Positions 1-64,000 of a stretch of 64,000 nt of DNA are shown in pieces (the stretch's first letter is position 1; every line of letters begins with the position of its first letter). Origin of the DNA: Gordius sp. MW1 (taxonomy: Eukaryota > Nematomorpha > Gordioida > Gordea > Gordiidae); assembly GCA_964036665.1 (NCBI GenBank), contig OZ038526.1, positions 9,362,001-9,426,000 of the forward strand, given 5' to 3'. The position numbers and the translations under genes are program-made. A model generated the notes under the pieces. That model made no database searches and was not told the origin of the DNA. It worked only from the letters and a program-made list of their open reading frames with translations.

Positions 1-169
1 ATATAATGTTTGTTAGACCCATAATCACTAAAGGCCATAAAAACTAATGTAATACGCAACTAGATGCAAACACTAAATCTAACCCTAACCCTTGCCTATA
101 TTACATTTTGCCTATATTACATTTTGCCTATTAATGGAAAATTTGTATAAATAATTAATTAATCATTAG

Positions 170-340
170 GCATTTAATACCCCCCTATAGGCATTCTCGC
201 CCCTTCCCACCTTTCTCCATAAATTGCATAGCAAATATGATACATTTATACGAAGTACAGATGAGTCGTCCCCCCTTCCCTTCCCCTCTTCCCTTCCCTT
301 CTCCCCCTTCCCACGAGGGCCGAAGGCCCGAGTTTTTTCT
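170..340. repeat. C/T-rich interspersed repeat with GC palindrome
   Basis: A block beginning CCCCCCTATAGGCATTCTCG, then a long CCCTTCCC pyrimidine tract, ending in the small palindrome GAGGGCCGAAGGCCC. The same order recurs at 1440-1625, and inverted at 33780-33910 and 34030-34100. It lies just outside the left edge of duplication copy A. No coding potential. Confidence 0.8.
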
Positions 341-469
341 ACTACTTATTCTTCTTTTAAATCTGCAAGTGTATAAGTGTAAACTTATTTAATAATTTTA
401 AAATAAGTGGCATAATTTATCATACTTAATAGTCCTATCCATATTTTAATTGTGCCCTCAATTAAGCAT

Positions 470-1400
470 ATTTATTGCTATGCAATTTATGGGCTCGTTT
501 TTTGGTTGTCCGTCCGTTGTCCGTCCGTCCGTTGTCTGTCCGTCCGTTGTCCGTCCGTCCGTTGTCCGTCCGTCCGTTACCCTTCACTGTTTTTATATAT
601 TTAATTAAATTAATATTTTGTTCTTGTTAATACCATTGATAATATGACTTTTTGACCATCCGCAGGCTACTGACCATTGAAAAAATGACCATTGGCCAAA
701 TAAATCGAAATTTTTTTTTCGTTTTTGAATAGGTTAACATTGATAATTACCCTATGCCCTCCACTACAAGGGCCTATGCCTCTACTAATATGGGTCCCTG
801 TGCCCCTATTAATTGCTATGCAATTTATGGGCTCGTTTTTTGGTTGTCCGTCCGTTGTCCGTCGTCCGTTGTCCGTCCGTTGTGGGTTCGAATCCCGGAG
901 AGGCCAAATTTTTTTAAATTTTTTTTTGTTTAAATTAATATATTGTTCTTGTTAATACCATTGATAATAAGACTTTTCGGCCGTCCGTTTGCTGACCAAT
1001 GGAATGAAATGACCATTGGCCAAAATGTGAATCAAAAAATTTTTTTTTCGTTTTTTTTTGACTATTATGATTATTCTTGTTAATACCATTGATAATATGG
1101 CTTTTTGGCAGTCCGTTGGCTGCTGACCAATGGAAAAAAATGACCATTAGCCAAAATGTGAATAAAAATTTTTTTTCGTTTTTTTGACTCTTATGAATTT
1201 ATATCCACTTTTACCGTGTCCTGGCTGCTGACCAATAAAAAAATGACCATTGGCCAAAATGTGATTCGAAAATTTTTTTTTCGTTTTTTTTTGACTCTTA
1301 AGAATTTATATCCACTTTTACCGTATCCTGGCTGCTGACCAATGAAAAAAAGACCATTGGCTAAACTGTGAAACGAAGTTTTTTTTTCGTTTTTTTGACT
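470..1400 (+). repeat. Hairpin-ended repeat with five tandem units
   Basis: Two copies of a short terminal sequence (about 473-495 and 809-835, each with the ATTGCTATGCAAT hairpin and GGGCTCG) are followed by GTCC/GTTG microsatellite. Then come five units of roughly 100-130 bp around 683, 1008, 1139, 1240 and 1349, each with CCAATGG ... CCATTGG facing each other across an A-rich loop. A tRNA B-box-like GGTTCGAATCC lies at about 885. The related locus in copy B (about 36895) lacks the whole block, so it is an insertion. Confidence 0.75.
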
Positions 1401-1439
1401 CTTTTTGTATAAGTAATTAACTAATCATTTTGCATTTAA

Positions 1440-1625
1440 TACCCCCCTATAGGCATTCTCGCCCCTATGCTACTTTTATACAGAGTATAGAAGAGTTCGC
1501 CCTTCCCTTCCCCTCTTCCCTTCCCCTCTTCCCTTCCCCCCTTCCCTTCTCCCCTTCCCTTCCCCCCTTCCCTTCCCTCCTTTTCTTCCCCCCTCCCTCT
1601 TCCCACGAGGGCGAAGGCCCGAGTT
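1440..1625. repeat. Second C/T-rich interspersed repeat
   Basis: Same order as 170-340: the TATAGGCATTCTCG head, CCCTTCCC tract and GAGGGCGAAGGCCC end. The open frames across it on both strands are low-complexity Pro/Ser or Gly/Arg and are not genes. Confidence 0.8.
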
Positions 1626-4004
1626 ATACATACACTTTACTTTATATCTTTTTCTTTTTGGTCGAGTGTTGTAGAACTTTATTCGATTCAGCCTGTGACG
1701 ATGAAGAGTGTTATTAAAGTCGCGAAAATGTTGCTTAATTAGAAGCAATATGATTAATCAAATAATTGAAACGCTTAATTAAGGGCCGCAGATATGTATA
1801 GTTTTTTGTCAATTTAATTATTGTAAATACCATGGATGAATAAATTCACTGGTCAACAAATAATGGACTTGTGAAATCAACCGGCAAACTGTTTGCAGAT
1901 TCTGGTAGAGTTTTCCACGATGAACACAAATATGTCTTTAATTTTTCCCTATACGTCAAGTTTTTTAGATATTCGCTGTCAAAGTTGCCAAAAACGCGAT
2001 TTCAGCGTTTTTTAAACGTCAATAACTTGCAAATTAGTCGATAAAACTTTTATTTAATAAATTTAATACGTAGATATAGGGGAGAGGAATGTTTTCACAA
2101 TTTTTTTTATCCTAGCACTTTTACTTTTTAAATTATTTTTTTTGTTGAACCGTGTTATTATCAACCTTCACCCAAATAATTTTTTAACAATAATTAATTA
2201 GCCTTGAGAATCGATGCACATTAACTAGATCGCACATTTGAGTTAATAATTTAAGGTAGCCTCAGTTTTTTTGGTTTACCTATCTCAACGTTAGCACATT
2301 GATATAGAGGCTAAAGCGATATAATTAGATTATGGCCTACGGTTAGCGAGCAACTTGACCGTACATTTTATCTAGTTAACTCTCTCACTAATTTACGTAA
2401 ACTAGGGCACACATCACTACAGGGGGTAATGGGGATTGGTTAACATATTTTACTTTTTAATTTATTATAACTACATTTTTTATTCTTAATTTATTTGGCA
2501 CTGATAATGGGCAGCGTTATTAGGATTATAAATATATTGTCAGGATCAACTGCGTAAGCTCCACTCCTTCACATAATTATTTTACTCCACTGAGCAGTAC
2601 AAATTGTGCAAATGAAATCACCTATAAAAGTCCAAGCGGCTCAAACGTTTAGCTTTTAATAAATTTGTCTAGGAATTTGCAATTCCTAAAGTCATTCGAT
2701 AAAAGTTGAGTTAATACTGTAAGTAATAGGTCATGGGAAATAGAAGCTTCAGTTCTAATATATTATGTAGGTTTAATGATAATATTTGTGGTTCTAATGT
2801 GACACCCAAACGCCACATAAAAGTCCTCAATAAATAGTTTGTATAGTTTGTCGCTTAGATGCTTCCATATGTTCCATATGTTATGTAATATTAGTATTTA
2901 AGCCGTTTCCATGCGGCCACTATAAAATATGTGTTTATATGACTGAATATGCTTAATGATTTGGATAGCATGACATTAAACGTAAAAAACCCCTCAATGT
3001 ACACACTTGACCAATCGAGTTTTAAAAATATTTGTAACTATTCAATGGTATTTGCCTGTAACAGTTAAGCTAAATATATATTAAAAATTGTCTTAAATTA
3101 ATGATCCACAATTATACAACAATATGCTTTAAATTAAAAGGGAGCTGACTTTGGCAAAATTAATAACATTCGATAATCAATAAATTATTTTTTCTGTTTA
3201 AAGGTCCAGCTTTAACAGAAAGGCGAGCTTTAACAGAAAGGCGGACAGTTGGAATTGTTTCTGAAATATTTTATATCAAATTTGTTAATAATTTATGTCT
3301 ATTTTGCATGAATAATAAAATTCAGTATTTCTTAGGTTTTATTAATGGAAGTAAAAATAGGCATCCACGCTTTATCTATAATAAGCAATAAATTTTATTG
3401 TTAGCTTCGTCGCTTTAGGACTTCATGAAGATCAAACATAGTGCGGTTGAGCATTAGGGGTGGGGATAGAATTTTCTCTCTTTGTAATTTAAAATGTTGC
3501 CTTACGAACCACAATAATTTGCTTTTAATATATTAAAATGTCATCCCCTTGTCCATTAAAATAGATTTGGGACGAAAACACAGAGCAACTGACTATTTTT
3601 CAATTATCATTAATGAATGGTTCAGTTCTGAACAAAGATTTAATTTATGCTAGTCCTAACCAAAAGTATGAATTGTGTTGCAATTTTATGGCCCTTTTCT
3701 TATGGTATTTTCTTTAATTGTGAGAGTTTACGCGGAATAAATTTTACCTAACTAATTTATATTATAAAATGCACTAGACTCTGCCCTTTAGGACGTGAAC
3801 TTAATTTTTTGATTCAAAAACACAAGTCGAACTTTATTTTTATTTTCTTAAACTAATTGAAAGTGGAAGCAATGTATCCATCTAAAAAGTTTTACTTAAT
3901 TTCATAAATAATATGATAATATAATTTTATTTAATGTATAAAAAAGTATCACATGGGTAAAATACATTTAAAATACTACAAAAGAAAACGCGTTTAAAAA
4001 TTAA

Positions 4005-4225
4005 TTGGATGGCATTGATCCGTGTATGGAAATCGTGTTGGATTTGACGATTTCTATAGTGATCTTTTGCCTGATGTAGAAGAATTCCGTAGGTTCTAAA
4101 GAAGAATTCGTCATCGCCTTACCGATTTGTTTGAGGAAAGCGAGAGCCTCTGAACCTAGGTTGCCAATAGTGGTAGCTACCACGGGGATGAAAACTGTAA
4201 TGGTGAGATTAATTATGTTTACAAT
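4005..4225 (-). pseudogene. LINE C-terminal fragment (after reverse transcriptase)
   Basis: On the minus strand an open frame runs from about 4213 to a stop at 4001. It contains ITVFIPVVATTIGNLG and then a segment ending in IHGSMPSN. This resembles the C-terminal part of many invertebrate non-LTR retrotransposon ORFs, downstream of the RT domain. The plus-strand relic at 20360-21000 has the matching part (FIFAPVVATILGNLGPK). The segment is absent from duplication copy B, so it is probably a 5'-truncated insertion. The LINE clade cannot be named. Confidence 0.55.
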
Positions 4226-4234
4226 CTTTATAAC

Positions 4235-5333
4235 TAAGGCTGCACCGATAGTGGTATCGGTATCGGTACCGATATCATTTTTAACGATATCGGTATCGGT
4301 ACCGACATTAATCGTACCGATACCGATACTTGAAACTTTTTTTACAAATATTATATTTGTTAGAGCTGTATATCTATATAATATATACTTTTTAATTAAA
4401 TTTTACTTACTTGAAATCTAATTTATTTTTTCATTCATTCATTCAAATTTCTACCGCCACTTATTTATATTATTATGTAAGTTAGTTCGTATTTACAATT
4501 TATAATATAATATATTTATTTTTATTTTATATATTGTATATACGATTTTAATATATATAATATTTATCAACAAAGCTTTTAAAATATTTTAAATTAGAAT
4601 AACATTCTATGTTGTGTATTTTTAATTCAAATGGCCTTACGTTTACTTTATTTAAATTTAAAATTAAATTATATTTAGGTCTAAAAGCAAATCATTAATT
4701 TGGAATTATTTTATAATTGATGCTAACTCAGCACATATTGCAGCCTGTACAATTGATAACTGCAATAAAAAAGTTTTAAGAGGTGGCAAGACATCAATTA
4801 ATTTTAACACCACAAATCTTAGAAAACATATCCTTAATAATCATCCAATAATATATAAACAATTATTATTAGAGGAGAAGTCAAAGACATTGACTGATAA
4901 TAACTTCAAGTCTGATTCCAAATTAGTTCAACCAATAATTAATGACCTTTTAAACAGTGTAAAAAAGTGGGATATTAATCATCCCAAACAAGGGTAATAG
5001 AATCATAAACGAAACATCAATGGGATCATATGTAAGCCCATTAGAATATTGGGCAACAAATAGATCCGATTTGCCAATATTAGCAACATTGGCCAGAAAA
5101 TATCTGTCTTCACCCGCCACATTGTGATATTGATAGTCCACATAGAAGATCTCTTCTACCTGAGACTATCGAAAAATTACTATTTATGAAAAAAAATTGG
5201 AATATTTTAATTAAAGCATTATAAAAATTAACAAGTCTAATTTTTATAAGATGTAAAATATCGGTATCGGTATATTTATTTATATATCGGTAATATTGGT
5301 ATCGGTTAAAAATTTGATATCGGTGCAGCCCTA
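4235..5333 (+). mobile_element. hAT element, BED-finger type, internally deleted
   Basis: Termini TAAGGCTGCACCGATA and ATCGGTGCAGCCCTA are inverted repeats. The flanks carry a perfect 8-bp duplication TTTATAAC (4227-4234 and 5334-5341). Copy B (38880-38900) shows the empty site CTTTATAACGATTGG. Inside, about 4680-4920 reads as a BED zinc finger on the plus strand (C..C then H....H, e.g. CTIDNCNKKV and LRKHILNNHP). About 4980-5200 encodes a hAT C-terminal dimerisation segment (SPLEYWATNRSDLPILATLA) in a broken frame. The middle of the transposase is missing, so this copy is not autonomous. Confidence 0.88.
4680..5215 (+). pseudogene. hAT transposase relic (BED finger + C-terminal piece)
   Basis: Two conserved ends of a ZBED-like hAT transposase remain, with the catalytic middle deleted and stops or frameshifts between them. 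The N-terminal part has the Cys2 pair (C-x4-C) and a His pair in NLRKHILNNHP. The C-terminal part has the YW...P.L...A pattern of hAT dimerisation domains. Known role of the family: DNA cut-and-paste transposition. Confidence 0.7.
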
Positions 5334-5675
5334 TTTATAACGATTGACACATTATTGTTAAGCGATTTTTCTTTACAGTGTTAGAGTGCTTTTAATTTTA
5401 AGCAAATATGTTCTTCCGTTCAAACAAATTAATGCGACACTTTAATTAAACTTACCAAACTAACATATTGTATGATTTGTATTATATTTTTAAATGCAAC
5501 TATATTTATAATGCTAACAGTAATAGAAGTGAAATTAGGCGAATCGAAAATACGCACTGAAACGTTAATACATGTATTGTTTATACGAAAATTTCGTTAA
5601 TTTCAGAGATATAATAGTAATAGCTCGCATGTCCAAGGCCGCAGCTTAATAAAGATAATGGCCACATGTTCAGTG

Positions 5676-5837
5676 CATGGGCGTAGCCAAGGGAGGAGGG
5701 GCAGGGAGGGGCGGTGGGCCTCCCTTTAAATTCAGAAATTTATTAAAATTATGGCTAAAATTTCAAGAAATGATCGTCTTGCCCTGCCCTAAATCATTAT
5801 TGCCCCCCTCTAATTCCAATGCTGGCTAAACCCATAA
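5676..5837. mobile_element. Small hAT-type MITE (GGGCGTAG family)
   Basis: Starts CATGGGCGTAGCC and ends GGCTAAACCCATA, flanked by TTCAGTG on both sides. Copy B has the uninterrupted ATTCAGTGCACCGATT near 39217. It is about 160 bp, with G-rich and C-rich arms and no coding capacity. It is related to 60951-61125, 63125-63255 and the ends of the larger 50145-53223 element. Confidence 0.75.
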
Positions 5838-6533
5838 TTCAGTGCACGATTCAGTTGCAAACCATTGCAATTAATAGTAAAATGTTCCAAGTGGTATAAG
5901 TTCAATATTTAAAAGTGATTGGTTTTATATTGGGTATTAGGCAAATAGGAATGGATAAAATTATAGTACATTATTTATAGGCCGAAATGACACTAGTCTG
6001 TTCAAACATCCAACAAACTTATTTGAATAAGATAAATAGTATCATAGAAAGTGAATGAATTAAATTATAAAGGCATTTTTATTCTTATAGTGACACCTCA
6101 AGAGCATAATTATGCGATCTTTTCTTGTTTATACTTTTAAATACAATAAAAATCACATTTATTGCGCGACCAATTAATTTGAAACTGTGCAAATACAGAC
6201 TGTGGAAGAAGGTCATCGTTCTTTTCGGTTTAATGGTTTAACGTGTGCATCACCATAATCGGCCAAACATTATATAAGCCAAATAAAACAAAATAAGTTT
6301 ATGGGACATTTTGTGGTAATGTTTGATGACACGTGGAAATTAATATAAATGCAAATTATACCTATTATTTTCATTTATGAGTTTTATTTTCGATCAATGA
6401 AAGTTTATGATACAGGTATCTAGTCAATATTTTGGTAATATTAATAAAACTTATCGTCTGCATTGTTGGTGCTGCGTTCATGAGACAAACATTTATATAG
6501 GCTATTTAAGAAAATTGAGAATATACAACTAAC

Positions 6534-7660
6534 TTCTTGGTCTAAAGGCACAAGTTTTTCTATCAGGACAAAAGTTAAGCCGTAAGCTCGCCGAAATTTA
6601 ACATATTTTCTCAAAGTCTCATTGTCATGCATTGCCATGGGTTTACCCAAGCGGAGTTTATTCAGAGTTCGCCTAGATTTATTATATCAGTTTTGTTAAG
6701 GAGCGGTGCTACAGGAGCGGCGCTCCGGAGCGCCGCGACATTTTTTCAAAAAAGGCTGGAGCGCCCCTCCTTTTTAAATGAGGAGCGGGCGCAGGATTAT
6801 CTCCTTTTAGGGCTGGAGGGGAGGAACGGCCTTTAAATTTAATAATAAATTATATTATTTTTTAATTATTAATAATATTTGTTAATTACAATTTAATGAA
6901 AACATAATTTTATTTTATTTAAATTTATTCATTATTAAATGTTGAGCCGAGTTTTATATTGATTTTTTATCTAATCATTTGAAACATTAAACATCAGTTT
7001 TTCCTTTTTGGAAATTTTTGAAAAATCTTCTAAGTCATATTAATATTCATTTTAATAATATAAATAAAACGTTTTGATAAAAAAATATGATTTTGTTTCG
7101 TGTACCTTCTAAAAAAATGAAAATCAAAGGAGCGGTTATGGAGCGGCACTCCATTAGTTGGAGCGGGGGCGCTCCTTTTAATATGTAGTAGCGGGAGCGG
7201 AGTTCGCTTCTTTTGAGAAGGTAGGAGCGGGAGTCGCTACTTTTAAAAAGGAGCGTTAACAAGACTGTATTGTATCGTAACTCATTGCTAGATGGTGGAG
7301 TGGGTGGCCTAGATTTTACTAGCCTGTAAACATGGTAGTTAGATAATTCATATGTTCCCATCCGGCTACCATCGTAATTAGTTTTAACAGGGGCTTTAAC
7401 GTAAGGCAAAACCAAGGGCAAAGTTTCTTTATGTTTGAGGTAGGGCATGGTTTTAAGTAATATACGAATAAAAAAGAACGGAATATCCGCTGAGCGATGT
7501 ATATGAATACGAGAACGACCACCTGTCTAAGTACGGTTCGATGGTTAGCTACAAAGTTTTGGAATTGTTTTAAGGCATTCGGATCATCTTGTTTTGTGGC
7601 TCTTGAGGGCTCAACCTTTTCCTTCGAGTTTTCCACGTTAACCTTGACGTCCGTCGACAT
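6534..7660 (-). pseudogene. Unrecognised gene interrupted by a hAT insertion
   Basis: The ATG at 7660 opens a frame with a charged start (MSTDVKVNVENSKEKVEPS) and one hydrophobic segment at about residues 43-65 (VVVLVFIYIAQRIF), suggesting one membrane span near the N-terminus. At about 7445-7475, near a T6 run, the frame shifts by one. It then continues as a Tyr/Pro/Lys-rich stretch (LKHKETLPLVLPYVKAP, TYELSNYHVYRLVKSRPPT) up to the hAT element at 7267. Beyond the element, at 6687, the same frame resumes exactly once the element and one target-site copy are ignored. It runs on (RLGKPMAMHDNETLRKYV) to a possible donor GTTAGT at 6533-6528. I do not recognise the family. It may be a recently disabled gene, a pseudogene, or an active allele elsewhere in the population. 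Confidence 0.5.
6688..7267. mobile_element. Non-autonomous hAT, 580 bp
   Basis: Inverted termini CAGTTTTGTTAAGGAGCG and AGGAGCGTTAACAAGACTG. Flanks TATTATAT (6680-6687) and TATTGTAT (7268-7275) match at 7 of 8 bases. The subterminal regions are dense in GAGCGGC/GGAGCG repeats. The inner AT-rich part matches the reverse complement of the ends of 42072-43364, so this is a deletion derivative of that element. It sits inside the open frame described at 6534-7660. Confidence 0.88.
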
Positions 7661-8254
7661 TGCTAGATATTGAGGGGATATGTAGCTATCCTAAATTTTA
7701 CATTAAAGACGAAAGTCGATATATTTCTAATAAATGATCGTTTATGAATGACAATGATAAGGATATTTGATCCAGTCTTGCCCCCTAACGATACACAGTT
7801 CAGATAGGGGTTAGCGTGACGTTTAAATTTGTTAATTTAGCATATACAAATTTATTGGAGATCTCACTGTCAATAACGCGGGAGTTGGGTGCTTATATGC
7901 GAAAGTGACTGAGCTACCCTTAAATGCGAGTTTGTAGTAAGTAGCAAGTAGGGTATAAGGTCATTTTAATTCAATCTCCGCACCGCTTCTTATCCAGATA
8001 ACACATTTAAGGGCGCATGTAATAAATTTGACTAATTTCGAGCAACCTAAATCAAGCTCCGGGGAATGCATTTAGCACCCGATTGTAAAATTCTTGTTTA
8101 TAAAATATTTTTAGTAATGTTATGACAACTTAAATAACATTATTATAAAAGACTGTTAGTATAAAATAAAATCGCAAAATAAGCTTTTGTCTCGATCACA
8201 AAGGCCTTGAATGTAAAAACGTGACAGGCTGGGTTTCTAGGAAACCCTACTATC
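7661..8254. other. No gene recognised
   Basis: AT-rich DNA directly upstream of the minus-strand ATG at 7660. It could hold that gene's promoter, but no motif is convincing. Confidence 0.5.
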
Positions 8255-8525
8255 GATCATAGAGTTGTTAAATTGCTACCTAGCTTCAACTCTAGCTACC
8301 ATCTGCTCGAGTTTCTGCTCGGCCCTCGAGCATTTCTATATGCTACTGTTCTGCCTTGTTCACCGAACAGCGAGCACATATTGTGCTAACGCGCATATTA
8401 AGCAACTCAGTGTGCGTGCTTGCGTCTGGAGTTTGAAGCAAGTTAGCAATTTAACAACTCTAATCGATCATAACATTGCCAAAATTTTTAAATTTTACCA
8501 TCATTGCTGCTGCTTAAGGGTGTCA
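8255..8525. repeat. Dispersed repeat, copy 1
   Basis: Shares the order AGAGTTGT ... CTCGAGTTTCTG(C/T)TCGG ... GAGCATTT ... ATG(C/T)TACTGTTCTGC ... TCAGTGTGCGTG with 18110-18270, in the same orientation. The 87-residue open frame here is Cys-rich but is not preserved in the other copy, so I do not call it a gene. Confidence 0.6.
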
Positions 8526-9345
8526 TGAGCGCGGTTATTTAGACAAATTCTCTATACCCCACAATATATTTCCCTATTTACCCTTGAGTTAATCGTTTCC
8601 TGTATTTTCTGACAATTATTGCTATTTCTTAGACTATCCCATGTAATGATTTGTAAAACAGAAATAAACCATTTTTAAATTCTTAACTTTAAACTATTAA
8701 ATCCACATCACTTTGGTAAAGGATATTATTAAAATAATTTTATAATTTAAATATATTTTAAGGTCGGTAAAGGTTTATTCGAAAGCATTGTATAAAATTT
8801 TTGAATATTAATCATTTAGTAGAAATGAATGAAATAAATATTGTAAACTAAGTATTATATTTGTAAAACTTTCCATTATAACAAATTTTATTCACAAAGT
8901 GTTATATAGATTTTCTGTCTAAATAAAAGATTTGCGATTATCATAAGAAAGCTAAGAAATTTGTTTCCCTATTTTTTTAAATTTGTGGACCAAAGGTTGT
9001 AAGGATAGTTGTGGCAATGGGACAGTTCCGAATATGACATTTTAAGGGTCTGGGAGAAGTGAGAAGAGACTAGTTTTCGTGAGATGGCGTGAAAACACCG
9101 GTAAAGTTAAAGTTCCATTCCAAAAAGGGTCCCCTTTCCCATGGAGCTAGCGTTTGTTCATAGTATCTTTCTATTTTCACATAGACATGTGTGTATGAAG
9201 ATAGAAGGGGGTCCAGCGTTGTTAAATTAGCGATGCAGTAGTTTGTTTACCACGGCTTGTCCTAGGTGAATGCAATGGGAGGCCATGGTAACTGTCAGGT
9301 TTGACTGGATTATTCCACTGTGAGCGAGTGTGCTATATAATTATA
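8526..9345. other. No gene recognised
   Basis: AT-rich. The part at 8990-9310 is less AT-rich, but I find no frame or repeat structure in it. Confidence 0.5.
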
Positions 9346-10309
9346 CTAGCTGTGCCCGGCCAAGCGTTCCTTTGGCTCAGTCCTTAAGTGGTTAATTAAG
9401 TATAAGCTATTAATAAGACTTATCTAAAATGGGGTCATATATGAAATAATTAATGTGAAAGGTCCGAATGATTTTATGAACCCACTATTTTTAGTATATA
9501 TTTATATAATAAGACAAACCGAATGCAAATTCTGTTTTAGTCATCAAATCCGACTAAAATTAAATGTTTTTGAAAAAATTGCTTATTAATGCTGTTACTT
9601 ATTATACAATAATACCGTTATTTTATTTTTCTAGTTAGCTGATTTATTTGAAATACAATTTTCTTTAATATAATAAAATAATTAATTGAAGGATGGATAA
9701 TTATTAAAAATATGCTTCTATGATCGACTACGTGATAATAATGACAAAACTGCATAATTTAAATTTTATTTATTTAATTTAAATAGTCTGTTAAACCCCA
9801 ATAATTTTAACCGTATACTGTAACATTTTTATTATACTTTTAAATATCTAATTCGAGAAAACTTCAGCTTTGTATGTATGACGTCATTATTGTATATGCT
9901 GCTATAAATGAAACTGGACGGGAAATGTCAGATATTTTTAAAACAAAAAGGTATTTTAGGAATCTGAAAAAGCTATTTTACCCCTGGCCTATCTGGGCAT
10001 CTACGGCTAAATTTTCGCTCGAATCGGATCTGAAGTTTCAGAATTTAGCCCTTTTTTAAAACCAAAAGGCCGAGAAATGTCCGATATTTTTAAAACTAAA
10101 AGGAATTTTAGCAATCTGAAAAAGCTATTTTACACATGGCCGCCCTGAGAACCTACGGGTAAAGTTTCGCGCAAATCGGGCCGGTAGTTTCAGAATTTAT
10201 TCTCATTTAAATATCTCATTTAATAAAAATTAATGATAGATAAATAATGACATTTATATATAAATAGCATTTACTCAGAATAATCAACGTTGGACTATTT
10301 TATATTACA
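9346..10309 (-). mobile_element. Truncated non-autonomous Helitron
   Basis: On the minus strand it ends GGCACAGCTAG followed by T, with the imperfect GC-rich hairpin just before, as at 10310. The body carries two copies of the Helitron module CTGAAAAAGCTATTTTAC ... TTTCGC ... AATCGG ... GTTTCAGAATT (about 9965-10050 and 10110-10205). No clear TC 5' end is seen, so the copy is probably truncated where it meets the next Helitron. Confidence 0.65.
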
Positions 10310-10351
10310 CTAGCTGTGCCCGGCCAAGCGTTGCTTTGGCTCAAGCCTTAA

Positions 10352-10970
10352 GTGGTTAAATAAGGATAACCCATTAATAAGACTTATCTAAAATGGGGTC
10401 ATATATGATATAATTTACCGGCACGTTAGCGGGAAAGGCGAGGAGGTAAAAGTTGGCATAGTCTAGGGACAGTTTTTTTTGGAGGAACGTTTGGGACAGT
10501 TTTTCCCGTGGTTAAATAAGGATAACCTATTTATAGGACTTATCTAAAATGGGGTCATATATGAAATAATTTACCGGCACGTTAGCGGGGATGGCGAGGA
10601 GGTAAAAGTTGGCATAGTCTATGGACAGTTTTTTTGGAGGACCGTTTGGGACAGTTTTTCCCGTGGTTAAATAAGGATAACCTATTTATAAGATTTATCT
10701 AAAATGGGGTCATATATGAAATAATTTACCGGCACGTTAGCGGGGAAGGCGAGGAGGTAAAAGTTGGCATAGTCTAGGGACAGTTTTTCTTGGAGGACCG
10801 TTTGGGACAGTTTTTCCCGTGGTTAAATAAGGATAACCTATTTATAAGATTTATCTAAAATGGGGTCATATATGAAATAATTTACCGGTACGTTAGCGGG
10901 GAAGGCGAGGAGGTAAAAGATGGCATAGTCTAGGGACAGTTTTTCCTGGAGGACCGTTTGAGTGGAAGCT
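10352..10970. repeat. 156-bp tandem repeat, four units
   Basis: GTGGTTAAATAAGGATAACC occurs at 10352, 10508, 10663 and 10819, giving a period of 155-156 bp. Each unit contains TTTACCGG(C/T)ACGTTAGCGG, GAGGAGGTAAAAG and GGGACAGTTTTTC. The array lies just inside the Helitron 3' end and begins with part of that terminus. Confidence 0.9.
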
Positions 10971-11157
10971 GGGTAAAAATATTATAGTGGATTGGAGAGA
11001 TAAATACTGAAGGTAGTTCCCAATATGGGATTATGGGAATATGCATTTTGATGTAGCAAAAAATATAAGACGAAAGGTACCTGGTGCTCCCGGGTGTGAA
11101 GCGAAGGAGCGTTTCCTTGGTTTAAGTGGAAATATGGCATAAAATGCCATCGCAGGA

Positions 11158-11517
11158 TCATTGCAAGGCCATAGGATATACAACATTTTTGGTTTTACCC
11201 TCCGGCGCAAAAATAAATAGGTTGCTAGGTGTGCCTACACGGGAGCAGGCTACATATAGCTGGCCATGCGAAAAGCATGGATTTTCTAGATTTAAGCCAA
11301 CAACTGTTAATGATTGACCCTGGGCTTTATTAATTGTCATTGCGAATGCTAGGCGTACAGGAAACTGTACGCGCTTGAATTCAAAGGGTACATCGGTAGG
11401 GATCATGGAGATGCGTGGGATCATCACGTCCTCGCCTTTATACGTGCCGCTGATTATAGTAGCCGCAATGACGTTTGGACGCAGTTGTTTTACGGCAAGT
11501 CTGGTGCCATTACACAA
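11158..11517 (-). pseudogene. Helitron helicase, C-terminal segment
   Basis: A 119-residue frame carrying the last superfamily-1 helicase motifs of a PIF1-type Helitron helicase: LCNGTRL at its start, AMTINKAQGQSL at about residues 59-70 and YVACSRVG near the end, closing with the natural stop at 11158. It is one base out of frame with the main helicase frame; the shift is at about 11510-11515, in RNLHPRG/LCNGT. The family as a whole unwinds DNA during rolling-circle transposition. Confidence 0.85.
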
Positions 11518-13478
11518 CCTCGGGGATGTAAATTACGCAGGAGTATTATAGGGCAACCAGGTTTCAAGGTTAATTTATGTGGTGGGAGACCAGAAGGTGT
11601 TAAAGAATTCAAAAATTCAACAGGATAATTTACAATTTGATCGGTTTCTATAACCGTATCAATAGAGCTGTAAGTAAAAGGATCACCTGGAATGTGCACT
11701 TGTATACGATCATTCATACGGGTGACGGCTGCATTTGTTGGCGCTAATATTGCACGTTCACAGAGCCATGTGTGATTGGTGTAGTGCGTTGCAATGTCGG
11801 GGAACACCATAGTTTCAACTGCCTCAGGCGATGGTAGTAGGTGACAAAAGGTTGTTGGAAAGATGCTTTCACTTGGATACGGGGTAAATGGAAAGGTACC
11901 GTTCCCCAAATCTAGGAGTTGTTGTGCAAATAGAGACGTATTCGGGAGTAAATGGACGCGCATGTTCGTAGTAAGAGTGAGGATAGTAAACTTCCACCAA
12001 AGATGTGAAGCCTTCAGGCAGGCATCTAGCTCATCAGCCGGTGTTGCTCTTGGGATAACAGGTAATGTCTGTCGAAAATCTCCGGCTAGCAACAATAAGG
12101 CACCCCCCATAGGGAAGTCAATTTTCCGCAAGTCTCTGAGAGTACGATCTAGTGCCTCGAGCGCTTTTTTATGCGCCATCGTACATTCATCCCAAATTAT
12201 GATTGAACATGTCTTTAGGACTGTCCCAATTCCAGAGTTCCGACTGATATTACAGATAGGTTTCTCAATCTGATGCAGATTTAGGGGGAGCTGGAAAGTA
12301 GAATGCGCCGTGCGGCCTCCATCGAGTAACGTCGCCGCTATACCCGATGATGCGACTGCTAGGGCTAGCTCGTTATTGGCGCGAAATTTTGCCAATAAAA
12401 GATTAAGTAGAAAAGTTTTACCGGTGCCGCCGGGAGCATCAAGGAAAAGCAGGCCGCCATTACCGATTGCGGCGTACTGCAGTACGGTGTCATACGCGGT
12501 TTTCTGGTCGACGGTCAAAATTAGTTCGCGTTCCTGTATAATTCTGCGCTGATGGGTAACATCGTATTGCAGTTCGAACCATACGTCTTTCGGTTGTACA
12601 TCGTGGCTGGTGCGGAGGGGTGCAGGTAAACCAAATTGGCATAGCATTTTATTGCTTATGGACATACATTGGTCCTCCAATAATATAAGAGCACGGTTAA
12701 AGATGTCATCGGAATAGGAAATATCTAATGCCGGATTTGCTCTCCGAATGCGCAAAAGAACGTCCTCGCTGAGGCTTTCCTTGTGCCTGTGCCACAGGGC
12801 TGTTGGATTTGATGGGGCGCAGGTGGTCACAATGAGCGCAAATAAATTACGGAGTTGGTAGGGGAGACATATGAGTGACGCTTCCTCTAAGGTCGTATCC
12901 CAATGCTGGTCATTTTCCAGCAGCTGAAGTTCAAGACAGGCTTGTCTATATGTGGCGCACACGGTGCCGGAGATCGTTTTCAGAGCCTGAAATGATGTCG
13001 GGCCTCGGACATTGTGAAGCAGCATGCGCAAATAAAAACATTCGGACTGATTGGGATGGATTGTATACATACGTCCCAAAGCATCAGCCACATGGATGTC
13101 CGGATAACTTGCAACCACAGGTCCCTGTTTTCTTCGTTCAAACACCTTTCGTGCTGCGTTCCAAGTGTAATACTTCGGTATGTCATGGTATAGCAGGGTT
13201 TGCGCAAAAGAGTCCGTTTGACACAGCTGGAAAAAGGCTGTCAATGTGGTATTGGGGGGGGGGGGGGGGTGTGCCACTTTGTGAACGGCGGTCGCCTCAG
13301 TGAAGTAGACGCGCTGGCCATTTTCTAAATGAACTGCAAGATGTAAAACGGGTGGGTAACGTTCGTGAATTGGGAACGCGAGGATTCGCCAAACAGCCTC
13401 ATTGCTGCTGATATACCGACCCGTTTGAAATTGGGTAATTTCATCCGGGTTAGAACGCGCTAGGCCAAAAACTGCCAC
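11490..13478 (-). pseudogene. Helitron helicase domain (PIF1 family)
   Basis: A 662-residue open frame continuing directly from the Rep frame after a stop codon at 13502-13500. It has Walker A GGTGKT at about residues 350-355, Walker B IIIWDE at about 426-431, and GDFRQTLPVI at about 466-475 (helicase motif III). It is fused behind Rep in the usual Helitron order. Five prolines near residue 72 are encoded by a run of 16 C (G on the plus strand, 13254-13269), an obvious slippage site. The frame ends at a one-base shift near 11512. Start codon use is meaningless here because the frame is the downstream half of a broken polyprotein. Confidence 0.9.
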
Positions 13479-13499
13479 ATCGCTGCTTTTGTTGACATA

Positions 13500-14459
13500 T
13501 TAGCATATGTAATTGATGGACTTTACGGAGTTGCAGTACTCAACGTTTATGTGAGCCGTGAATATTTTTGCGAGTAGGGGAGAGTAAGGGACTATCCAGC
13601 TGTTGTCAATTTCGACTGGGGAATTTTTTACCTGTATTGTGCAGGTGTGACCTCCCTCGCCGGGTGCACGGCGTCTATATAGTGGGTAGCCGTCGACGTC
13701 AGTTTTCGTTTCTTGAGTCAGGCGTTTAGGATAACGTTTAGAGCATTTACCTTCTTTCATGCACGGGGACGCGTTATTTATACCGCCGCAAGGTCCGTGA
13801 ATCATATGGCGAGTAACAGTGGTAAACAAAACGGGATCGGTTTGCGGATCGGGTAGTTCTGCACAAATAATGCTATCTATTTGCGACGGATGAATGGTGT
13901 CTAGGAGCCAAATTAGAATATGAGCATGGGGTAGCCCTCTTTTCTGCCATTCGATCGAGTACATCCAACAGGTAGTTTGCCCGAATATATGAGATTTAGC
14001 TATAAGATCAATAAGGCAACGAAGTTTTAGGCGGAAAACACGGGCGGTCAGATCGTGACAATGCGCTGGTTTCTGGCCTGCCAAAAGTAAATCCGTAATT
14101 TCGGGCCAGGCAGGATTGCAGGTGAAAGTTATAAACAGAGTAGGGCAGCCGAATTTACGTACATATGACATCGCATCCTGCGTATATTCATGCATGTGAC
14201 GGGGACTTCCTGTATACGTAGCCGGAAGGATGACCATTCGACCAATATCGGACGTGTTACCATCCTTCGCAATGGCATCGCGCAAGTGAATATATTGGTC
14301 GGCCCGAAGTAATCCCTGATTAAGGCGGATGTAAAGGAAGCGTTCGCTCTCGATCTTGGCATACATGTCGACGACATATTGATGAAATAGTTGTCGGCAC
14401 CGCAAGATGTGGTTAGGTTGGTTAGCGCGTATCATTAGCCGATACGCGTAAAAATTCAT
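13500..14459 (-). pseudogene. Helitron HUH Rep endonuclease domain
   Basis: 319 residues. ITFTCNPAWPEI at about 110-121 and EWQKRGLPHAHIL at about 170-182 hold the metal-binding HxH (His178, His180). The C-terminus NVEYCNSVKSINYIC is the start of the catalytic tyrosine motif. The stop codon TAA (13502-13500) lies where the family has a Lys, three residues after Tyr317 and just before the next Tyr, so it separates the two active-site tyrosines. Upstream, a 52-bp intron (14520 to 14469, GTAAGC ... CTACTAG) joins this exon in frame to the previous one. In intact elements this domain nicks and rejoins single-stranded DNA. Confidence 0.9.
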
Positions 14460-14567
14460 CGCCGATACCTAGTAGACAAATACACGGAGCATATAGGGGC
14501 ACAAAGAATGATAAGCTTACCTTTTTTTGTGTAGGAGCTCGCGTAGCGGAATCTAGACGCATTAGAT

Positions 14568-15212
14568 TTAGGTGGTAGCCATCCTCTCCTTGGCAAAACA
14601 ATATAGGGTATTGCAGGGCATCGTATGATCTGTGCGTGGCATCGATATTTTTGAGTGTTTCATCTCGTCGCGACGCTCGAATTCGCTTCCAACCATGACG
14701 ATCGCTACTTCGTCTATCGTAGGCGCGTTAAAGCCTCTTTCATGTTCACCAGGTGGCGTCCTATCAGCCTTGATAACAACATTATAATCGTCAGTGGGCA
14801 TTCGCTCTAAAGCGAGTTTGAACAGGGTAACCAGATGATTTTTAGTGTGGAATAAGTGCTGCAACGCGGTGACTATATCACGGCGGATAACGGGATGCAT
14901 CCCGCACCGTTGATCAGTTTCAGCGTCGCCCATGAAATATATTTGGAAAAAGCCGTGGGCAGCATCAGGTACCGGGAGAAGGGACCCGATAAGGTGGTAA
15001 ATTTGCCCTTGTACTCTAAACGTGGGCATGAAACCACCATCATAAATAATGCGCGTTGCTCCAAACGATGTCATTTGAAAGCAAGCGTTGTATTGGCGAA
15101 TGTATTTGAGAAAGTGTTTGGAGATAGGAGTAGCCCCAGAAACGTAACTTAAAAGCGGTTCCGGTGGCTCTTCCAGAGGTGGTAAATTGACCTTCCCATT
15201 CAAACAACACAT
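14568..15212 (-). pseudogene. Helitron N-terminal region (Helitron_like_N)
   Basis: Begins MCCLNGKVNLPPLEEPPEPL, the segment after the N-terminal zinc-binding cysteines. It continues through FQMTSFGA and HLIGSLLP, typical of the region ahead of Rep. At about 14655-14665 the frame shifts: the conserved HRSYDALQYPILF and GEDGYHLNLMRLD that follow are encoded one frame away, and reach the splice donor AAG/GTAAGC at 14521/14520. The closing residues of the uninterrupted frame (14568-14650) are therefore out-of-frame noise. Confidence 0.8.
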
Positions 15213-15835
15213 TCCACCCTGTTCTGTTCGGAAACGTAGAGCCTGACAATGTACACACAGTGTATTCGGCCAATTGTGACGGAGGGATGGAGGCTGTAAT
15301 CATAAGCCGAATCATACGCAAAAGCGGCTAAGGTTAAATTGGCTCCCGACCTATTTCGTGTAAGCCTGGCTCGGTTCCGAAGGTCGGCAAGCCGGGCGTT
15401 GCGTTTTCCGTCAGTTTCAGCTGCTTTAGACGTGGAGGCTCGGTTCCGAAGGGCGGTAAGGCGGGCGTTGCGTTTTTCGACAGTTTCAGCTGCTCTCGAC
15501 GTGGAGGCTCGGTTCCGAATGTCGGCTAACCGGGCGTTGCGTTTTTCGCCAGTTTCAGCTGCTCTCGACGTGGAGGCTCGGTTCCGAAGGTCGGCAAGCC
15601 GGGCGTTGCGCTTTTCGCCAGTTTCAGATGTTTTCGACGTGGAGGCTCGGTTCCGAAGGGCGGCTAGCCGGGCGTTGCGCTTTTCGCCAGTTTCAGCTGC
15701 TCTCGACGTGGAGGCTCGGTTCCGAAGGTCGGCAAGCCGGGCGTTGCGCTTTTCGCCAGTTTCAGCTGCTCTGGTCTTCTTTGCGGTTTTTGTAGTACGT
15801 AGAGTTTTTGTTAAAGTTTTTTTCCGCCGTGGCAT
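15200..15835 (-). pseudogene. Helitron N-terminus with 23-residue repeats
   Basis: The ATG at 15835 is followed by a Lys/Thr/Arg-rich start and then six repeats of about 23 residues (69 bp). The unit is built on AETGEKRNARLADLRNRAST, with highly similar DNA between units. It then reads into AAFAYDSAYDYSLHPSVTIG, the usual lead-in to the zinc-binding part. At about 15248 the frame shifts by one: the expected CVHCQALRF...MCCLNG lies in the next frame. Charged N-terminal repeats of this kind occur on many invertebrate Helitron proteins; their function is unknown. The plus-strand frame over the same bases is a shadow. Confidence 0.8.
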
Positions 15836-16074
15836 ATGAGCTTGTTGGTTATAATAGGGAGCAGCAAAATTAAAATAATATTTTTTATCATTTGGGGGGG
15901 GGGGTGCTTAAAATGAAACAGTATTAGTTAAGTATGTTATTAAACTATGCTATCATAGAGATGTTTATCTTCAAATTGGTATCATACCGTTGTATTACAT
16001 GTCAAAGCTTCCAAAAACTGGCACTAACATGTAGATGAGATGGCGAATGGCAGTAAGAAATGAAGGTCGATTGA

Positions 16075-17100
16075 TTGCAAATGTGTAACGATAAAAGTTT
16101 CAAACACTAAGGTAGTCTGAAAATTTGTAAAATATAAATAAATTGATTAATTTAAAAAAAAATTCACAATATAAATAAGAAAGAAATAAGTAATTTATTT
16201 TTTAAAAATATACATCTAAATTCTTATCTGGTTGTTGAATTTAAATAACCAATAAATATGGAATATTGATCAAAATTCCAGAATTAATCTTGAATTACGC
16301 GCTTGAAATAAAATGGCACATCGGTAGGGATCATGAAATGTCCGATATTTTTGAAGCTAGTTTTTAAAAAAATATTATTAGTAAAAGAAAACTAAAAAGA
16401 ATTTTAGGAATTGGAAAAAGCTATTTTACCCCTGGCCGCCTTGAGAACCTACGGATAAAGTTTCGCGCGAATCGGGTATAAATAAGGAAGAAATAAGTAA
16501 ATTCTTTTTTAAAAATATACATCTAAATTATTATCTGGTTGTTGAATTTAAATAACCAATAAATATGGAATATTTATCAAAAATACAGAATTAATCTTGA
16601 ATTAGGCGCTTGAATTAAAATGGCACATAGGTAGGGATGCAAATGTGTAACGATATACGTTTAAAACACTAAGGTAGTCTGAAAATTTGTAAAATATAAA
16701 TAAATTAATTAATTTAAAAAAAATTCACATGTTTAACGATATACGTTTAAAACACTAAGGTAGTCTGAAAATTTGTAAAATATAAATAAATTAATTAATT
16801 TAAAAAAAATTCACATGTGTAACGATATACGTTTAAAACACTAAGGTAGTCTGAAAATTTGTAAAATATAAATAAATTAATTAATTTAAAAAAAATAACA
16901 ATATAAATAAGAAAGAATTAAGTAAATTATTTTTTACAAATATACATCTAAATTCTTATCTGGTTGTTGAATTTAAATAACCAATAAATATGGAATATTG
17001 ATCAAAATTACAGAATTAATCTTGAATTAGGCGCTTGAATTAAAATGGCACATAGGTAGGGATCATGAAATGTACGATATTTTTAAAGCTACTTTTTAAA
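16075..17100. repeat. AT-rich tandem and dispersed repeats in Helitron 5' part
   Basis: A unit containing ACACTAAGGTAGTCTGAAAA and AAATATAAATAAATTAATTA occurs near 16100 and then three times in a row (about 16640, 16732 and 16813). A second unit with CTTATCTGGTTGTTGAATTT occurs near 16223, 16520 and 16955. They are non-coding. Confidence 0.8.
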
Positions 17101-17390
17101 AAAATATTAAAAGTGATACACCTTTACTAAAGAACCGTCTGTATATTCAAATTTTCGACGAACGCGAGGAGGTGCGTTTGATTGACATTTTATTGAACGT
17201 CAAAACGCATAAAACCCAATATCTCGAAAATTAAAAGAAATTTTAGGATTCTGAAAAAGCTATTTTACCCCTGGCCGCCCTGGGAACCTAGGGGTAAATT
17301 TTCGCGCGAATCGGGCCGGTAGTTTCAGAGATTAGCCCTTACATACATATATAATATATACATATATACACTTTACTTTATATATATAGA

Positions 17391-18026
17391 TTTAAATTAT
17401 ATATACTTTAATCTTTCTCATTTAAAATATCTCATTTAATGATAATGAGAAAAATTCATCTTCTTCACCTATATATTTTCTCAAATAATCGATAATTTTA
17501 TTTATTTCAGGTTAATTCATAAATTTTATGTTGTCACCGTTAAGAAAAGATGACGTTTAAGAAATTTAATTAATAAATTTTATGTTGTCTTGTCACCGTT
17601 AAGAAAAGATAACGTTTAAGAAATTTAATTCATAAATTTTATATTGTCACCGTTAAGAAAAGATGACGTTTAAGAAATTTAATTCATAAATTTTATGTTG
17701 TCACCGTTAAGAAAAGATTACGTTTTACTACAAACTACTATAAGTGATACACTTTTACTACAGAACTGTCTGTATATTCAAATTTTCGACGAACGCGAGG
17801 AAGTGCGTTTGATTGACATTTTATTGAACGTCAAAACGTATAAAACCGAATATCTCGAAAATTAAAAGGAATTTTAGGCTTCTGAAAAAGCTATTTTACC
17901 CCTGGCCGCCCTGGGAACCTAGGGATAAATTTTCGCGCAAATCGGGGCGGTAGTTTCAGAGATTAGCCCTTACATACATATATACATATATACATACATA
18001 TATACACTTTACTTTATATATATAGA
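17391..18026 (-). mobile_element. Second Helitron 5' end
   Basis: Starts (minus strand) TCTATATATATAAAG at 18026, preceded by A, like the end at 17390. It repeats the same module (ATCTCGAAAATTAAAAGGAA, CCCTGGCCGCC, GGTAGTTTCAGAGATTAGCC) and contains four copies of a roughly 55-60 bp unit with TTGTCACCGTTAAGAAAAGA (17515-17740). It is probably a partial copy, or a repeated 5' end, abutting the larger Helitron. Confidence 0.6.
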
Positions 18027-18109
18027 TTAAACTCCAGTTGAGGCCTGCAGAAATAAGGATTTTGTTATTATATAGAGGTAGACCGATGTTGTGGCTAAGA
18101 AAAGCCTTC

Positions 18110-18330
18110 AACCACTCTTGACCTGACCTTTAATCAAGAGTTGTGAGCGCTCGAGTTTCTGTTCGGGCAATCTGCTCAATGCTTGAACAAATTTTGCTGT
18201 TTCGACTTGCTGCTCGAGCATTTTTTATGTTACTGTTCTGCTTAGTAAACAAATCAGTGTGCGTGTTCGAATAACAATTATACTACAATATAATATATGC
18301 ATGCAAATGCAATCACGTTATGAAATTGCG
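18110..18330. repeat. Dispersed repeat, copy 2
   Basis: Partner of 8255-8525: shares CTCGAGTTTCTGTTCGG, CTGCTCGAGCATTTTT, TGTTACTGTTCTGC and TCAGTGTGCGTG. No TIR or coding region is recognised. Confidence 0.6.
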
Positions 18331-20355
18331 TTAACATAGATGGCGCTTTTATCAAATATACATTTTAAATATTTAAATCATTTGAATATTAAGAATTTCG
18401 CATTTTTTTTAATAATAACAACAAAAAATTTTTCCTACATTTAAAATTATGAATGTTTAAAAAATTTTATGCATTTTGAAAAAGGTAAATATTTATAATA
18501 AAATATAAAATTTATACTTGAATATTTCACATAAAAGAAACTAAGATATGGGTTAACCTGATGTCAACCTGAGGTTTCAGGTTGGGTGTATAATTGACCT
18601 GAAGGTGGTTAAGGTTTGGATGTTGACAAAACCTTCTAAAGTTTTTTACAACCTAAAACTAAAACCGCCCTCGGAAAAACCTGATCTAGATTTTGATCAT
18701 CACTATATATGCCCATACCATAGTGAGAATATTGCATAGCAATTGAAAAGGAGTAAGATTCTCTCATTAAGTTCCCACTATGACGCTTGTAGCCAGTCAA
18801 TATCAAGAATAATCAATCGATCTCCTTAGAAGAATACCATCTCACACGAGATTTTACTATACTTAAAATGTTATATCTATAATTATTTATTTGTATGATT
18901 TTAGTTCTAAATTATTTAAATTAGCTTTAACTTCCTCTTGAAAGATTTTTAATAAAGCTCCTTGTTAAGATTATTTCTTAAAGGTTCATCTAGTTTCAAA
19001 GTTATCTGCTAGTCTAATCACTTGGAACCTCAAGATTCTTTTTCTGCAATTGCTTCTTTAGTAAGGATATATTCATGATCAAGATATGAAATTCAAATCA
19101 CTTTTTCATATTAATCATCCATGTAATTTATAAAAATTCTACTTAGCCAGATAGTGGTGAAAATGCTCTATCAACGTTTTGTTCTTGGCAAGTGAACAAG
19201 TGAATTTATGGATTGAAAGCTTTCTGTCGTAAATATAATTCCAAAATTAAGATAATAGTTCAAATTATAATACTCAAAATATGTGGAATCAATTAGTTTC
19301 TTAGAGCTGACACTTTAATTTGTCTAAAAAATTTTACACAACCCATGTTTTTTTTACTTCAGGGTCAATCGGATTCGGGGTGGAAAAATTGAAACTTTTT
19401 CAGGATCTAAATTGCCAAGGTTTTTAAAATTTATTTCTTTAGCCTCAATTAGTTAGGAATTTTATTTTTTAAACTTCCGTATTAGTGTACGTTCATTAGC
19501 AATATAAGGTTCCATACTTATAGAAAAAGTTTTGTATAAGTTCGTGAATATGAGGATTTTTCTACTCTTGAACTTTCAGATTTAACCTTAAAAACTTTTC
19601 CCCGTCAATTGTAATTAACAATTTATATATAAAACATCATAAATTAATATAGAATGCTTAAATTTATTGGCACAATATATAAAAATAATATTCACACACG
19701 GTAAATATTTCTTAATTTTTTAATTTATCAAAAATTTGCAAAGTTTTCCTTGGCAATTTTTTGCTAATCAAAAGATCGTACTCGACACTTATTTTATAAT
19801 GATTCAAAAATGTAGACCTAAAAAACCAAGGGAGGGCTAAAGAATCAAATACACTTGGCATAGACAAAATCAAAGTTTTTAAATTAATTTAGAAGATACA
19901 TGAGATTATTTTTATAATTATGGGAATTCGTAGGCTTAAATTCTGATACCAATGATTCAAATCAAACAAGAGATCTGCAAAGGGAAGGTAGGCCCGCCCT
20001 ACGCGTTTTAAAAACTTTCAGTCCCCCACAAGCCCATCCGTAAATGCATGTAGCCTGGCCCTTTATCAAGGTCAGCCCGTTAGGCGCGGCCCATTAATAA
20101 ATCTAAATATTACGCAGCATTTTTTTCTATTCTATAGATATTATAGGATTTCCCGAGCAATTTAATAGGTGGATGGGTGTATGTTTTGTTTGACAATAAT
20201 CTACCTCCCGACCCATATAAGATAACTTCTATATTAATAACTCCGAGTGTTGTGATTTGTTCAAGTTATATTTTTATTATTATAGACTAATTTGTTATAA
20301 AAAAGATTTTTTGAGTTAATCATTTATAAATTCAAATGAATGCTAATCGTTAAAA
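18331..20355. other. No gene recognised
   Basis: AT-rich. One isolated ATTGCATAGCAATT hairpin lies at 18731-18744. A less AT-rich patch at 19980-20100 contains GCCCGCCC/GCCCG motifs like the hAT ends elsewhere, but without clear termini. Confidence 0.5.
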
Positions 20356-20359
20356 ATCT

Positions 20360-21000
20360 TTGTGTAGTTGGATATCCACCTGCCTATAGTTGGACACACA
20401 CTCCTTTCTAAGTGTAATTTTAATTTATGGAAATTGGCAAAAGTCAATTTAGGTGCAAATCCCTTACCTGGGTTTACACTTGTCAGGCGAGAAACTTTGG
20501 ATCGCTGTAGGTCTACGCCTCGGTTGCAACATTCTGTCTTCCTTTCACTACGCCCTCTGTCTCCAACCCGTTCTAGCAAATGGTCAGCATCCTTCTGCCA
20601 ATATAGCAAGGGACGGCATCCCCGTCATTCCATAAATAAAATTATCGAGGCAATTTTTGAAAAAAGCCCCCTAACTCACTGGAAACACAGGCCTAAGCTT
20701 GACTGATGGTAAAAGACCCGACGGCTTAAAAATCATACCATGGGCTCGCGGTTTAAACGCCTATTGAGACTTCACTACGGTGGACATATTCGTCAGATCT
20801 AACAACTCCCCCGACCTCATCTATTCAATGGAGAGAAGGTAAGTCGAAAAATACAAATATCTCGACAATTTCATATTCGCCCCAGTAGTGGCCACCATCC
20901 TTGGTAATTTAGGACCCAAGCGTAACCAATTTCTTGAACAAGTATTAGAAATTTTTTTAACTCAATTACCCATGACCTCAAAGAATTTTTTGTAGTAAGC
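20360..21000 (+). pseudogene. LINE C-terminal relic
   Basis: Pieces in shifting frames match the segment after RT in invertebrate non-LTR elements: a short LGLRLGC piece near 20510, then LTDGKRPDGLKIIPWARGL (about 20698-20755), TVDIFVRSNNSPD (about 20780-20820) and YLDNFIFAPVVATILGNLGP (about 20857-20916). Stops and frameshifts are frequent. The last motif matches the minus-strand fragment at 4005-4225. No ends are visible. Confidence 0.6.
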
Positions 21001-21048
21001 AGAAAATTACCATGGAAATGAATAGTTTAACATTTTGTGTGATGTAAA

Positions 21049-24000
21049 TAGAGCCCTGCACGGGGCGCCCAAAGCCCGACTTAGCCCGAGCCCGGCCCAA
21101 CCCGATTGTGCTTTGGGTCGGGCTCGGGCAGAAATTAATAAAACAATCGGGCCTCGGGCTCGGCCGGGCCTAATGAGGCGACCCGATCCGAGGCCCGAGC
21201 TTCGCCCGAATTGACTAAAGCACTAATCTTTTATAAAATATGATTTAAACAAACTCACGATATTGAATAATTTTATCTTCGTGCGGGCCGGGCCGGGCTT
21301 TAGGTTAAATAAATAAATGGGCCGGGCCTGGACGTGCCGTTCAATTCCCTAACGGGCCGGGCCTAGATTAAACTGAGGCCCGCAAAAGCCCGTTGCAAAA
21401 TAGTTTAATTTTTTATTATACTAGAAATATAAAGTAAAAACTAAGATGTGTTAAACTTTTTTTTTATTTTTTAAATTGATTTTTGTCTAATTGACAATGA
21501 AAATACAGCTGAATTTCCTTCTTTATTCATTCATTTACAAAAGTACCGCGCAATTCAAATTTCAAATAGATAAGTTTTCATTAGCTACTAGATACAGGAA
21601 TTAACTACATTATCTTTCTAGTTACAAACTTAAGAATAAGTTAATAAAATTTCAAGATTAATATTTTGAAATTTGAATATTCTTATTATAAAACTTTGTT
21701 ATATAACTATTTGAGATTTTCACTCAATAACAAAGTTTTATATTTTAATAAAATAATTGTTTTAGAAATAGTACATAACATATTAGCATGTCTGAAGAAT
21801 TAATAATGCCTGACAAAAGAACTTATAATCATCATAAAATAAAATTAAACCATAACTTGAAGAGTGAAGTGTGGAAAAAGTTTGATATACTACCAAAACT
21901 TGCAAAAAGTATTTATCCTACAAACCATCCGATGGAACATCCCATCTTAAAAGACACAAATGTGCTAGCAATAAATCAAAGTCTGGAACAATGGATCAAT
22001 TTGTTACTGTGATGGATACAAAAAAGCAAAACTCCTAAAAACCAAAATACTAGATGAGGCAATTAAATTTTGTGCCAAAGATTTAAGACCCTTTGAAGCT
22101 TTAGCTAAAGAAGGATTAAAAAAATTTGCCAAAATCTGATGGATAGTGTTTCAATAGTTGGACAAGTTGCCTCATCCAACTACTGTAGCCAGGCATGTCA
22201 AGCAGTCTGCCATTGCTGTAAGAAAGCTAATTTTACCAGAAGTAATATCATATGTGGAAAGGGGATTGTGTTCGACAACCACAGACATGTGGACCGATAA
22301 CTATACCAAGAATTCTTATATAACATTGAGTATACACTACATTAATTAAACTTGTTAAAAGGATATTGTTCACAGCACAATTCCCAATGAAAAAAATGCA
22401 GAAAATATTAAAAGTGAAAACCTAAATAATTTAACATCATTCGGATTATCTCTAAATGATATTTTTCAAATTGCATTTGTTTCAGATCAAGGGGCCAACA
22501 TCATAAAAGCTCTACAAAATTATAGACGACTGGATTGTAAGGCTCACCAGATAAAGTATATCATTAAAGGGGCTTTTAATGAATTATTTTTGGGGGAAAA
22601 TCCAGATGTATTGAACATCATAAATGACACTAAAACTCTAGTACGGTACTTTAAACAAAGTGGCTTAAATAGAAATCTAAGCCATTATTTATATCAAGAT
22701 GTAGCTGTTAGGTGGAATTCTAAATTGAATCTTTTGGAAAGTGTTAATAATATGTTAGATGAAATTGAAGAGAATTTAACAAAAAGGAATGAAACCTTTA
22801 TGTTGGTTAATATAAACAAACATTTGCTAAAATCCACTATTGAGTTATTGAGGCCATTTAAAGCACACAATTAAAGGCAGACTCAAAATCAACTATACCT
22901 TATGAATTTTATGGAAATTGAAATTAATTAAATCAAATTAGGAATATCAAAAATAAAATTAAAAAATTGATTGATCAAAAATATACCATCCATTCCTTGC
23001 ATAGAATGGTTACGGCGCTTCACCACAAATTTAAACACATGAAAATGGCTACTATTCAAGAGAAAAGGGAGACTTATGAAGAAGTAAAAAGTCTTATAGA
23101 TCGCGATGATTTTAATCAGTTAGTTCTTCCGAGAATTTAGAAAATGACAAAGTATGTCTCAAGGTAAGATTTTAAATTTTAAGACAAAATTTTATTAATA
23201 TTTTAGCTAAAAAATCTAAATTTTCGGAATGGGAGGACAATGAAAGTATACCTTCATCAACAAATGAATTTAATCAATATCTTAAGGAATATGTAGATCC
23301 TGAATGTTTTGATCTTATAAAATGGTGGAAAGCCAAAGAAGCGAAGTAAATATTATTAATATCAATTCAACCTTAAATTAGGTATCCAAAACTATCTCAT
23401 TTGGCATATAAAGTTTTATGTATTCCTGCCACAAGTGCCACTAGTGAAAGAAATTTTTCAACTGCAGGTCGATTGATTGAAGAAAGAAGAACTCGCCTGA
23501 CACCAGAAATAATTGATGATTTATTATTTTTACATGATTATTATTAATATTTGTAATATAGAGATATAGTGAATAAATATTTTAATAAAAAAAATTAAAA
23601 CCCAACAGAAATTAGCAAACTAAATTTTTTTGTATAAGGGCCCGGGCCGGGCTCGGGCCTATCACCTTTTATTTTTACGGGCCCACGCCGGGCCCGGGCT
23701 TTTTAATTTTTGTAACGGGCGGGCCGACTGACCTAAACAGGCCCTTTGCAGGTCTCTAGTACACCATACGTAATATAGCTTCCAAGCTTCACTTTTTTCT
23801 CCTGTCTCTTATAATATTTCACCTAAATTGCTAATCTTATTCTAGTATTTAATATTCATATACCTGTTACTTTAGAAATAATTTAAGGAAACATAAAAAA
23901 AATTTGTTTGGAACTGTTAAATAAAATATAATTTATATAGTTAGATTTCCAGTTTCAAATTATTAGCTGAATAAATGTAGCTAGTGAAAATTAAATTTTA

Positions 24001-24180
24001 TTTCAAACTTATCCTAGTTGTAAATTACAAGTAATAAATTTAATGCATTATTTTTTAAAAAATTTAAAATAATTCTTAAATGTTTAGTTTGAAAAATCGG
24101 GTCGGGCTGGGCTTGGGTAGGGCCAAAAATAAAAAAAGTTGTTCGGGCTCGGGCAAAATAAAAACTGAGACGTCGGCCTA
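21049..24180 (+). mobile_element. Composite hAT with broken transposase
   Basis: The left arm (21049-21282) starts TAGAGCCCTGCACGGGGCG and is rich in GCCCGA/CGGGC. The right arm (23759-about 24180) continues the same sequence as the short element at 60057-60756, where both arms are contiguous. Between them lies a separate GC-ended, transposase-bearing block (21283-23758, ending TGCAGGTCTCTA). The outer right terminus is lost near 24180. I find no convincing target-site duplication for either part. Confidence 0.65.
21788..23547 (+). pseudogene. hAT transposase, decayed
   Basis: The ATG at 21788 opens a 74-residue piece. Later pieces include HPTTVARHVKQ and TTTDMWTDNYTKNSYITLSI (about 22158-22345; the W and the D before it are typical of the hAT catalytic core). 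RWNSKLNLLESVNNML and a helical segment follow at 22590-22870. The dimerisation motif ATSATSERNFSTAGRLIEER (about 23430-23490) comes next, closing near 23547. Frameshifts and stops separate the pieces, so it is inactive. The type is close to hobo/Ac/Tam3-like hAT proteins. Confidence 0.8.
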
Positions 24181-25638
24181 TGAGTTTATATTATATTTTC
24201 TTAATGTTAGAATTAAGCCGTATTAATGCGTTATCAATGAATATTCTCACATATGTTTTTATTAAGGTAATATATAATAAGAATAATTGATAGAACTAAC
24301 AGATTGAAGCAGTCAACCCGAACGGTTCCCTCCTTCTTAATGTTTTTTCGCTTTTTAGAAAAATAAATCAATCGCAACTTTAATTGCAAAATTTAATTTT
24401 AGGAAGATTATAAGCTCTTTTTAAATTAATACATATTAAAGTATTTATAAACAAATTGGAATATAAACAAATAGATTTTTTATAAATAAAAACTAAAAGT
24501 GTTAAGCAGACATAAGATTTGGATGAGAACGAACACGCGACACTGACTATCTAATCATAACTCCGCGAGGAACATAGAAATAAAACAAATTTATATACAC
24601 GCTCACAACCTTTTAATCCCCCCAAAAAACGAGACCTTTTAAGTTAAATTCATAATTCACTTAAAAAAGTATCTATAGCAACTTTAGCAAATGTCTCATA
24701 ACATAATTCAGTAAAAACGCCAATAGATTATAACGTTACTTTCGTAGTGTTTTGAGTTTCGTTTTGTTGTGAATATATCCAGTCTCTTTGCCTTCCCCTT
24801 CTTATCCCCTATTATGATCTCGTTTATGTTGATGTCGCTTGCAAGCACAGATGGTGCTAGCATGCAGTAAGGTGTTATAAAATTTTTAATATCTCGGGCA
24901 GAGGTCAGATGTTTAAAATTTTCAGCCCAAACACGACCCGGTTCAATTTTTTAACTTTATTGCCCACCCAGGCCCGCCCAAACCCATCTAAGTGTTCGCC
25001 CGGGCCCGCCCAAATTGTTAATGCTGCCCGAATTGCCCGGTCCCAAATATTAAATTTACCCGTTAGTACCGAATTTATGCGAACTCAAACAGAGGTCAGA
25101 TTTGTTTAAATTTTTCTGTCCGAACCCTGACCGGTCCCAATTTTTAACTTAATTGCCAGCCTGAACTCTTCTAAGTGTCCGCTCGCCCATGCCTCAACCA
25201 GAAGAGTTGCCTGGCCCTATTAATTAAATTTTCCCGTTAGACCCCAATTTAAGCAATCCCAAAATCTTTCAACCACTATTAAAAAATGGTCACACTTTAA
25301 TAGATTAATTGCTAATGCATTTAGGTTAATAAAAAATTATTTCAATTAGTAATACTTACTTTATAGAATATAATGGAGACAATTTTTATTTGAAGCAAAA
25401 AAAGAATGGTTGTGAATCAATTATGTATTTTAAAAATAAGTAATAGCGTAAATAAGGGAATATAAAGGGCGGGTGAAATGAGGCAATAAAAGAATGATAT
25501 GGAAATTAATTATTATAGAAATTAGAAATAAGTGATAGCCTAAATTAAAGAATAAAAAAGGCGAATTTAACCAAATTTTATTTGAAGAAGATTAAATTAA
25601 TTCGAATTAAACACTTATATATGCATACATTGTGTAAA

Positions 25639-25714
25639 GGGGCGTGGTGGCTTAGTGGGTATATATTTAGGCTTTGAAGCAAGAGGTTGCCGGTTCGATA
25701 CCACCTACGGCACT
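25639..25714 (+). other. tRNA-like sequence at the LINE 5' end
   Basis: Contains an A-box-like TGGCTTAGTGGG and a B-box-like GGTTCGATACC at a tRNA-like spacing, with CTTTGAA in the place of an anticodon loop. The acceptor stem does not pair well, so it is not called a functional tRNA. It may act as a pol III promoter or be the head of a SINE. Confidence 0.5.
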
Positions 25715-25949
25715 TATTTCAAAGATTAAAAATATCTCATATCGTCAACACGGCTGTCAGGCTGGATAGCCGAGCGTCACCCCTGTTCCAAGTGCCATAT
25801 GAAAGTTGAGAATAATGAAAGTAATGAAAGTGCTAGGGCGTCCTCCATAAACGCGCGCAAGGTAGACGCCCATATCATGTGAAAAGTCAACGAGGGTCAC
25901 TACATCTTCCACAAACGGATGCAGTTAAAGAAACTAGTTTGCTAAGGAC

Positions 25950-28739
25950 GAGATTGAGAGTGGGCTCGCTAAATGTTGAAACGATGACTGCAAAATGCCG
26001 AGAGTTTCTGGCACCCTCAGCAAGCGACGGGTCGATATAGAGTGTATACAGGAAACAAGATGGAAAGGCGCAAAAGCAAGGATGATAGGTGAAGGCTATA
26101 AACTTTATTTCAATGGCTTAGAAACGAATACAAATGTCGTGGCAATCATATTAGGCTCACATCTGCCAGATAAAGTCATTGAGGTACAAAGAAAAAGTGG
26201 GCGACTCATGATGTCGAAACTATGCATAGATGGTCAAATGATTAATGTAGTTTCCGGATATGCTACGCAAACAAGATGCACAAATGAAGAAAAGGAGGAC
26301 TTTCGGGAAGAATTCGACGAAACGCTGCTAATATTACCTAGAGCCGAGATAGTTATAATTGGAGCGGATATATGGTCACGTAGGCAAAACAAGAGAAGGA
26401 TTTGAACGGGACCATGGTGGAAATTGACACGGAGCGAGAAACGATGAAGGCGACGAAATATTGAAAATAGCCGTGGCATTTGATTCGCCATCACAAATAC
26501 CTTCTTAAAAAAGAATGTAAACCACTTAATAACGTACAAAAGTGGAAATCGGTCTTCGCAGATTGACTTCCTCCTAACCTAATATCAAAAAAAGAATTAA
26601 AGAATGTACGCGATTTTAAGGTTATACCAGGTAAAACTATTGCAGCCTAGCAAAGAATTTGTTGTGATGGACTACACCATCTCCAAGGCGAAAATACAAA
26701 AGCCAAAGAGATTAAATGGGAAAATCAAATGGTTCCGGCTACCAAAATTGAAAGATATTTACAATGATCAAATGAATGGCTGCAAATAGATGATCAGCAG
26801 AATGCTAACGATATGTGGAATAACATAGCTAACACAACACGATCAGTTGCGAGTTGTGTTCTAGGAGAAGGTAAAATAAGGAGACATGGTGGTGGAACGA
26901 AGACGTGCAACGCCTAGTCAAGTTGAAAAGAAAACTATACAAATATGGTCATGCAACAGAAATGAAAAAACGAGATTGGCATATGTGAAAGCTAAAAATG
27001 AGGCAAAACGTTGTGTAGCCAAGGCTAAAACAGAGGTCTACGAAAATTTGAATGCCAAGTTAACTAGTAAGAAGGGGGAAAAATGATCTACAAAATCGCA
27101 AAGACCAAGGCAAGGAACTTAAAGGATGTGGTGAATGTGAAAACCATAAAGAGCAAGGAAGGCATCACTCTAACTCTGGACCATCAAATCATAAATCGTT
27201 GGAAGAATACTATAAAGAATTAAAAAGTGAAAATGGGTTTTCGGACTAATGCGAAAGCAAGAACTATGAATATGACCCAGAAGAAGTGACAGGAGAAGAG
27301 GTTGACCAGGTGCTTAAAAAGTTACCATGGGTAGAGCGGTGTGACCTTATAATATACCTATGGAAGGTTTCAAAATGCTAGGACCTTTACGTGTACATGT
27401 ACTTGCAAAGCTGTCTAATAAAATACTTGCAAGTGGTATGATGCCTGATGAGTGGAGGGAAAGCTATGTTATACCTATCTATAAAATGAAGGGAGTTGTA
27501 CAAGAATGCAACAACTATCGGGGGATAAAATTAACGAGTCACTTAATGAAGGTGTGTGAAAAGCTTATAAAAAATCGACTCCGAAAAATAATCTCAATAG
27601 ATGAATGACAATTTAGGTTCATTCTTGGAAAGTCAACTTCAAATGCAATACATGGTCTTAGGCGACTTATGGAAATATATAAGGAAAACCAGGATCTTCA
27701 TATGTGTTTCATCGATCTTGAGAAAGCGTTCGAAGTGCCAAGGCAGTTGATATGGGATAGCCTGAGTTCCAATGGTGTACCCGACGCTTATATAATCTTA
27801 ATAATGGATATGTCTAAAAACAAAAGTTCGGACATCCAGTGGTACATTAAAGGGATTCAGTTTAAATGTCGGTGTGCATCAAGGATCGGCCCTAAGTTCA
27901 TTGCTCTTCATAACAATAATGGATTCCATAACGAAGGACCTGAAACGCGAATCACCTTGGGCAATGCTCTTTGCAGATGATATAGTGCTGTGCTCAGGCT
28001 CAAATGTATAATTAGCAGATCAGGTAATAGTGTGGATGAAGCCAATTGAAAGCAAAGGCCTAGGGTCAACCGAAATAAAACTGAATATGTATGCTTGGAG
28101 TCGGGGAATGAATACAAAGAGACACACTTGCAAATCGAAGACTGGTGTTTAAGCAGTAGGAAATAATTCAAATATCTTGGTTCTAGGGTAAAATGTGAGA
28201 GGTTTGGAAAACTAAATTAAGGCAAGAATAAACGCAGGCTGGCTAAAATTCAGGGAGTTGAGTGGTGTCCTATGTGACAAACACATACCACTCAAATTGA
28301 AAGGATGGTTATATAACACCGTTATCGTACCCACGGTATTGTATGGAGAGGAAACCTGGGCAATTAAGGCGAAAGTTAAGCAAAGCTTGGCTACAATGGA
28401 GATACTGTTAAGATGGATCTTGGGAATAAGCAAAAAGGACCATATAACGAATCAAGACATAAGAGATAAACTAAATGTAGTTCCGATTCAGAGAAAGTTG
28501 GTGGTAAGAAGATTGAGAGGTATGGCCATTTGGAGAGACGGGAGGAAAATCATTTGGCAAATCGTATCAAGAAATTGCAAGTCGAAGGTAAGAAGAGAGC
28601 GAGGCCTAAACTGACATGGAAACATAAAATAGATATGGACTTGAGAAGGTACGAGCTAAAGCGAAGCTGGTGTAAGTGCAGAAACACATTGAGAACCTAC
28701 TTGAAGGAGCTGACCACTAAATGTGACAAACAGCTATAG
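25950..28739 (+). pseudogene. RTE-type ORF: endonuclease and reverse transcriptase
   Basis: Broken frames in the expected order. LRVGSLNVETM and IECIQETRWKGAKAR are at about 25955-26075 (endonuclease N-terminus with catalytic Glu) and EIVIIGAD near 26345. The RT region runs from about 27360 (LPDEWRES-like MPDEWRESYVIPIYK, NNYRGIKLTSHLMKVCEKLI) through FIDLEKAFE (about 27710) to LFADDIVL (about 27966-27989, the catalytic FADD box, one frame away). The C-terminal part 28258-28739 is (VPTVLYGEETWAIK; RRLRGMAIWRDG). Several frameshifts and stops make it inactive. Confidence 0.8.
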
Positions 28740-29051
28740 GAAAAAAAATATGCATACGTTGTGTGAAAATGGTATGACGCCTTTGTTTTAAGTCTAGACG
28801 GCACACATGTGTATTGCGAACAATGAAATGGCTACATAAATATAAAAATTTCAGCCTTTCCATAAACGTAGCTAATCGGGCAAAGATTTAATTTTAGGGG
28901 TGGCGGCATTCTACATTCTAATAAAAAGTAACAAGATAACATACTATGATTTTAATTTAATTATGCCCGAATCTTAGCCCGCCCGGGCCCGCCCGAAAAT
29001 TAAAATTTAAGACAGTTGGCGGGCCTGGCATTTCTGGTCTCTGATCTTGGG

Positions 29052-29937
29052 GTTAACACGATTACGATATATTCTTTAATTTATATATAGACCGGGGATT
29101 CTTCGTTTTTGTAAATATTCATTTCCCAAATGCACAAATGGATTTTTTGAGTTTATAATATTTGGATTCGAATTAACTATAAGTAAAAGGTTAGTTTATT
29201 ATATCTTATAATTAAAATGAAAACAAATAGAAAAATATTTATTAGAATGAGCTTTTACCTCCTGTTAATTCGAAATGTAGCCCACTTATCTGGGAAATAG
29301 GAAATTCTTCATAAGTTATGAATTACTTAAAAAATTAGATTTATTATTTTTAAAATTATTTTGAACTTTCAAGCCTCAAAACTTGCAAATTTAATGTGAC
29401 AAAATTAAATGATTATATAAATCATATTTAATATTGGTAAATATCTATTTAAGCATTTTTTCATAATTATGTAAATTCATAAGCTTACAATACAACTGAT
29501 CGTATTATTAGTATTTAAGTTTAAAAAAAAAGGCTATTTGTTTATATATTCTTTTGTTTAGTTGGAGCATTTTTAAATCAATAATATACAATTTGGGCCT
29601 AAATAATAGTAGTCAGAGAAGCGTGTATCAAGATTCACAATTGCTTGAAAGGTTTTTATAACAATGTTGTATATAATATTTTGACAGTTTTTAGGGGTAA
29701 TATAACAATAATTGAATCAGTTAATTCTTTTATTTAACATGCAAGCTATTTCCAAAATAAAATTCAACTTTTGCAACAAATTTAAGATATTACTGCCTTC
29801 TTTATTAGTTTAAAACGACTTTTAGAATTTTTAAACAATATTTAGAAACATTCTAAATGTTGTATTTTAATGAATTGACTTTATAAAAATTTTAATGATA
29901 TTAAGTACATATCTACTAAATTATCAAATTCATTAAA
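29052..29937. other. No gene recognised; upstream of the 29938 gene
   Basis: Very AT-rich. It should contain the promoter and 5' UTR of the following gene, but no specific element is convincing. Confidence 0.5.
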
Positions 29938-30975
29938 ATGACAGGAAGTACAACCCTTTACCAAAAACAAGATGAGATCATCGATAGTAGTAAGGAAACG
30001 TCAAAAGCTGAAGGAGAAAACAATGAGTTTTGGGTAATTCTGCCAAATGCGATACATATAGACAAAGAAATATGCTCTCTTAAACAAAGCGATGAAAGTG
30101 TAAGCACATTATCAAGGAGCAATAGTCAGACTTGTATAAAAAATGAAATACAAACAAAAATCACTCCTAAAATATTAATTCCTAGTATATCCCTATCAAC
30201 TTCAGATGAATCAACCGCAGGAGCCGTTGTAGATAATAATATAATCCAGCAGCCTGATACGCGCGCTAAATTAAATTTTAGAGATATCGAATTTAGTTTG
30301 TCCCAAGATTTATCCGAAGCCTTTGGAACAACGCTACTCAATTATCGTTTTAAAGATGACAAGTTTGATCAAGGGAAATTGCTCATTTTAGATTCTTTGA
30401 GGATGCCCGCTCGTTATAATGTACCGAATCGAAGATGGGTACCTCAAGAAAAAAGATCTCAAATTAGTTTCAACGCCCGCAAACGCAGACAGCCAAGGAA
30501 TCGAATCAGCGGAGTAGGCCTAAACAAAAAACAACCTCGCGGTTTGTTGGCTTTTTATGAAGCTAAGAATATGCTTACATTTTACAACCATAAAAATCCT
30601 GAAATTAAAAAGCCGATTAGGTATTACCACAGGCTTCCGGCCTTGTTTCATACTAAAACACAAGATTTATTTGCTTTTCTCCAGACGATATTAGTGGCCT
30701 TGTTAAGTTTTCCTATATGTATCGTATTTGAAATGATTCGATGGGCCCACGAGATTATTATGGTGATGGTTGAAATGTTAATTTTAGCTAAGTTAATAAT
30801 CAAAAAATTCGCTAAAGCCGGCCGAAGCAAGGTTCTTAAACGGTTCCTCAAAAACATCCTTATGTTCATTCACATTTTGTTGTTATTATATATGACATTT
30901 TTATTAGATTATTTTATGACAGACATATATAGTTCAACATCTAATTCTATTTGTTCGCACAAATCTTTGCATTAA
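29938..30975 (+). CDS. Hypothetical membrane protein, single exon
   Basis: An uninterrupted 345-codon frame starting at the first ATG after AT-rich DNA. The N-terminal half (about 1-130) is polar and Ser/Thr/Glu-rich, likely disordered. Residues about 150-215 are strongly basic (RRWVPQEKR, NARKRRQPRNR). The C-terminal third has three hydrophobic stretches at about 244-268, 272-288 and 305-328, separated by a Lys/Arg-rich loop, consistent with a membrane protein. There is no N-terminal signal. Codon use is more balanced than in the surrounding DNA, and AATAAA follows at 31025-31030, 50 bp after the stop. I recognise no family. It is not next to transposon ends and has no RT, integrase or transposase motif. 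Confidence 0.7.
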   Translation: MTGSTTLYQKQDEIIDSSKETSKAEGENNEFWVILPNAIHIDKEICSLKQSDESVSTLSRSNSQTCIKNEIQTKITPKILIPSISLSTSDESTAGAVVDNNIIQQPDTRAKLNFRDIEFSLSQDLSEAFGTTLLNYRFKDDKFDQGKLLILDSLRMPARYNVPNRRWVPQEKRSQISFNARKRRQPRNRISGVGLNKKQPRGLLAFYEAKNMLTFYNHKNPEIKKPIRYYHRLPALFHTKTQDLFAFLQTILVALLSFPICIVFEMIRWAHEIIMVMVEMLILAKLIIKKFAKAGRSKVLKRFLKNILMFIHILLLLYMTFLLDYFMTDIYSSTSNSICSHKSLH

Positions 30976-31024
30976 TGCTCTCACCATTTTAACTCTAAAT
31001 TTTGTCCTTTTATGTTTTCGGTCT

Positions 31025-31030
31025 AATAAA
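31025..31030 (+). promoter_or_regulatory. Candidate polyadenylation signal
   Basis: AATAAA 50 bp downstream of the stop of the 29938-30975 gene, with another at about 31046-31051 in AATAATAAAT. Confidence 0.5.
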
Positions 31031-31209
31031 ATATTACTGCCACTCAATAATAAATTATCAAACTAATTAAATTGTGCGTGCGTTGCGTACAACATTTTTA
31101 CTGATAATGTAAAATACAGCATCTTATAAATTAGTTCATGCAAACACTATATTTTAACCTTGCTAATTTATTAACCACACATACTTGTAATTTTAAAAAT
31201 AACAAAAGT

Positions 31210-31710
31210 ATGATTAATAATAGATTAGAACGACCTAAACAAAAATTATTTCGTGTTGCTCATAAGAGAGCAGAAAGGGCTATAGAGAAATTATTTTCCT
31301 TAAAAATATTATAAATAATTAATTACAGAGTATGGCTCAAAGGACACCAAAACTATTGCCACTATTGCCCTATAGTTATAGCTTGTTTTTAGGATTGGAA
31401 TCTCTCCAATGCCTTTTATATGAATACATTATCTCTGCCAATACAATAGTGGCGTTCAACAATTTAAGCCATCCCTTTATGCGTCAAAAAGGAGCCCTTT
31501 TATTATAAATATATATGCTAATTGATAAATCAATACAATTCATAATTCCACTTTAAAATATTGATCGACGAAATAAATGAGGATGGTGTTATTAGTGGCA
31601 CCATCTGGACACCAGAACTAAGCTTGTGGACATTTTTGGCAGCAAATAGTCGTTATAAACTTAAAATTTATGGTAAAATTGGATGGGCGGAAATTCGCAA
31701 AGATGTTTAA
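31210..31710 (+). other. Two short coding-like segments
   Basis: 31210-31314 reads MINNRLERPKQKLFRVAHKR and on to a stop. 31561-31710 is a 50-codon open stretch (DEINEDGVISGTIWTPELSL, then WTFLAANSRYKLKIYGKIG) ending in TAA, unusually protein-like for this AT-rich DNA. No strong splice acceptor precedes the second segment. They could be terminal exons, a retrocopy fragment or chance; the family is not recognised. Confidence 0.3.
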
Positions 31711-33660
31711 TGTTTATTTAATATTTATTAAAATTATAAATACATTTAAAATTGTAGACATTAAAGTATATCAGCTTTATTCCTTAATTCATATATAGCA
31801 AGAATGTCCTTCATAATCTGCATTTTTTACTTATAATGACTTTTTGTGACTCACTTCAGAGCTTTACCTAGGCTTGAAAGCTTTAAGAGCGTCGATTAAT
31901 GCAGAAAAGGTAAACGTTTGTTTATTGGAAAAGCGATTAACCTACAGCCCACACCTAACTATTTAGCTTTTACACTAAATTTTTTGTTGCTTAAATAACA
32001 AATGTTGCATATTACATCTCGACTTGGATACTAATAATTTACAATGCAGTAGTATTAATTAACAGTTTATCTGAAATATTTTTTCTTTCAGCTATTCATG
32101 TTGACTACGAAATCCAGGTATTATTTAAAATTTATATATGAAATAACTATACCATAGTTGATTATATATTCATATGTTTTAAATGATGAATTTTGTTAGA
32201 TACATTATATAACATCCCTCCTTGGGTTAATAGTAGTGTTTAATTTCAACATCCCTCATATTTAAAATAAATGGACATATGTTAATCACAATGATTCTCA
32301 TATTATCATATTATGTTTTGTAACTCATAATAAGTCCTAAGACTTACAATTGCAAGAAATAGTCTCTTGAGACCAATTAAAACCTTTTTATGTTAAGTTT
32401 ATTTTTATTTATTACTTATTTGATTATTCTTTCAAGGTATTTTGTTATAAGAAAGATTTTAGTTCCATTACCTAGATGTAAGGGTTATTGGCATACTATC
32501 CAATACACTTTCTTTCTAGGGCCAGTATCGTTATGTAGGGATTAGGCATGACATAAGATTATTTATAAATCTTTTAAATTTAGCAACGTTTAACGTGATT
32601 CTAAAATTTGATATTACTTACGATTTTCATAGTCTATAACTAATTCTATCTTTGACAACTTACGCCTTGTGCTGGCCTCAATTGAATCCGCGGGATTACT
32701 ACTGTGACGATTGGCAGCAAAGAAATTTTATTAAAATTTGACATAATTTCAAGGTGAGTGGGTACCATGAGTCGTATGACTTAGTTTTTTTTAACATCAA
32801 ATAGTGCTAAACACTTCTATATCTTGAGCAATTTTAAGTATCTTCATAATACAGTGTTAACGGCACCAGATTTGATGAATATACAAATTAATTAATTAAA
32901 TTGCAACTCTATTGCACTTGTGTAAAATATATTATAAGATGTATTAAATTTAATACAAACAGTATTAGGTTCTCAGTTTATCCGGTCGATTGGATAACAA
33001 ATTAACCATGTAATATTTGTCAAAAGATGTGTGATTGGAAGAAAGACAATAAATTGCACGGCATAAAATTAAAACACTTTGTGTGTCACTAAAAACAAAT
33101 ATATTGTTTTAATTTATATCGCTTAAAGCAATTTAGTATCATCATAATATTTAATTTTAAAAATTCCAAAATCTTTTTTGGAATTATTTATAATTTGGAA
33201 TATATAATGAGCCTGGGAATATAGCTATTTAAAGTTCTACTGACAGAATATATCTTTTAGTTACCAATTTATAATTAATGCTGGTCTTAGCATTTTTTAA
33301 AATAAATTCGAAATTAACTTCTAAATTAGTTTTTTTTATTATATTTTATAAATTCGAAAATTATTTTGGTCTCAAAAAATATAAAATGATAAATTATTGA
33401 AATTATTAGAAAAGGATGGTAAGTAGAAGACACTTTATATGCAAATTGCGGCACAGCGCGCTAATAGTGTAAAGTAGTTTAATCTAAATAATTTAAATTT
33501 AATTGCATTTTAATTAGATTTCCAGATTATATATATAACACAAAATTCAAATGGTGTTGATATTAAATTTCGTTACTGATATCTAATTGTAACAAATATA
33601 TTCTCGCGTATATATTAGGATAATTAAGACATATGAACAACTATCTTTTAAATAATGGTT
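31711..33660. other. No gene recognised
   Basis: AT-rich throughout. No repeat partner elsewhere in the window and no protein-like frame were noticed. Confidence 0.5.
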
Positions 33661-33664
33661 TATT

Positions 33665-33815
33665 CTATTGAAAAAATACGCCCTTCGGGCGTAACTGGGG
33701 GCTTCGCCCCCAGACCCCCTTGGGCTCCGCCCCCAGTCCCCCGTTGGGGGCTACGCCCCCAATCTCCCATCTCCTGGGGGCTCCGCCCCCAGACCCCCGG
33801 AAAAGGGGGAGAAGG
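33665..33815. repeat. GC-rich palindrome cluster
   Basis: Successive short inverted repeats: CGCCC-TTC-GGGCG, then GGGGGC-TTC-GCCCCC, GGGC-TCC-GCCC, GGGGGC-TAC-GCCCCC and GGGGGC-TCC-GCCCCC, separated by CAGACCCCC/CAGTCCCCC spacers. It stands out sharply from the AT-rich surroundings and leads into the C/T-rich repeat (inverted) at 33780-33910. Confidence 0.9.
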
Positions 33816-34105
33816 GAAGGGATGACGACTCATCTATTCTCGTAGCATATTTGCTATGCAATTTATGGGCGAGAAAGGTGGGAAGGGGCGAGAATGCCTA
33901 TAGGGGGTAGGATAATTGCTAGGGTTTCCCCCTTGGCAAAGACAGCCAACTATTAGGTTTTCTATGAAATCACAATCTAATTAAATGAAATATATTAACC
34001 CAATAAAAAATATATATGCTTTTATAAGGAAGAAAGGTGGGAAGGGGCGAAAATGCCTATAGGGGGTAGGATAATTGCTAGGGTTTCCCCCTTGGCTACT
34101 ACTCC
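33780..34105. repeat. Inverted copies of the 170-340 repeat
   Basis: GGTGGGAAGGGGCGA(A/G)AATGCC, TATAGGGGGTAGGATAATTG and CTAGGGTTTCCCCCTTGGC occur twice (33880-33950 and 34030-34100). The first copy also holds the hairpin TTGCTATGCAA at 33851-33861. Orientation is opposite to 170-340. Confidence 0.8.
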
Positions 34106-34109
34106 CATG

Positions 34110-35800
34110 CTAGTTACACAACATAAAAATCTACTTTTTTGTCCAAAAAAATAAAAGAAAATTCATTTAAATTTAAACCCTCAATTTTACTCGCCGTTTT
34201 ATAACGTATGTTTTGCATGTGATAAAAATTTGAAGAAGAAAAGATAGTATTTTTTTTAATTTGGCAGAAGTTGGCTATGTAACAAGGGATTGTTTTGTAA
34301 AATAAAATGTGAACATTAAATAATCAAATATACTTTAAAAATTCTATTATTAATTCAAAAATCCATATTGTCGTAAAGAATATTTCCAGTTATAACAACA
34401 ATTATCCTCGTCTAGGTTAGGCTTTATTTAGTGTATTACTAATTTTATATTAATTTATTTGCTAAAATATAAAAGGCAAGGAGGGGGTAACTAGGCAAGG
34501 GGGGGGGGGGTGAAATAAAAAAATTCAACGTCTTTTATATTTTATTTAATGTTTTTAATTATGATAACTTTTCATTGGTATAATATCTGTTTAAAACAAA
34601 ATAGCTTGTCTAAATGTATTTTTTTTTACCAAAAAATTGATTTTTAAATGTCGTTTATTTGTTTATTTTTTAAAAAACGAATAAATTTGTTATAATAATA
34701 TTTAGCTTAACTATGCTTCATTTCAACTCTCTAAATTAAATTCATTTTTTATAATAGAAATTCTTTATCTACAAAAACATTCTTTAATCAAAAAAAATTA
34801 ACAAAAAGGAATGTAAAACACTTTGAATTTGATTTCATTCCCAAGATATAACCTTTGGTTTTGCTCGATTTGGGATAACAACATAAATATATATGACAAA
34901 ATAATCTAATTAATGCCAATATTGTGAAATGAGAGATGATCTCTCTCCCTTTCTTCATCTCCTCCACTCCCGCCCCCTAGCGGTGGGCGGATAAGAGAGG
35001 AAGATAGGGGTAGGGGTTTAACCTTGGCATAGCGCCATTGAAAAAAAATCAATATAAAATAACGAAGGAATAATTTCCCCCTTTCCCCTTTTAATTGCTA
35101 TATAATAATATACAATTTTTCCTCCTAGTTTCACTACTTTCTTTACAAGATTTAACTTAATTGGTGAATTAAAGTAAATGCTACAGAGGGAAATTTACTA
35201 CATCCTATAGCACATCGATTGAGCCATACATTAGTAAAACATGGAGTTAACTAATTGTTATATGCATTCTAGAACTATAAAAATACCCCAAACTTTAAAT
35301 AGCTATAGCTTAGATATTTTATAATATATAAACTTGCCAAAATTTGCAAGAATAATATTTCAACTCTTATATGTTCATTAATATATTAATTTGCCTATTT
35401 AATCAAGTGGTTTAAATTTTATGCCTATAATTAGAGACAACTAATTTATTTTGTACAATATTTTTAAACGGCTTGGGGTCATTATTACCCCACCCGACCT
35501 ACGAAGTGGACTTATGGGGTTTGTAGGACCCCATACTTAAAATGATCATAATTTTAAAACCAATAGAGTAACACATCTCAAATTTTAAATATAAGTTTAT
35601 TAAAGCCTCTATAGGTTTGTAAAAAAAGGATTTAATTATAAATTGTAATTCTAAAATTATATGCAATTTACCAAACACAAAGAAAATGAATAAAAATCAA
35701 AATGACATGTTTTATTTTTGTAATGGATACCAAACAGTTAGTAGAAATATAAAAAGCAAATGTTTGTATAATAATAAAAGAAGGTTTGAAAGCAGCCAGG
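34110..35800. other. No gene recognised
   Basis: AT-rich, with a G12 run at 34499-34510 and a C/T-G/A patch at 34940-35020. A hairpin TGGGGT-CATTATT-ACCCCA lies at about 35474-35492. Confidence 0.5.
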
Positions 35801-35809
35801 ACAGGGTAA

Positions 35810-36750
35810 AAGTGGTTATAAATTCATAATAGTCAAAAAAAACAAAAAAATAATTTTCGAATCACATTTTAGCCAATAGTCATTTTTTTCATTGGTCAGC
35901 AGCCAGGACAAGGTAAAAGTGGATATAAATTTATAAGTCAAAACAAAAACAAAAAAAAAATTTTCGAATCACATTTTGGCCAATGGTCATTTTTTTTATT
36001 TGGTCAGTACCAACAGATGGTCTATAAATCAATGTTAGCGAAAAAAAACGGAAAAAATAAACTTGGATTCACATTTTGGCCAATGGTCATTTTTTTCATT
36101 GGTCAGCACCCAACGGACGGCCAAAAAGTCATAATAGCAATGGTAATAACAAGAACAATCATAATAGGCGGAAAAAACGGAAAAAGTATACTTGGATTCA
36201 CATTTTGACCAATGGTCATTTTTTTCATTGGTCAGCAGCCAGCAGACGGCCAAAAAGTCATAACAATGGTAGTAACAGGAACAATCATGATAGTCGAAAA
36301 AAAACGAAAAAATATACTTAGATTCACATTTTGGCCAATGGTCATTTTTTCCATCGGTCAGCAGCCAACGGACGGCCAAAAAGTCTTATTATCAATGGTA
36401 GTAACAAGAACAATCATAATAGTCGAAAAAAACGAAAAAATAAACTGGGATTCACATTTTGGCCAATGGTCATTTTTTTCATTGGTCAGCACCCAACGGA
36501 CGGCCAAAAAGTCTTAATAGCAATGGTAGTAACAGGAACAAACATAATAGTAAAAAAAAACCCGGGATTCGAACCCAAAAACTGGTTAAATTAACAAAAA
36601 TTAAAAGTAAACAAAACAAGACACTCGGTGCGTGACATCCACGTTCGGTGCGCACGCCGAATAGCGCACGCCACGCCGAATAGCGCACGCCGAATAGCAA
36701 GACAAAACAAAATGGAAAGTGAGCCCATAAATTGCATAGCAATTAATAAA
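35810..36750 (-). repeat. Hairpin-ended repeat with six tandem units
   Basis: Inverted relative to 470-1400. TTTTGGCCAATGGTCATTTT (or a close variant) recurs near 35865, 35968, 36072, 36205, 36330 and 36457, with a period of about 100-133 bp. Each unit has CCAATGG and CCATTGG facing each other. The array ends in GGGATTCGAACCC (36562-36574, B-box complement), then CACGCCGAATAGCG repeats, then GAGCCCATAAATTGCATAGC at 36721. The open frames across it, with repeated HFFHWS/NGRPKS motifs in all three frames, are shadows of the repeat. Confidence 0.8.
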
Positions 36751-36776
36751 GACCTACAATTTGAGCATTGATATTT

Positions 36777-39700
36777 CTACTACTTATTCTTCTTTTAGAC
36801 CTGCAAGTATATAAGTGTGAACTAATTTAATGATTTTAAAATAAGTGGCATAATTTATCATACTATATTTTAAGTCCGTCCACATTTAAGCATATATCTT
36901 TTTCTTTTTGGTCTAGTGTGGTACAACTTCATTCGATTAAGCCTGTGACAATGGAGAGGGTTATTAAAGTTGCAATAATGTCGCTTTCGAAGCTACAGGA
37001 TGAATCAAATAATAGTAACGCTTAATTATGGGCCCAGATATGTATTGTCTTTTGTCAATTTTAATTAATTTAAACATCATGGATGAATAAATTATTAACA
37101 CCCTTCGCCCATATATTATTTTAACAGTAATTAATTAGTCTTGAGAATCGATGCACACCAACTAGATCGGACATTTAATTTAATAATATAAAAGGTAGCC
37201 TCAATTTTTTTGGTTCTTCTAGCTCTACGTTAGCACATTAATATAGAGGCTAAGCGATAATTAGATTATGGCCTACGGTTAGCGAGCGACTTGACCGCAC
37301 ATCTTATCTTGTTAACTCACTAATTTACATAAACTAGGGCACACATCACGACAGGGGGTTATGGGGATTGGTTAACATATTTTACTCCTTAATTTATTTA
37401 TTGCTACATTTTTTATTCTTAATTTATATGGCGCTCATAATTGGCAGCGTTATTAGGATTATAAATATATTGTCAGGATCAAGTGCGTAAGCTCCACTCC
37501 TTCACATAATTATTTTACTCCACTGAGCAGTACAAATTGTACGAATGAAATCACTTATAAAAGGTCATCCTCAATAAATAAAGCGGCTTAAACGTATAGC
37601 CATTCTTTAATAAATTGTCTAGGAATTTGCAATACCTTAAGTCTTTCGATTAAAATTGTTATAATTGTAAATTACAGGTTAGGGGAGATAGAAGCTTTAG
37701 TTCTAATACATTTTGTAGGTTTAATGATATTATTTGTGGTTTTGATATGACTTACAAACGACGCATGTTAGTCCGCCAAATATAGTTTGTATAGTTTGTC
37801 GCTTAAATGCTTCCATATGATCTATATTTTATGTAATATTAGTATTCAAGTCGTTTCCATGCGGCTACTATAAAAATTTTGTTTATATGACTGAATATGC
37901 CTAATGATTTGGATAGCATGACATTAAACGTAAATCCGCTCAATGTACAACTTGACCAATCGAAGTTTTAAAAATATTTTTAACTAATCAGTGGTATTTG
38001 CTTGTATTTTTAGTTAAGATAACAAAGTTATGGTTAATAAGAATACAATAGTTAAGATAATAATTATATATTACAAATTGTCTTTAATGATCCACGACAA
38101 TACAACTATATGCTTTAAATGAAAAAAGAGCTGACTTTGGGAAGATTAATAACATTCTATTATCAATAAATTATTTTGTCTGTTCAAAGCTTCAGCTAAA
38201 CAGAAAAGCGGGCAGTTAGAATTTTTCCTGAAATAATTTATATCAAATTTGTTAATAATTTATGGCTATTTTGTATGAATAGTAAAATCCAGTATTCTTA
38301 GGTTTCATTAATGGAAGTAAAAAGTTAGGCATCCACGCTTTATCTATAATAAGCAATAAATTTTATTGTTAGCTTCGTCGCTTTAGGACTTCATGAAGAT
38401 CAAACATAGGCAGTTGAGCATAAGGGGTGGCGATAGAATTTCCCTCTTTGTAACGTAAAAGGTTGCCTTAACGAACCACAATAATTTGCTTTTAATATAT
38501 TAAAATGTCATCTTCTTGTCCATTAAAATATATTTGGGACGAAAACACAGGGCAACTGACTATTTTCCAATTATCATTAAGGAATGGTCCAGTTTTGAAC
38601 AAAGACTTAATTTATGATAGTCCTAACCAAAAGTCTTAAATGTGTTGCATTTTATGGCCCTTTTCTTATGGTAATATTGCCTTAAATTGTGAGAATTTAA
38701 CAAGGAATAAATTTGACCTAACTAAATTATATTATAAAATTCATTAGAATTTCCCCTTTCGGACGTGAACTTATTCTGATATACTTAAAATTTATACAAA
38801 AACGATTCTAGGTTAAAACTTTATTTTAATTTTCTTTAAACAGAATGGAAGTTTTAATAAATAATTAATAATGTTTACAATCTTTATAACGATTGGCACA
38901 TCATTGCTAAGCGATTTTACCCTATAATGTTAGAGTACGTTTAAGCTAGTAATCCGTTTAAACGATTTAATGCGACACTTTAATCCAGTTTTCATTTAAT
39001 TTTATTATATATTTTTTTAATTTACTTATATTTATCGACATATAATGCCAACAGTACTAGAAGTCAAATACGCAAATCAAAAATACGCGAATCGTACTGA
39101 TCGCATGTTAAAACATATATTGTTTATCCCAAAAATTCGGAATTTCAGAGATATACTAATGGTAAAAACTTAGAAGTCCTAGGCCGCAGATTAATAAAGA
39201 TAATGACCACATTATTCAGTGCACCGATTCTGTTGCAACCCATAGCAATTAATAGTAATAGTAAAATGTCCCAAGTGCTATAAGTTCAAACGTTAAAAGT
39301 AATTAGTTTTATATTGGGTATTAGGCAAAAAGTAATGGATATAACTATAGTACATTATTTATAGGCCAAAATGACACCAGTCTTTTAATACATTCAACTA
39401 ACTTATTTTAAAACATAATAAATATTATCATAGAAAGTGAAGAAATTAAATCATAAACGCATTTTAACCATTCTTTATAATTTTTACAAATGACAGCTCA
39501 TGAGCATAATTATGCGATCTTTTCTTGTTTATACCTTTAAATTCAATAAAAATTACATTTATTGCCCGACTAACTAATTTGAAACGGTACAAGTACAGAC
39601 AGACTATGGAAGAAGGCTGTCCATCTTTTTGGCATAATGGTTTAGCGTCACTTTAATATGCCAAACATATATAAGCCAAATAAAACAAAATAAGTTTATG

Positions 39701-39998
39701 AGACATTTTGTGGTAATGTTTGATGACACGTGGAAATTAATATAAATGCAAATTATACCTATTCTTTTCACTCATGTGTTGCATTTTCGATCAATGAAAG
39801 TTTATGATACAGGTAACTAGTTAATATTTGGTAATATTAATAAAACGTATTATCTGCATTGTTGGTGCTGCTTTAATGAGACAAGTGAATTAGCAAAAAA
39901 TAGCTGCAAACATTTATATAGGCTTTTCAACAAAATTGAGAATATAAAGATAATTTCTTGGTCTAAACGCAAAAGTTTTTCTTTATTACAAACGTCAA
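36777..39998 (+). repeat. Direct segmental duplication, copy B
   Basis: Matches 341-6580 in order and direction but lacks the insertions found there, giving empty sites for the BED hAT (about 38885), the small MITE (about 39217) and the hairpin repeat (about 36895). The left edge abuts the end of the hairpin repeat. It contains no recognised gene; the right edge corresponds to the exon-like sequence at about 6580 in copy A, here degraded (a stop, and no splice donor). Confidence 0.85.
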
Positions 39999-42063
39999 AG
40001 TTTGAAAGAGAACAGGCTAAATTAATTAATCTAAATATTCGATTTTAAGTTATGATGGAATTGAACGATTTAAACTTTGGATAAATCTCCATAGGTATAA
40101 TTAAAATTATATGAGCTAGAGTAATGTGGACAATAAGCATGCTTATTGTCAACGATTCGATAGTGCATAGCATAATTAAAGTAACATCAAAGCGGCCAAC
40201 CCCTTTCCTCTTATCATTAAATAAGTCATTATTTTAATATTTTTAAATTAAATTTTCTATTTATACTATAAAACTTTTGCTTAGTTATAGAAATACTTAT
40301 TATGCTAAATTGCCCCATCATTCCAATCAATGCTTTTGGAATATGATTAAATTTTATATGACTAAAGGGATAATCTGTTATATGGAGAATAAATTAAAAA
40401 AAAAATTATTTTATTGCAATTATAATGCTTGAATTTACATTTAATGACAAATCGTGTGCACCAATGTAGGATAGTAAAATAGCTTTCACTGTTTGTAAGT
40501 TATTTCCGTGCAATATATGATACAGATGAAATATATGGCCAATACTAAATATGTTTTATAAATTATTAATTTGCTTTTAAATCAAATTTCAGAGTTTCTT
40601 TTAATTGTTTAGGTCATGTCCTATAATAATCTCGAAATCGAATTATTTTTCTACCAAATTACAAAAATGGAACATGGTCATGCGTGTAATTTGTCCCAAT
40701 ATTATAAATAAGAATCTTAGTTATTTTGAAAAATATAGTAAAGTTGTCTTCGAATATTTTTTTAAATGTTGAATAAGTATCAGTGAATTGAATGGGTTAG
40801 GATTTTTTAAATAAGGTTATTGAAAGCATATTTTGAGTATTTACTTATAGTTTAATTACTGCTGATATTTCGAATTTGGATAAATACTATGTGAGAACAG
40901 ATATTTCTTTTTAATATTTATTTCATTTATCTTACAAACGCGAAATATATTACCTAGAAAGCTATGGGAAGGAGAGGTCAAGTTAGTTTGACTATTTCTG
41001 TTCGCCGGCCATGTCTTATTTTAAAATTAATTGTCTGCCCGGGCCCGCCCACTTATTTAAAATCCACTTGGGGCCCTCCTAAAAACCTGAATTTACAACA
41101 GTTACCCGGCCCGGCCTATGATTTATTCAGGCAGGGCTGGGAAGCGGGCCGAATCTGGCTTATTTTGTCTGATAGGAAGAGCTCGTTTTAAAGCTCGGTG
41201 TAAAATGTAAATTTTATTTTTTCATCATTCAAAGGAACTATATTATGAAATGGATTTTAAACTTAGAAATTTTTTAGTTAGTATATAGAGCCCTTATATT
41301 TGAACGGGGGTGGGGTGAAAAAGTAAAAAACAGGTTTTATCCAGGTTGACTACTTCTACGACAATCCAAATGACAATATATTCTTGAAAAGATCTGTTAA
41401 CTAATTTAGGTGATATAATTAATAATTGAAAACGCGACTATTTTAAACAAGGACTCTACATAAATGTCGGACAACACACGTTTGCTTATAAACCTTGTAA
41501 GGGTTCTACGTTCAACTAAGGGAAATTGATAAATCTATTTACACCTAAAAAATTTAAACATGTTCATGTTAACAGTTTAGTGACCAAATTGTAAACCACT
41601 TTCAAAAGCCACAGAATAACACCCCACAATATATAATTAATGAAATGGCATTAATGTTAATTGGAAAATGTATAGATGCGCTTGAGAATAAATAGTTGCG
41701 CCGCTTTACTCGACGACCAAAATGGGTTTCCATTAGTGGCGCATTAGATAAATAATTTACCGCTACAAAATTTATTTCTAAAGGGGGGAGGTATAATTAC
41801 GCACATCTCTGCAAATATAATAAAGTGAACAACTAGGTGTTAGTTATATGCAACATAATCTTATATACATTTGGACTTCAATTTTGAACATCGATTTAAA
41901 TTTTAATCTAGCTAGGTGGAACATCCAATTTATGTGGGCTTAATGTTAATATTAATATAGTCGATAGTTCCATCAATATACTTAAAAATCAAATATATAG
42001 CACAAAAATCATATTGCGAAAATTCGTTGATCTTTTATTTCATCTCTTCATTTAGAGAATATG
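39999..42063. other. No gene; GC-rich hAT-end relic at 40960-41190
   Basis: AT-rich. The patch 41030-41170 contains GTCTGCCCGGGCCCGCCCAC and ACCCGGCCCGGCC, like the hAT ends at 24.9, 29.0 and 58.6 kb, without complete termini. The frame across it is not a gene. Confidence 0.5.
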
Positions 42064-42071
42064 TTTAGCAC

Positions 42072-43364
42072 CAGTCTTGTTAACGCTCCTTTTTAAAAGT
42101 AACGACTCCCGCTCTATAACCGCTCCTTTGATTTTCATTTTTTAGAAGCTACACGAAACAAAATCAGATTTTTTTATCAAAACGTTTTATTTATATTATA
42201 TGATATATCAAAATATTTATAATCTTTTATTAGCTTTTAAAAGTAATAAATTTTCTAAATTAGAATCTAACAAACACCCACGCTTCTCCCCTAAGACCTG
42301 TTTTGCGATACTAAAGGCGCTCCACAGAAGCACTAGAGGAAAACGGGATATTGTATTTAATATCAACTTTATTTTTAACTGATAATCTAAAACATCAAAT
42401 TCCTAAGGTAGATTATTTAAATCAGAAATTGACAAATATATAATGAGCAGTATAAATATCTTTTTAAGTACTTAATTTTTATTTTTATTATTTTGTTTTA
42501 CTTATTTTATTAATATAAAATAAAAATAAATAATTATTTTCCAAGTTCATTGATCAAAATAAAAATTTTATTATAATAAAATGTATATTTTTAATTTGGA
42601 TGTTACAATTCAATTTAAAAAAATACTTTAAATTTAGAAAAAAATGTGTAAAAAGGAGGTTGAACAAGTAATGAGAAAGTTAAAATAAATATAAAAATAT
42701 AAAAGAGCATCATATCTGACAACCCAAGCTCAACTAATGTAATGAATTTCCTAAAAATAATTAAAACCATTTTATAAAAAACTATTTTAAAATAAAGAAA
42801 TATTTATTTTCCCTTAAGGTGTTTTTTTAAATTAAAGCTGCTGATTTTAGAGAAAGAAATCATTTTGTTGTTAATGCACAATAGGCATTTCGCCTTTAAG
42901 TGTATCATCTATAAGCTTGAATTTTTTTTGTATGGTGGAAATGGAAATTTGGTTTCTTCTTCTATAATCTCTACTAAATCCATAATAAAACTATTTTTTA
43001 TTAAATATCTATAAAATGAATATTAATATGACTTACAAGATTTTTCAAAAATATTTTAATATAAAAAGGAAAAACTGATGTTTAATGTTTCAAATGATTA
43101 GATGAAAAATCCATATAGAACTCGGCTCAACATTTAATAATGAATAAATTTAAATAAAATAAAGTTATATTTTCATTAAATTTTAATTAACAAATATTTT
43201 TAATATTTAAAAAAGAATATAATATAATTTATATATTAAATTTAATGGAGCGGCGCTCCTCCGCTCCAGCCCTAAAAGGAGCTACTCCCGCGCTCGCTCC
43301 TCATTTTTAAATAGGAGGGGCGCTCCAGCTTTTTTTGAAAGAGCGCCGCTCCTTAACAAGACTG
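42072..43364. mobile_element. hAT element, 1.29 kb, same family as 6688-7267
   Basis: Termini CAGTCTTGTTAACGCTCC and GGAGCGGC-type repeats ending CCTTAACAAGACTG. Perfect 8-bp flanks TTTAGCAC (42064-42071 and 43365-43372). Both subterminal regions carry GCTCC/GGAGC clusters. The interior at 42200-43000 is AT-rich; a 60-codon frame (42200-42382) is too short to identify. Relative to it, 6688-7267 lacks about 42200-43010. Confidence 0.9.
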
Positions 43365-43372
43365 TTTAGCAC

Positions 43373-46300
43373 AAACAAAATGTATCATACCATAAAAGCA
43401 CCTTATTTGCTAAATTAGACAAGCAAGGCTTCTCTAAATCGGAGTTTTATTATGTTATTTCTGTTTCCATACTATTTAATTATACTTAAATAATTTTTCC
43501 TCTAATAATCCAAATTTTTTGTGTATTGGCTCAAATATTTGGTACAATAAGTAACTTTGATATTTAGCAGTTAACTCTAAAACTATGCCACCCCCCCCCC
43601 TATATGGAATGTCATGCTTACAAAATATGTTATCGATTCGATTTTGCATATAATGAGATTTTCAAAAATTGCCATATAAACATTTGGAAAGAATAGTTAG
43701 TAATTTGTTTGTATATTCGTCTAAAAATAATAGTCCCTTGATGTTATCACGATGCACAATAATGTTAGTAAAGAAGTATTAAAGTTTTACTGAAAAGTTA
43801 CAATTTTTGAGATTTAATGGCACATCTCTGCGTTAAAAGTAGTGTAGTCTAAATGTTATTTCATAATTATAAAATAAGATTTCGAGATTTCATGCAATAT
43901 ATATAAACAAATAAATGCCATGAGGAATGAGGATCATTTTGCGTTTATTTTATTTTTATAAGATCTCGTTTTTATATATCCTAATTCCCTAGTCTCGAAT
44001 AAAAGTTTTTAAAATTGAGTAGACGGTTTCCCCTGTTATTCTTAGGGTATTTTTACAAATGAATTTGGGAGGATTGAAATGTTGGTTCTTTAGATACTTT
44101 ATCGTGCACAAAAATTTTATAATTTAATCCCAAATATAGGTTAATGGGGCAGAAGCTGGCATACTAATAACAAGTGACAAACGAGAATCATAGAAAATTT
44201 TAATCCTTTGACCATTTTATATATCATTTTTAATCTCATCAATGTTGTTTGTTAGATTTAATTACTTACATCCGCATGGTTCCTTGTTTCAAAAATTGGC
44301 TGGCTTTTGTGTAATCAAGCAAGTTCAGTTAAACCTATAGTTTGATTACTCTTCTGTCTCTGTGACGATGATTTTAAAAATTAAAAATATACAAAATTGT
44401 TAAAAATTTAAAATAAGACGCAACTCTTTATTCACCTATCGCACAAAAGTATATTTAAACGCTGATACCTACTGTTTATTATATGGGTAAAAAGGCGTTC
44501 CTCAATATCTTTTAATTTGATTTACCCCCTCCTATCACAACAATTCTGTTTGGGACTTTGACGTCCCTATTAGAGAATCTATACTCGAGCCAGTTCATAA
44601 CATTTTATAGCTGCCGATTAGGAAATTTTATTCACTTATGCCTGTAACTTTACTGCAAAAACTGGATGGCAAAGTTAGGGAGATGGGTCAAATGTATTAA
44701 AAACCGTTGGATGAAAGATTTCCCTTTTCCCATAATTCTACATCCAGCACACGGAGTGCAATCGAGAATTGAGGAAGAACGGATAGGTTAATAAGATAAG
44801 GAACGACTATAACGGCTAGGATGGGATTGAGATAAGGTAGGCAGAGAGGGATAACGAGGTCACCTAAAAAATTTAAATTAACTTCGTACCGTTCTCTACC
44901 CTAAGTAGCACTTTAATCCAGGCAATGGGAAGGGGGCTGGTGGTAATTACAAGGCGCACTAAATCTTACAAACTCCCACTCTCACTTCGGCCATTCGATT
45001 TATTATAGGTTAATAACATCTTTTTGATCACAAATTATGATGGGTAATTTAGAAAAATAATGAAGTAGTAAGCATTGCATAATGAGAATGACATATAAAA
45101 CTTGTCCAGTGTTTAAACTTGATACTACTGATGAACATCTAAATATAAATTCCATGACCTTTTGAATAGATTGATTAAACTTAGAAATATATTTAATTAG
45201 CATATTAATTTCATCAATCAATATGTCTATTAACAATAACTTAATTAGATATTTGGAAACGAGTATTATCCTAAATATTATTTCTTAAAATGCGAAGCAT
45301 AGATAGATATTTAAAACGATGGTAATATCATGGATTCGTTATCTTAGAACATTTCCTTAATAAATGTGACGAAACATTTTATAGTACATGCCTTAAATAC
45401 ACCAAATTAACCGCCCTAATTTAACGTTTATAAAAGTCCAATATTTTTGGCTAAATTTTTTAAATCTTTCATATAATACAGCGCTATGGATGTAGGATAA
45501 CATGTAAAGGAAAAATACAAAGTAAATAATGGGCGCGAGTCTCCAATATTTAATTGGATATCTTTTGTTGTATATAAGTAAATATTTGCTCATACATTAC
45601 TTTATAAAACTCATTGATTGTCCCAATTCGCATGGCCGAAGTATAAATGATGACGAAGAATTAGTATTTTAGTTTAAAAAAGGTAGTGTAGCAGCAATCA
45701 AAAAAATTAAAAGTTACAATTTATTAACTTAAACTCCATAACTTTTATTAATTTAAATCCATTGTGAAGATCAAAGAGAATTTAAATATGGGTTGCGTAA
45801 TAAATCTTACTATGAAAAATAAGTCGGAACAAAAGACAATTTTTAATACGTACCTCGGTATGCCTTTCGATTAAAAGACACTTGTTAAAAAGGAAATATT
45901 AACTTCATAAAAAACATTATAACATTTAAACATTAGAATCTTAATTCATTATTATTATTAGTTATTTATATATAAATAATTTATAATTTATTAGGAAGTG
46001 TGGTGCGCGATGCTTTACTATAAAAGGTGGTGGCCTAAAAACGTTTAACACAATTATCGGCTTTTACAACCAAACCCTGCTAAAGCTCTCCGATTTCACC
46101 CCTCTACAATTTCTTTAACGACATCCCTCATTCGCTTATAAATTCTAAGTTGCATAATTAAGAAACTTATATTGAATAGCAGGAATTTTAATCTTATTAC
46201 GTCATACACATATAGAAAAGGAGTGACGGTAAGGTTCGTTAGCGCTCGCCTAACAAATCTTTTATGCCGCTCTCCGCTCAATGGTTATTAAAGAATTTTA

Positions 46301-46411
46301 GAAACATACCCTGTTTGCGGTTCATTAAGTCGACATTGCAGCTACCCCATGATTATAACATTGTGGTTAAAACTTTAAACAAGTTTACGCTATGAACTTT
46401 AATTTCGGGGA
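43373..46411. other. No gene recognised; upstream of neurexin-like exon
   Basis: AT-rich. Several 60-77 codon frames exist on the minus strand but have no recognisable motif and are compatible with chance. Confidence 0.5.
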
Positions 46412-47459
46412 ATGTGCTGGCTCAATTTATTGCTTTCAGGAACGTTCATCTTCACTTTTGACCAGATTCTGTTTTTTCAGAGACGTTTTATTGGCAAAAG
46501 AAGTAGAAGGCTTTACGCTCACAATAGACTTTGCAGAAAAATATTCATCACTACGGTTGTCTATTTAAACTTGTATACAATAGTCAAGGGCAACGCTGTA
46601 GATTCCCGCCGTCGCCATCAGTCGGTAACAACTTCTCAATTGCTTATTTTAAATGGAACAAATTTTTATTACCACACTTTTGGGAGGCCTTCTCAAAGCA
46701 CACAGGATATTGTTAAAAGCAAAGCCCTTTTGTATGCGCATCAACCATACACCTTGGATCGTGGGTCCAAAACATTAAAAACATCCTTTTCCATTAGATT
46801 TAACTTTAATTTAGACTTACCCTTGGAATCGAGTTGTTTGCTACTCTATGCTCAGAGTAGTGGCGAAGACGCATCCTTCATTCAATTACGGTATTACAGG
46901 GGAAGTCTTTGGTTGCGATATAAGCTGACTTTACTCATGCAGCCAAAGTCTAGGCTACCTGCTTCGCTTTACAAGAAAAATTTCTATAACCCTTTTCCCA
47001 AATCTATACACCTATCTAAACTGATGAGCCTAAAACCGAATTTAATAATCCCCGGTCATTGGCACAAATTCGAGATGACCCTTTTTCATCCTATAATTAA
47101 AACGGGTAGTCAAGATCCAAATTTGGTCTTAATGTACATTAAATTAGATGCCCACGATCCGCACTACATAAAATTTAAATCGGCCAGTAACAAGATATGG
47201 GACTACAAAAGTCCTAAGAATATTGGTAGTACAGCCTATCTCAAAAGTCTTTACTTGGGAGGACTACCAGACCGTGTAAAACGTGAACCGGACTCATTAA
47301 TGTACCCCTTGGTCTTATATGAGCGCAATTTTGTAGGGAAAATCGAAAATTTTTACGCACACATATCTCCACTCTACGAACAACTTAACGCGACCCATTC
47401 GCCTTCGTTAGGAGTTCTCCTTAATCTTATTCATGGGGATTCTAAAGAAAACTACTTAA
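46412..47459 (+). CDS. Neurexin-like gene, exon 1 (signal region + LNS1)
   Basis: About 349 codons. A hydrophobic stretch near residues 44-60 (IFITTVVYLNLYTIVKGNA) suits a signal peptide or signal anchor. A laminin-G/LNS domain follows (SFSIRFNFNLD ... CLLLYAQ ... IQLRYYRGSLWLRYKL ... HWHKFEM ... SLYLGGLPD ... ERNFVGKIENFYAHIS). The start is uncertain: an ATG lies at 46412, but acceptors TTTCAG/GA (46439) and TTTTTTCAG/AG (46480) could join an upstream exon instead. The donor is A/GTGAGG after 47459 (phase 1), matching exon 2. Neurexins are presynaptic adhesion proteins. The frame beyond 47459 to 47521 is intron read-through. Confidence 0.75.
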
Positions 47460-48535
47460 GTGAGGATTTTATCAAATTTAACTGTTTTATATTAATTATT
47501 AATTTGATTTACCACTTTTAAGTGGGTTCTACTAGCCAAAGCTTTTTGTGTTTTTACTACCAAAATCTTTTAAAAATGATGCAGCATATATGACCTACGA
47601 TTCAACAGTGATCCTGCTATATTTAAAAAAATATATAAATGTTTAGACGGGCGCAGTTAGAAATAGAGGGGGGATGTTCGGAAATGCATTTTAGAGGCGG
47701 TGACGATGGATTTTAAATTTTTAAAAGAAAATGGGGGGGGGGGGGGGGGGTGGGTGGAGGAAATTTGATCTTTGTTATAGCATATAATATGATATTGCTC
47801 GAGTACAGGTAAAAAATTATTTAAACATATTCATTTACTTTTAATATTAATAATACTAAATAATTAATTTGCAGGTGAATTAGTGTTAATGACGTATTTG
47901 AAACTTATATAATATAACTTATCTTAATGTTTGAATATAGTTTTGGTCCAACATAAAAACAGCCCCAACAATAAAACAAACCTGACATTGGATTAAATTT
48001 ATGCATCCGGATAACTTACTGAAAATTTAAAATATCATGTTATAAAGATTATTAGGATAGTTAGAAAAGTGCATGTGCGAAATCTTCAATGATATTGCCC
48101 TTTTTTATGAATTTAAATAATTTTTAATATATAACGGATTATATATTTAAAAATTAATCTTGATTGATTAGATTTATATGTAGCCAAGCATAGTCATTAC
48201 AATTCAATATATAAATTGCATAGCAATTAATATAAATTAAGGACTATGAAATGTATCTTAAATTTAATAGGATCATAAACTGCCGAAATTGGTTTGTAAA
48301 TGACCAATTACTATAGTAATAAACTAGACTAGTAAATTATTATTAAAGTAATGAAAAGCTTGTTATATATTGACAATATTGACATTACAGGGTATTTTAG
48401 TTTTGATAGAGCTAGTTTTTTTATTAAGGCACAATTATATATTAAATATAATAAAAGTAATTTAAATGTATAAATTTAATGATAAATTAATTATGCTTTA
48501 CTTATAATGTAATACTAATTTATAAAACGTCTAAA
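47460..48535. other. Neurexin-like intron 1, left part
   Basis: AT-rich intron sequence with a run of 18 G at 47733-47750 and one isolated hairpin sequence (ATAAATTGCATAGCAATTAA at 48211-48230). I looked for a Cys-rich EGF exon here and found none. Confidence 0.6.
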
Positions 48536-48703
48536 CTAACAAATAGAGCTGTTAAAATTACTATTCCACAGTAACTAGTTAAGTTACCATTATAGGAACA
48601 TTTTTTCTAAAGTAACTGAATACAGTTCCAGTTACTTACCTGAGGGAGCTAGTTACATTAAAAGTTACTCTAGTAAAGTGAAAAATAAATATTGTTATAA
48701 TTT

Positions 48704-48880
48704 TTAACGCAAATAAAAGTTACATGGTAGTATATGGTGATTCGATCTCAATAAAACGTTATAATCTATAAAGTCGTCTAATAAGCTTGTCCGCTTTTCA
48801 CTAAATATTAGTTTACCAAGACTAAATAGGCGCTTGACGGGGGCGCTGGATTGTAAGGTTACATTTAATTTAATAAAAGG
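48704..48880 (-). pseudogene. hAT transposase C-terminal fragment
   Basis: Minus-strand frame NVTLQSSAPVKRLFSLGKLI followed by FSEKRTSLLDDFIDYNVLL, ending at TAA (48704-48706). This matches the hAT dimerisation end with the LFS.G....EKR pattern. The rest of the transposase is not visible. It shows that the outer element once had, or derives from, a minus-strand transposase. Confidence 0.7.
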
Positions 48881-49184
48881 TTATTTCAATGTAGGAAAAT
48901 TATCAAATATTTTTAAATATTCATCGTTATTATTAGAATTACTAAAAGTGTGAATGCACTCTTAAATCCTTTCCGACTTTAAAAGTTTAAAAAAATCTTA
49001 CCTAATGGATTTAATTATGTCCTGTAGTATAGGAGCTGAGGAGCTGATTTGTAAGTCATCTTGGGGACAATTTTCATACAAATATCATCTTCTTGGTTTC
49101 TTTTTTATTTAAAGGAAAGTAGTTATCAAAGAATAGCCAAGGTGTTTTGCTTTAAATTTCCATGTAAAATTAAAACTTTTGTAG

Positions 49185-49790
49185 GGGGGGGGGGCACAGG
49201 GACCCATATCAGTAGAGGCATAGCCTCTGCTAGGGGAGGGAGGGTAATTGTCAATGTTAGCCAAAAAACGAAAAAAATAATTTCGATCCACATTTTGGCC
49301 AATGGTCATTTTTTTCCATCGGCCAGCAGCCAGCGGACGGCCAAAAAGTCATAATAGCAATGGTAGTAACAGGAACAATCATAATAGTCAAAAAAAACGA
49401 GAGAGAAAAAACTTGGATTCACATTTTGGCCCATGGTCATTTTTTTCATTGGTCAGCACCCAGCGGACGGCCAAAAAGTCTTATTATCAATGGTAGTAAT
49501 AGAATCATAAGAGTCAAAATAACATAAATTGCATAGCAATTAAAACCCGGGATTCGAACCCAAAAACTAGTTTAAAAATTGCATAGCAATTAATTAATAA
49601 TAGCAATTATTAACACAGCTAGGGAGATAGAGATAAGGGGTGGGGCATCTTACGCATTAATTTAAAAAATCGAAGCGTGTGTAGATTAATTGGGTGCGGA
49701 CGCGTTCGGTGCGTTACGTTACTTCGGAGGTGCGTTACGTTACTTCGGAAAATGGAAAGCGAGCCCATAAATTGCATAGCAATTAATAAT
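49185..49790 (-). repeat. Hairpin-ended repeat, two-unit copy
   Basis: Begins with a G11 run and GCACAGGGACCCATATCAGT, contains two GGCCAATGG/GGCCCATGG units (about 49297 and 49428) and GGGATTCGAACCC (49549-49561), and ends GAGCCCATAAATTGCATAGC at 49761. Two further hairpins lie at 49523-49540 and 49575-49590. Same order as 35810-36750. It sits inside the outer hAT. Confidence 0.75.
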
Positions 49791-50646
49791 ACAAGCTTAT
49801 AATTAAAATATAATTGATGCAATAACCTTTATCATTATTATATTAAAAGTTACAAATGGCTTAATGATCAAAATTTCGATGTAAATTTAGCAAAAATTTT
49901 AATTATTTTTTAGTATATATTCAGTATATTTATATAATAAATTATAATACTTGTTCTAACAGGATGGGTTATTTATTCGAAATAGTTTTTAAATATTTAA
50001 ATTTAACCCGCGAAGGAAATTTAAAGCGATGAACACAAACTAGAGGTTAACTATATTATTTGATATAATGAATTTTAAATTTATAATAGGGAACTGTAAC
50101 TTTAGTTGAATAGTTATTGAATTAATGTAACTAACTACAGTTACCAGTGGCGTAGCTAGGGGGGGGGGCCCAGGGGGCCCGGGCCCCCCCAAGAGCAAAA
50201 ACCGGGCACCATGGGCCCCCCCAAGGGAAAAAGTGGGCCCCCGGGCCCCTTCCACCATTATTTTTTTTATCTTAATTAAGAAACAATATAAAGATTATTA
50301 TTATTGTTTCTGAATAAAAGTTTTACGAGTTTCAAAGCCCAAATATTTGTTTAATAAATGCAATTACAACGGTTAATAGCCTAATATTAATTTTAAATGA
50401 TATTAGAAATGAGGACCACTATCAAATTCTTTATAATAAGGCAAAAGATTTAGCTGCATTTTTTGATTTATTACCTTCTAAACGTGTTAAAAAACCAAAA
50501 AATAAGACACATTTTACTCTTTTGAATCTACTAATTCATTAATTGATTTCAAAATTGATTTATATTATCCTATCATTGATAGAATAATAGCAGAATTAAA
50601 CATAAGATTTTCGAAAATTAATTGTAATTTATTTAAGTCCTTAGAG

Positions 50647-51564
50647 CAGGGGTGGGCAACGCGGCGCCCGCGGGCGCCATGGCGCCCCCGATCGATTTTT
50701 AATGCGCTCTCGCTGGACTAATGTAAATGTATGATCTAATAACACGCACGTCTATTTTGTTAGTGTGTGATCGTATTTCGAATAGACCACGCGTAGACTG
50801 TGCATTTAAAACTACCAAGTAAACCGTATTAATTCTTTTCTTTCAAAACCCTTCATGGATAAATGTAAAAGAAGAACATATTATTTTAACGATGAATGGG
50901 AACATCTATATTGTTTCGTTGATTACCTAGAGAGGTGTATTTGTTGTGTAATAATAGTGTTGCGATTCCCAAGAAAAGTAATATTGAACGACATTTTAAC
51001 ACCGTTCATACAAATTTTGATAGTGACTATCCAATGAACTCTGAAATTAGAAGAAATAAAATTATTTCTTTAAAATCTTTAAGAACTAACCAGCATAGTT
51101 TTTTACTAAACCACTAACAACATAAAGCAGCAACGATCGCGTCATATAAATTATCGCATTTGCTAGCTAAGAATAAAAAACCATTTACAGATGGAGAATT
51201 AGTGAAAGAAGCATGTTAGAAGCTGCTGATTCACTTTTTGAAAATTTAAAAATAAAAAGGAAATAGTTTCAGCTATAAACACGTTGCAATTATCAGCACG
51301 AACTGTTACTAGAAGAATTGAAGTAATTGCGGAGAATTTGGAGGCAGAATTAGCAGATGATATGGAAAATTGTATTTTCTTTTCGCTACAGATGGATGAA
51401 TCGACAGACGTTACAAGTATATCACTATTAGCAATATAAAGTTATAAAAATGTGTTTTTTTTTAATGCCTATTAATACCTGTTGATTATCTATAAAATAT
51501 GCGCCTTCGGTGATTTTTAAATTTAGTATTGCGCCCTTAAGGACAAACAGGTTGCCGACCCCTG
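50647..51564 (+). mobile_element. Inner hAT of the nest (CAGGGGTGGGCAAC family)
   Basis: 918 bp. Termini CAGGGGTGGGCAAC and GTTGCCGACCCCTG are inverted with one mismatch. Perfect 8-bp flanks CCTTAGAG (50639-50646 and 51565-51572). It contains remnants of a transposase of the GTF2IRD2/ZBED-like group. Confidence 0.93.
50855..51440 (+). pseudogene. hAT transposase N-terminal part (inner element)
   Basis: Starts MDKCKRRTYYFNDEWEHLYC, continuing one frame over as LLCNNSVAIPKKSNIERHFN and TVHTNFDSDYP: a Cys2-His2-like BED finger. It is followed by FTDGELVKEA, VSAINTLQLSARTVTRRIEV and SLQMDESTDVTSISLLAI (the last contains the first catalytic Asp region of hAT proteins). Frames shift several times and the C-terminal half is deleted. 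This domain order matches transposases related to general transcription factor II-I repeat protein 2. Confidence 0.75.
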
Positions 51565-53337
51565 CCTTAGAGGGTTTAAACCCTTCATCCTTTTGCGATA
51601 AATCTCTTCTATCAGAAATAATTAACCATTATGAATAAAAACTGGAAGACGGCGAAATAAATATGGCAACACTTTTTGTAAACCATTATAACTCTTTATC
51701 TTCAAATAAAATGCAATGATATATTTTCACTTATTAAAATTTTGCCCTCAGTAGTGTTTCCAAATTGTATTATTTTGCTTAAAATAATTTTAACTATCCC
51801 AATAACTTCAGGTTCATGCGAAAGATCGTTCTCACTGCTAAAACGGATTAAAATTTATCTTCGTTCCACAATTGGACAAGATAGGTTATCTTCCTTAGCT
51901 TTATTGAGCTTAGAACATGACTTTATAAATGTTATTCCCCCGGATGATATTATAAATTCGTTTGCAACATCGAGTAAAAGGCGTAATGAACTACTATTAA
52001 AAGACTAATTTTAATATTTAAAATTATCTGGGCTTTTAAACTTGTTTTAAGCTTTTTAACACTTTCAAAATATATTAAAATATTATTTAATTTACAAAAA
52101 TTCCATCCTAGTTTCAATTTAATTGTTTATCTCACATGCTTATTGTTTAACATATCTTGCATATTTTTATGTACCTACCACATGCACATATAAAGCCAAT
52201 AGTTTTCCAAAAAATTGTTTGTACACCATTTTTCCCCCTTTTTTAGTGATATCCCATCATAAGTTTGATAAATTAATATTAATAACCAATTCCTGCATTT
52301 TATAGACAATTGTTAACGCATCAAAACTTTCAAGGGATAAAACTCCTAAAAAAAATCATTATGTTTGTCTTTGGACGCTAAGTTGTTCTGTGCATCTCAC
52401 ATCTCTAATTTCATCTAAAATTGTCAAATAAAATTTTGATTCATTTAATTTTGACAGAATATTTTTAGGTTCATTTAGCCGTTAAATTTATTAGTTCTTT
52501 TTAATTTTTAGGTGGTGAAGGGGGGGGGGTTGTGCAAATATATCTATAATATCAAGGGGCAATAACTTCTAAATACTAATATTAATTTCATAATTAATTT
52601 TTTATATCTTATGTTATAATTGCGCCTTTTGAGGATCTAACCTAAAAAAGGCTTTTACATGTTCTCATTGTTTTCCTGATATAAATGCTGCCTGAAAATG
52701 CTGCCAATATTGCATATGTAAAATTAAAATTTGTTATATAAATGGCCAAGATTCTTTGGGTTGTGGCAATAATTTTTATAAAAACTTTGTTATATAGTTT
52801 TTTAACTATTTGCATTATTTTTTAAAATGTCAACGATTTCTTGTCAATATCCCCGTTCAACTTTTACCCTTACAAACTTATTATACCATGTGAAATTTTC
52901 TACATTGTTTTAACTACATCACTTTGTTTTATTTATGAATAAATTTTATTAATTTTATGCCCTATAAACATGAGGGGACATATTAGTGTGATATAAATAG
53001 AAAAAATACACAAAGTAGTAGCGGAATTTTAAGTTTGTCCAACGTTTATGAAAGAAAATTTTTTTAATTGCATTTGACCCATGGTCGTATTTAGGTTTTG
53101 GATTGGGGGGTGGGCAAAACATATCTTTTATTCTTAAAGGTGTGGGTAGGAAAATTTTTCTGTCCCCCCCCCCTATTTGACCAGCTCAGCCCCCCCAAGG
53201 CAAAAAGGCTAGCTACGCCACTGACAGTTACAGTTCCTCTGAAGTCAATAATTAATTACAGTTACATTTCTGAAGAAAAGGTACTAGTTTCAGGAACTAG
53301 TTACACTTAACTTGTTATTAACAGCTCTACTAACAAG

Positions 53338-54370
53338 GCTCCAATACTATAACGAATCGTAGAATGCGTCAGCTATAGATTCACAAATTTCATAGCTTAA
53401 ATAACTTCTTTGAAAAGATTTATAATAACTGATTTTATGTACCCTTCTAAACGATTTGCTGATAAATATAATTTTGCTAATTAATAAATATTAGACGTAG
53501 AATGAGATTGTATTAAATTAGAATGTTTTTAATTTATTTAGTACCTTGACATTTAGGTTGACGAGCTTCTGGTTAGTTCCTTTATAATAGGATAATACAA
53601 AAATTTAAATTTTTGCCATACATTTTTTAAAATATAAAATTTGATTACTCTCCCGCTTTTTAGATAGGCCGTTTATAAGCTTAGCTAGAATAAATTTTTA
53701 ACCATATATATTTAATTTATCAAATGCTTAACTTTAGAATATATTTGATACCTTATTTGCTCAATTCTGAATTTGTAACTCATTCTATCCTAAGTTCTCA
53801 TCAGCGTTTTAAAATTATAATCTAGGTTTAGAGAGGCAAAACCCTTAAAGTGTTTATTTGCTCAGGTATTCAATAATGTTCAATTTCACATAACATAAGT
53901 TAAAGACAAAGCGCAAAACTATTCCAGTATCCATAATAATAATTTTTCCATTTACTGTGAGCATTGCATAAAGACTTTACTTTAATATTAAAACTTAGAT
54001 TAATATTAATATGAATATAAAAGATGCTTAAAATTTAATTTTTTTGCCTATTTAGAGGATTTATGGTCTTAAAAATCTACATTTTGGGCTAAATTGTAAA
54101 TTTTTTCAAATTTTAAGGAATCATCTAACAAGCCTACATTTTTCTATGTTTTATATTGCATTCAATCTTCATATTATTATTGTAAAGAAGCTACATCTAA
54201 AAATTTTAAATTATATTTTACAAACCATTAACGAGATAAGAAATTTGCATGGAAAATATAGTTCGTTAAATGTTTGTATGCATATTTTCGCCGTTTATAA
54301 ATAAAAATATTCATATTTTTAAAACATTATCAGAATATTTTATTTTTATATTTGATTATTTATTAATTAG
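53338..54370. other. Neurexin-like intron 1, right part
   Basis: AT-rich intron ending in the acceptor TATTAATTAG/AT at 54370. No EGF-coding exon is seen. Confidence 0.6.
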
Positions 54371-54762
54371 ATTTTACTACATCACCCCAACTCTCATTGT
54401 CTGGAAGAGAAAGTATTTCAACCAACGATCTTGCCCCTGAAAATGGCGAAAAGAGCCTAGAATTGTCTAGATATTTATCATATCCATCTAGTGAATCCGC
54501 TAATGATCACGAGGGACTTGGCATCTTATACACTAGAGAAGAATTAAGTATATCATTTAAGACTCGGACGCTGGATGGGCTTTTGTTTTATAATGGAATG
54601 GGAAGCAACTATCTAAGCTTGCGCCTAAAGAACGGCTCCTTGTCTATAAGCACGAACCATGATACAGAAGCGTTCACTTTCAGCTCTATACAATCCTTTC
54701 AGAATCTAGTTATCGCAGACGGAGCATGGCATACATTAAAAATTAGCAGAGACATACAAAAC
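54371..54762 (+). CDS. Neurexin-like gene, exon 2 (LNS2, first part)
   Basis: The acceptor ATTAATTAG precedes 54371. The first two bases complete the codon begun by the last base of exon 1 (Asn). The product runs through a Ser-rich linker into LNS2: ELSISFKTRTLDGLLFYNGM, YLSLRLKNGSLSIS, DGAWHTLKISRDIQN. The donor is AAC/GTATGT at 54763, phase 0. The residues SFKTRT.DGLL..NG and W(H)...ISR are the diagnostic LNS core. The extra residues of the open frame after 54762 are intronic. Confidence 0.85.
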
Positions 54763-55053
54763 GTATGTTGGGATATTCATAAAAAATATTGAGTCGAATT
54801 GTAGCAGATAAGTTAATGATTAGGATATATGCACCAGGCTATTAATGCAAGCTTTGCCAAATTATTGTTGTAATTTTGTAATTAATTTTTAATATACAAA
54901 TTAAAAATTTATCAAATCTTATTGTGTAGACGTATAGACCTCATAACCTAAAAATTATTTTATGAGGTATAAAATTTTACGATGTATTATATTACGAATT
55001 TAATCTATATAATTGTTTCAATTTACTGATGATCCATTTATATGATATTTTAG

Positions 55054-55077
55054 CTTTTGCCGTCGATGACTATGCTA
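55054..55077 (+). CDS. Candidate 24-nt microexon (splice site 2 position)
   Basis: TGATATTTTAG/CTTTTG ... GCTA/GTAAGTAT: a good acceptor and a near-consensus donor enclose exactly 24 nt. The flanking exons 2 and 3 both meet in phase 0, so eight codons (LLPSMTML) can be included or skipped without changing frame. Vertebrate neurexins have alternatively spliced short exons (site SS2) at this point of LNS2, between the ISR-type strand and the VDG strand. Inclusion is inferred, not shown. Confidence 0.5.
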
Positions 55078-55263
55078 GTAAGTATATAATTACATAAACC
55101 TTAATATGAAAAGTTAATAGTCGAAATTTATTATACACCTAGAAACAGCAGATCTTCCAGTTCAAGGTAGTAATCAGCTTTGATTGCAATGCATTATCTA
55201 TAGTTATAATTTATTGTCTAAAATGTTATCTGCGTAAATGCTATAATTTGATTTAATTCATAG

Positions 55264-55422
55264 ATCCACATAAACATTGATGGAAAGTTTAAAGATAAAT
55301 TCTCAACCACTACCTCAAGCCCATTTTTCTCAAGCAAAGTAATGTTTCTAGGCGGCTCACAGTATTATAAAGGCTCCACGCCTCCACCCGAGAGGGATAA
55401 TTTCGTGGGTTGCCTTCAAAAA
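55264..55422 (+). CDS. Neurexin-like gene, exon 3 (LNS2, second part)
   Basis: 53 codons between ATTCATAG/ATC and AAA/GTAAAA, phase 0 at both ends. It reads IHINIDGKFKDKF, then VMFLGGSQYYKGSTPPPERD and NFVGCLQK: the VDG strand, the GG loop and the F.GC that close an LNS domain. Joined to exon 2 it gives ISRDIQN-IHINIDG without a gap. Confidence 0.85.
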
Positions 55423-55449
55423 GTAAAACAATATCGCTTTTAGATATAT

Positions 55450-55615
55450 ATCAGAGATAAAGGGAGGCATAGAGCAGCCTCTTCCCTCCCCCCCCAAATC
55501 CAAAATTTCTTTATTTTAAATAAGATTATAAATAGAAATTAAAAAAGTCATTATTTTTCCTCCCTAAGTCATTGCCCTCTCCCTCTAATTCAAATCTTGG
55601 CTGTGCCCTCGTCTA
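55450..55615. mobile_element. MITE relic (GGCGTAG-like) in intron 3
   Basis: G/A-rich start, a C9 run, and an end CTTGGCTGTGCCCTCG resembling the degraded C-rich half of the GGCGTAG MITEs. No target-site duplication is clear. Confidence 0.4.
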
Positions 55616-56296
55616 TATTTAGTTAACAAAAATAACCTAACTACCTCTTTTCATTCCTTTTAATTATTAATGATTTTCGAATAGCATACTTTTTGCAATT
55701 ACAAGGTGTAGAATGTGTAACGTGAGACCAAACAAATTTTTTAATCATCAATCACTCAAGCTCCTCTCATCTTAAACCGGCTATAACCATAAATTATTAA
55801 ACGTATAAATATATTTTTAGACTTTTAAAATTGTTATAGAGTTTATATTAATTAGTTAACATAACACTTTTTTAATTGCGCATGTAAACATTCTGTAGAT
55901 TAACTGTTGTTAAATGTTTAATTCAAATCAAGATTTATTTCTACATATTTTGCTAAGAGAACACAGGTCTATAATAAATTTGAGGCAAAGCTAAAAAAAA
56001 AGAATTTTTGTACTCTATTATTCTTTGCTAATCAAGGATTAATGACTATAAATACAATGACACTCCATAATTTATAATCAACTCCAAATACGCAAAAATC
56101 GAAGCATTTTATTATTCACGTAGGAAATAATAAATTTTTAAGATTTTAGCGATAACAAATGTTTTTTGGGTAAATAACGCCCAAATAGAATAAGTACTAT
56201 TTGATTATTAAACAATATTATTCATTAATTTCATTTATATTAGATTTTTTATTAAGTTCCTAACAATAATTTTTTAAATAATAATTTTTCGCTCAG

Positions 56297-57199
56297 GCCA
56301 TATGGAAACTTGACGGCCTCCGAATGGACATATTGAACCTTGTTGCAATTAATCACCCATTCTTTAGGCAAAGAGGTAACATCAAATATAATTGTGCTCA
56401 ACTACCAATTAAACCTGTTATCGCAACTCAAACACTATATTCTAAAGCTAAGATAGGCCTATCATCACCAGATTCATATATAGATTTAAGACAACCTCTA
56501 GTATCATACATTCAGGATTTGAATCATACTTTCAATGGCACGAGTTTACAGTCTATTTCGTTTGTAATCAAAAACACCAAATCAGATGGTTTAATAATGT
56601 CTATGCTAGTCCCTACAATCTCAAACAATCCCGACGGCGCCATCATTTTAGCTATCGAACTTATTGGTGGGTCTCTAAGATTTTTAATTTTTGTCAAAAG
56701 CCACGCAATTCTCTCAAACTCGTCCTATAATAGACACCTACACACGCTGGACGTTCTCATCAAACAACGCCATGGACCTACTGCTAACAAAGTCGGTCCT
56801 TCATATGGCGATTATTCTTACACGCATCTTATAAATGTGAATAAAGTCGCGCCGCTAGCAGATAGGATATTGGACGATTTGGAAGTGGTAGGAGATGAGT
56901 GTTCATCAACAGCTGTTAGGTTGTTATTCAAGAGCGGAGGTGTGCTAAAAATGGAAATTAATGGAATCAATGCTGGACAATTAAAAGTATCAAAAAGCAA
57001 CGCCACATCTCTATCAGCATTTTTAACTAACCTGTTGCTTAACCGAAGCCAAATAATTCTAGGAAAAACGCCATTGCTTAAGAGCTTCCCTCATATAGAA
57101 CATAGGAAGGAAATTTGGTCATCTTCTGTCTCCCGTGGTTTTGTGGGTTGTATCGAGAACCTTAAGATCAATGATATTGCAATAAATCTTGGACATATT
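56297..57199 (+). CDS. Neurexin-like gene, exon 4 (LNS2 end + LNS3)
   Basis: TTTTTCGCTCAG/GCC starts the exon in phase 0, nine codons before the first Met. The first 40 residues finish the LNS2 linker (GNIKYNCAQLP with its Cys, like the VAFKC segment of neurexins). LNS3 follows: LQSISFVIKNTKSDGLIMSM, AIELIGGSLRFLI, SQIILGKTP, then EIWSSSVSRGFVGCIENLKI, closely matching the neurexin EVW....YVGCI pattern. The donor is placed at ATT/GTACTA (57200), a weak site chosen because it gives phase 0 and joins exon 5. Confidence 0.85.
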
Positions 57200-57499
57200 G
57201 TACTATATAGAAAAACATCAAGCAAACATTATTTTTTAAGTAATTTCATTTTAAGCTAATACAAAATACACTGTTGATCGTTAACATATTTTTCCATAAA
57301 TGAACTCATTTTGATAATACCAACATAACATAATAGGAGAGAAAGATAATTTAATGTGACTTTAATGATAATTTTGGTTAATGCTTATGCATAACAATCA
57401 AATAAATTATTTTTATACATATGATGATGATAACAATGAGTCTTAACGAATAATAATTTTGAATGATGATCAATAATACTATTTTGGGGGTATGTAGAG

Positions 57500-57638
57500 A
57501 ATTTGTCCGAATGTTCGATGAAGAAAAATCAGTCATGCGTTCAAGCTAACTGCATGAATCTAAAACAAGTATGCAAGTCATCTATTACGTGTGAATGCGG
57601 TTCCGAACAGCTCGTGATCAATCCACTAGCCTTTAGAG
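57500..57638 (+). CDS. Neurexin-like gene, exon 5 (EGF-like)
   Basis: TATGTAGAG/AAT ... AGAG/GTAATT, entering in phase 0 and leaving in phase 1. It encodes SECSMKKNQSCVQANCMNLK, QVCKSSITCECG and SEQLVINPLAFRG. The spacing of the first five cysteines and CxC fit the second EGF domain of alpha-neurexins, but the last EGF cysteine is missing. LAFRG aligns with the LSYDG that opens LNS4. Confidence 0.75.
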
Positions 57639-60056
57639 GTAATTTGAAATAAGTTAACTTAACACTCAATATAATCATATTATTCTTTATACTTCCCGAT
57701 GGCTGAAGGTAAAAATTAAATTAATAAAATAAAGTGACCTTAAAAATAGTATTATTGTTTTTCCATAATGCCCTTTTTATTTATCAATTACCGACATCGA
57801 TTAATGCTATTAAGCAGTGAGATACAAATACAAACTCTTAAATTTTACGTCCTTTGTAGCTTATTCAAAGTTAAGGCATATAAAAAAACGCGCTCCACTC
57901 ATTTTCAACCAATTTTAGACCCATGCTAAATTTTGGTTTATGAAGTTTGCTGCAAGATCGAATTGAAGTGTATATAGTGACGCCGCTAACGATTTCTAAA
58001 AAAAAATATTACACTTAATACTAGATTCAAGTTTGGGATGTATAATGGTATTTTTGTTATATTTTTGATCTATCCTGAATGTTATTATCTAATGTCACAT
58101 ACACTGTTCTTTGAACTAAATACTTGTTCCTTCTTAAAGTAAAGATTAATCATGGTCCCGCCTTTTAATGAATTATATTATTGAAATATATTTTACAGTA
58201 TTATATAACAATTACAAAGTACCATGATACTTAAATATTTGAAAAGTAAAATGAAAATACGCCTTAATGTCTAATTAAAATTAATTAATGAGTATTCAGC
58301 GAAATTGATCCTATATTAATACTCATAAATTGCATAGCATTTAATAGAAATTAGAGCTATAATCTTAAATACTAAAGAGCATTAAGCCTTTAAGTTATTT
58401 ATCAGTGCAAGACATTAGCAGACTTTGTTGATTTTAAAGCCATAACTCATTGGCCTATTCAGGCGCCTAGCCAGGATTTTCTCAACGGGGGGGGGGACTG
58501 CGAAAATTTTGTTATATCATTTTTATTAATAATATAATAAAAATCAAGGACCAGAAGGGTGGTTCCTGCCAAGCCCGTTGGCCTACAGGCCGGGCAGGCA
58601 ACTGTCGTAAATTTAGATTTTCGAGGAGGCCCGGGTAGGCACCATAAACAGATTTGGGCAATTTGAGCTTAATGAGATTTTTTATATTGTGATTATTTTG
58701 TTTTTGTGTATTAAATTGTATAATAACAAGAATCAATGATGGTTCTTATTAATAAAATGTTTTAAAAATTATATTAAATTATTGATAAAATATTGAATTT
58801 ATTGTTTCAAGCCGGACAATTTGGGTAGCTCTAAAGATACTGGGCGGACTATAAGAAGGATTAGGGCGAGCCCAAATAGGCAATTTAGTGAAATATAAAT
58901 TATGATGAAGATATAAATTCTGTGAATAGATTATAGATCGTTTAGCTTCAAACTTACATTTTTCCCGCCAAAAATCAATTTATTGGCTGAAAATAAATAA
59001 TGAACGTTGCACGGTCGACGGCCAAACATTTTGTCCTATTCTGAGCCTTTTGCCCAGAGATCTAGCTTAGGAATTCACATGAAAGTGAGCATTAGCGATG
59101 ATGTGATAATAATGCCGATTCTTTAATCAATGTTTTAACATACCATATATGGAGAATGTCGCTCATTGGTATATGTGGTGTTGGGAGAGAAAAAATGTGG
59201 TTATATCAGGCAATGGGTTAAATATAATCTAAAAGCTGTTCTGTTGTCGAGAGTATTCTTTGGACGAGAAATTTTTCAGTTTTAGACGAAACCATATACA
59301 ATAAATTAATTATTGATTTTAGGACGATGTTTGTGCCATTTAAATTACTAGAGTAAATTTTGGCCAAAATTTTCTTGAGTCACTTGCGATAATTGACGAA
59401 TATTGCCGAAACAAGATTTTAAAGTTAGTTAGAAATAGTTTTCTTATCGAAAACATTTGATTATTTATTAATTAAAAAATCAAGAGGGGCATTATTGATT
59501 TCCGATAAGCCTGATGAAGCTTTTCGTCATCACTGTTTCATATAAATTATTTGAGGTGCAATGTTATTTAATAGTATAATCCCCTCTTCAATGTCAAGAA
59601 TTTTTTCTAAAATTGTTTGAATAGTAATCATGTATGGCTGAGAAGAGAATTCAAATATTTCGATTATCGAAAAGAATACCCCTATATTTTATAAAATTGC
59701 TACTTATAGCTGTGGGATGCTCGATAACTTTTTTCCCTGGCAAGCGAACAAGTAAGTTAATTCGTTAAAAGAAAAATAATGAGTTCAAAGCTTTTTGATA
59801 AAAATTGAATTTAATAATAAAAAGGATATGTATACTTTTAAGGTAGTTACAAGTGTCTTAGTCTTTTGTGCAACTATAAATACCTTCATTTAGAAATTAA
59901 TTTATTATAAAAGAAATTGTTGTAATTTTTGCCAGGGGGAAAGTTCCGCTCTCCCCTCCCCTTAACTTGTCCAAAGACTAAAATTATTAAATTATTATGT
60001 ATCAAATACATATTAGATATTATTTTTAAAATTCCAAAATTTACTTGTTATATAAC

Positions 60057-60756
60057 TAGAGCCCTGCACGGGGCGCCCGAAGCCCGACCCGGCCCCGAGA
60101 CGGGCCCGACCCGATCGCGCTTTGGGCCGGGCTCGGGCAGAATTTAATAAAACAATCGAGGCTCGGGTCGGGCCTAATGAGGCGGCCCGATCCGAGGCCC
60201 GAGCCCCGCCTGAATTGACTAAAGCACTAATCTTTTATAAAATATGATTTAAACAAACTCAACTCGATATTTAATAATTTTATCTTCGTACAACATACAT
60301 AATATAGCTTCCAAGCTTCAGCTTTTTTCGCCTGTCTATTATAATATTTTACCTAAATTGCTCATCTTATTTTAGTATTTAATATTCATATATCTGTTAC
60401 TTTAGAAATAAATTAAAGAAATATAAAAAAAAAATTTTTTTGGAACTGTTAGATAAAATATAATTTATATAGTTGGATTTTCAGTTTCAAATTATTAGCT
60501 GAATAAATTGTAGCGAGTGAAAATAAAATTTTATTTCAAACTTATCCTAGTTGTAAATTACAAGTAATAACAATTTAATGCATTATTTTTTAAAATTTTA
60601 AAATAAATTTTTAAAATGTTTAGTTTGAAAATCGGGCTCGGGTGCCAAAAATAAAAAAAAGTTGTTCGGGCTCGGGCCGGGCTTGGGCAAAATAAAAACT
60701 GAGACGTCAGGCTCGGGTGGGCTCGGGCAGAAAAAATTTCATTTTGCAGGGCTCTA
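60057..60756. mobile_element. Short non-autonomous hAT
   Basis: Starts TAGAGCCCTGCACGGGGCG and ends TTTTGCAGGGCTCTA. TATATAAC is present at both ends (60049-60056 and 60755-60762), overlapping the 3' terminus by two bases. It has GCCCGA/CTCGGGC-rich arms and an AT-rich middle. Same sequence as the two arms of 21049-24180 but without the 2.5-kb block. Confidence 0.8.
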
Positions 60757-60950
60757 TATAACCATAATTTTTCCAAACAGCTCATTTTAAAAGTAAAGAA
60801 TTTTGCAAGCTTGACATTAACAGGGCTGTGGTTTGAGAGACGATTGGACGTGAATAGAGCTTTGTGTATTCATTAATTTTGAACTGTTCCAAACTCGCAA
60901 CCCTGTCAATGGAGTTGGAAAGTTGTCTGTGCAGGATGTTGTCCTTGGCA

Positions 60951-61125
60951 CAGGCGCGTAGCCAGGATTTTCACGAGGGGGGGGATATCTAGGTTTTTAT
61001 AAGTGTCTTAAAGCCTTTGATGTAAAACTAAACTTTAATATTTTAACCTATTTAATTTAGTTATTCATAAAAAAACAGGGGGTGGGGAATTTCCCGTTCC
61101 CCCCCCCCCCTCATTTACGCCACTG
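60951..61125. mobile_element. GGCGTAG-family MITE, 175 bp
   Basis: Starts CAGGCGCGTAGCCAGG, ends TTTACGCCACTG. Perfect 8-bp flanks CCTTGGCA (60943-60950 and 61126-61133). A G8 run and a C12 run lie near the two ends. Confidence 0.9.
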
Positions 61126-61775
61126 CCTTGGCAAAATATTAATTGGTTAAAGCTGTGAAGTGAATAGTAAACGGTCTTTTGGAAAGACTTTTGGAATATA
61201 TTAATGATCGCAGTGTAGTGTAGGAGCCTGGGTTATGTATATTTAAAAAGAATGGAATAATCTTACAAATTTGAACAAAGAGTGATCAATGACAGGCAGG
61301 AGGGGCAGACGTTTGAAATGCTAAATTATAAAATAATGTTGGGCTAATTTAGAACGCTTATTTGTTAAATGAGTTTGTTTAAATCGCATCGGAGTGGCCT
61401 ATAGGGCCTGACACAAGCCCATTGCAATTAATATTATTAATTTTTGTAACCCGACCCCGGGCTCTAGCTATGACGCATTTGAACGTAACAACTTGTTTAA
61501 TTATACTTTTATTTGCTGAATCTTAGTGCTCGGAACTGTATAAAGTATAATTTTTTGGTAAAATCATGGTTACAAACGGCGATATCGTTATTCTAACAAA
61601 ATCTATCTTGTTGTTTTTATGGGCTCTCAAAACCTTCAACTTATATATAAACTTGTGCAATGTAAAATGCTTCATATAATAAAATAGCATTAATAATATT
61701 GCTTTCGGTAAAATATAATTTACCCAAAAACCAATGTAAAAAAATCCTTTATAAGTAATAGTTGTATTTTAATAG

Positions 61776-61837
61776 GACTTAAGTTTGTTGAGTCACTAAC
61801 TATATCACTTGTCCAGAGTATAGTTATATCTAATCAG
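61776..61837 (+). CDS. Neurexin-like gene, exon 6 (start of LNS4)
   Basis: GTATTTTAATAG/GA ... AATCAG/GTGAGT. 62 bp entering in phase 1 (completing Gly with the last base of exon 5) and leaving in phase 0. It encodes LKFVESLTISLVQSIVISNQ, which with exon 5 gives LAFRG-LKFVESL. This aligns with the opening strands of neurexin LNS4 (LSYDG..FM...L). The consensus donor and exact phase support it despite its size. Confidence 0.65.
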
Positions 61838-64000
61838 GTGAGTAAAATATTAAGATTATGATTTTTATAAATAGATTTAGTAATTCGAATTTATATCCGT
61901 TTAACTATAATATTTTTAGTTTAGTTTTTTTTAGACCACTCTTACGTTATTATTCCGAGATTTGTACATTATTAATTCATCTTCCATTCATGTTTTTTAG
62001 AAAGTAGATATGCTCGATATTTAAACCTCAGCAGTCTATCCTTTATTATTTATCTGTTAACCGCAATTTGTTGTCTCCAAATAATGATTTTCCAAATAAG
62101 GATTTATCCAAGCTTCATTACTTAAAAACATTTATGATTTTTCATTTTCCTTGTTATTTTATTAGAAAAGGGCTTATTGAAAATACTATTTTGCAGGATT
62201 TTCATTGAAGTTGAATGCACTTATTTGAGTAATTGTTACCTATTTTATATAAATTTTTATTGAAATATGATTAGCTAATGCACAACACTTTTTATCAATT
62301 CCTTTCTCCGATAATAGGCATGCAGACTTTTAATCTGGGTCGATCAAAGTCTTTCTATCTAAGGTTGTTATGGGGCATATTTTATAATCTAGCCTAACCG
62401 GAGGGGGCAGGAAGGGGTAGCTGCCTCCTTTTAAAATATTTTTTTTATATAAAGCTATGGCTAAAATTTTATAAAATGTTTATTTTGGCCCTTTCTACTG
62501 ATTTTTTCCCCCTACTACCTCTAATTTAATTCTAGTTAAGACCATGGATATAAGCAATTCAATTTACAAAGGGCATCGTTTATAGGTTAAGACTACAAAA
62601 ATATTCCTTCTATGGGCGGAGTCAAGCTCGGCCCCTCCCCCCATAGCTGTCGCAATTTAATATCGCATATTCATTAACCTTAATTTGGCGACCTTATTCC
62701 CTAAAAAGGTTCATAACTTAAATATGGAGCTTCTTTCTTGATCCGCGTGATCTAAAAAGCAATAATGACGTTTTTAATTAATTGACGATGATTTTATGGA
62801 CGAGTAACTTTGTAAAATTATGATGGGTATTATTATAGTAAATCCGTTTTAATATTTAATAGAAATTGAATCGCGTTTTCTTAAAACAACAAAAAAAATT
62901 CCAAATATTTTGTAGAAATATATTTTTAAAGCCTATTTTCACTTTGGTAAAAAAATTGGGGAGAGGGGGAAATTCAAAAGTTTTCTTACAAATTAAATTT
63001 AAAAAAAAAATTCCTAAATATTTTAAAAATGGGGATAGGATAACCTTTACACTTTCACTTCTTTTTAGTGTATGCTAACTCAAATAAATAGACTGCTTTA
63101 TTAATAAAAAAAAACATAGAGAATCATGGGCGTAGTCAGGCAAATCCAAAAAATTGTAGAAATTTAATCAAATTAGGTTAAAATTTAAAAAAATTGTTAT
63201 TTTGCCCCTTTCTCATTATTGCACCCCTCTAATTTTAATCCTCGCTACGCTTATGTAGAGAATTACAAATATAATTTGGTTATATTTTACATAAATGGTC
63301 AAGATGACTATTATGCACCCCTAAAAGACAGATTCTTCCATAAGTTATAAATAATACGAAATATTTGTTTTTTAAATCTTTTCTTTGTTTTTATGAGTTA
63401 AAATACATTGAGGAATAGCTAGCACTAACCGACTAGCACCGACCCCTATTTTTTCAAATTTCTTAATTTAACTTGTAATAATGCAAACAAAAATTAAATT
63501 CTTAATAGAGTTTTTATATAAAAAATCCCCTTAAGATAAAACTAAATTTGTCTAAAATAAACAACCAAAAAAATTCACGTGCAAAATACAAAATTCTGTC
63601 AAGGCTACTAATAGCCCCCAAAAACCGTTTTATCTCTATAAAATTTTTAATTTTATTTTTTCAAACAAATTTTTTTATACCTTATGACAAAATACATATG
63701 ATAAATTTAATGTTTTATTATGATTATTTTTAAAAATAATTGAAAATATAAAAATAACCTCGGTTTACTACTAGCCCCGTTCTCCCCTATTGGGCGTTTT
63801 GCATAAATATAATTGTTTAGCTTAAGCACGACCATATTTCAGATTAAAAGAATATGATTAGGTTAGTATTATAGATAGAACGACTTGTAAACCAAAATGC
63901 ATGCCAAGTTTCTATTTCTCCTTCACCCTTCACATTAAGAATTGTATAATAGTCTCAAATATGCAATAATTTATCAATTACCCTCCCTTGAACTTAAGGT
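61838..64000. other. Presumed neurexin-like intron 6
   Basis: AT-rich. MITE relic at about 62390-62545 and an intact MITE at 63125-63255. I could not find the next LNS4 exon, so the gene probably continues past the window. Confidence 0.5.
63125..63255. mobile_element. GGGCGTAG-family MITE, 131 bp
   Basis: CATGGGCGTAGTCAGG ... CCTCGCTACGCTTATG, imperfect inverted termini. Perfect 8-bp flanks TAGAGAAT (63117-63124 and 63256-63263). Confidence 0.85.

Follow-up and report, generated by a model that had tools for sequence, protein, structure and literature searches.

A candidate 24-nucleotide microexon at the splice site 2 position of a non-vertebrate neurexin gene

The intron that divides the LNS2 domain of a non-vertebrate neurexin gene contains a 24-nt in-frame segment at the same bond, and of the same length in residues, as the SS2A insert of vertebrate neurexins. 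We hold with moderate confidence that this segment (55054-55077, + strand) is a real microexon of an alpha-neurexin, most likely an optional cassette and possibly a constitutive exon. Both its splicing and its alternative use are what we infer from the genomic sequence. The confidences given to the competing explanations below overlap, and their sum is not one.

A divergent neurexin gene

The window, which is the whole 64,000-nt stretch of DNA analyzed, has a GC content of 32.5%. Pfam and PDB chain matches locate a divergent animal neurexin gene on its + strand with the following parts.

46403-47521, + strand: open frame with LNS1 (Laminin_G_2, 0.0061, under the Pfam cut-off); limits approximate
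54367-54762, + strand: LNS2 exon, first half (Laminin_G_2, 3e-11; neurexin-1-alpha LNS2 by phmmer); 5' limit approximate (open-frame start), 3' limit set at GTATGT
55264-55422, + strand: LNS2 exon, second half, IHINIDG...GCLQK, with donor GTAAAA at 55423
56297-57187, + strand: LNS3 coding region, beginning AIWKLDG and preceded by CGCTCAG; 3' limit approximate
57470-57652, + strand: weak cysteine-rich EGF-like stretch 3' of LNS3, seen by eye in the translation

Laminin_G_2 also matches the second half of LNS2 (55264-55425, E = 5e-4) and LNS3 over the open frame 56285-57259 (1.2e-6), and the coding join from LNS2 to LNS3 reads GCLQK/AIWKLDG. The best PDB chains for the joined LNS2 exons are neurexin-1-alpha, aligned on LNS2 (3r05, 3qcw, and 3poy), with E values against the top chains of 1.9e-36 for the whole chain and 2e-14 for the LNS2 stretch. 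A two-sequence alignment of the joined exons gives 33% identity to neurexin-1-alpha LNS2, and on this low identity the gene is taken to be that of a non-vertebrate. Alpha-neurexins have the order LNS1-EGF1-LNS2-LNS3-EGF2, and CASPR adds discoidin and fibrinogen domains. The Pfam order here is LNS2 then LNS3, with the LNS1 match below the cut-off. By the closeness of its LNS2 among solved structures, the predicted gene classes as an alpha-neurexin.

LNS1 and LNS3 had no PDB match at 0.001, and a search of three neurexin pieces against NCBIfam gave 0 families. For the EGF-like stretch, Pfam gave nothing at 0.1 and a single weak hit, to Attractin, at 0.33. No EGF emerged when the + strand from 40000 onward was scanned for cysteine spacing, a scan that did not pick up this EGF2-like stretch either. 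A hAT transposase dimerization region (2.4e-12) is located at 51682-52008, between the LNS1 and LNS2 blocks.

No neurexin relatives were found in viral or prokaryote contig collections. The viral contigs gave 11 pattern matches with the first LNS2 exon and 52 with a two-row alignment, and 0 were confirmed for each. The joined LNS2 exons gave 43 matches in prokaryote genome contigs, none confirmed, and the two-row alignment gave 117 with 1 confirmed. That one, in a Paludibacteraceae bacterium record (28% identity), is taken as a bacterial laminin-G-like domain.

The LNS2 intron and its candidate microexon

The two halves of LNS2 are separated by a phase 0 intron of 501 nt (54763-55263) with the following features.

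54763-55053, + strand: intron 5' of the microexon, 291 nt, GTATGT...TATTTTAG, GC 23%
55026-55030, + strand: branch-point-like CTGAT with its A at 55029, 25 nt from the microexon with no intervening AG
55054-55077, + strand: candidate microexon, 24 nt, LLPSMTML, at the SS2A position, AG/CTTTTGCCGTCGATGACTATGCTA/GTAAGT
55078-55263, + strand: intron 3' of the microexon, 186 nt, GTAAGT...TTCATAG, GC 26%
55143-55166, + strand: second, weaker in-frame 24-nt cassette, KQQIFQFK, AAACAGCAGATCTTCCAGTTCAAG, AG/GT flanked

The upstream exon ends ...AGAGACATACAAAAC at 54762 and is followed by GTATGT, and the downstream exon begins at 55264 after TTCATAG. The acceptor side of the candidate (55046-55053) reads TATTTTAG, and its GTAAGT donor occupies 55078-55083. 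All junctions are in phase 0, and the frame is open with and without the 24 nt. The first-pass annotation had described an in-frame 24-nt microexon with AG...GTAAGT borders between phase 0 LNS2 exons, and direct reading of the sequence confirmed this description.

Place and length match vertebrate SS2A

Structure 6pnq is a neurexin-1 LNS2 chain that carries the 8-residue SS2A insert. With the candidate included, the predicted protein reads RDIQN-LLPSMTML-IHINIDG and aligns gap-free at the insert with RNLRQ-HSGIGHAM-VTISVDG of 6pnq, and the insert-free chain 3r05 reads RNLRQ-VTISVDG. The same bond and the same length as the 6pnq insert identify the position as the SS2 bond and the length as that of SS2A, so the earlier placement at neurexin SS2 holds to the residue in the 3r05/6pnq alignment. 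The vertebrate SS2a insert is 8 residues long (PMC10063607, in part). The candidate thus shares with it the LNS2 domain, the bond, the 8-residue length, and the reading frame.

The two differ in the inserted residues and in the residues that align with ligand contacts, and the splicing of the candidate is a prediction. LLPSMTML is hydrophobic, and its BLOSUM62 sum against HSGIGHAM is -13, compared to a null mean of -8.7; 81% of stop-free noncoding octamers score at least as high. This bears out the first-pass statement that the residues are unrelated to the vertebrate insert. The 7-residue B extension of vertebrates has no counterpart here, where reading past the donor (GTA AGT ATA TAA) reaches a stop.

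Inclusion of the octamer raises the score on 6pnq from 50.1 to 56.4 bits. This 6.3-bit gain arises from the absent gap and not from the residues, and the skipped form scores 62.9 bits on the insert-free chain 6pnp, compared to 53.0 with the insert. The skipped form is also better on 3r05 (128.8 versus 99.5 bits); these higher scores on insert-free chains count against a real microexon. Skipping gives a canonical LNS2.

Splice sites, composition, and chance expectation

The candidate is the best in-frame 3n cassette of 60 nt or less in its intron as scored with splice matrices. These matrices are untrained approximations in two sets, generic and AT-tuned; the AT-tuned set favors T-rich acceptors like this one and was written after the site was seen. 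The microexon donor ranks first among the 26 GTs listed for the intron, and its acceptor ranks eighth of the 23 AGs. The donor scores 7.0 compared to 4.5 for the upstream exon. The acceptor score of 3.2 is about equal to the 3.4 at 55264 and far below the 8.9 at 56297 with the generic matrices.

To count as a branch site, a CTRAY motif had to lie 15-40 nt upstream of the AG without another AG in between, a test devised after the CTGAT motif had been noticed. Among 1025 AGs from three noncoding parts of the window, 26 have such a site, and of the two acceptors of the gene that were tested it is found at 56297 and is absent at 55264. The microexon has a GC content of 46%; the intron on either side has 23-26% and the exons of the gene 38-41%. 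Its codon log-odds is +1.7, where noncoding DNA averages -1.3 and exons +1.3; 9.9% of stop-free 24-mers from noncoding DNA score as high, and the noncoding training stretches include transposon remnants. The branch site and exon-like composition of the candidate push towards a real exon. TGCATG and GCATG are absent from the intron, and TGC is absent from the 100 nt before the microexon, so there is no Rbfox-type or eMIC-type signature among these motifs.

Alternatively, the segment is a chance pseudo-exon, in which case the 501-nt intron is removed whole and the AG...GT pair is never used. We consider this unlikely. Chance expectation was calculated from dinucleotide shuffles of the intron and from 1377 real 501-nt windows with a GC of 32% or less, which overlap, cover both strands, maybe include some coding stretches, and leave out only this intron. 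Acceptor first-base weights in the 5000-shuffle run and the intron ranking differ from those in the 4000-, 6000-, and 10,000-shuffle runs. An in-frame 24-nt cassette this strong occurred in 86/10,000 shuffles and 17/1377 windows with the generic set, and in 7/10,000 and 0/1377 with the AT-tuned set. The generic frequency of a 24-nt cassette at least as good was 0.78% of 5000, 0.98% of 4000, and 0.86% of 10,000 shuffles. When the branch site was added, no 24-nt cassette was found in 10,000 shuffles or 1377 windows by either set. The rarity of the exact 24 nt at the SS2 bond, with and without the branch site, argues against a pseudo-exon, as do the exon-like GC and codons.

Short cassettes as a class are not rare, which favors the pseudo-exon. 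A 3n cassette of any length up to 30 nt was found in 1071/10,000 shuffles and 296/1377 windows (generic) or 138/10,000 and 37/1377 (AT-tuned); at 10.7% and 1.4% of shuffles, size class alone is weak evidence. The branch site reduced these counts to 46/10,000 and 8/1377 (generic) and 11/10,000 and 8/1377 (AT-tuned). When score and codon log-odds were combined, 0.17% of 6000 shuffles had a 24-nt cassette as good and 4.2% a 3n cassette no longer than 30 nt by the generic set; the AT-tuned set gave 0 and 0.45%. In the 6886-nt region from LNS1 to LNS2, the generic threshold is passed by 8 in-frame cassettes no longer than 30 nt, one of 24 nt, and the AT-tuned one by 3, none of 24 nt. This density of about 0.6 per 501 nt calls for caution; two other intronic stretches of the gene, of 876 and 311 nt, have 0 at the generic threshold. 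The rank of the acceptor, the second 24-nt candidate in the same intron, and the lack of likeness to the vertebrate octamer are also consistent with a pseudo-exon.

Neither 24-mer recurs in the window within 3 mismatches. A repeat origin of the intron was rejected: it has no direct repeats and three AT-rich inverted pairs.

Constitutive or alternative

Another reading is a real exon that is constitutive, or that arose within this lineage without homology to SS2A, as an independent 8-residue lengthening of the loop in an old intron. This explanation, which we give a minority share of belief, overlaps with the preferred reading of a real microexon, which leaves ancestry open. Constitutive microexons of flies have stronger splice sites than their neighbors, and alternative ones have similar sites (PMC8042270, in part). 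The donor of the candidate, stronger than that of the upstream exon, follows the constitutive pattern, whereas its acceptor does not exceed that of the next exon in strength. Site strength therefore does not decide between constitutive and alternative use. The unrelated residues and the replacement of Asp-329 by Asn and of Ile-401 by Lys in the alignment also favor a constitutive or lineage-gained exon, and the canonical LNS2 of the skipped form argues against it.

Ancestry of the insert

In honeybee neurexin I, an intron/exon junction falls at the place of human SS2 (PMC2570956, in part). With this junction common to the bee, the best reading is that the SS2 intron itself is probably old. The bee gene shares the junction at the SS2 position and differs from the candidate in its transcripts, none of which has an SS2 insert in the portions of the main text of PMC2570956 covered. 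A literature search of titles and abstract openings, with subscription papers mostly outside it, found no report of an invertebrate SS2 insert. Extensive alternative splicing of neurexins appears to be exclusive to vertebrates according to a 2025 review (PMC12665717, in part, citing Tabuchi and Sudhof 2002), and neurexophilin, a ligand of SS2, is absent from invertebrates (PMC12665717 and PMC6856630, both in part). Microexons of 24 nt are used by flies in genes such as slo, didum, and sdk (PMC8042270, in part). These share the size of the candidate and are alternatively spliced, with differences from head to body (slo) or from one sex to the other (didum and sdk). Unlike the candidate, they belong to other genes, and the main text of PMC8042270 has 0 mentions of 'neurexin' or 'Nrx'. 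The bee junction and the 24-nt exons of flies both favor a real microexon.

An ancient homologous switch would require that an 8-residue optional insert at SS2 predates vertebrates and neurexophilins and that this lineage kept its length and switch and replaced its residues and ligand, possibly with tandem 24-nt cassettes that give 0, 8, or 16 residues. We view this history as distinctly doubtful, and convergence fits as well as ancient regulated insertion. If true, an SS2 cassette outside vertebrates with the same position and size would imply that the switch preceded its known ligands. The alternative, if true, would be that the SS2 loop suits tuning so well that insertion there arose twice.

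Ligand sites and possible function

Of the vertebrate SS2A insert, HSGIG stays flexible as a loop and HAM extends strand β9, and the insert raises neurexophilin-1 affinity about six-fold (PMC6856630, in part). Dystroglycan prefers insert-free LNS2 (PMC4183798 and PMC12665717, both in part). Nrxn3-alpha carrying SS2a still rescued function when SS4 was without an insert (PMC10063607, in part).

The candidate microexon splits the intron between RDIQN and IHINIDG. Its inclusion would add LLPSMTML in the SS2 loop directly before LNS2 strand β9, and skipping would leave a normal LNS2. By analogy to vertebrate SS2A, the insert may lengthen the start of strand β9 and change the ligand-binding rim of LNS2. 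The end of LLPSMTML continues the alternating pattern of β9, which makes a strand extension plausible.

Asp-329 coordinates calcium and its alanine mutant lowers dystroglycan binding (PMC4183798, in part), and Ile-401 is a neurexophilin contact (PMC6856630, in part). With residue numbers matched through the mutant list of PMC4183798, as far as covered, Asp-329 aligns with Asn (54607-54609) and Ile-401 with Lys (55285-55287). Both known vertebrate LNS2 ligand sites thus look changed in the predicted protein. Because the neurexophilin-contact and Ca2+-ligand residues are changed, any effect on ligands would not be the vertebrate one in detail, and the switch, if working, would act on another partner or on loop conformation.

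A second 24-nt cassette in the intron

The cassette at 55143-55166 is absent from the first-pass annotation. It ranks third-best among the cassettes listed for the intron, has no stop, and ends in the donor AAG/GTAGTA with a codon log-odds of +1.96. It is improbable that this is the working cassette, or that both are used singly or together to add 8 or 16 residues, compared to 8 for SS2a and 15 for SS2ab in vertebrates. The frame, length, donor, and codons of the second cassette favor such use, as does the strand-like alternation of IFQFK-IHINID. Its sites are weaker than those of 55054-55077 (8.9 versus 10.2 generic, 7.8 versus 14.4 AT-tuned), and a CTRAY branch site free of AG is lacking. 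Neither 4000 nor 6000 shuffles gave an intron with two such 24-nt cassettes, a count made after both had been seen.

Other features of the window

The C-terminal part of a 345-aa open frame at 29938-30975 is hydrophobic, and Pfam gave no match to the frame at 0.1. A PIF1-like helicase (1.4e-59 for 11490-13499) with adjoining open frames, perhaps a Helitron, lies on the - strand at 11490-15907, and a 69-nt tandem repeat is located within this region at 15368-15772. Tandem repeats of about 107-130 nt (TTTTGGCCAATGGTCATTTTTTTC...) that are alike occur at 942-1403, 35791-36561, and 49263-49499.
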